From positions 1-32,038 of the forward strand of contig JAUPVT010000002.1 in the NCBI GenBank assembly GCA_030916885.1: a stretch of 32,038 nucleotides of DNA, read 5' to 3'. The stretch is from Chlamydiota bacterium. GTDB lineage: Bacteria > Chlamydiota > Chlamydiia > Chlamydiales > Rhabdochlamydiaceae. Position 1 is the first letter of the stretch, and every line of letters starts with the position of its first letter. Shown here in pieces: positions 1-32,038 of the stretch. Below the pieces are notes generated by a model, which saw only the letters and a list, made by a program, of their open reading frames with translations, ran no database searches and had not been told where the DNA came from. A program made the translations under genes and the position numbers.

Positions 1-641
1 AAAACTGAAAGTGATGGAATGTGTCTGATCTTTCCTTGAAAACCCGCAAATTGTAGAGCAATATAAGGGATCAAATAAGAAAAGCGCTGGTAGAGTCCCA
101 TACTCACTTGCCACTCATAACAAAACATCTTCGTTTTTTGAGAGGAATAGGATTCTTGATCTACTAAAATGGCATAAAGATCAGGACGCACAGTTCTATA
201 ACTTCCTGCAAGTCCCACTTGCGTGTCTCCCCAATAGACCAGAATAGCTCTTCCTCCACCACCCCATGCAAAATGACTATGGGCCTTGTAAGAGATATCA
301 GGACCTTGAGGATAAAGTCGCTGCGTAAACTCTGCATGCGTTTTCCCTAGTTCAAAATAAAGATCCAAACGCTGGTTGATAGATGCTGTAAATGTCCCAA
401 ATTGACTGGTGAGTTTTGCCTTAGGCAGTTTTTTAACCTGGAGAGCATTTTGATGTAGAACTTTAAGCTTGCGATTTTGAACATGGTCATACTCATAACC
501 CATCTTGATCCTAAGCCAAGACTCTTTTGATAAAAAAAGTCCTTCTTCAGGAATACCAGGTGAGCCAGGATTGCCTGTATACAGACCAAAGCCAACATTA
601 CAAATAAGTAGACCGCTTAAAAATAGATAAATTTTTTGCAT
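1..641 (-). CDS. MOMP-like outer-membrane porin, partial (3' end outside window)
   Basis: Reading the minus strand from an ATG at 641-639 gives an open frame that runs off the window edge (213 complete codons). It starts with a signal peptide (MQKIYLFLSGLLICNVGFG), followed by a mature N-terminus YTGNPGSPGIPEEGLFL. The rest alternates polar and aromatic residues as in a beta-barrel (for example RIKMGYEYDHV, QRLDLYFELG, WGGGGRAILVYWG, YEWQVSMGLYQRF). The GNP...P start followed by a strand containing MGYEYD resembles chlamydial major outer membrane protein and its paralogues in environmental Chlamydiae, which form porins in the outer membrane. The family call rests on this pattern and on memory of MOMP sequences, not on an alignment. 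A frameshift-ridden gene lies 50 bases upstream on the same strand. The missing C-terminus should contain more strands and a terminal aromatic residue if the call is right. Confidence 0.62.
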   Translation of the reverse strand, partial: MQKIYLFLSGLLICNVGFGLYTGNPGSPGIPEEGLFLSKESWLRIKMGYEYDHVQNRKLKVLHQNALQVKKLPKAKLTSQFGTFTASINQRLDLYFELGKTHAEFTQRLYPQGPDISYKAHSHFAWGGGGRAILVYWGDTQVGLAGSYRTVRPDLYAILVDQESYSSQKTKMFCYEWQVSMGLYQRFSYLIPYIALQFAGFQGKIRHIPSLSV

Positions 642-656
642 AGTCTTAAATTATCT

Positions 657-684
657 AATATACAACTCAGAAATGCAAGATCAA
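657..684 (-). promoter_or_regulatory. Possible promoter of the MOMP-like gene
   Basis: On the minus strand TTGATC (684-679) and TATATT (662-657) are 16 bases apart, a moderate fit to a sigma-70/sigma-66 promoter. It lies just upstream of the porin ATG at 641, so the predicted leader would be very short. No good ribosome binding site is seen, so this is a weak call. Confidence 0.25.
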
Positions 685-691
685 AGATGTT

Positions 692-2283
692 CTACATCAC
701 CGAGCACCAAGAGTTCTGCTTCTCTGTCTTTTCTGCATTAAGCAAATCTATACCTCTTTGCCAGCTTTGAGCACTTGCTAAAGAAACAGGTCTTTGCTGT
801 TTGTCCAAGAAAAAAGTACTCTGATGAAGATGCGATACAATAGCAGCTACAATTTCTGTAATGATTGTTTGCTCTTTTGCTTAGACAAACAGCAAAGACT
901 CTCTAGCTAAGAAGAAATCTCGTAAGAATTGGTTAAACTCTTTTTTTGTTTTAATAGCTGTCCAAAGAGAAGCATCCGTTCTTCCATGTTTGTAAAAAGG
1001 CGAAAACCAGCAGAAGCATCTTCCTCACTTATACTCACCAGCTGTGGATCGTATACTTCCTGAAAATAGTTAGGGAGAGACTTTGATATTCTGCTTGAAA
1101 ACTTCGCATGCGGCTTGTCGTATTGGCACGATTGATTACCCCTTGTACAGCTCGTAATTGATCTGCTGTAATCTCAACTTCTCTTTGTAACTTATCTATC
1201 TCTTGGTTGTATACTTCTAACTTCTTTTGAAGACAATTATGTATAATAAAGCCCAAGCCCTCTGGTTCTTCTGGAGAAAATCCAAGTGCTGTATATAGGT
1301 GCCAACGGATCAGTTGTGGATCGGCTTCAGAAAAAGAGGCTAGCGTAAACTCCCATGCTTTTAATAAGGTATTTTCTGTCAAACCAGTAAAGGCAGCTTG
1401 CAACTTTTGAATAGGTTGATTTGCAGTAACTTTTTGCAAAAGTTCTGTTACGCTCGAGCAAGGGTGAGCAGATGGTTTGCATCTGCTGCATTTGTTTTTC
1501 CAAGGATAGTTTCTGATCAACTATACCACAGACTCTCAAAGCTTGTAAAATCCCAGGTGATAGCAGAGCCCTTTCATGTAGGCTTTGTTTACAATAAATG
1601 CTTGTATACGTTGTGCTCATAACAGCAATGTATTCATTGCCATTATAGATTCTTTTTAACTGACCTGTGCTTAAAAGTTGATAAAAGTCGACTAAAAACA
1701 GAGCTAGTTGTTCTTTCTGTATAAGAATATCTGGTGCTGTAGCAAAACAAGAGCCGATGTTTTGACGGAGGGGGGTTAAGCTCGCACAAAGAACGCCGCG
1801 ACGTATATCAGATATATGTAGCTTACCCGCAGAAATCCCTAACGAATCAAAGAGGAGATTCTCTGCTGCTTTATGACAAACAGGAGGCGAAAATCGATAG
1901 AGAAGCTTTACGATTTTTGGAGAGGTAAATTGCTTTAAGATGGCAATCTGATGCTCTGTAATCACAGAATCGCTATACCCATTAGGATAGCAAATAAACC
2001 CCTTGTTTTCTAGAAAATCAATGGTGTCTTTTAGGGTTTTTCGATCTAATTCTCCTTGTTTATCAATTAATAAATTAGCTAATTGACGAGCGCGAAAAGA
2101 ATAACTCATCTGCAGAAAAGAGTGATCGACTAAATGAGAAAATACCCTTTCCTTCTCAAGATCAAATAAAGACTTTTCAAAATGAGACAGTAGGAAATCA
2201 TAAGTTTGTTGCAAAATCTCTTTATTATCTAAAGCAAATACGATTTGGTTTGGCAAAAGAGATCTCCTCTTAAGTTTTTTCAA
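692..2283 (-). pseudogene. Decayed gene for a large unknown protein with a GSCFATA (cysteine-protease-like) motif
   Basis: One long minus-strand protein can be followed from the ATG at 2283 to a TAG at 694-692, but only by changing frame three times (about 1440-1475, about 1065-1075 and about 980-1000) and reading through an in-frame TAA at 883-881. The pieces join smoothly: the first ends near SPLLERN and resumes as TELLQKVTANQPIQKL; a middle piece ends QAEYQSLS and resumes NYFQEVYDPQLVS; a late piece is DASLWTAIKTKKEFNQFL; and after the stop comes EIVAAIVSHLHQSTFFLD. The intact product would be about 530 residues. Around residue 170-185 it contains RQNIGSCFATAPDIL, which resembles the Q...GSCWAFA active-site region of papain-like peptidases. 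No matching catalytic His or Asn was identified, so enzyme function is not claimed. The protein looks soluble and helical. Several independent lesions argue for true decay. It diverges from thrS. Confidence 0.75.
790..899. repeat. 16-bp perfect inverted repeat inside the decayed gene
   Basis: GTCTTTGCTGTTTGTC at 790-805 is the exact reverse complement of GACAAACAGCAAAGAC at 884-899, with near-matching flanks (CTTGG against CTTAG outside one arm), separated by 78 bases. In the decayed gene's frame one arm encodes LDKQQRP and the other ESLLFV followed by the in-frame TAA. It is too widely spaced for a terminator and has no T-run, so it looks like a local inverted copying event within the pseudogene. 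Confidence 0.7.
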
Positions 2284-2350
2284 CTTTCTATTTTCTCTTG
2301 TTGTGATTTAGAATCAATTCAAAAAATCCAGAAAATAAGGTTTATTACTT

Positions 2351-4276
2351 ATGTTAGTCTATATCGATAAAAAAGAGTATGAGATGCCACCTTGCAGCAG
2401 AGCAAAAGATGTAGCAGAAAAATTGCACAAAGTAGCCCCAGACCAATCCCTAGCTGTTAGGATTAATGGTGTTTTCTATGACCTGTCTAGCATTTTACAT
2501 GAAGGGGATCAAATCCATTTTATCGACTTTGAGAGTAAAGAAGGAAAAGAAGTTTTTTGGCATACCTCCGCACATGTTCTAGCTCAAGCGGTTTTGCGAT
2601 TATTTCCAGAGGCAAAACCAACAATCGGCCCTCCTATTGAACAGGGATTTTATTACGATTTTGCCAACTTAAAACTATCTGACGCCGATTTCGAAAACAT
2701 AGAAAAAGAAGTTCATAAAATCATCAACGAAAATCACAAACCTATAAGGCATGTGCTAGCTGATAAAAGAGAAGCTCTTAAATTTTTTAAAGATAATCCT
2801 TATAAATGTGAGCTCATAGAAGGATTCCCAGAAGAGGGAATCCTTACTGCTTATGAGCAAGCGGAGTTTTTCGATCTTTGTAGGGGGCCTCATTTACCCA
2901 ATTTAGGCAAAATTAAAGCTTTTAAAATTTTAAAAACAGCAGGTGCTTACTGGCGTGGAGATTCTAAACGCGAAATGTTGACTCGAATTTATGCAATTTC
3001 CTTTCCCGATCGAAAAATGCTCAAAGAGTATATCACTCTTCTAGAAGAGGCTAAAAAACGAGATCACAAGATCTTAGGCCCCAAGCTTGATTTATTCTCC
3101 ATTAGAGAAGAAGCTCCTGGTATGCCTTTTATTCATCCCAAAGGAATGATTGTTTGGAATCAACTCATCCACCTTTGGAGGATTATGCATAAAAAAGCTG
3201 GTTATGAAGAGATTAAAACGCCTCAAATTATGAGCCAAGAACTTTGGGAAACCTCAGGTCACTGGGAACATTATCGTGAAAACATGTACGCCTTTTCTAT
3301 TGAAGAGCGTCATTTTGCGATTAAACCTATGAACTGTCCTGGCTGCATGCTCTATTATAAGTCTAAATCTCACAGCTACAGGGAACTTCCTTTACGCATT
3401 TCAGAACTAGGCCATGTACATAGACATGAAGCATCAGGAGCATTAAGTGGGTTATTCCGTGTACGCAGTTTTCATCAAGATGATGCGCATCTTTTCATGC
3501 AAAAATCTGATATCAAACAAGAAATTCTTAATGTGATTGCGCTGATTGAAGAAACCTACAGCAAATTCGGCCTATCTTATCGTTTAGAACTCTCTACTAA
3601 GCCAGAGAATAGCATTGGTTCTGATGAAGATTGGGAAATTGCAACAAAAGGATTAAAAGAAGCCCTTGATGCTTGGGGGAAACCTTATCGAATCAATGAA
3701 GCAGATGGTGCTTTTTATGGGCCTAAAATTGATATCCACATTAAAGATGCGCTATCGCGCACCTGGCAATGTGGAACCATTCAACTTGACATGGCTCTAC
3801 CTGAGAAGTTTGAATTGGAGTACATGGATAAAGACGGTCAATTAAAACGCCCAATTATGATTCATCGCGCCTTATTTGGCTCAGTTGAGCGCTTTATAGG
3901 AATTTTAATCGAACATTTTATTGGTAAATTCCCTTTATGGCTAAGCCCTTCTCAAGTAAGAGTTATACCCATAGCAGATAGACATGAACTTTATGCCAAT
4001 CAAGTGTGTAGTATTATTAAACAGGCAGGATTTCAAAGCGATGTGGATGCTTCTCATGAATCAGTGAATAAAAAAGTAAGAAACGCACAACTCATGCAAT
4101 ACAATTATATTCTAATTCTAGGTGATAAAGAGCTAGAGAATCAATCGATTAATTTGCGCACCCGCGATAATGTTGTGCATGGAGAGCTTGCGTTGAATGT
4201 TTTTTTGCATAAGATTGAACAAGAGAGGAGTGATTACTCTTTAACATCTTATTTTGCAGAGGAAGTGAATGCCTAG
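2351..4276 (+). CDS. thrS: Threonine--tRNA ligase
   Basis: This 641-residue protein charges tRNA-Thr with threonine in the cytoplasm and has full family length. Residues 1-62 form the TGS domain. The editing domain carries HTSAH (His71, His75) and DLCRGPH (Cys177, His181), the residues used to clear mischarged serine. The class II catalytic core contains KPMNCPGCM (zinc ligand Cys329), RSFHQDDAH (zinc ligand His380) and the motif 3 stretch IMIHRALFGSVERF. The C-terminal anticodon-binding domain starts at about VRVIPIADRHELY. AAGG about ten bases before the ATG is the likely ribosome binding site. The 67-base gap upstream is too short for a T-box leader. Its end overlaps the ATG of the next gene by eight bases, so the following ParA gene is probably co-transcribed and translationally coupled. 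Everything needed for activity appears intact. Confidence 0.98.
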   Translation: MLVYIDKKEYEMPPCSRAKDVAEKLHKVAPDQSLAVRINGVFYDLSSILHEGDQIHFIDFESKEGKEVFWHTSAHVLAQAVLRLFPEAKPTIGPPIEQGFYYDFANLKLSDADFENIEKEVHKIINENHKPIRHVLADKREALKFFKDNPYKCELIEGFPEEGILTAYEQAEFFDLCRGPHLPNLGKIKAFKILKTAGAYWRGDSKREMLTRIYAISFPDRKMLKEYITLLEEAKKRDHKILGPKLDLFSIREEAPGMPFIHPKGMIVWNQLIHLWRIMHKKAGYEEIKTPQIMSQELWETSGHWEHYRENMYAFSIEERHFAIKPMNCPGCMLYYKSKSHSYRELPLRISELGHVHRHEASGALSGLFRVRSFHQDDAHLFMQKSDIKQEILNVIALIEETYSKFGLSYRLELSTKPENSIGSDEDWEIATKGLKEALDAWGKPYRINEADGAFYGPKIDIHIKDALSRTWQCGTIQLDMALPEKFELEYMDKDGQLKRPIMIHRALFGSVERFIGILIEHFIGKFPLWLSPSQVRVIPIADRHELYANQVCSIIKQAGFQSDVDASHESVNKKVRNAQLMQYNYILILGDKELENQSINLRTRDNVVHGELALNVFLHKIEQERSDYSLTSYFAEEVNA

Positions 4277-5021
4277 AATTGCAGTTAGTAGTTTTAAAGG
4301 AGGAACAGCTAAAACATCTACCTCCTTGCATTTGGGAGCAGCTCTTGCTAAATTTCATCAACAAAAAGTGCTCTTGATCGATTTTGATGCACAAGCAAAT
4401 TTAACAGCAGGTCTGGGTTATGATCCTGATGCTCAAGATAGCATCGCCTCTGTTCTGCAAGGAACAAAAGATATCCATGAAGTAATTCTGCCTAGTGGAA
4501 TTGCCAATCTTGATTTAATTCCTGCAGACACCTATCTAGAAAGAGTCGAGGTAAGAGGAGCTCTGGCAGCTGATCGTTATTCCCATGAACGCCTCAAGCA
4601 AATCTTAAATCTTTTGCAATACGATACTATTATTATAGATACCCCTCCCTCTTTATGTTGGCTTACAGAATCGGCCCTAATCGCAGCGGATTACTCTCTT
4701 GTTTGCGTATCACCTGAATTTTATAGCGTCAAAGGCTTGCAGCGTTTATCTGAGTTTATGCAAAGCATTGCAGATCGTCATTCCCTACAGGTTTTAGGAG
4801 TAGCTCTTTCCTTTTGGAATCCTCGTGGAAAAAGCAATCAAGCTTTCTTAGAAATCATAGAAAGTACCTTTCCTGGAAAAATGCTGCAGACAAAAGTGCG
4901 TCGTGATATTAGTGTTTCAGAGGCCTCTATTTTTGGTAAACCTCTCTTTGAAATATCTCCTAAAAGTAGAGCTTCTGAAGATTATATTTCGCTCACCAAA
5001 GAGCTCTTAACCCGTATGTAA
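4269..5021 (+). CDS. ParA/MinD-family partition ATPase
   Basis: This 250-residue P-loop ATPase of the ParA/Soj/MinD family has a deviant Walker A box at residues 10-17 (KGGTAKTS), the Walker A' stretch VLLIDFDAQANLT and the Walker B region TIIIDTPPS. Such proteins bind ATP as dimers and bind DNA non-specifically or membrane to position plasmids, chromosomes or protein complexes. No MinD-type amphipathic membrane-targeting helix stands out at the C-terminus, which ends ISLTKELLTRM, so a DNA-partition role is favoured over MinD. The start overlaps the thrS stop. Fifteen bases downstream lies a pGP6-D homologue. On the chlamydial virulence plasmid a ParA (pGP5-D) is likewise followed by pGP6-D, so this pair looks like a chromosomal copy of that plasmid module. 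I recall the same arrangement after thrS in Chlamydia (CT582-CT583). No ParB homologue is visible in the window. Confidence 0.93.
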   Translation: MPRIAVSSFKGGTAKTSTSLHLGAALAKFHQQKVLLIDFDAQANLTAGLGYDPDAQDSIASVLQGTKDIHEVILPSGIANLDLIPADTYLERVEVRGALAADRYSHERLKQILNLLQYDTIIIDTPPSLCWLTESALIAADYSLVCVSPEFYSVKGLQRLSEFMQSIADRHSLQVLGVALSFWNPRGKSNQAFLEIIESTFPGKMLQTKVRRDISVSEASIFGKPLFEISPKSRASEDYISLTKELLTRM

Positions 5022-5036
5022 AACAGCTGGACATCC

Positions 5037-5786
5037 ATGGCTAAAATAAACACACTTCTCTCTCAACGTTTAAAAACAGCTTCTCATAAGCTCTCGAAAA
5101 TGACCAATTTAGTGGAATTGTCCTCTAGCGGAAATCTCTCCAGTTTTGCAGGGGTATTTCGCGTAACTGTTCTTAATGAAATGGAAAAACAAACATTAGA
5201 AGACATTCTTAATCAATATAAAAATGAAAACCAAGAAGTCGTCCAAGATCTAGAATACCTGTCTTCTCTTACAGCAGAAGTAAAAGCGATCAATAGCCAA
5301 GCCATCATTTTACATGGAGAGAGAATCAAAAAAGCCCAACAGATTTTAACTAGTTATCAAGAAGGAGCTTTTAGCTCTTGGCTCATTTGTACCTATGGAA
5401 ATAGACAAACCCCTTACAACTTTCTGCAGTATTATGAGCTACACAGTGCCATTCCGGCTTCCATGCAAGTTCAGTTAGACCTTATCCCACGTCAAGCAGC
5501 TTATAGCTTAGCCAGTCGCCAAGGACCTCTTGCTCAAAAACAGCATATTATAAAAACCTATCAAGGACAATCTAAGCAAGAATTGCTAGAACTCATCCGA
5601 ATCACTTTTCCTCTATCGATTAAAGATAAAAGAGCACAAGATATAGCAAATGTTACTATCTTAAGTTTGCAAAAAACCCTTGTACAAATAAAAAAGTCCA
5701 CTTTTTGTCCTAACAATAAACAAAAACAACAACTCTTTAGCTTACTTAAAGAACTTAAAACTTCGGTTGAATCTCTTGATGACTGA
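5037..5786 (+). CDS. pGP6-D-family protein (chlamydial virulence plasmid protein homologue)
   Basis: This 249-residue protein closely resembles chlamydial plasmid protein pGP6-D and its chromosomal paralogue. The shared features, from memory, are FRVTVLNEMEKQTLEDILNQY, AINSQAIILHGERIKKAQ, and above all SSWLICTYGNRQTPYNFLQY followed by PRQAAYSLASRQG. The function of the family is not established. A DNA-binding or partition-accessory role is often suggested because it travels with ParA. There is no signal peptide or membrane segment; the protein is basic and helix-rich, with a lysine- and glutamine-rich tail. It follows parA by 15 bases, and its stop codon overlaps the ATG of purB (ATGACTGA), so it sits in the middle of a coupled operon. 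The weak spot is its function, not its family. Confidence 0.88.
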   Translation: MAKINTLLSQRLKTASHKLSKMTNLVELSSSGNLSSFAGVFRVTVLNEMEKQTLEDILNQYKNENQEVVQDLEYLSSLTAEVKAINSQAIILHGERIKKAQQILTSYQEGAFSSWLICTYGNRQTPYNFLQYYELHSAIPASMQVQLDLIPRQAAYSLASRQGPLAQKQHIIKTYQGQSKQELLELIRITFPLSIKDKRAQDIANVTILSLQKTLVQIKKSTFCPNNKQKQQLFSLLKELKTSVESLDD

Positions 5787-7203
5787 TCATTATACCTCGC
5801 TATTAGCTTCTCGTTATGCCAGTGCAGAAATGTCTGCTATTTTCTCGCCTCATTTTAGATACGCTACTTGGAGACAGCTATGGATCGCTCTTGCTAAAGC
5901 ACAAAAACAATTAGGGCTTGCTATTTCACAAGAACAGATAAAAGAGATGCAAGAGACCTATAACCTAATCGACTTTGCAAAAGCTGCTGCTTATGAAAAA
6001 AAATTCGGCCATGACGTCATGGCACACATTCACACCTTTGCAGACCAATGTCCTAAAGCTGGCCCTATTATCCACCTAGGAGCTACTTCTTGTTTTGTTA
6101 CTGATAATGCCGATCTGATTCTCATAAGAAATGCTCTACAATTATTAGAAAAAAAATTAATTCAAGTCATTCGTCAACTGTGTATTTTTGCTGAAAAGCA
6201 CGCAAATCTTGTTTGTTTAAGCTATACGCATTTTCAGCCAGCTCAACCCACGACTGTGGGAAAAAGAGCTTGTCTTTGGCTACAAGATTTGAAGTTTGAT
6301 TTAGAGCAATGTAGCTCTGTAATTAAAGAACTTCGTTTTTTAGGAGCTAAAGGAGCTACAGGAACACAAGCCTCTTTTTTAAACCTACTGGGAAGTAGAG
6401 AAAAAGTACAAGCCTTGGATCAATTAGTTGCAAAAGAGCTAGGCTTTCATCATCTTCTTCTCATCTCTTCTCAAACATACCTTCGTAAGCAAGATATTTC
6501 AATCCTTGCTTTTTTAACTCAAGTCGCTGCTTCTGCTCATAAATTTGCAACCGATTTGCGCTTATTAGCCCATCTCAAGGAAATCGAAGAGCCTTTCTCC
6601 TCAACTCAAGTAGGCTCATCTGCAATGCCCTATAAACGAAATCCCATGCGTAGCGAACGTATTTGCGGTCTTTCTCGCTTCTTGTTTTCTTTAAACGAAA
6701 ACCCTCTTTACACAGCAGCTACACAATGGTTAGAGCGTAGTTTAGATGATTCCGCAAATAGGCGCTTGTGCATCCCAGAGGCTTTTTTATGTGCGGACGC
6801 CATCTTAGATCTTTTATGTTTTATCACTTCCTCTTTGGTTGTCTATCCTAAAATGATTGAAAAGCATCTAGCAGAAGAAATACCTTTTTTAGTAACAGAG
6901 CATATTTTAATGCAGTTAGCCAAGCAGGGAAAAGATCGTCAAAAAATGCATGAGCGCTTAAGAGAACTCAGTCTTCTAGCTAGCCGTGAAATCAAAGAAG
7001 AAGGCAAGACCTGTGATCTTTTATATAAAATTGCTCATGATCCAGAAATGGGTCTCTCTTTAGATGAGCTCAAAAAAATGGCTACTGAAAAACATTTCGT
7101 AGGGTGCGCGCGCGAGCAAACACAGGAATTTTTGAATGAAGTAAAGCTTATTTTGGCTAAATATCAAAATCTATCCACCTATTCCGCTAAGATGGAAATT
7201 TGA
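5779..7203 (+). CDS. purB: Adenylosuccinate lyase, animal ADSL type
   Basis: The enzyme removes fumarate from adenylosuccinate to give AMP, and from SAICAR in de novo purine synthesis. I start it at the ATG at 5779 (474 residues), which overlaps the previous stop as ATGACTGA. An upstream TTG at 5767 is possible but less likely. Visible family motifs are HDVMAH (His78-His83 region), SYTHFQPAQPTTVGKRA with the general-acid histidine near 151, and the flexible catalytic-serine loop GSSAMPYKRNPMRSER at about 279-294. That loop, plus QWLERSLDDSANRR and the length, match human ADSL far better than the shorter type found in B. subtilis or E. coli (comparison from memory). Its last 33 bases overlap the convergent dapA. 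No purA or other purine genes are visible, so an IMP-to-AMP salvage role with PurA is an inference. Confidence 0.95.
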   Translation: MTDHYTSLLASRYASAEMSAIFSPHFRYATWRQLWIALAKAQKQLGLAISQEQIKEMQETYNLIDFAKAAAYEKKFGHDVMAHIHTFADQCPKAGPIIHLGATSCFVTDNADLILIRNALQLLEKKLIQVIRQLCIFAEKHANLVCLSYTHFQPAQPTTVGKRACLWLQDLKFDLEQCSSVIKELRFLGAKGATGTQASFLNLLGSREKVQALDQLVAKELGFHHLLLISSQTYLRKQDISILAFLTQVAASAHKFATDLRLLAHLKEIEEPFSSTQVGSSAMPYKRNPMRSERICGLSRFLFSLNENPLYTAATQWLERSLDDSANRRLCIPEAFLCADAILDLLCFITSSLVVYPKMIEKHLAEEIPFLVTEHILMQLAKQGKDRQKMHERLRELSLLASREIKEEGKTCDLLYKIAHDPEMGLSLDELKKMATEKHFVGCAREQTQEFLNEVKLILAKYQNLSTYSAKMEI

Positions 7204-8067
7204 GCATAAACCCAACGCTTGCATTTCCTTTCTAATTCTTTCTCTTACGTCTATACTCGGTTTCATTAAAGGTAGACGTAAATGAGGAAGGCAATAACCC
7301 ATTTGATAGAGAGCATATTTTACGCATTGCGGATTACTCTCAAGGAATAAACTCGTACATAAAGAGTGGTATTTCTCATACAATTTGCTAGCTTGCTTAA
7401 AATCCTGATCGGATAACATACAAAGTAATTGCTGCCACTGTTTAGGAATGAGGTTTGCTATTACAGAGATACACCCTTTAAATTTTAGTGCCATTAAAGG
7501 AACTACTAGATGATCGTCACCGCAAAAAAGAGGCTTTGCTATCTCTTGGGAAAGCCTAACCGCATACTCAATATCTGCTGAGCTCTCTTTAATTCCCCAT
7601 ACGTAAGGATCTTTTGCAATCTTCACTAAGGTTTCTATGGGGAGCTTAATCCCTGTTCTTACTGGGTGATGGTAAATAAAAATGGGGATTTTTACAGAAC
7701 ACACCTCTTTGTAATGAGCAATACAACCTTGAATGCCAGGCTTGGTATAGTAAGGTACAATCACAAGACAAGCATCAACTCCGATATTTTTTGCTGCTTG
7801 AGTAAGCTCAACTGTAGTAGATGTGCTGCTAGTTCCTGTTCCTGCAATGATAGGAATATGCCCTTTTCCAATCTGAACACCCTGCTTGAAAATGTTTAAT
7901 TTCTCTTGTGAAGATAAACTTATACCTTCTCCTGTAGAACCACATAGAACAATCCCTTGAGAGCCTTGTTCAATATGCCACTTAATTAAAGCACTCAGCG
8001 CTAAATAATCAACAGCTCCCTCTTGTGTAAACGGGGTGATTAAAGCAACAATAGATCCTGTTAACAT
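7171..8067 (-). CDS. dapA: 4-hydroxy-tetrahydrodipicolinate synthase
   Basis: The enzyme condenses pyruvate and aspartate semialdehyde at the first committed step of diaminopimelate and lysine synthesis, which feeds peptidoglycan. I start it at the ATG at 8067 (298 residues): the family N-terminus MLTGSIVALITPF begins there, AGAGAG lies upstream, and the longer reading adds an atypical 14-residue extension. The Schiff-base lysine is in WGIKES (Lys160) and the catalytic tyrosine is in IFIYHHP (Tyr132), almost the E. coli positions. The GTTGE motif reads GSTGE and PYYTKP is intact. HHPVRTG replaces the common NVPSRTG, a conservative oddity. The ATG overlaps the end of the upstream MFS gene (ATGTTAA), so the two are translationally coupled. 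The 3' end overlaps purB tail to tail. Confidence 0.95.
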   Translation of the reverse strand: MLTGSIVALITPFTQEGAVDYLALSALIKWHIEQGSQGIVLCGSTGEGISLSSQEKLNIFKQGVQIGKGHIPIIAGTGTSSTSTTVELTQAAKNIGVDACLVIVPYYTKPGIQGCIAHYKEVCSVKIPIFIYHHPVRTGIKLPIETLVKIAKDPYVWGIKESSADIEYAVRLSQEIAKPLFCGDDHLVVPLMALKFKGCISVIANLIPKQWQQLLCMLSDQDFKQASKLYEKYHSLCTSLFLESNPQCVKYALYQMGYCLPHLRLPLMKPSIDVRERIRKEMQALGLCSNFHLSGIGG

Positions 8068-9293
8068 TTCATCTCTCTTTTCATTTGTAACCATAATAAG
8101 ATCCCACACAAAAATACCATCACAGCACCAATGTAAATTGGCATAGTAAAAATACCTACCGCTAGAATGCTTCCAAAGATCCCGGTTATAATTTCTGCCA
8201 GGGTTTGCACAGAGGTTAACACCCCCAAAGCCTGTCCTTGTATATGACTTTCTGCCGCATTAGAAATCAATAATGAGCCGTGTGTAATGACAACTCCTAA
8301 ACACAGCCCAACTAAAGGAATGGTAAGAAGCAAAGCATATACATTTTCTGGTAAAACAACAGCTACAAAACTTACAGATAAAAGAAAGGAAAATAGACAA
8401 AGCACTTCAATGGGTTTTAAACGACGAGAAAGCCAGGGAATCAGAAAAAGCACACCTAACATTAGAGAAAAAGAGGTATAAACCATTTCATAAGATAAAA
8501 TAGCTGGAGAAAAGTGAAATTGCCTTTCTAAAAATACAGGTAAGAAGCGAAAAAAGGAAAAATATCCTATAGCCAGAAACAAATTACATAAATAAAACAG
8601 CCTAATTTTAGGCGCTTTGAGTTTCCCTGACAAAGAAGGGAAAAAAACAATTTTCTCTACTCTGTGTAGCTGCAGCGTTTCTTTTGCATACCAAGCAATC
8701 ACTAAAATCCCCGTTAAGGTCATTAATGCAGCTATCCAAAAAGGAGTAGCAAAAGTAAACCAAGGAACTAGACTTGAATCCGCCAATACTCCTCCCATTA
8801 AAGGGCCAATGATAAATCCCAGAGAAATACAAATGTTCAACCAACCAAAATACACAGGTTTTCGATGTTTATGCTCATCTAACCCTGTCACATCAGCAAT
8901 GACAGATTGAGCTATTGTCACGTTTCCCTCACAAAAACCACACACAATCAAGCCGATAACCATCCCAGCAATCGAATAATGGTATAGTGAAAAAGCGATC
9001 GTCAAATACCCAAGAGTAGTTCCCATCAAAGAAAGGAGAACAACTTTTTTCCTTCCACGTCGGTCAGAAAGAGAGCCTAAAATAGGAGATCCAAAAAACT
9101 GCCCTAAAGGAAAAGATGCCATAACAGTTCCCAATAGAACCATCCTTAACTTATAAGAAAGATGAGGAGAAATTGAAGTTTGAGAATCTAAAAACATCTT
9201 AGGCAAAATTGGAAGAGGCAACGAAAAACCAATATAGGCAAATAAGACCACTAACGCATAGGGGAAAAGTATTTTTTGAATTTGTTTCGGCAT
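8061..9293 (-). CDS. MFS transporter, DHA1/TetA-like
   Basis: This 410-residue integral membrane protein has about twelve hydrophobic helices. The loop between helices 2 and 3 carries the MFS signature GSLSDRRGRKK (residues 73-83), typical of drug:proton antiporters and of sugar or metabolite carriers of the DHA1 group. The second half has a weaker copy of the loop after LFLIPWLSRRLKP. The substrate cannot be told from sequence. Multidrug or tetracycline export is the default annotation for this subtype, but in an intracellular bacterium import of a host metabolite is equally plausible. The stop codon overlaps the dapA start, so the two genes form an operon behind the promoter at 9336-9364. 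The co-transcription might suggest a lysine-pathway substrate, but this is only a guess. Confidence 0.9.
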   Translation of the reverse strand: MPKQIQKILFPYALVVLFAYIGFSLPLPILPKMFLDSQTSISPHLSYKLRMVLLGTVMASFPLGQFFGSPILGSLSDRRGRKKVVLLSLMGTTLGYLTIAFSLYHYSIAGMVIGLIVCGFCEGNVTIAQSVIADVTGLDEHKHRKPVYFGWLNICISLGFIIGPLMGGVLADSSLVPWFTFATPFWIAALMTLTGILVIAWYAKETLQLHRVEKIVFFPSLSGKLKAPKIRLFYLCNLFLAIGYFSFFRFLPVFLERQFHFSPAILSYEMVYTSFSLMLGVLFLIPWLSRRLKPIEVLCLFSFLLSVSFVAVVLPENVYALLLTIPLVGLCLGVVITHGSLLISNAAESHIQGQALGVLTSVQTLAEIITGIFGSILAVGIFTMPIYIGAVMVFLCGILLWLQMKREMKC

Positions 9294-9335
9294 TGAAAAT
9301 ATCCTTTAAAAACAAGAATAGAAAAATAAGACTTA

Positions 9336-9364
9336 ATCATAAAGTCGAGACTTATGCATTTCAA
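9336..9364 (-). promoter_or_regulatory. Sigma-70-type promoter of the MFS-dapA operon
   Basis: On the minus strand TTGAAA (9364-9359) and TATGAT (9341-9336) are exactly 17 bases apart, an excellent match to the housekeeping sigma-factor consensus. Transcription would start about seven bases after the -10 box, giving a leader of roughly 35 bases before the MFS ATG at 9293. It is one of the two best promoters in the window. Confidence 0.65.
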
Positions 9365-9488
9365 CCCTAATAAAGAAACGAGTTCTCCTGAGAAAAGATC
9401 AAATGTGATCCTTTTTAGAACTTCCTTAACTCTTTTTTCGATAAGGTAGTGGTTCTTTACATTTTGTAAATAAGCATTACAGGCTTAT

Positions 9489-9520
9489 AAGCTCTTTCCT
9501 AAAGAGCTTTCTTGTTTTTT
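9489..9520 (+). terminator. Perfect 9-bp hairpin with a T-rich tail, plus orientation
   Basis: AAGCTCTTT (9489-9497), loop CCT, AAAGAGCTT (9501-9509), then TTCTTGTTTTTT. It would stop plus-strand transcription, yet no plus-strand gene lies between purB and here. On the minus strand, where nnr ends at 9606, the hairpin is present but not followed by a T-run. It may block antisense read-through or end a small unannotated RNA. The remaining bases of the 312-base gap 9294-9605 hold only the promoter above. Confidence 0.45.
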
Positions 9521-9605
9521 CAACAAAATATTTGTTTTTGATTGAAAATATATCATTTTAACAAGAAAATCAGAAGTTGTTTTTTCGAACACAAAAACTT
9601 ATGAA

Positions 9606-11093
9606 TTAAGTTGCGTATTCAATTGAAGAAAACGCCTTTGGTAAATAGTTTAAAAGATCTGATGCCACAACCCCATATGAGGTCAAATCCTTAGCTGCTT
9701 TTTTCCCCGCTATTGCATGAATATAACAACCTAAAGCAGCAGTATAACGAGGGGTTAATCGATAACAGAGAAGAGCTGCAATCACACCTGTTAACACATC
9801 TCCGCTTCCAGCTGTTGCAAGTGCTGGATCTCCTTGTGTGATGATTAAAGGTAAATGACCGGACGTAAAGATAAAAGTAGGAGCACCTTTTAGAACAAGG
9901 TTCACTTGTTTTTCCTCTACATAATTTTGACATAAAAATAACCAATCGATTTCTTCTTTTGTATCGGATCCAAGTAATCTTTTCATTTCCTGTTTATGTG
10001 GGGTTAAAATACAAGAAGAGGGCAATTTCCAAGAAGGGTGTTTGGCTAAAGAAAATAAACCATCTGCATCGATGACTAGTGGTTTACTGATCTTAAGCAG
10101 ATGCTGAACGATTTTATCCGTTTTTTTTATGCGTCTAAGACCCGGACCCACTAATATAGCTTTAGCTCGAGCAATTTCTTGGTCTAATGTGTCGAAATCT
10201 TTATCTAAAGTCTGATGAATAATTTCATAAGGGACTGTAATCTTATCTGGGGAAAACAAACGTACAATCCCTGCACCTGATCTTAAAGCTGCATAGCTTG
10301 CTAAAATAGCAGATCCTGGCATCTCTTTAGAACCTGCAACAGCTACAACATACCCTTTTTGATATTTATGCCAAGACCGTTGGATAGGAGGTAATTTAAG
10401 AGAGGATAAATTCAGCAAATATGCAGAGGCTTTCACTTTATCTTCTGGAAGGCCAAAACTAGCTCGAACTATTTCTCCTACATGGTTCCATCCGTCTCGT
10501 AGAAAGAATCCTGTTTTAGCTAATTCTAAATAGATGGTTTTAGTAGCATGAATAGCTATTGATCTCACCTCGCCCGTAGTGCCATTTAAACCCGAGGGGA
10601 TATCAATGGCAAGAATAGGGAGCTTTGAGCAATTAGCTATTTTAATAGCAGAGGCTAACTCGTTATCTGCACTCTTTTTCATTCCAGTTCCTACAAGAGC
10701 ATCTAGAATAAGACCCCCATGGTTCATCCTTTCTCGTATTTTTTCAAGAGAGAATTCTATTTTTCCTCCTTGAGCACAAAAATTCTCATACATATTCCGA
10801 CATAAAGCACCAAATTGCTCTACCGGATAAATGGGATAGGCTATAACAGAGTATCCTTTTGTAACTAGGATCGCACCTACACAAAAACCATCCCCTGCAT
10901 TATTTCCTTTACCTGCAAAAAGCAACACTTCTTTGGGTAACCCTCTTTCTTGAATAAATTTTTCCACTTGCCTTGAAATAGAAACCCCTGCTTGTTGCAT
11001 AAATTCTAGTTCTGAATAGCCCTTTTGCAAGCATCTATTTTCAATATCTCTCATCTCTTGAGCTGTAACAACTTTTATCCCATCTAATTCCAT
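9606..11093 (-). CDS. nnr: Bifunctional NAD(P)HX epimerase/dehydratase
   Basis: This 495-residue fusion repairs hydrated NADH and NADPH. The N-terminal epimerase (YjeF_N) half covers roughly residues 1-220, with AGKGNNAGDGF, ALVGTGMKKS and AIDIPSGLNGTTGEV. The C-terminal ADP/ATP-dependent dehydratase half is ribokinase-like, with AVAGSKEMPGSAILA, VGPGLRR, VIDADGLFSL, LTPHKQEMKRLL and the catalytic-Asp loop ATAGSGDVLTGVIAALL. Both halves look complete and the length is normal for the fused form. Its ATG shares a base with the gpsA stop (TAATG), so it is the last gene of a tightly packed minus-strand operon. Older annotations call it a carbohydrate kinase, which the motifs do not support. Confidence 0.95.
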   Translation of the reverse strand: MELDGIKVVTAQEMRDIENRCLQKGYSELEFMQQAGVSISRQVEKFIQERGLPKEVLLFAGKGNNAGDGFCVGAILVTKGYSVIAYPIYPVEQFGALCRNMYENFCAQGGKIEFSLEKIRERMNHGGLILDALVGTGMKKSADNELASAIKIANCSKLPILAIDIPSGLNGTTGEVRSIAIHATKTIYLELAKTGFFLRDGWNHVGEIVRASFGLPEDKVKASAYLLNLSSLKLPPIQRSWHKYQKGYVVAVAGSKEMPGSAILASYAALRSGAGIVRLFSPDKITVPYEIIHQTLDKDFDTLDQEIARAKAILVGPGLRRIKKTDKIVQHLLKISKPLVIDADGLFSLAKHPSWKLPSSCILTPHKQEMKRLLGSDTKEEIDWLFLCQNYVEEKQVNLVLKGAPTFIFTSGHLPLIITQGDPALATAGSGDVLTGVIAALLCYRLTPRYTAALGCYIHAIAGKKAAKDLTSYGVVASDLLNYLPKAFSSIEYAT

Positions 11094-12091
11094 TATAAGT
11101 GCTCTTCCTTAATAGCTCTTTGCAAAAGAGCTTTTACCGCATCTCTTGGATCTAATTGTTCATAGAGTATAGAACAAATAGCCGCTGTAATAGGGACAGG
11201 AATATTTTCTTTTGCTGCTAATTGCAATGCAGAAATACAGGTATAAGCTCCTTCAACCACCATACTGATTTTTTCTTGAGCTTTCTCTCTTGTTAAGCCA
11301 TCTGCAATTAATCTTCCAAACATGTAATTACGACTGAGTTTAGATAGGCAAGTAACACAGAGATCTCCTAACCCAGATAAACCATTTAAAGTTTCCGGAT
11401 TACATTTCTTAGTAACAGAGAGCTTTCGAATTTCATGCAAGCCTCGTGTCATTAGAGCAGATTTAGTATTATCTCCAAATCCTAACCCATCTGAAATACC
11501 GCAAGCAATAGCAATGATGTTTTTCATAGATCCACCAAAAGCTACACCATTTATATCTGAATTGGGATAGATTCGAAAATAAGAGGTCATAAATAAATCA
11601 ACAACTTGGTGCATCAAAGGAACATGATAAGCTGCGCATACAATCGAAGTAGGTAATTTTTGAATAACTTCTTCTGCATGGCTCGGGCCACTTAAACAAG
11701 CAATCTTATCTCGCATCTTTTCTCCTAAAACTTCTAATATTACTTCATGCAATAATAAACCGGTATTTTGCTCAATTCCCTTAGAAGTAACAATAACAGG
11801 GCAACGTACTTTTCCTCTTTCCAACACTTGTTCAAAAACGGGGCGTATTCCTTTTGAGGTAACCGATTCAACAATATACTTAGCATCTTCGATAGCTTCT
11901 GATAAATCAGAAGTAAAGCTGAGGTTATCGCTTGCTTTAAAGCGAAGTAGTTTAGGATGCTCTCTTTTTTCTGATAGCAACTTGGCAAATTCTGGTTTTG
12001 CCGTCCATAAAATGACTTTATGACCTTTTGATGCAAGCAAAGCTGCTAAACAAAAACCCCATGTTCCTGCGCCTAAATAGCCAATTTTCAT
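11093..12091 (-). CDS. gpsA: NAD(P)-dependent glycerol-3-phosphate dehydrogenase
   Basis: The enzyme reduces dihydroxyacetone phosphate to sn-glycerol-3-phosphate, the backbone for phospholipid synthesis. Its 332 residues are the usual length. It opens with the Rossmann motif GAGTWGFCLAALLASKGH. The core contains CLSGPSHAEE, the catalytic-lysine stretch FGGSMKNIIAIACGISDGLGFGDN, and the C-terminal signature GLSGLGDLCVTCLSKLSRN. All parts look intact. It follows the pyrophosphorylase gene with a 78-base gap that holds an AT-rich hairpin, and overlaps nnr by one base at its 3' end. I recall the same pairing of gpsA with a UAP-type pyrophosphorylase in Chlamydia (CT714-CT715). GGGATC just upstream is a weak ribosome binding site. 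Confidence 0.97.
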   Translation of the reverse strand: MKIGYLGAGTWGFCLAALLASKGHKVILWTAKPEFAKLLSEKREHPKLLRFKASDNLSFTSDLSEAIEDAKYIVESVTSKGIRPVFEQVLERGKVRCPVIVTSKGIEQNTGLLLHEVILEVLGEKMRDKIACLSGPSHAEEVIQKLPTSIVCAAYHVPLMHQVVDLFMTSYFRIYPNSDINGVAFGGSMKNIIAIACGISDGLGFGDNTKSALMTRGLHEIRKLSVTKKCNPETLNGLSGLGDLCVTCLSKLSRNYMFGRLIADGLTREKAQEKISMVVEGAYTCISALQLAAKENIPVPITAAICSILYEQLDPRDAVKALLQRAIKEEHL

Positions 12092-12144
12092 TTAGATCCC
12101 TTTTTCTTTTTTGAATAATCCCGTATTATCTATTTATTTTTATT

Positions 12145-12171
12145 AAAAAATAAAGTATATATTATATACTT
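12145..12171 (-). terminator. AT-rich hairpin after the pyrophosphorylase gene
   Basis: AAGTATAT, loop ATT, ATATACTT (12153-12171) forms an 8-bp stem that touches the stop codon of the gene ending at 12170. On the minus strand it is followed by TATTTTTT. It could partly terminate before gpsA. The stem is nearly all A-T, so strength is doubtful. Confidence 0.4.
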
Positions 12172-13366
12172 ATGGTATTAATTCTTGTTCTAATTTCTCA
12201 TAAACAATCAGCGCTTTCTCGACATTTTTTAAATCACCTAATTCTTTTAACGGTGCATATGTAAGATGACGAGGGTAGAGAAGAGTAGCGCTGCGAGGTA
12301 AGTAATCCAACACATCGAAAAGAAATTTTTCATATTTCCAAATAAAGCAAGAGATTTGTTTTGTCCGACTGAAGGAAAGTACATTCATTTTTTTTCTAGC
12401 TAGATGCAAAGGCAACTTTACATGGTAATAAAGACTTTGTAAGTCAGACAAACAAAAGCAAAATATATTTACATTACAAAAAAGAAATTCTTTATATCTC
12501 TTTGGAGAAATTTCCGAATATTCTACAATTGCGATGCCTTCTTTTTTTTGTGCTACAACTCCCATTTTCTCTTGAAAAGACTCTCTCTTTACAACTTTCA
12601 AAGCTACACTTAAACCAGACTCTACTGTATAGCCTGTGAGTTCTGGATCTAGGGGATCTGCCAAAGGGTTGTCTATGGGGATCACATGAACATATTCTAT
12701 CTGTAAGCTTTGCCATAAATCTACAATTTTACTCGTAAAAAACCCATTTAATACATCGCCGTTACCATTAGGACCTTCTGCTATTTTACCAGGCTGTTCT
12801 AAACACCAATTGCCTTTTTCATCCAAAAAGGGAAGATTTGTCTGTGAAAAAAATTGTACTTGAGAACTTTTTAATCCAAAAAAATGATTTTTTTTAAAAA
12901 AATTTTCCGTTTCTGCATGGTTAGACAAAGAGGTCATAATCGCGATTTGCAGACACTGTCCTAAAGACTGCTTTTTCTTAATCTTTTCACAAAGCCTTTG
13001 AAATAAACTTTTTTTTTGGTTTTTTATACAAATGGGAAATGTGCCTTTGGGACCTTTCCAATCCAAGCGAGATCCATCCCCTCCAGCTAATATAAGACAG
13101 CCTACTTTCCCTTGGTTGATGAGTTCACAACCTATTCTTTTATAGTTTTTTGACCCTACTAAGCCAGGGATTTTTAAAGGCATAGATAAAAGATTTTTTT
13201 TATCCATACTGAGCAATTTTCTTTGTTCCGTTAAGAGAGAAAGATTTAACCGTTGTGCCTGTTGCCAAAATGCCTCTATCTGATTGCTGCCTAGTGTTTC
13301 TAAAGCATGTAAAAGATGAGTTTGCTCTAAGGAGTGAAAATGTTGGGATAAAAGCTGTTTTAGCAT
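12170..13366 (-). CDS. UAP1-type UDP-N-acetylhexosamine pyrophosphorylase
   Basis: This 398-residue nucleotidyltransferase belongs to the UDPGP family. The nucleotide-binding loop is LILAGGDGSRLDWKGPKGTFPI at about residues 95-116. Further matches to eukaryotic UAP1 are FFKKNHFFGLKSSQVQFF, GKIAEGPNGNGDVLNGF, EYVHVIPIDNPLADPLDPE and IVEYSEISP (from memory of UAP1). Such enzymes make UDP-GlcNAc, and sometimes UDP-GalNAc or UDP-glucose, from UTP and the sugar phosphate. The GlcNAc specificity is an inference. It is shorter than eukaryotic UAP1 (about 500 residues), mainly at the C-terminus. Its start overlaps the stop of the GT9-like gene by seven bases, placing it within the envelope-sugar operon. 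It could provide the uridyltransferase step missing from the short GlmU-like protein at 26058-26732. Confidence 0.88.
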   Translation of the reverse strand: MLKQLLSQHFHSLEQTHLLHALETLGSNQIEAFWQQAQRLNLSLLTEQRKLLSMDKKNLLSMPLKIPGLVGSKNYKRIGCELINQGKVGCLILAGGDGSRLDWKGPKGTFPICIKNQKKSLFQRLCEKIKKKQSLGQCLQIAIMTSLSNHAETENFFKKNHFFGLKSSQVQFFSQTNLPFLDEKGNWCLEQPGKIAEGPNGNGDVLNGFFTSKIVDLWQSLQIEYVHVIPIDNPLADPLDPELTGYTVESGLSVALKVVKRESFQEKMGVVAQKKEGIAIVEYSEISPKRYKEFLFCNVNIFCFCLSDLQSLYYHVKLPLHLARKKMNVLSFSRTKQISCFIWKYEKFLFDVLDYLPRSATLLYPRHLTYAPLKELGDLKNVEKALIVYEKLEQELIP

Positions 13367-14280
13367 ACTTTTTCCTGAAGTTCACCAAGGATTTTTATAA
13401 CTTGTTTAACTGAAATATTACAAATATCTTTATGCTTTGCAATGAGTGGAATATGCAGCAACAGTGGATTTGGAGATTCCACTCGCTGTTTTAATACGCC
13501 TTGCTTAGGATCTGCCCACAAAGATATCATACTAAGCTTAAAGGGACTATTTAAATAATACGTCATAGAAAGCACACCTGAATCAGGAGTGAGCAGATAG
13601 CAACAATGATTCTTAATAATAGAGAGCATTTCTAATAACGTGGTTTCTCCTCTTAAATCAATGACTCCTTCTTGTAAAAATGGTATTTCTTTAGAGAATC
13701 CAAATAAGATAGGAGTTAGGTTTAATTCAGAAAATAGTTGATGTAAGCACTCTTTCCAATAAACAACTGGCCAATTTTTCTCATACTTGTATTTTGTTTC
13801 TGTCTGAATGTGAATCGCTATGCATTTTTGCATGGGATTTAAACTAAATCGCTCACATAACACATCATATTTTTCTAACCAATTCAACTTTGGAGTAACT
13901 CTTCCTAGTTGCCATTTTAACCAACGCGTAGGATCTGGATGTTCTATAATTACATCAAATGATTTCTCACTTTTCTCCAAACGAGCTAAAGTGCTTTTAA
14001 GATCGAAAAGCTCTCCTCTTTTCCAAGAAGGATCAATGAGCACTTCTACTTGATTTAATAAATTAAACCCTAAACGGAGGTCAGATCGTGTAATAAAAGT
14101 AATTTTAACATCAGGTATGAATTCACGAATTCGGTATATTAAAGTATAAAGACCCAGAGGAATATCTCCTAATCCTCGATTCCAACAAATCAAAAATTTT
14201 TTATTTTTTTTCTTTACTGCATTTTTTAATAAACGATCAAAGTAGGAGATTTTAAATGTATATAGTAATGTATCAAGCAT
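13360..14280 (-). CDS. Glycosyltransferase family 9-like protein
   Basis: This 306-residue protein has no signal peptide or membrane span. It shows the fold pattern of ADP-heptose transferases: an N-terminal WNRGLGDIPLGLYTLIYRI in place of the usual G-x-GD start, a middle segment IAIHIQTETKYKYEKNWP at the domain junction, and a C-terminal LLTPDSGVLSMTYYL matching the D-[ST]-G-[PV] donor-binding motif. It is shorter and more divergent than waaF upstream. It lies 20 bases after waaF and overlaps the pyrophosphorylase start, so it belongs to the same envelope operon and probably adds a sugar to the lipooligosaccharide core. Its donor and acceptor sugars cannot be told from sequence. Confidence 0.72.
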   Translation of the reverse strand: MLDTLLYTFKISYFDRLLKNAVKKKNKKFLICWNRGLGDIPLGLYTLIYRIREFIPDVKITFITRSDLRLGFNLLNQVEVLIDPSWKRGELFDLKSTLARLEKSEKSFDVIIEHPDPTRWLKWQLGRVTPKLNWLEKYDVLCERFSLNPMQKCIAIHIQTETKYKYEKNWPVVYWKECLHQLFSELNLTPILFGFSKEIPFLQEGVIDLRGETTLLEMLSIIKNHCCYLLTPDSGVLSMTYYLNSPFKLSMISLWADPKQGVLKQRVESPNPLLLHIPLIAKHKDICNISVKQVIKILGELQEKVC

Positions 14281-14300
14281 GGTTAAAATTTTTAATAAGA

Positions 14301-15341
14301 TTAGTCAAACAACGCCTGTAAAACTTGTTGATAAACCTCTTCTACTTCAATGGCTTTCATACAACGAAAATCAATCGGACAAGTACGCTTATAACAAGGA
14401 GAACATGCGACGTGTTTATGGATTACTCTAGCTTTAGAAAAGGGACCTGTCACTATCTCATTAGTAGATCCGAATAAGGCAACAACAGGCACACCTAATG
14501 CATCAGCAATATGCATAGGCCCACTATCGTTAGAGAGAAAAACTCTGCATAGAGAAATTAAGCTAGCTAACTCTCTTAAAGAGGTTAAACCTGCCAAGTT
14601 TATAACTCTTGCTGGCAGAGTCCGGCAAATGCTTTTAATAAGCGGCACACTTTCTTGATCTCCAAAAAATACAAGGTGGATCTTTTGATTTTGTAATAGC
14701 TTATGAGCCACTTCTACGAATCTGTCTGGTAGCCAGCACTTAGCTGTGCCATAGGCAGCAGCTGGATTTATACCGATTAAGATATCACTCTCTTGCATTC
14801 CTTGTTGTTTAAGGAGCTCTTTTGCTCCCTGTATTTCTTGATTAGTAAGATATAATCGAGGGGCTGTTTTTGAAACAGGGATCCCCAATACAGACAATAG
14901 CATCTTATATGTCTTGGAAAGGTGTTGCTTTCTTAATTGAGATGGAGGATAAAAAGGATGAGTTAATAAAAAACCTCTAAAATTGCCTCTATATCCTATT
15001 CGATAGGTCACACTTCCTCTATAAAACCACCAGGAAGAAGAAAATGAATTGGTCAATAAAATACCCAAATCATACTTCCCTCGACGTATTTTTTCTATAA
15101 GATCTCGGTGACTATCTCGACGATTAAAACCACTAGCTTTGCTAAAACAAAATATTTCATTAATATCAGGATCCTTCTCTAATAAATGACAAACTCCTAT
15201 ACGGCACATTGCTGTAATCGAAGCTTTTGGAAAAGCTTTGCGCACATCGGAAAGAATGGGGGTTGCCATGACAAAATCCCCTATCCAATTAGGCATGCGT
15301 ATGATGATATTTTTAGGTTCTATGTGTTTAATTGATTTCAT
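14301..15341 (-). CDS. waaF: ADP-heptose--LPS heptosyltransferase II
   Basis: This 346-residue GT9 enzyme would transfer heptose to the inner core of lipopolysaccharide on the cytoplasmic face of the inner membrane. It has the canonical start IIIRMPNWIGDFVMATPIL, the linker GINPAAAYGTAKCWLPDRF and the donor site FLSNDSGPMHIADALGVPVVALFGST. A CSPCYKRTCPIDFRC cysteine cluster sits near the C-terminus, as in many WaaF proteins. Length is normal and no defects are visible. Chlamydia itself makes a heptose-less core, so heptosyltransferases mark this as a member with a larger core (established knowledge plus inference). It lies between two other GT9 genes, one broken and one divergent. Confidence 0.9.
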   Translation of the reverse strand: MKSIKHIEPKNIIIRMPNWIGDFVMATPILSDVRKAFPKASITAMCRIGVCHLLEKDPDINEIFCFSKASGFNRRDSHRDLIEKIRRGKYDLGILLTNSFSSSWWFYRGSVTYRIGYRGNFRGFLLTHPFYPPSQLRKQHLSKTYKMLLSVLGIPVSKTAPRLYLTNQEIQGAKELLKQQGMQESDILIGINPAAAYGTAKCWLPDRFVEVAHKLLQNQKIHLVFFGDQESVPLIKSICRTLPARVINLAGLTSLRELASLISLCRVFLSNDSGPMHIADALGVPVVALFGSTNEIVTGPFSKARVIHKHVACSPCYKRTCPIDFRCMKAIEVEEVYQQVLQALFD

Positions 15342-15360
15342 GAATTCATCATAATAATAA

Positions 15361-16518
15361 TCATAAAAAACTCACAAAACAATTCGTTTTAATAATTGTT
15401 GCAAGTACCTCATCAGGTGTAATGTTACGGATACAATCCATTGTTGAGCAACCTCTACGATCTAAACAAGGAACGCAAGTTAATTGTTTAAATAGCAGAG
15501 TAGATTTTGGATTTAATCGCCTACAAAAAATAGGTGTATTGATTCCTGGAAACAAAACTGTTGTAGGAATTAAATAAGCAGCAGTTATATGCAATACTGA
15601 AGTATCAACACTAACCAAATGCCTTGCTGTTTGAATGACTGCTGCAAATTCCTGCCAATTCAAGAGATTGGCTGCATTAAATACATTAGGTAGTTGATGC
15701 GTTACCCTATTGATACGACAGGCTTCTTCTTTAGCTAAACCCGTAAACATAATAAAAAAACCTCTTTTCACACATTTTTGCGTTAAAATTCTCCAACTCT
15801 GCCCCAACCAAAGTCTCGGAGATTCTTTAGTGCCCATATGGAAAACAAGATACGTATTTTTCTGAAAAGCTTTGGGTAAAATTTGCTCTGTAAGACTTTT
15901 ACATATAGGGGGAGCTGAGGCCGGATTTTTACCTGCACTTTTTTTCCAATAAGACAGCTTAATAGATTCACGATAGTTATCATCAATTCCTTTAGTTTGA
16001 TCAATTTTTTTAAGAGGATGCGTAAGTAGTGACCCAAAACCACTAGTTGTCCAGCCAGCCCTATAAGAAATTCCTATCTTCCATAGCCAAAAAATAGCGT
16101 TTGGGAAAAAGGATATAGGACCACTGCTAAGTCATATTGTTGCTCTTTTGATCTCTGTTAAAGCCAACCTAATTGTGTGATAATGCTGTTTGATTTTTTC
16201 TTTAAAAGGTATAGTCGCTACATTTAGCTTCCAATGATCCATCAGATGAATAGTTTGAATTAAAGGATGATCCTTTACAGCTACACGAGCCCAACTGCCA
16301 ATTAACATCCCTATTTCAGCCTGTAGCCATAACTCTTTGCAAGCTACAAGCATTGCTGTAGACACCACCACATCACCTAGATGAGCCAAGTTTACTAAAA
16401 AAATTTTCCGAGGAGCTACAATAGGCTCTTGTTTGTGATACACGGGTAAAATCGCATCTATACTCCTTAAAACCATTTTACCAAATCTATTATTTACTAA
16501 ATAACGAGGGCTATTCAT
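15361..16518 (-). pseudogene. Heptosyltransferase (GT9) gene with a single frameshift
   Basis: The first frame (16518 to about 16132) encodes MNSPRYLVNNRFG, then IFLVNLAHLGDVVVSTAMLV, the GT9 N-terminus, and ends EIKRATI-stop. The second frame resumes at once with QQYDLAVVLYPFFPNAIFW and runs unbroken to 15361 through LVFHMGTKESPRLW, VSVDTSVLHITAAYLIPTTVLF and CVPCLDRRGCSTMDC. Removing one A from the AAAA run at 16149-16146 restores EIKEQQYDLAV and one protein of about 385 residues. The donor site reads VDTSVLHIT instead of NDSGPMHIA. Because the lesion is one base in a short homopolymer and the rest is intact, it could be recent inactivation, slippage-based switching or a sequencing error. 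It is first in the envelope operon and diverges from ruvC. Confidence 0.8.
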
Positions 16519-16568
16519 ATTGATTTAGCATAGAGAAAAAAGGAATTTTACCACTATAGTTAAAAGAT

Positions 16569-17078
16569 ATGTATAAAAAACCCGCTTTAGTCATTTTAGG
16601 GATTGATCCAGGAACTAAGAAATCTGGTTATGGAATCATTAAAGTAGAACACCCTCGTCTAGAACCTTTAGATTTTGGGGTAATTACTCCTCCCCTTCAT
16701 ACTGATAGCAATCATTGCTATTTAGTTTTATTCAATGGCTTTGAAAAATTATTAAAATCCTATAAGCCAGACGCAGTTGCTATTGAGACGCAATTTGTAG
16801 ATAAGAATGTAAAAAGCGCATTCAAAGTTGCTATGGCACGCAGTATGGCTATCATTACGGCTGCTCGCCAAAACATCCCTGTGTTTGAATACGCGCCAAA
16901 AAAAGCAAAACTAGCTGTTGTCGGTAATGGATCGGCAAGCAAGAATCAAGTACAAAAAATGGTCCAACTCATTTTACAACTATCGTCTATTCCTGAACCA
17001 GAAGATGCCTCAGATGCTTTAGCACTTGCTATCTGCCATGCAAATACCTTACACTTTAACTTAAAAAGTCATGTTTGA
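16569..17078 (+). CDS. ruvC: Crossover junction endodeoxyribonuclease
   Basis: RuvC resolves Holliday junctions together with RuvAB. The 169 residues contain the four acidic catalytic positions: Asp13 in GIDPGT, Glu73 in AIETQF, and Asp146 and Asp149 in EPEDASDALALAICH. Length is usual. It diverges from the envelope operon across a 50-base gap with no clear promoter. The stop TGA lies inside the first codons of ruvA (ATGTTTGA), giving an eight-base overlap and coupled translation. ruvB is not in the window. Confidence 0.97.
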   Translation: MYKKPALVILGIDPGTKKSGYGIIKVEHPRLEPLDFGVITPPLHTDSNHCYLVLFNGFEKLLKSYKPDAVAIETQFVDKNVKSAFKVAMARSMAIITAARQNIPVFEYAPKKAKLAVVGNGSASKNQVQKMVQLILQLSSIPEPEDASDALALAICHANTLHFNLKSHV

Positions 17079-17646
17079 TTATATTAAAGCAACCCTTATA
17101 GAATCGAGCCCTTTAAAAGTTACTTTAGAAGTATATGGCATAGGATACAGGATTTGGGTTCCTACTCACATAAAGCTCCCCCAAAAAGGGGATTTAATGA
17201 CTCTGTATATTGCTCCTATTGTTCGAGAAGATTCCCATCAATTATTTGGCTTTTTAACCCGTTTAGAAAGAGATTTTTTTGAGCTTCTCATTACTATTTC
17301 GGGAGTGGGTCCTAAAATAGCTCTTTGTTTAATGGGACATCTTGAGCTGCCAGACCTTCATGCAGCCATATTACAAGGTAATGTCCAAGTTCTTTCCAAA
17401 ACACCAGGTATTGGTAAAAAAACAGCTGAAAGATTAATCATTGAATTACGTGATAAAGTAAAAACCTTAAACCTACCCATTTCCTCTACAAACAACAACC
17501 AAATGCAAAGTGATGCACTAAGCGCACTGATCCATTTAGGATATCCTTCTATCCAAGCTCAAAAAGCCATCAAAACAGTTCTTAATCAATTGAAAGACGA
17601 ACCTGACCTCGGACAATTGATTACAGAAGCTCTCAAACAAATTTAA
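17071..17646 (+). CDS. ruvA: Holliday junction branch migration protein RuvA
   Basis: RuvA binds four-way junctions as a tetramer and loads the RuvB motor. The 191 residues show the N-terminal OB-fold start MFDYIKATLIESSPLKVTLEVYGIGY, the acidic region VREDSHQLFGF, and two helix-hairpin-helix DNA-binding motifs, ISGVGPKIALCLMG and TPGIGKKTAERLIIELRDK. The C-terminal domain III that contacts RuvB (SALIHLGYPSIQAQKAI) is present. Length is normal. No terminator follows. The minus-strand remnant at 17650 starts almost immediately downstream. Confidence 0.97.
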   Translation: MFDYIKATLIESSPLKVTLEVYGIGYRIWVPTHIKLPQKGDLMTLYIAPIVREDSHQLFGFLTRLERDFFELLITISGVGPKIALCLMGHLELPDLHAAILQGNVQVLSKTPGIGKKTAERLIIELRDKVKTLNLPISSTNNNQMQSDALSALIHLGYPSIQAQKAIKTVLNQLKDEPDLGQLITEALKQI

Positions 17647-17649
17647 TTT

Positions 17650-17936
17650 ACCTAGCAAGGGTTTTTGATCTATTCCGTAGCGTAATACTCTACAATAAGG
17701 ATCAAAGCACACCATCTCTCTTTGAGAAAAACAATCTAACTTAGCTTGATATATAGATGGATCTACCAGAGGGAAATATCAGAGAGTTTTGCTTGATCTA
17801 CAGCAAATTAAAACGTATCTTCTATCGTTTCTATTGACCCATCTTTGTAATAGATCGTAAAACCTCAGTTTTGGGTTTACTGGCAACCAACTAGCTCTAC
17901 ACTTTTCTTATTTTAGCCTTTTTTAACGAGACTAAC
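17650..17936 (-). pseudogene. Probable remnant of an unidentified protein gene
   Basis: The gap between ruvA and ung has no long ORF, but on the minus strand it holds two protein-like pieces in different frames. GFTIYYKDGSIETIEDTF lies near 17865-17812, and QAKLDCFSQREMVCFDPYCR continuing to LLGKLN lies near 17755-17650. Their amino-acid usage looks like real coding sequence rather than translated spacer. Stops and frame changes interrupt everything else. I do not recognise the family. It could equally be the 3' end of a duplicated gene. Confidence 0.35.
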
Positions 17937-17940
17937 ATCT

Positions 17941-18621
17941 TTAAGGTAATTGCCAATTAATCGGATCTTTACCCCATTTTTTTAAAGCTTCGTTGATTTG
18001 AGAAAAATGATGACAGCCAAAAAATCCAAGAACTGAATAAGGAGAAGGATGTGCAGCTGTTAATACAACATGAGAGGTTGTTTTTCCTTCTAAAACAGAA
18101 CCTATCTTTTCCTGAGCCGATTTTCCCCAAAGAACAAATACAAGAGGATCTTTTCTTTCCACTAATTTAGCAACTACTGCATCGGTAAAGACCTCCCATC
18201 CACGGCCATAATGCGATTTTGGTTCACCAGAGCGCACAGTAAGCGTTGCGTTAAGCAATAACACTCCTTGTTTAGCCCAAGAGGACAAACAGCCCTCTTT
18301 TGGTAAATTGATATTTAAATCTTGGTTTTGCTCTTTAAATATATTTTTTAAAGAAGGAGGTTGTGGTATTCCACAAGGAACACTAAAACTCAAGCCATGT
18401 GCCTGTCCTGGTCCGTGGTATGGATCTTGCCCCATAATTACCACTTTTACATTCTCAAATGGAGTATGTAAAAAAGCATTGAAGATTAACTCTTCAGAAG
18501 GATAGATGATTTTATTCTCAGCCTTTTCTTGTGCTAAAAATTTTTTAAGATCTGCAATGTAAGGCTTAGAAAGTTCTTCCTTTAATACTTCATGCCAACT
18601 AGCTGCTAATTTCATAACCAT
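17941..18621 (-). CDS. ung: Uracil-DNA glycosylase, family 1
   Basis: Ung removes uracil from DNA arising from cytosine deamination or dUTP incorporation. The 226 residues carry the water-activating motif GQDPYHGPGQAHGLSFSV (residues 64-81, Asp66) and the leucine-loop motif AAHPSPYSVLGFFGCHHF near the C-terminus. Both are complete. A start two codons later (MKLAASWHE, 18615) is equally plausible, because neither ATG has a strong ribosome binding site. It lies 70 bases downstream of a same-strand MFS gene and could share its transcript. Confidence 0.97.
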   Translation of the reverse strand: MVMKLAASWHEVLKEELSKPYIADLKKFLAQEKAENKIIYPSEELIFNAFLHTPFENVKVVIMGQDPYHGPGQAHGLSFSVPCGIPQPPSLKNIFKEQNQDLNINLPKEGCLSSWAKQGVLLLNATLTVRSGEPKSHYGRGWEVFTDAVVAKLVERKDPLVFVLWGKSAQEKIGSVLEGKTTSHVVLTAAHPSPYSVLGFFGCHHFSQINEALKKWGKDPINWQLP

Positions 18622-18691
18622 AAGACCACGCTATAATGAAAAAGAATGAATTTTACTCAAAAAAAGAAAAGAAAGCAAAAAAAAGCTTGCC

Positions 18692-19984
18692 TTAAGGTAG
18701 AGGAATTGTATAGGAGGGCTTGCAATGTGTTTCTTTAATCTTCAAAAGGGTAAAAACCGAAATCAGTAAATAAACAGGAAGGGTTAAAAAAACACTTTGA
18801 TAAGCATCTACCGAAAAAACCCTTGCTCCTTCTATTAATCTTCCATCCCAGTGCAAATCCAGAAACTTGCCGGTTAATGGATCAGAAACAGCTCCAAGAA
18901 GAGCATCAAAAGCGTTCATAAATCCGATAGCTGTTGCAGCAAGAATCGGTAAATTAACCTCTCGAATCATAGTAAAACAGAGTAAAAAACTACTGATACA
19001 GAACCCAAAAACAAACAATAAAAAACCAAGCGCACAGATAGAAAGACCCGATACATAAATCACTGTAGATATCGCAATAAGCGCTAATGCAGTTCCCCAC
19101 AGCATAACAACGCGCCTACGGCCTAGCCAATCGGAAAACCATCCAAAGACAGGAGCTCCAACAGCAAAACCAATAAAAATCAAGGATACCATTTGTGCCG
19201 AACTATGATGGGTTAACTCAAATGCTTCCATGATAAAAGAAACACCCCATAAACCTCCAAATACCATTACAGGAGCAAAAGCAAAACCACTATAGATAGA
19301 AAGCCACCAAGACTGAGGATTTTGAAAAATTTGTTTAATGCTATCAAAAAGAGAAATCCTAGTAGGAATGATATGTTTTTCTCTTTTATGATCAGGTGCT
19401 TTATCCCTTACAACAATCCAAAAAATAATAGCTAAAACAAGCCCTGCTATTCCTATCAATTCCATGGCATAACGCCACTCTACCTTTTGAATAAAAATGG
19501 CTAAAGGGGCTTGTCCACCTACAGCTCCTAACATGGCCAATGTCATCATGAGGCCTGCCATGAAAGCAAATTGCTTAAAAGGAAACCAGTTGGCAATGAG
19601 TTTTAAGCAATTAACAACAGCAAAAGCTGCGCCAATACCGGTTAGAAAGCGCCCTGTTCCTGCTAAAATTAAAGAATCTGCTCTAGCAAAAATAAGACTT
19701 CCCACCCCACATAAAAAAATGGCAATTGTTGAGACGTTCCTAGGGCCGAATTTATCTAAAAGCAACCCTGCTGGAATTTGTAGAAGTAGATAGGCATAGA
19801 AATAACTAGCTGCTAAATTCCCCAGTTCTATACCACCAATGTCAAAAGCCTTCATTAAAGTCCCTGTCATCACGCTTGGAGATACTTCAATCGCATATTT
19901 ATAAAACATAAAAATTGCACTAAGAAACCAAATGCTCCAAGCACGAATAGGGTACGTTAATTTATTAGAGGTCTTTATCATCAT
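18692..19984 (-). CDS. MFS transporter of the metabolite:proton symporter type
   Basis: This 430-residue membrane protein has about twelve helices and MFS motif-A-like loops LLLDKFGPRN (between helices 2 and 3) and GWFSDWLGRRR in the second half. The N-terminal stretch containing YKYAIEVSPSVM and the segment GRFLTGIGAAFAVVNCLKLI recall a subfamily I associate with Legionella and Coxiella, which includes amino-acid importers of the Pht type (recall, not alignment). In an intracellular bacterium this suggests uptake of an amino acid or organic acid from the host. The substrate is unknown. It is unrelated in detail to the MFS protein at 8061-9293. It starts at the first of two adjacent ATG codons and diverges from the 84-residue gene at 20118. 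Confidence 0.9.
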   Translation of the reverse strand: MMIKTSNKLTYPIRAWSIWFLSAIFMFYKYAIEVSPSVMTGTLMKAFDIGGIELGNLAASYFYAYLLLQIPAGLLLDKFGPRNVSTIAIFLCGVGSLIFARADSLILAGTGRFLTGIGAAFAVVNCLKLIANWFPFKQFAFMAGLMMTLAMLGAVGGQAPLAIFIQKVEWRYAMELIGIAGLVLAIIFWIVVRDKAPDHKREKHIIPTRISLFDSIKQIFQNPQSWWLSIYSGFAFAPVMVFGGLWGVSFIMEAFELTHHSSAQMVSLIFIGFAVGAPVFGWFSDWLGRRRVVMLWGTALALIAISTVIYVSGLSICALGFLLFVFGFCISSFLLCFTMIREVNLPILAATAIGFMNAFDALLGAVSDPLTGKFLDLHWDGRLIEGARVFSVDAYQSVFLTLPVYLLISVFTLLKIKETHCKPSYTIPLP

Positions 19985-20053
19985 ATTTCATTTAACTCTT
20001 TACTTTGCAGTTCAAAATAGCATTTTTTCATCTGAATAGTCCAGTGTTTTTGA

Positions 20054-20083
20054 TTGACAAAAGAAGGATCTAAGACTTAGGAT
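20054..20083 (+). promoter_or_regulatory. Promoter before the 84-residue gene and tRNA-Pro
   Basis: TTGACA (20054-20059) matches the -35 consensus perfectly, and TAGGAT (20078-20083) stands 18 bases downstream. Transcription would start near 20090. The spacer and -10 region contain a direct repeat GGATCTA (20066-20072 and 20080-20086), which could be an operator. The same transcript may include tRNA-Pro, which begins eight bases after the gene's stop. Confidence 0.55.
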
Positions 20084-20117
20084 CTATGGCTTTAGTTCAA
20101 GAAGACACGGTATTAAA

Positions 20118-20372
20118 ATGAAAGATCTAGCAGAAAACAACCTTGTGCGATTTAAAAACATTTCCAAAAAAAAAGAAGCTATTTACGCAAATTTCAAGGT
20201 GACAGGTGTAAGGTCGGGAGTGAATTTTTCTGCTTCTATATCTGTAGACATATCCGCAGCAGAAGTGCATGCTGGTGATGTTTTAGAAAAAATCATCGAA
20301 GAATGCGCTCGAATTGGCGTTAAAGAATTTAAGCGTGCAGAATTTCAATTTGAAGGGCTCACTTCTATTTAA
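20118..20372 (+). CDS. Small protein of unknown function, 84 residues
   Basis: I do not recognise this protein. It is soluble and shows two long amphipathic strands followed by a helix (YANFKVTGVRSGVNFSASISVDI, then GDVLEKIIEECARIGVKEFKR), ending in a hydrophobic strand. It lacks a signal peptide or cysteine-rich motif. The start has no strong ribosome binding site. A short frame MALVQEDTVLK begins at the ATG at 20086, and its TGA overlaps the start codon (ATGA), so it may either couple translation or represent the true N-terminus joined by a frameshift. The good promoter at 20054-20083 supports expression. tRNA-Pro follows eight bases after the stop. Confidence 0.7.
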   Translation: MKDLAENNLVRFKNISKKKEAIYANFKVTGVRSGVNFSASISVDISAAEVHAGDVLEKIIEECARIGVKEFKRAEFQFEGLTSI

Positions 20373-20465
20373 ATCTTTATCTGGGTGTAGCGCAGCTTGG
20401 CTAGCGCACTAGCATGGGGTGCTAGGGGTCGGAGGTTCAAATCCTCTCACCCAGATCTTTATCTG
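20373..20465. repeat. 11-bp direct repeat flanking tRNA-Pro
   Basis: ATCTTTATCTG occurs at 20373-20383 and again at 20455-20465, exactly 82 bases apart. The first copy includes the first three tRNA bases; the second begins at the tRNA's last base. This is what a lost tandem tRNA duplicate, or recombination at a tRNA, would leave. Confidence 0.6.
20381..20455 (+). tRNA. tRNA-Pro, anticodon GGG
   Basis: A full cloverleaf can be drawn. The acceptor stem CTGGGTG pairs perfectly with CACCCAG; the D arm contains the AGCGCAGCTTGG consensus; the anticodon stem CTAGC/GCTAG encloses loop ATGGGGT, so U33 is followed by GGG and G37; the T arm is GGAGG-TTCAAAT-CCTCT with one G-U pair. The C1-G72 pair with discriminator A73 is the bacterial proline tRNA identity feature. 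CCA is not encoded and must be added after transcription. GGG reads CCC and CCU codons. Confidence 0.96.
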
Positions 20466-20472
20466 TTTTTTT
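20452..20472 (+). terminator. Short terminator after tRNA-Pro
   Basis: CAGAT, loop CTTT, ATCTG (20452-20465) is followed by seven T residues. The stem is only five pairs and shares its left arm with the tRNA acceptor 3' end, so it can form only if the acceptor stem is open. It is a plausible but weak rho-independent terminator. Confidence 0.4.
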
Positions 20473-20497
20473 AATGATCACTCTTGAGGAAAAAGTC

Positions 20498-21584
20498 ATG
20501 ATCTTAAAAAAACCCTTCAATATGTAGCTGTTTTTTTGTCACTACTGCCTTTTCAATAACAGCTGAAGCCTGTACTCGCATTCTCTACCAAGGCGCTCAA
20601 AACGTTGTTATTACAGGACGATCAATGGATTGGATGGAAGATATGCACTCTAACCTCTGGATATTCCCAAGGGGCATAGAGCGCAATGGTGAAGCCGGTC
20701 CTAATTCCATTACATGGATTGCTAAATACGGTAGTGTTATTGTTTCTGGCTATGAAGCAGGAACGACTGATGGGATAAATGAAAAAGGACTTGTTGCTAA
20801 CTTGCTCTATCTTGTGGAATCTGATTACGGAAAATCTAAAAATAAAAAGTCTCTCTTATCCGTTAGTTTATGGGCGCAGTTTGTTCTTGATAATTTTGCA
20901 ACTGTTGCCGAAGCTGTAAATCAACTATCCTCAGAACCCTTCCAGGTTCTAGGTTCTAATCTCCCCAATGCTAAACCTGCACAACTACACTTGTCCATCT
21001 CAGATGCATGAGGAGACTCTGCTATTTTTGAATACATAGGTGGAAAGCTTGTCATTCATCATGGCAAGCAATATCCAGTAATGACGAACTCGCCAAAATT
21101 TGATGAGCAGCTTGCTCTAAATAAATACTGGGAAGCCATAGGTGGACAAACCTTTCTTCCCGGAACTAGCTTTGCAGCAGATCGTTTTGCTAGAGCTTCT
21201 TTTTTCATTCAAGCAATCCCAAAATCAACAGATCTCAACTATATTATAACAGTACCAAAAGGAACCTACACTAACCAGGCTATAGCTAGCGTTACAAGCG
21301 TTATCCGCAGTGTAAACATACCTCTAGGAATTACCACCTCAGGCCAGCCAAACATTGCATCAACTCTTTGGCGCAGCATTCCAGACAATAAAAACAGAGT
21401 ATATTATTTTGATTTAGCTACAAACCCTAATACCTTTTGGGTTTCCTTATTAGACTTTGATTTGACAGAGAAAAGTCCAGTAAAAAAACTGATCCTAACC
21501 AATGGCAAAGTGTATTCAGGAAATGTAAATGATCAATTTGAAGCCTCTGATCCCTTTTGCTTTCTTCCAGCTGCCATAAACTAA
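20498..21584 (+). pseudogene. Broken choloylglycine-hydrolase-family (Ntn hydrolase) gene
   Basis: GAGGA before the ATG at 20498 is a strong ribosome binding site. Restoring one A in the A-run 20506-20512 and one T in 20550-20553 gives a signal peptide (MILKKTLQYVAVFLSLLPFS) ending in TAEA and then the nucleophile Cys encoded at 20571-20573. The mature start CTRILYQGAQNVVITGRSMDW is typical of bile-salt hydrolases and penicillin V acylases. The frame then runs to an in-frame TGA at 21009-21011 (SISDA-stop-GDSAIFEYIGGK) and continues unbroken in the same frame to 21584, through YPVMTNSPKFDEQLALNKYW and FAADRFARASFF. So two homopolymer indels and one nonsense change separate it from an intact exported or periplasmic amide hydrolase. 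The substrate is unknown. An IS3 scar follows directly. Confidence 0.85.
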
Positions 21585-21609
21585 AACCTACCTCAGTGTG
21601 TTAGGCAAA

Positions 21610-21957
21610 GCCCCGAAAACCAGAAAATACCCTGATTCATCATTCTGATCGCGACTATCAATATACAACCGAAGATTTTAAGAGAAAACTGATCAACATG
21701 AAATAATTTTAAGTATGAGTGGAAAAGGAAACTGTTATGATGATGCCGTTGTAGAGAGCTTTTTTTCATCGTTTAAAAACAGAAAATGCTAACCTCTGTA
21801 AGTTCAAAATAAAAGAAGCATCTATGAATAATTTATTTGAATACATAGAGGTATTTATAATAAAAAGAGGTCTCATTCTACTCTAGGGTATTTGTCGCCT
21901 CAAGAATTTGAAACAGTATGGGTGAATCAGCAAAACATTCGTGTTCTGGCTCTCTAA
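21610..21957 (+). mobile_element. Degraded 3' part of an IS3-family (IS150-like) transposase
   Basis: Fragments of the DDE integrase core can be read in three shifted frames: ENTLIHHSDRDYQYTTEDF (second catalytic Asp), MSGKGNCYDDAVVESFFSS (catalytic Glu), LCKFKIKEASMNNLFEYIEVF, and SHSTLGYLSPQEFETVWVNQ to the stop at 21957. In this family the Asp and Glu motifs occur in this order near the C-terminus. The N-terminal half, orfA and the left end are missing, and no clear terminal inverted repeat is visible. The element is inactive. It abuts the broken hydrolase gene. Confidence 0.85.
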
Positions 21958-21990
21958 AAAAAAGGTGGCAAGATCATGTTATAGTTTTCC

Positions 21991-22019
21991 GCAGCTTTAA
22001 TAAAAAAGCTGCATTTTTT
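21991..22019 (+). terminator. Rho-independent terminator after the IS3 scar
   Basis: GCAGCTTT, loop AATAAA, AAAGCTGC (21991-22012) forms a perfect 8-bp stem followed by ATTTTTT. It is oriented for plus-strand transcription and is probably the former terminator of the hydrolase gene or of the IS. The rest of 22020-22109 holds no gene. A single DnaA-box-like 9-mer is at 22025-22033. Confidence 0.7.
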
Positions 22020-22109
22020 ACTATTTATCCACAGCCTTGGAAATATTCCACATGCTAGTTCAACTCCTTGGGAAATGGGAAGGTTTAGTATAACTTTAAG
22101 AGGAGTGTA

Positions 22110-22328
22110 ATGATTAAGGCTCTCTCTTTTAATCCAAGTAAATTTGAAACTCTCCTTAATATTCGTCTAAAACATAAAAAAACACAAAACCTCTCAACGT
22201 ATTCGTTAATTTCTTTTCAAGATGCACAAGGTCTCAACATGGTTACTTCCCGGAAAAAACAGATACCCAAAAACCTTTTCCACCTGCCAACCGTTTTTCA
22301 GCAATGCATCACAATCACGTATAAATGA
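22110..22328 (+). CDS. Doubtful 72-residue ORF
   Basis: AAGAGGAG seven bases before the ATG is a near-ideal ribosome binding site, and the first 30 residues (MIKALSFNPSKFETLLNIRL) look protein-like. The last 40 residues are antisense to the conserved C-terminus of the methyltransferase gene ending at 22206, so they cannot be an old conserved sequence. It may be the start of a truncated gene whose remainder has been lost. Function unknown. Confidence 0.25.
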   Translation: MIKALSFNPSKFETLLNIRLKHKKTQNLSTYSLISFQDAQGLNMVTSRKKQIPKNLFHLPTVFQQCITITYK

Positions 22329-23387
22329 GCTTGTAGAACAGCTTAAATAAATAAGCTGCTCTGCTCGGGATTGATTAATTGCATCGAGCACGAGAGCTTC
22401 TAAGCCCTTTCTTGGGGGATCAACAACAATCACTTCGGATGTTTTAATCAGTCTTAAACTTTTCTCTGTGGATGTTTGATGGAAAAACACTTTGTTTGTT
22501 ATATTCTGAGGAAGAAGGGAACAAGTTTGATCAAAACACTGCTTAGCAAAGGGATTCATTTCAATACAGTGAACCTCTTTGCTAAATGAGGCGAGATTTA
22601 ATCCAATAACACCTATTCCAGAATAACACTCACAAACCCTTTTTGATCGAAGGGCTTCTTGACAAATGATGGATAAAGCGTGTTCAAATAAGCTTAAATG
22701 GGCTTGAACAAAACAAGCAGGGTGAATAGAACAAAGCATACTGCCAAATTTTTCCTGAAGGTACAACTCGCCTGCACACAATAACCAATTGTCACTAAAA
22801 ATGCGGTTGGTCTTTTCTGTATTAAAATTTAACCAGATCGAATGAAATTCACCTAAAGAATAAAGATGATGAATCCACGCATCAAGTTTGTTTGTAGGTT
22901 TGGAAAGATTGACAACAATAGATAATTGAACCGTCTGACTTTTTTTTTCTACCAAGAACTGCAGATAGCGAACCTCCCCTTTACATTCGTCATATGGTAT
23001 AACTTGAAAGTCAATCATAGTTTGTCTTATCTGTTGATAACTCTTGAGAATTGCTTTGTTGTGCAAGGGACAGTGAGGAATGGAAACCACATTGTGAGTT
23101 CCTCGTTGAAACAAACCAATACGAGGAGAATCAGAACACCCTCTTACCGCAAGTTTAGCACGAAAACGCCAGCCCTGTGGCTCTTGATAGATAAGAGGAA
23201 TTTCTAGATGAGGAGCTTGCTTGACAAAAAAACCTTGTAAAGAAGAAAAAACAGGAGGGGCAAGCTCTTGTCCTTGAAAGTCACAACCCGAACAAATAGG
23301 AAAATAATCGCAATGAAGTGATGTTGAAAATATGTTCATAACCGTGTCCATAACCTTGTTAACAAGATGTTGATTGTTCAAAACCAC
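22206..23387 (-). CDS. Uracil-5 RNA methyltransferase, RlmC/RlmD/TrmA family
   Basis: This 393-residue enzyme methylates C5 of a uridine in 23S rRNA (or tRNA). Cys26, Cys32, Cys35 and Cys106 fit the four ligands of the family's iron-sulfur cluster (C-x5-C-x2-C, then C). The SAM-binding domain includes CECYSGIGVIGLNLASF and EMNPFAKQCFDQ. The catalytic region is VVDPPRKGLEALVLDAI then YLSCSTSSFIRD with the nucleophile Cys. No N-terminal TRAM domain is present, so architecture is nearer RlmC, although chlamydial members are often named RumA. Starts at Met13 or Met17 are possible. It diverges from the polyketide synthase operon. Confidence 0.9.
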   Translation of the reverse strand: MVLNNQHLVNKVMDTVMNIFSTSLHCDYFPICSGCDFQGQELAPPVFSSLQGFFVKQAPHLEIPLIYQEPQGWRFRAKLAVRGCSDSPRIGLFQRGTHNVVSIPHCPLHNKAILKSYQQIRQTMIDFQVIPYDECKGEVRYLQFLVEKKSQTVQLSIVVNLSKPTNKLDAWIHHLYSLGEFHSIWLNFNTEKTNRIFSDNWLLCAGELYLQEKFGSMLCSIHPACFVQAHLSLFEHALSIICQEALRSKRVCECYSGIGVIGLNLASFSKEVHCIEMNPFAKQCFDQTCSLLPQNITNKVFFHQTSTEKSLRLIKTSEVIVVDPPRKGLEALVLDAINQSRAEQLIYLSCSTSSFIRDCDALLKNGWQVEKVFGYLFFPGSNHVETLCILKRN

Positions 23388-23485
23388 TACTTTATCATCA
23401 AGCTATCTTCAATTCATGAACAATTTATTTTCTCTATTAAAAACTCCCACTTATGAACACTTTCACACACCCATAAGAAGAAGAC

Positions 23486-23498
23486 ATATATATATATA
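23486..23498. repeat. Short AT dinucleotide run in the divergent intergenic region
   Basis: Six and a half AT units lie in the 214-base gap between the methyltransferase and the polyketide synthase. Such runs can vary in length by slippage and may alter promoter spacing, but no convincing -35/-10 pair brackets it. Nothing else is recognised in 23388-23601 beyond a CTTATG/CATAAG inverted repeat near 23452-23476. Confidence 0.5.
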
Positions 23499-23601
23499 AG
23501 AGTAGTTAAAGAGAATTTAGACCTTAAAATCTTTATGAAAATTCCCCTAGCTAATTAACGCAATTAAATATTATAAATGTTTTTTTTAACCTGTTGGGTC
23601 T

Positions 23602-24741
23602 ATGTTAACTTTGAGTCAATTTGAAATTATTCGTCCTACATATGAAAGCTCGCAAGAAGAAACATTGAATTGGCTCATTCAAGCGCATACACAATCAGAA
23701 GCTTACACACAAGGAAAACAAGCAGAGCAGATTCAACCTTTTACGCTGAATCTCAAACAAAAACTAGATCATGTTGCCTGTAAGCCCAATCGAATTTCAA
23801 AAAGAGGACATGTTTTAAGCGATTTTCTACACACGGAGTGGGAAAAGATGAAGGTTTACCGTCTGGAAGAGTCTTCTTTTGGAGTTGATTTAACAACCCG
23901 ATCTAAAATTTTTTCCGATCAGGTGGAAGCTGCGTTTGAGCAATTTTATCCAGAATCTGCTACTTCTCCAGATCACTTAATTCATGTAACTTGCACTGGA
24001 TACGTCTCTCCTAGTGGTGGGCAAAAAATGGTTTCTCAAAGAGGATGGGGAGAGAAAACCGTTGTTTCGCATGTCTATCACATGGGCTGTTCTGCATCTA
24101 TTCCTGCCTTAAGATTAGCACAAGGATCTTTGCAAGCAGAAGATTGCATTGATATCGTTCATACAGAGATTTGCTCTTTACATACGAATCCTTCTTTGCA
24201 TGAACTAAACCAATTGGTCTCTCAATCATTGTTTGCAGATGGGTTTATAAAATATCGAGCGCAATCCAGTTGTTCTTCTGAGCATTTTCAACTCTATATC
24301 CTTCATGAAGAACTGGTTTCTAACTCTTTTAATGCTATGCACTGGAAAATGGAAAATTGGGGATTTGCTCTTTCCTTGTCTCAAGAAATACCAGCTTTAA
24401 TTGCCCAATCTATCTATCCTTACTTAGTTCGCATGAGTCAAAAATCGGGGTTTACCATCGAGTACATCTTACAAAATGCACTTTTTGCTATCCATCCAGG
24501 TGGGCCTAAGATTGTTCAATCTATTCAAGCAGTATTGGGCTTAAGTTTTGCTCAAGTAGCTCATAGTAAATTCATTTTGCAGCAATTTGGCAATATGTCT
24601 TCAGCTACTCTGCCACATGTATGGAAAGAAATTTTAGAAGATTCAAAAGTGGTATCAGGATCTCTTATTGTGAGCTTGGCTTTTGGTCCAGGTCTTACGA
24701 TTTGTGGGTCCATAATGGAAAAGAGGTTGCCATGTGGTTAA
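23602..24741 (+). CDS. Type III polyketide synthase (chalcone/alkylresorcinol synthase family)
   Basis: This 379-residue thiolase-fold enzyme extends an acyl-CoA starter with malonyl units and cyclises the chain. The catalytic triad is present at Cys163 (YHMGCSASIPAL), His298 (AIHPGGPKIV) and Asn331 (GNMSSATLP), almost the same numbers as plant chalcone synthase (164, 303, 336). CTGYVSPSGGQ precedes the Cys, and FGPGLT, a C-terminal signature of the family, is at 361-366. FabH-type ketosynthases are excluded by the spacing and the GPGLT end. The small Ser and Ala around the Cys do not allow a starter to be named, but bacterial relatives usually take long fatty acyl chains. The promoter and ribosome binding site are weak. 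The gene overlaps the membrane protein gene by ten bases, and the methyltransferase follows, forming a three-gene operon. Confidence 0.93.
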   Translation: MLTLSQFEIIRPTYESSQEETLNWLIQAHTQSEAYTQGKQAEQIQPFTLNLKQKLDHVACKPNRISKRGHVLSDFLHTEWEKMKVYRLEESSFGVDLTTRSKIFSDQVEAAFEQFYPESATSPDHLIHVTCTGYVSPSGGQKMVSQRGWGEKTVVSHVYHMGCSASIPALRLAQGSLQAEDCIDIVHTEICSLHTNPSLHELNQLVSQSLFADGFIKYRAQSSCSSEHFQLYILHEELVSNSFNAMHWKMENWGFALSLSQEIPALIAQSIYPYLVRMSQKSGFTIEYILQNALFAIHPGGPKIVQSIQAVLGLSFAQVAHSKFILQQFGNMSSATLPHVWKEILEDSKVVSGSLIVSLAFGPGLTICGSIMEKRLPCG

Positions 24742-25238
24742 TAGCTATTGTCCCTTTTATTTTGCAAGCCGTCGCTATGATTTTTGATGAAGGATATTTT
24801 CATATAAAAAGAACTCTGCCTCGTTGGGAAAGAATTGGACATCCGATTGATACGCTAAGCGTTTTGATTTGTTTTTCCTTTGCCCTTTTTGTTCCTTTTT
24901 CTTCTTCAACCTTGAAAAGCTACTTGCTTCTTTCTGCTATCTCTTGTGTTTTGGTAACTAAAGATGAATTTGTGCATAAACATCATTGTTGTGCAAGGGA
25001 AAATTGGTTGCATGCACTATTATTTACTCTCCACCCGATTACTTTGGGGTTAGCTGGGTTTATTTGGCCGATCAGTCAGGAAAAACCCGTTGCTAGCTGG
25101 ATGCAGCAGTGGTTAACTAAACCACAAATTTTGCACAAATTTTTACTGTTCCAAGTAATAGCACTTACCCTTTTCTTGATCTATCAAGTAGTCTTTTGGA
25201 ACTTAGTTTGGAAAGAAAAATGCGTAGAAAAAGAATAA
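24732..25238 (+). CDS. Small integral membrane protein of the polyketide operon
   Basis: The start is the ATG at 24732 (168 residues), with AAGAGG just upstream inside the PKS gene. The longer open frame upstream is antonymous to PKS coding and is not used. Predicted hydrophobic segments are at about 1-17, 41-57, 62-76, 93-113 and 136-158. Between them sit unusually dense polar stretches: DEGYFHIKRTLPRWERIGHP (19-38, with Asp19, Glu20, His24, Arg27, Arg31, Glu33, Arg34, His37) and KDEFVHKHHCCARENWLHA (77-95, with Asp78, Glu79, His82, His84, His85, Glu90, His94), plus His101. Clusters of Asp, Glu and His at the membrane face recall metal-dependent membrane enzymes, but no family is recognised. 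Position between a PKS and a methyltransferase suggests a tailoring step such as ring hydroxylation, or product handling. That is inference. Confidence 0.82.
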   Translation: MWLIAIVPFILQAVAMIFDEGYFHIKRTLPRWERIGHPIDTLSVLICFSFALFVPFSSSTLKSYLLLSAISCVLVTKDEFVHKHHCCARENWLHALLFTLHPITLGLAGFIWPISQEKPVASWMQQWLTKPQILHKFLLFQVIALTLFLIYQVVFWNLVWKEKCVEKE

Positions 25239-25978
25239 TCAATAACTCTTTTTACAACGAATTAAAAGAGCGTTGGTATCTAGAAAATGACCACCCTGTT
25301 GCCTTATTAAGAGCGGAAAATGCACTTCGAAAAGATTGGGTGGCCTCTCAAATAGACCCTAATCAAAATATTTTAGACATTGGTTGCGGTGCGGGTTTTC
25401 TTACAAATTTTCTGGCTGAAAAAGGACATGTAGTGACAGGGGTGGATCTTTCGGAAACAAGCTTAGACATAGCACGTTTACACGATCAAACTCATTCTGT
25501 GGAATATATTAAAGCTAGCGCTTATCACCTTCCTTTTGAAAAAACAAAATTTGACATTGTATGTGCAACAGATGTTTTAGAGCATCTAGAATATCCAGAG
25601 CGATTGATTCAAGAGGCTTCTCGAGTACTTCGCCCTGGAGGGTATTTCTTTTTTCACACATTTAACCGCACTCTTGCTAGTTATGTTATTGTCATTAAAG
25701 GTGTAGATTGGTTTGTTCGAAATGCTCCAAAAAATATGCATGTTTATTCCTTGTTTATTAAGCCAAAAGAGCTAGAGAAGATGTGTTATTCAAATGGTTT
25801 TAATATAGAAAGTTTAAGAGGATTTCGCCCTAAAATTTTGACTAAGAGTTTTTTTCGCCTTTTATTGACTAAAAAAATTTCCACAGACTTTTCTTTCTGT
25901 TTTTCTTCTTCTCTTAAAACCGGTTACTGTGGAGTTGCGCAAAAAGTTCGCTCTCATGCTTGTTATGAAAAAATTTAA
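25220..25978 (+). CDS. UbiG-like SAM-dependent O-methyltransferase
   Basis: I start this 252-residue protein at the ATG at 25220, preceded by GGAAAG; it overlaps the membrane-protein gene by 19 bases. Class I methyltransferase motifs are LDIGCGAGFLT (52-62), GVDLSE (74-79) and, later, DVLEHLEYPERL. Three UbiG-type features are the N-terminal FYNELKERWYLEND, PVALLRAE, and the C-terminal FNRTLASYVIVIKGVDWFV followed by FIKPKELEKM. UbiG methylates catechol or phenol hydroxyls in ubiquinone synthesis. Here, beside a type III PKS, methylation of a resorcinol-derived phenol is more likely. The final 25 residues are Ser- and Lys-rich and less conserved. A housekeeping ubiquinone or menaquinone role remains the main alternative. 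Confidence 0.88.
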   Translation: MRRKRIINNSFYNELKERWYLENDHPVALLRAENALRKDWVASQIDPNQNILDIGCGAGFLTNFLAEKGHVVTGVDLSETSLDIARLHDQTHSVEYIKASAYHLPFEKTKFDIVCATDVLEHLEYPERLIQEASRVLRPGGYFFFHTFNRTLASYVIVIKGVDWFVRNAPKNMHVYSLFIKPKELEKMCYSNGFNIESLRGFRPKILTKSFFRLLLTKKISTDFSFCFSSSLKTGYCGVAQKVRSHACYEKI

Positions 25979-26057
25979 TAAGAAGATAAAAAAAATGTCT
26001 CTGCACATTAACTCCGTTATCCTTTAGAATGGAAGATTCAAAACCTTAAAAGGTAGC

Positions 26058-26732
26058 ATGGAAAGTCTTTCATTATTTTGTCTAGATACCTATAGGCACA
26101 AGGATTTATTTAGTGGCCTAAAATATCCTTGGGAGGCGATAGAGCGGCTTCACGCCTATCTCTTAGAGCAAGATTTAGGAAAAATTGAGATAAGTATCCC
26201 CCCTGGTGTATTGCTTATAGATCCTGAAAAGATCTCTATTGGTCCTGGAACGGCCATAGAACCAGGAGCCTATATTCAAGGTCCTTGTGTAATTGGCCAG
26301 AATTGCCAGATTCGTCAAGGGGCTTATATTCGAGAAAATGTCTTAATTGCAGATCAATGTGTAGTTGGTCATGCTTCTGAAATAAAGCATTCCATTCTTT
26401 TTAATAAAGCAGCTGCTCCTCATTTTAATTATGTGGGAGACTCTATTTTAGGTAATAGAGTCAATCTTGGCGCAGGAGTAAAATGCGCAAATTATCGACT
26501 AGATCATCAATGCATTTCTGTTCATTGGGGACAGAAAAAAATAAAAACTCGACTCAAAAAACTAGGCGCATGCATAGGGGATAACTCCCAAATTGGGTGC
26601 AATACTGTAATCAATCCTGGTGCCTGTATCGGTAAAGATGTGATCTGCTATCCAAACATGACTTTACAGAGATATATTCCACAAAAAAGTCTTGTAAAAC
26701 CCTCTTCATATATGATGGTAGAATCTCTATGA
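26058..26732 (+). CDS. GlmU-like left-handed beta-helix acyltransferase, no uridyltransferase domain
   Basis: This 224-residue protein corresponds to the C-terminal part of GlmU. An N-terminal helical stretch (about 1-45) is followed by hexapeptide repeats from about residue 50 (IDPEKISIGPGTAIEPGAYI and onward). Residues 119-146 (AAPHFNYVGDSILGNRVNLGAG, then CANY) align with the acetyltransferase active-site region of GlmU, with His122 at the catalytic histidine position. The N-terminal nucleotidyltransferase domain is absent. I recall that chlamydial glmU is similarly short and also stands next to ispA. Likely role: acetylation of glucosamine-1-phosphate, or a related sugar-phosphate acylation. 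AAAGG before the ATG is a good ribosome binding site. It overlaps ispA by four bases (ATGA). Confidence 0.8.
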   Translation: MESLSLFCLDTYRHKDLFSGLKYPWEAIERLHAYLLEQDLGKIEISIPPGVLLIDPEKISIGPGTAIEPGAYIQGPCVIGQNCQIRQGAYIRENVLIADQCVVGHASEIKHSILFNKAAAPHFNYVGDSILGNRVNLGAGVKCANYRLDHQCISVHWGQKKIKTRLKKLGACIGDNSQIGCNTVINPGACIGKDVICYPNMTLQRYIPQKSLVKPSSYMMVESL

Positions 26733-27619
26733 TAACCTTAACGAAACAACCTTTTTTTTCCACACATTTAGAAAAAGTGGATCAAAAAATCACACAAAGT
26801 CTTCTCGAGCTTGGAGAAAAAACTAAATTGCGCGATGCCTGTGAATATGCTTTAATGAGCGGTGGTAAGCGCTTTCGCCCCCTAATCGTCCTCTTGGTTG
26901 CAGAAGCCCTAAATAATCAACTAGATGTTTTAGATGCGGCCCTAGCCGTAGAGTTTTTTCATACAGCTTCCTTAATCGTCGATGATCTTCCTTGCATGGA
27001 TGATGATGATCAAAGGCGTGATAAGCCCTCTACCCATAAGATCTATGGAGAATCAATAGCTCTTTTGGCCAGCTATTCTTTGATGATAGCTGGATTTGGC
27101 AAAATTCATCAAAACGCGGAAGTTATTAAAAAATCTTCCTCTCCTTTTTCTGCATCGAGCGATGTCATTTGTACGTTAACTCTTTCCATAGCTACTCAAT
27201 GCTCTGGGATTTTAGGAGCGACAGGAGGTCAATTTTTTGATCTCTTTCCTCCAGATGATTCTTTAAAAACCGCACGAAAAATCATCTCTCAAAAAACAGG
27301 AACTCTTTTTGAAATCGCTTTTGCTTTTGGCTGGCTTTTTGGAGGGGGGAATATAAAGCAGCTTGGGTTGATTAAAAAGCTAGCTCATCACTTTGGTTTT
27401 GCTTTTCAGATTGCAGATGATCTTCATGACATCAAGCAAGACGCACAAGAAGACCTTAAGCTCAGCATAGCTTATATGCTAGGTTCTGAAAAAGCACTGG
27501 AGTATTTCCAAAATGAGTTGTCTAGCTGCTGTGAATGTTTAAAGAAACTAGCCCTTTTCACCCCTTCTTTTGAAAAGATTATTGATATGCTTTCTCAATA
27601 TGCAAGATTTGAGAAATAA
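26729..27619 (+). CDS. ispA: Short-chain polyprenyl diphosphate synthase
   Basis: This 296-residue prenyltransferase condenses isopentenyl diphosphate with allylic diphosphates to give farnesyl or geranylgeranyl diphosphate, feeding undecaprenyl and quinone synthesis. It contains GGKRFRP (45-51), the first aspartate-rich motif DDLPCMDDDDQRRD (85-98) and the second motif FQIADDLHDIKQD (DD at 230-231). Both magnesium sites are complete. The first motif has the two-residue insertion typical of bacterial farnesyl-type enzymes. Product length cannot be fixed from sequence alone. Translation is coupled to the GlmU-like gene by an ATGA overlap. A product-supply link to the nearby PKS operon is possible but speculative. 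Confidence 0.94.
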   Translation: MITLTKQPFFSTHLEKVDQKITQSLLELGEKTKLRDACEYALMSGGKRFRPLIVLLVAEALNNQLDVLDAALAVEFFHTASLIVDDLPCMDDDDQRRDKPSTHKIYGESIALLASYSLMIAGFGKIHQNAEVIKKSSSPFSASSDVICTLTLSIATQCSGILGATGGQFFDLFPPDDSLKTARKIISQKTGTLFEIAFAFGWLFGGGNIKQLGLIKKLAHHFGFAFQIADDLHDIKQDAQEDLKLSIAYMLGSEKALEYFQNELSSCCECLKKLALFTPSFEKIIDMLSQYARFEK

Positions 27620-27632
27620 TAAGGCGTAAACT

Positions 27633-28421
27633 ATGACTATTGGTACAGGTTATTTGCGTTTGGAAAATGATCTTTCTGTTTCCTCGGAAAGAGAGGGGGA
27701 ATTTGAAATAACACAAGATTGGTCGTTTGATATACAGTGCAATGAAAGTAAATATGCTGGCGTGAGTATTTCTGCAAGAAATCATACTATAACTGTGGTT
27801 ATTTTAAGTAAGAAGGTCTTTTTTTCTTTTAATGTAACTTATGTTAAACAAGCAAAAAAGGCATTCAATCTCTTTTCAGAAAAAGTGAAAAAATACATCA
27901 GAAATTCAGATCCCATAAAACTTTGGAAAATATTACCATATAAAGAATCGTTTGCAGAACCCTTGGGGTCAATAGATGTTTGGGTAGCTAATACTTTCCC
28001 AAATGCAAATGTAGAAAATAAAAAATTACAAAAAGGCGGTTGCTTCCCCATTGAGAGAAAAAGTGGTAATAGAATGCAAAAATATAAACCAGAATCTCTT
28101 TATAAGAAGACAGCTAGAAGTATAAGTAAATGTTACTCCATACTTTCCTGCAAGGAAGATAAGTTCAAAAAACCTCAACATGGAATTTATTCTTTACCTT
28201 TTAAGTGTTTCTATATAAGAAGCAAACTCAATTTGATGTGTAGTTGGCATAGGTTTAGCTCAGGCTTTTTCTCTTTTAAAAGAGAGGCTTCCTTTAAGGC
28301 CAATTTTTCTTCTTTTAAGCACATATTTCTAAAAATGCTCAAGAACGATTTCCGGAAACAGCTCCATATATTCTTTCTTCATGAGAAGCTCTTCCCTTTT
28401 CGCATTGGAGATATTCATTAA
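27633..28421 (+). CDS. Unknown protein, C-terminus probably replaced by IS sequence
   Basis: This 262-residue frame begins 14 bases after ispA with AAGGCG near the ATG. I do not recognise it. The first about 90 residues read as a beta-rich domain (ITQDWSFDIQCNES, GVSISARNHTITVVILSKK). A basic Lys-rich region follows. The final part (from about 28320) is antisense to a degraded IS630 transposase, and the preceding stretch is rich in Phe, Lys and Ser, as expected of non-coding AT-rich DNA. The original gene was therefore probably truncated, and the present stop is fortuitous. No signal peptide or membrane helix is seen. Confidence 0.5.
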   Translation: MTIGTGYLRLENDLSVSSEREGEFEITQDWSFDIQCNESKYAGVSISARNHTITVVILSKKVFFSFNVTYVKQAKKAFNLFSEKVKKYIRNSDPIKLWKILPYKESFAEPLGSIDVWVANTFPNANVENKKLQKGGCFPIERKSGNRMQKYKPESLYKKTARSISKCYSILSCKEDKFKKPQHGIYSLPFKCFYIRSKLNLMCSWHRFSSGFFSFKREASFKANFSSFKHIFLKMLKNDFRKQLHIFFLHEKLFPFRIGDIH

Positions 28422-28721
28422 TTCCACTTTCACCGATGTAAACTCGATTTTCTTCAGGAATGTTTTCTGATTTTTTTTAACTATTCTTGTTTCTTTTCAT
28501 CTCTTTCTTTATAGAAAGATGTCTTTTTCCGCATGCTCTTAAACATACAAATTTAATTTTTCATTATTAAGTTTACTAGGAGGTTTCCTCTTTAACTTAG
28601 GAGCTAAATTATCTTGCTTTTTTCACTTCTTCCAATTTAAAAGAATGCAAGGAGAACCATATCTGTCTAAATATTTTAAAGCTTTTAATTTTAAATTTCG
28701 TGAGTATGTCATTCTTTGCAT
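28321..28721 (-). mobile_element. Degraded 5' part of an IS630-family transposase
   Basis: Reading the minus strand from the ATG at 28721, the frame gives MTYSRNLKLKALKYLDR, a typical IS630 N-terminus, then a stop, then NLAPKLKRKPPSKLNNEKLN, another stop after LYV, and EHAEKD. In another frame comes ENRVYIGESGINEYLQCEKG continuing to ERIYGAVSGNR. This last part is the first DDE motif, usually DE[ST]G; here the Asp codon has become Gly (GESG). The second half of the transposase (DNxxxH and PPYSPDLNPIE regions) was not found. The element is dead and overlaps the end of the ORF at 27633-28421. From 28722 to 28922 I see nothing but AT-rich spacer. Confidence 0.8.
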
Positions 28722-28922
28722 GATACAACTTATCTAAGAAAAAATAAATTTAATTTACTATAGGACTTTTCTAGCCTGTGCCATCGAAATACTTCTGTGT
28801 TTTGTGCTTGAAGAGGTTCTTTTTCTCTTTGCAACAACTCACCTTTCTCTATAGAAAATCATACTATTTTATAAGGGATAACAACAGATTATTATAATTT
28901 TTTAGTGCGTGGACTGTATATG

Positions 28923-28951
28923 AAAAAACCATCGGTTATTGCCGATGGTTT
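28923..28951 (-). terminator. Terminator of recA
   Basis: On the minus strand AAACCATCGG, loop CAATAA, CCGATGGTTT (28951-28926) forms a 10-bp stem followed by a run of six T (28928-28923). It starts eight bases after the recA stop. The plus strand also has ATTTTTG after the stem, so it may work in both directions. Confidence 0.88.
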
Positions 28952-28958
28952 ATTTTTG

Positions 28959-30011
28959 TTAGACCAATGCCTCTTCTTTTAAAAGGGGGGTGATTGGGCC
29001 CTTTGCTTCTTTAATTTTAGCTAGAATTAGCCTTTCTATTTCTTCTACTAGGTGAGGGTTTTTTTTCAATTCCTCTCTGGCAGATTCTCTTCCTTGTCCT
29101 AAGCGATGGTTTTGAAAACTAAACCAAGTACCTTTTTTTTCCACAATACCTAAATCAACGCCTAGATCAATTAAAGTACCAATACGGGAAATTCCTTCAT
29201 TAAACAAAATATCAAACTCCGCTACTTGAAAAGGAGGAGATACTTTGTTTTTAACAACTTTTACCTTAACACGGTTGCCAACCTCTGTATTATCTGGGCC
29301 TTTAATGGTGCCACACCGACGAATGTCTAGCCGGACAGAGGCATAAAACTTTAAAGCTTTGCCACCTGTTGTGGTTTCTGGATTACCAAACATAATTCCA
29401 ATTTTTTCACGTATTTGGTTAATAAAAATAGCGCAAGTATTGCTTTTAGAAAGAGTAGCAGTTAATTTTCTAAGAGCTTGAGACATCATCCGTGCCTGCA
29501 ATCCCATAAAAGAATCGCCGATTTCTCCTTCAAGCTCACTTTTAGGAACCAAAGCTGCCACAGAGTCGATGACTATAACATCTATTGCGTTAGAGCGTGC
29601 TAGCATCTCTGCAATGTTTAGGGCGTCTTCTCCTGAATCGGGTTGAGAGATCAATAACTCATCGAGTTTAACACCGATTTTAGCAGCGTAGGTAGGATCT
29701 AATGCATGTTCTGCATCTATATAGGCAGCACGCCCTCCGCTCTTTTGCGCATTGGCTACAATATGAGTAGCAAGTGTGGACTTCCCTGAGGATTCATGGC
29801 CGAATATCTCTACAATTCTCCCACGAGGCACTCCTCCAATCCCCAGAGCGAGATCAAGGGTTATTGCACCTGTTTTAATCACTCCCATTTCTCCTTTTAA
29901 AGAAGAGTGTTTGCCTAGAGTCATGATCGATCCTTCTCCAAATTGTTTTTCAATTTGTGTCATTGCTAGCTCTAGAGCTTTTGTTTTTCCTGTATCATTT
30001 TGTTGAGCCAT
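28959..30011 (-). CDS. recA: Recombinase A
   Basis: RecA forms filaments on single-stranded DNA for strand exchange and SOS signalling. The 350 residues include the Walker A loop GHESSGKST (71-79, usually GPESSGKTT; both changes keep the GKS/T core), the Walker B region [22 protein letters not shown], loop L1 [15 protein letters not shown], loop L2 [21 protein letters not shown] and the C-terminal domain. There is no intein or truncation. It stands alone on the minus strand with its own terminator. No LexA-type operator (CTGT-N8-ACAG) is visible upstream. Confidence 0.98.
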
Positions 30012-30039
30012 AAAGTTCCTTTTGTTATCTGATCTTAAG

Positions 30040-30067
30040 ATTGAATCTGCTTGAGCCTTTGCGTCAA
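30040..30067 (-). promoter_or_regulatory. Possible recA promoter
   Basis: On the minus strand TTGACG (30067-30062) and TTCAAT (30045-30040) are 16 bases apart, about 30 bases before the recA ATG. The -35 box is strong (five of six) and the -10 box is moderate. AAAGGA lies before the start codon. Confidence 0.4.
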
Positions 30068-30132
30068 GGATAATCGATTTTACAAATGGTGTCTAATTCC
30101 AGAATTAATTATAAAAAAACAAAGGATAAATT

Positions 30133-31107
30133 ATGTTGTTATCAGGTGACATAGGAGGGACAAAGGCTAGTTTAGCTCTTTTTGAGGAAGATAAGCTGCA
30201 ATGTGTAGAGGAAAAAACTTTTCATAGTCGTGATTTTTCTGATTTTTTTTCTTTACTGCATCATTTTCTAACCTCATTTCCTGATATTTCTATTTCCCGA
30301 GCTGGATTTGGAATAGCCGGACCCGTACAAGACGGGGTTTGTCGGGCAACAAACCTACCCTGGACCCTTTCTGCAGAAGAGTTGCAGCATCAGTTTAAAA
30401 TTCCTCATGTGTTTTTACTCAACGATCTAGAAGCTAGTGGATGGGGACTGCAGTTTCTTTCTCCTAACAAATATGTAACATTAAACGAGGGAAAAAGAAT
30501 AAATGGCAATCAGGTATTGATTTCTGCTGGTACGGGTTTAGGGGAGGCTGGTCTATTTTGGAATACAAAAATACACCATTCTATGGCAACAGAAGGTGGC
30601 CATACAGACTTTGCTCCTTGTAATGAAGAGCAGGTAGAACTTTTTTCCTATTTATATAAAAAACACAAACATGTCTCTTATGAAAGAGTCTTATCTGGAT
30701 TTGGCCTGTATCAAATATATCGATTTCTCGTGGATACTCAAAAGAAAGAAGGAGATCCAGAAATTGAGGCAATCTTTACCGAGTTAGAACCACAAAGACT
30801 TGTGATAGAAAAAGCACTAGAGGGTTTGTCCACAACTTGTATACATGCTGTAGAAATATTTATTTCCATATATGGTGCAGAAGCTGGAAACTTAGCTCTT
30901 AAGTATCTAGCTAGAGGAGGCGTTTATTTAGGCGGTGGATTAGCGCCGAGGTTATTGCCTTTCTTTAAACATGGCGGTTTTATGTCAGCGTTTACAGCCA
31001 AAGGAAGATTTTCTTCCCTTATGCAAGATATTCCTATCTATCTTATATTAGAGGATACAACAGCTTTATTTGGCGCAGCGCATTATGCTAGAATTAAAAC
31101 TCTTTGA
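30133..31107 (+). CDS. glk: Glucokinase, E. coli Glk type
   Basis: This 324-residue sugar kinase phosphorylates glucose with ATP. It opens with the phosphate loop LLSGDIGGTKASLALF, followed by FGIAGPVQDGVCRATNLPW, FLLNDLEASGWGL (catalytic Asp), ISAGTGLGEAGL and the glucose-contact stretch ATEGGHTDFAP. The C-terminal ARGGVYLGGGLAPRLL is the second nucleotide-binding loop. The Cys-rich ROK zinc motif is absent, so this is the Glk group. Chlamydia lacks a hexokinase and imports glucose-6-phosphate, whereas several environmental chlamydiae have glk (established knowledge). AAAGGA precedes the ATG. The end overlaps the convergent NlpC gene by 42 bases. Confidence 0.94.
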   Translation: MLLSGDIGGTKASLALFEEDKLQCVEEKTFHSRDFSDFFSLLHHFLTSFPDISISRAGFGIAGPVQDGVCRATNLPWTLSAEELQHQFKIPHVFLLNDLEASGWGLQFLSPNKYVTLNEGKRINGNQVLISAGTGLGEAGLFWNTKIHHSMATEGGHTDFAPCNEEQVELFSYLYKKHKHVSYERVLSGFGLYQIYRFLVDTQKKEGDPEIEAIFTELEPQRLVIEKALEGLSTTCIHAVEIFISIYGAEAGNLALKYLARGGVYLGGGLAPRLLPFFKHGGFMSAFTAKGRFSSLMQDIPIYLILEDTTALFGAAHYARIKTL

Positions 31108-31878
31108 ATACCAACGGCGAATGACAAAAGAATCATCAGAGGGGTTTTTGTTTACAGGCTTCCTTTTTTCTAAAACCCCTTCTATTCTTTGAAAGAGATT
31201 GCTTAGATGAACTCCGTTTTCAGGTGTACTTTCGATACAGTTTTCTTTATCGATGACAATAATTACGTGTCCTTTCCATGTGATTAAATCAAGAGGTTCT
31301 AATAAGGAAATAATTGCTTCTTTTGTTAAATTTTTAATTTTAACACTGTCTTTATAGTTTACTAAGTCAGATGTATTGCGAGGAGTGTATCCGTTAGTAG
31401 CGTAATAGAGAAGACCAGAGCAATCCACACCTTTGAGTTGCCAGATGTTTTGCATTTTTTCGGAGAGACTGGAAAAATCAGCAGGAGGATAAAGCTCAAG
31501 CATTTTAGCAACACCTTCTGGCCAGTTTCCTCCCCACAAATAAGGAGTTTTTTCTTTTTTTTTAATTAACCCTAGCAAAGTTTCGCAAATCGTATCAACA
31601 CTAAGCAAGTTAATTGGTTGTTTTTTTGAAGACGACTTAATTAAAAATTTTTCATGACTATATAATTTTTCCCCAGGGTAATTAGGCGTCTCTATCTTAT
31701 AAATATTTTTTGATAACTTTTCTCGTAAAGCGAATAACATCCCTGGCAAAAGAATTGTTTCTAAACATCTCATTAATCCTTGATTATCTAATGGTATAGA
31801 TTTGCCTTTTCCTTGAAAATAATTAGGAAATTTAAATGTGTTGAATAGAGGAACGGGACTACTTGCTACTAAAAACAT
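31066..31878 (-). CDS. NlpC/P60-family peptidoglycan peptidase
   Basis: This 270-residue protein has the NlpC/P60 papain-like domain in its second half: YLWGGNWPEG (113-122), the nucleophile Cys153 in GVDCSGLLYYATNGYTPRNTS, and His204 in LDLITWKGHVIIVID. The third polar residue may be Glu215 or Ser217 in NCIEST. The first 95 residues may form an SH3-like region. There is no clear signal peptide, so the site of action is uncertain. Such enzymes cut gamma-D-Glu-diaminopimelate bonds in muropeptides. A single NlpC/P60 protein degrading the division-ring peptidoglycan is known in C. trachomatis, and this may be its counterpart. No strong ribosome binding site is visible. Confidence 0.87.
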   Translation of the reverse strand: MFLVASSPVPLFNTFKFPNYFQGKGKSIPLDNQGLMRCLETILLPGMLFALREKLSKNIYKIETPNYPGEKLYSHEKFLIKSSSKKQPINLLSVDTICETLLGLIKKKEKTPYLWGGNWPEGVAKMLELYPPADFSSLSEKMQNIWQLKGVDCSGLLYYATNGYTPRNTSDLVNYKDSVKIKNLTKEAIISLLEPLDLITWKGHVIIVIDKENCIESTPENGVHLSNLFQRIEGVLEKRKPVNKNPSDDSFVIRRWYSKSFNSSIMRCAK

Positions 31879-31963
31879 GATTTTTTTAAACCTCGCGTTA
31901 TTAAATCTATTTATCTTATAGTAAATCTAAAAACGATCTCTTTAAAAGTGATAGGAAGATATC

Positions 31964-32038
31964 ATGGTTCAAATTTTTCTCTCATGTATTATTGTGCTTT
32001 TAACTGGTTGTTTTTCTTTTTTAAAAGAAAAAAAAGAA
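31964..32038 (+). CDS. Lipoprotein, 5' end only
   Basis: TAGGAAG precedes the ATG at 31964. The 25 codons before the window ends give MVQIFLSCIIVLLTGC and then FSFLKEKKE: a hydrophobic signal peptide and a lipobox LTGC, with Cys16 as the expected lipidation site. The mature protein starts with a basic stretch. The function cannot be judged. Confidence 0.65.
   Translation, partial: MVQIFLSCIIVLLTGCFSFLKEKKE

Follow-up and report, generated by a model that had tools for sequence, protein, structure and literature searches.

Among the closest known systems to the locus reported here are three-gene units. In srsABC of Streptomyces griseus and pkqABC of mycobacteria, a type III polyketide synthase (PKS) is joined by a methyltransferase and a third gene, and hidABC of cyanobacteria, the operon of the hierridins, as well as the planctomycete mtr-fdo-PKS operon are likewise tricistronic, combining a methyltransferase, an oxidoreductase and an alkylresorcinol synthase (PMC10896814). 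The ArsB and ArsC enzymes of Azotobacter vinelandii take long-chain acyl starters and differ at one switch residue, Trp or Gly, which decides between aldol closure to an alkylresorcinol and lactone closure to an alkylpyrone (PMC6274091); the Trp criterion was applied likewise to pkqA and a Streptomyces PKS (MNU77), both of which carry Trp at the ArsB-281 position (PMC9927152). Alkylresorcinols are cyst lipids in Azotobacter (PMC6274091), and Streptomyces spores show an increase in polyketide quinones along with a decrease in menaquinone (PMC9927152). Genome mining has already turned up type III PKS clusters, both in Chlamydiae (PMC9666466) and in a symbiont of Hydra (PMC13229535).

Here we analysed a chlamydial locus that has a PKS and a methyltransferase in one operon, as the phenolic-lipid operons do, and that lacks their flavoprotein hydroxylase or oxidoreductase. 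What seems to be new, judging from sequence comparison, is a phenolic-lipid type III PKS operon with an undescribed membrane protein family (MEM) in the flavin oxidoreductase's place.

Gene organization of the locus

The window (the whole stretch of 32,038 nucleotides that was analysed) makes up contig C33 of a Chlamydiota genome of 1.37 Mb, which confirms its chlamydial origin. The earlier note on this DNA had placed three overlapping genes at 23602-25978, and open reading frames (ORFs) lie exactly there, with the overlaps correctly described:

23602..24741, + strand: type III PKS, 379 aa, of the ArsB/ArsC (alkylresorcinol/alkylpyrone) kind; Pfam PF00195/PF02797
24088-24090, + strand: codon of PKS Cys163
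24343-24345, + strand: codon of PKS Trp248
24493-24495, + strand: codon of PKS His298
24592-24594, + strand: codon of PKS Asn331
24732..25238, + strand: MEM, polytopic membrane protein of an undescribed family, 168 aa; candidate metal-dependent ring oxidase/hydroxylase
25220..25978, + strand: MT, UbiG-like SAM-dependent O-methyltransferase, 252 aa; NCBIfam UbiG TIGR01983

MEM most likely starts at ATG 24732, with the ATGTGGTTAA overlap with the PKS stop, and not at the start of a longer ORF at 24621; for MT, ATG 25220 is most likely the start, not TTG 25196. Comparison with congeners gave dN/dS values of 0.04-0.05 for the PKS, 0.07-0.13 for MEM and 0.08 for MT, indicating purifying selection on all three genes. 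A promoter and terminator scan gave no signal above that of shuffled sequences. Elsewhere in the window, a choloylglycine hydrolase-like (CBAH) gene at 20625-21584 (+ strand) is split into ORFs of 128 and 167 aa, which cover profile positions 19-147 and 200-313; it is probably a decayed gene or the product of a sequencing frameshift.

Class and predicted product of the PKS

The PKS passed the Pfam thresholds of both Chal_sti_synt_N (PF00195, 31.9 vs 27 bits) and Chal_sti_synt_C (PF02797, 65.7 vs 27 bits). The Cys163-His298-Asn331 triad, which the earlier note had called intact, is so, and it is invariant in 123 of 123 PKSs of this type, as are Trp248 and F211. The best relatives in the PDB were 3vs9 and 3vs8, both Azotobacter ArsC (E 1e-59), and the next distinct solved relative was Dictyostelium Steely1 (E 3e-25). 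The entry 3vs8 is the wild type and 3vs9 the G284W mutant (PMC6274091); Trp248 aligns with the Trp of 3vs9 and the Gly of 3vs8, that is, with the ArsB-Trp281/ArsC-Gly284 switch column. On the strength of this residue, the enzyme is predicted to make a long-chain 5-alkylresorcinol and not a pyrone, although the switch was established in the Azotobacter enzymes and its use for the window PKS is an extrapolation. The route to an alkylresorcinol or alkylpyrone suggested in the earlier note can accordingly be narrowed: the enzyme belongs with the lipid-making ArsB/ArsC synthases, and Trp248 points to the alkylresorcinol.

Conservation of the three genes in Chlamydiota and beyond

A PKS match was found in 100 of 234 Chlamydiota genomes, about two thirds of these matches being close to the window PKS. 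MEM directly followed the PKS in all 52 chlamydial loci of this type that we examined, and MT came next in 48, while the remaining four contigs stop within 0.7 kb of the PKS. MEM was detected in 69 of the 234 genomes and close MT relatives also in 69; PKS, MEM and MT occur in nearly the same genomes, which is the co-occurrence across Chlamydiae that the earlier note proposed to look for. Five genomes have MT and no intact MEM; in three of them the gene lies at a contig end, and in the other two (G160 and G175) it lies within a longer contig. A larger conserved cluster was rejected: the outer neighbours in the window, encoding a RumA-type methyltransferase, a hexapeptide acyltransferase and an FPP synthase, do not keep their place beyond the genus, and outside chlamydiae no further partner is shared.

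In many other chlamydiae (neighbourhoods L093-L139), a TauE/SafE-like permease gene lies directly 5' of the PKS, and thiol peroxidase-like (Tpx) and malic enzyme-like genes lie 3' of MT, these names having been read from sequence rather than taken from a profile search. In the genus of the window, the three genes sit elsewhere than in those neighbourhoods.

Scanning GTDB contigs with the MEM alignment returned 145 relatives, the best 80 of which were fetched. Among these best 80 of 145, 75 had a PKS and 75 a methyltransferase of the same type beside MEM, and the three genes mostly overlapped or lay a few bases apart. Carriers include Bdellovibrionota, Myxococcota, Acidobacteriota and Pseudomonadota, with Fluviispira multicolorata 33A1-SZDP (L168, Bdellovibrionota) as a named strain. 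The chlamydial setting stressed in the earlier note therefore stands in that a chlamydial genome carries the operon, but not as a specificity for Chlamydiae or for intracellular life, since other phyla carry it too. In the PKS tree that the note had called for, all chlamydial enzymes of this type formed one clade (SH-aLRT 95, quick method), which takes in bins labelled Verrucomicrobia or Acidobacteria; those that could be matched belong to the Chlamydiota set (for example, L107 is G164). Pairwise distances of the three proteins correlated with r of 0.59-0.68, compared with at most 0.24 in permutations, a calculation made without species-tree control.

Partial versions were also observed. Three Acidobacteria loci (L161, 1962-3253; L170, 4897-6023; L158, 782-2022) carry MEM and MT with no adjoining PKS; a PKS was present elsewhere in one of the three genomes and was not found in the other two, so MEM and MT may act on another phenol there. 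A betaproteobacterial locus (L163) has PKS and MEM without MT. Taken together, scores of genomes from several phyla in which the gene order persists and the genes overlap or abut, along with dN/dS values of 0.04-0.13, exclude chance, and the results support the three genes as an old conserved operon and a functional unit.

The UbiG-like methyltransferase

The assignment of MT as UbiG-like in the earlier note was upheld: it passed NCBIfam TIGR01983 with 144.4 vs 102.95 bits. It aligns to the solved UbiG structure 4kdc across the region around the LEH motif, and its residues D118, E121 and H122 are invariant. Substrates of UbiG are phenols with a neighbouring ring hydroxyl or quinols, which would suit an oxidised alkylresorcinol as the MT substrate. 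All methyltransferases checked from this operon in other phyla also scored above the TIGR01983 cut-off; since this equivalog model accepts every one of them, automatic annotation may wrongly call them ubiquinone enzymes.

An alternative operon with a FAD oxidoreductase

Thirty Chlamydiota genomes (loci L085-L092, L187-L206) harbour a second, distant group of PKSs, whose operon contains the PKS, a PRK06202-like methyltransferase (below the UbiG cut-off) and a FAD oxidoreductase that most resembles the geranylgeranyl-reductase family. Both accessory genes were near the PKS in 24 of 28 such loci. Trp at the switch column was invariant here as well (8 of 8 PKSs checked), and thus looks like the common state. 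A TspO/MBR family gene lies directly 3' of this operon in one locus (L090:8397-8873).

The MEM type was found in 68 genomes, the FAD type in 30 and both types in none (Fisher p 2e-5 with phylogeny ignored), an exclusion confounded by phylogeny in that a single family, f22, accounts for most of the FAD type. The two types alternate within families f1, f5, f6 and f22 and within one genus, g4, in which G114 has the FAD type and G115 and G116 the MEM type. The simplest reading of the exclusion and the alternation is one of functional equivalence between the two operons, with MEM replacing the FAD enzyme. The suggestion that the membrane protein stands in the hydroxylase's place has thereby gained strong comparative support, and MEM seems to replace the FAD oxidoreductase of the known pathway versions.

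In G153, a near-complete genome with all three genes, no PF01494 aromatic hydroxylase scored above background; oxidation in that organism therefore cannot rest on such an enzyme encoded elsewhere. The genome of the window has a homologue of PF01494-type FAD hydroxylases with one in-frame stop codon (G000:C27:11694-12692, L182), and the congeners G154, G155 and G157 have PF01494 genes without a stop.

Conserved residues and predicted fold of MEM

MEM matched no Pfam or NCBIfam family, FAD domains included, and 43 members of the family gave no convincing Pfam match; a PDB sequence search returned nothing below E 0.1. The AF2 model, built with 74 sequences from the window and the other loci, is all-helical with high scores (pLDDT 94.9, pTM 0.89), and Foldseek found no PDB fold match with E <= 0.001. 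As the Pfam, PDB sequence and PDB fold searches were all empty, membership in a known membrane di-iron or other membrane enzyme family was rejected. Plasmid-borne homologues were looked for and none were found.

Among the 74 homologues, 24 columns are invariant, and D, E or H fills 12 of them (against a background of 11%; binomial p 3e-6), namely D19, E20, H24, E33, H37, D40, D78, E79, H82, E90, H94 and H101. In the AF2 model, these residues are found where helices 1, 2 and 5 end and within a short helix (78-85), all on one side of the membrane, which is predicted to be cytoplasmic because the loops on that side bear positive charge. The cluster looks like a metal-binding enzyme site, although enzymes in general are often enriched in D/E/H. 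A metal site and an oxidase activity are what we infer from the conserved residues of this family, which has no characterised relative.

Proposed pathway and physiological role

From these comparisons we infer the following route, including its exact starter, the chemistry of MEM, the methylation site and the physiological role. The PKS would load a long-chain fatty acyl-CoA or acyl-ACP, add three malonyl units and close the ring by aldol condensation to give a 5-alkylresorcinol. MEM, with its acidic and histidine cluster at the cytoplasmic face, would then oxidise the ring of the membrane-embedded alkylresorcinol, a step taken by the FAD oxidoreductase in the srs, pkq, hid, planctomycete and alternative chlamydial operons, and the UbiG-like MT would O-methylate the resulting hydroxyl. 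The end product may be a methoxylated alkyl-hydroquinone or quinone, or a phenolic lipid, which would remain in the membrane of the bacterium and serve there as a redox-active or barrier lipid in addition to menaquinone. Our confidence in this three-enzyme pathway as a whole, up to the membrane-retained lipid, is evenly balanced.

As for the role, the genome of the window carries MenD, an enzyme of the classical menaquinone pathway, together with two matches to cytochrome bd. Family f1 has no MqnA/MqnD-type futalosine genes, and most of its members have MenD; across chlamydial families, the two menaquinone routes split along family lines. With MenD present, the organism probably makes menaquinone classically and the PKS product would be an addition; replacement of menaquinone, considered in view of the missing MqnA/D in f1, was rejected on account of MenD in the same genome. 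Of the electron-transport function envisaged in the earlier note, a main respiratory quinone is thus unlikely, and an additional redox lipid may be proposed. A link to cytochrome bd was also rejected, as CydA occurs in 188 of 234 genomes and in about 60 of the 69 MEM-positive ones and does not discriminate. The parallel between the cyst and spore lipids mentioned above and the chlamydial resting form is attractive as an analogy.

It is tempting to go further, albeit only tentatively and with more doubt than conviction, and to suggest that MEM could found a family of its own, small metalloenzymes that take over the oxidation of polyketide phenols in the membrane from flavin hydroxylases. It could thereby enable a polyketide quinone pathway that extends over at least five phyla, including the obligate intracellular Chlamydiota, where the pathway might yield, besides menaquinone, another redox lipid that is perhaps linked to the resting form. 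If the proposed pathway is right, a phylum of stripped-down intracellular parasites would have retained lipid synthesis of a kind that, in its closest relatives elsewhere, supplies resting stages with cyst lipids or alternative respiratory quinones. The two interchangeable operons would amount to a natural experiment indicating what the undescribed membrane family does. Relatives in culture that are not Chlamydiota, such as Fluviispira multicolorata, would allow tests without infected host cells.

Alternative explanations

MEM might instead serve the PKS product as a membrane anchor, flippase or exporter, in which case the pathway would end in an O-methylated alkylresorcinol without ring oxidation. 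A small polytopic protein without a known enzyme relative would suit such a part, and some known operons of PKS and methyltransferase do without an oxidoreductase, e.g., that of Stieleria maiorica (PMC10896814). Invariant positions that are mostly D, E and H at one membrane face would, however, be unusual for a passive anchor, and the exclusion between FAD and MEM operons is more easily explained by an enzyme swap than by a transporter; we consider this explanation unlikely, if a serious one. That MT is a housekeeping quinone enzyme (ubiG/menG) lying beside the PKS by accident is in line with its passing the UbiG equivalog cut-off, yet its close relatives occur almost exactly in the PKS/MEM set of genomes, its own genome has the MenD route to menaquinone, and methyltransferases in the same operon in other phyla pass the same model. 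The earlier note had named clustering of MT with housekeeping ubiG/menG of PKS-free Chlamydiae as grounds for dropping its reading; MT tracks PKS and MEM instead, which makes the accidental neighbour highly improbable.

Type III PKSs often yield both pyrones and resorcinols in vitro. This, together with an overall similarity greatest to ArsC, an alkylpyrone synthase, would allow an ArsC-like alkylpyrone as the product; the invariant Trp248 at the switch position (PMC6274091) and a partner methyltransferase from a family that methylates phenols and quinols argue against it, and we regard it as improbable. Even less probable is a product that is released to act as an antimicrobial or as a signal to the host, for example in the manner of the methylated polyketide signals of amoebae. 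The authors of the Hydra symbiont study propose defence for chlamydial clusters (PMC13229535), and Steely1 of Dictyostelium follows ArsC among the solved relatives; but the relation to ArsC is far stronger, the operon also occurs in non-chlamydial phyla (among them Bdellovibrionota, Myxococcota and Acidobacteriota), and an ArsC-like PKS with a membrane partner points to a retained lipid. Oxidation of a membrane-retained alkylresorcinol by MEM is the reading we prefer.

Comparison with known systems

In the literature searched, which was limited to papers outside subscription journals, we found no account of a PKS-MEM-MT operon or of the MEM family, and no prior description of UbiG with a type III PKS or of Rhabdochlamydia polyketides. 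The reported chlamydial PKS clusters (PMC9666466, PMC13229535) share phylum and enzyme class with the window, and the accessible text of these reports gives no operon anatomy, product, division into two types or MEM. The Azotobacter enzymes are the closest solved relatives of the PKS, but they are encoded alongside the fatty acid synthase ArsA in the ars operon (PMC6274091), not alongside MEM and a UbiG-like methyltransferase. The third gene of srsABC and pkqABC encodes a hydroxylase or oxidoreductase, whereas the window has MEM between the PKS and the UbiG-like MT; hidABC and the planctomycete operon differ further in their order, methyltransferase, FAD oxidoreductase and PKS, with the PKS last, and no MEM has been reported in them. 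The FAD-type operon of other Chlamydiota, for its part, has the same content as the srs, pkq, hid and planctomycete operons (PMC9927152, PMC10896814).
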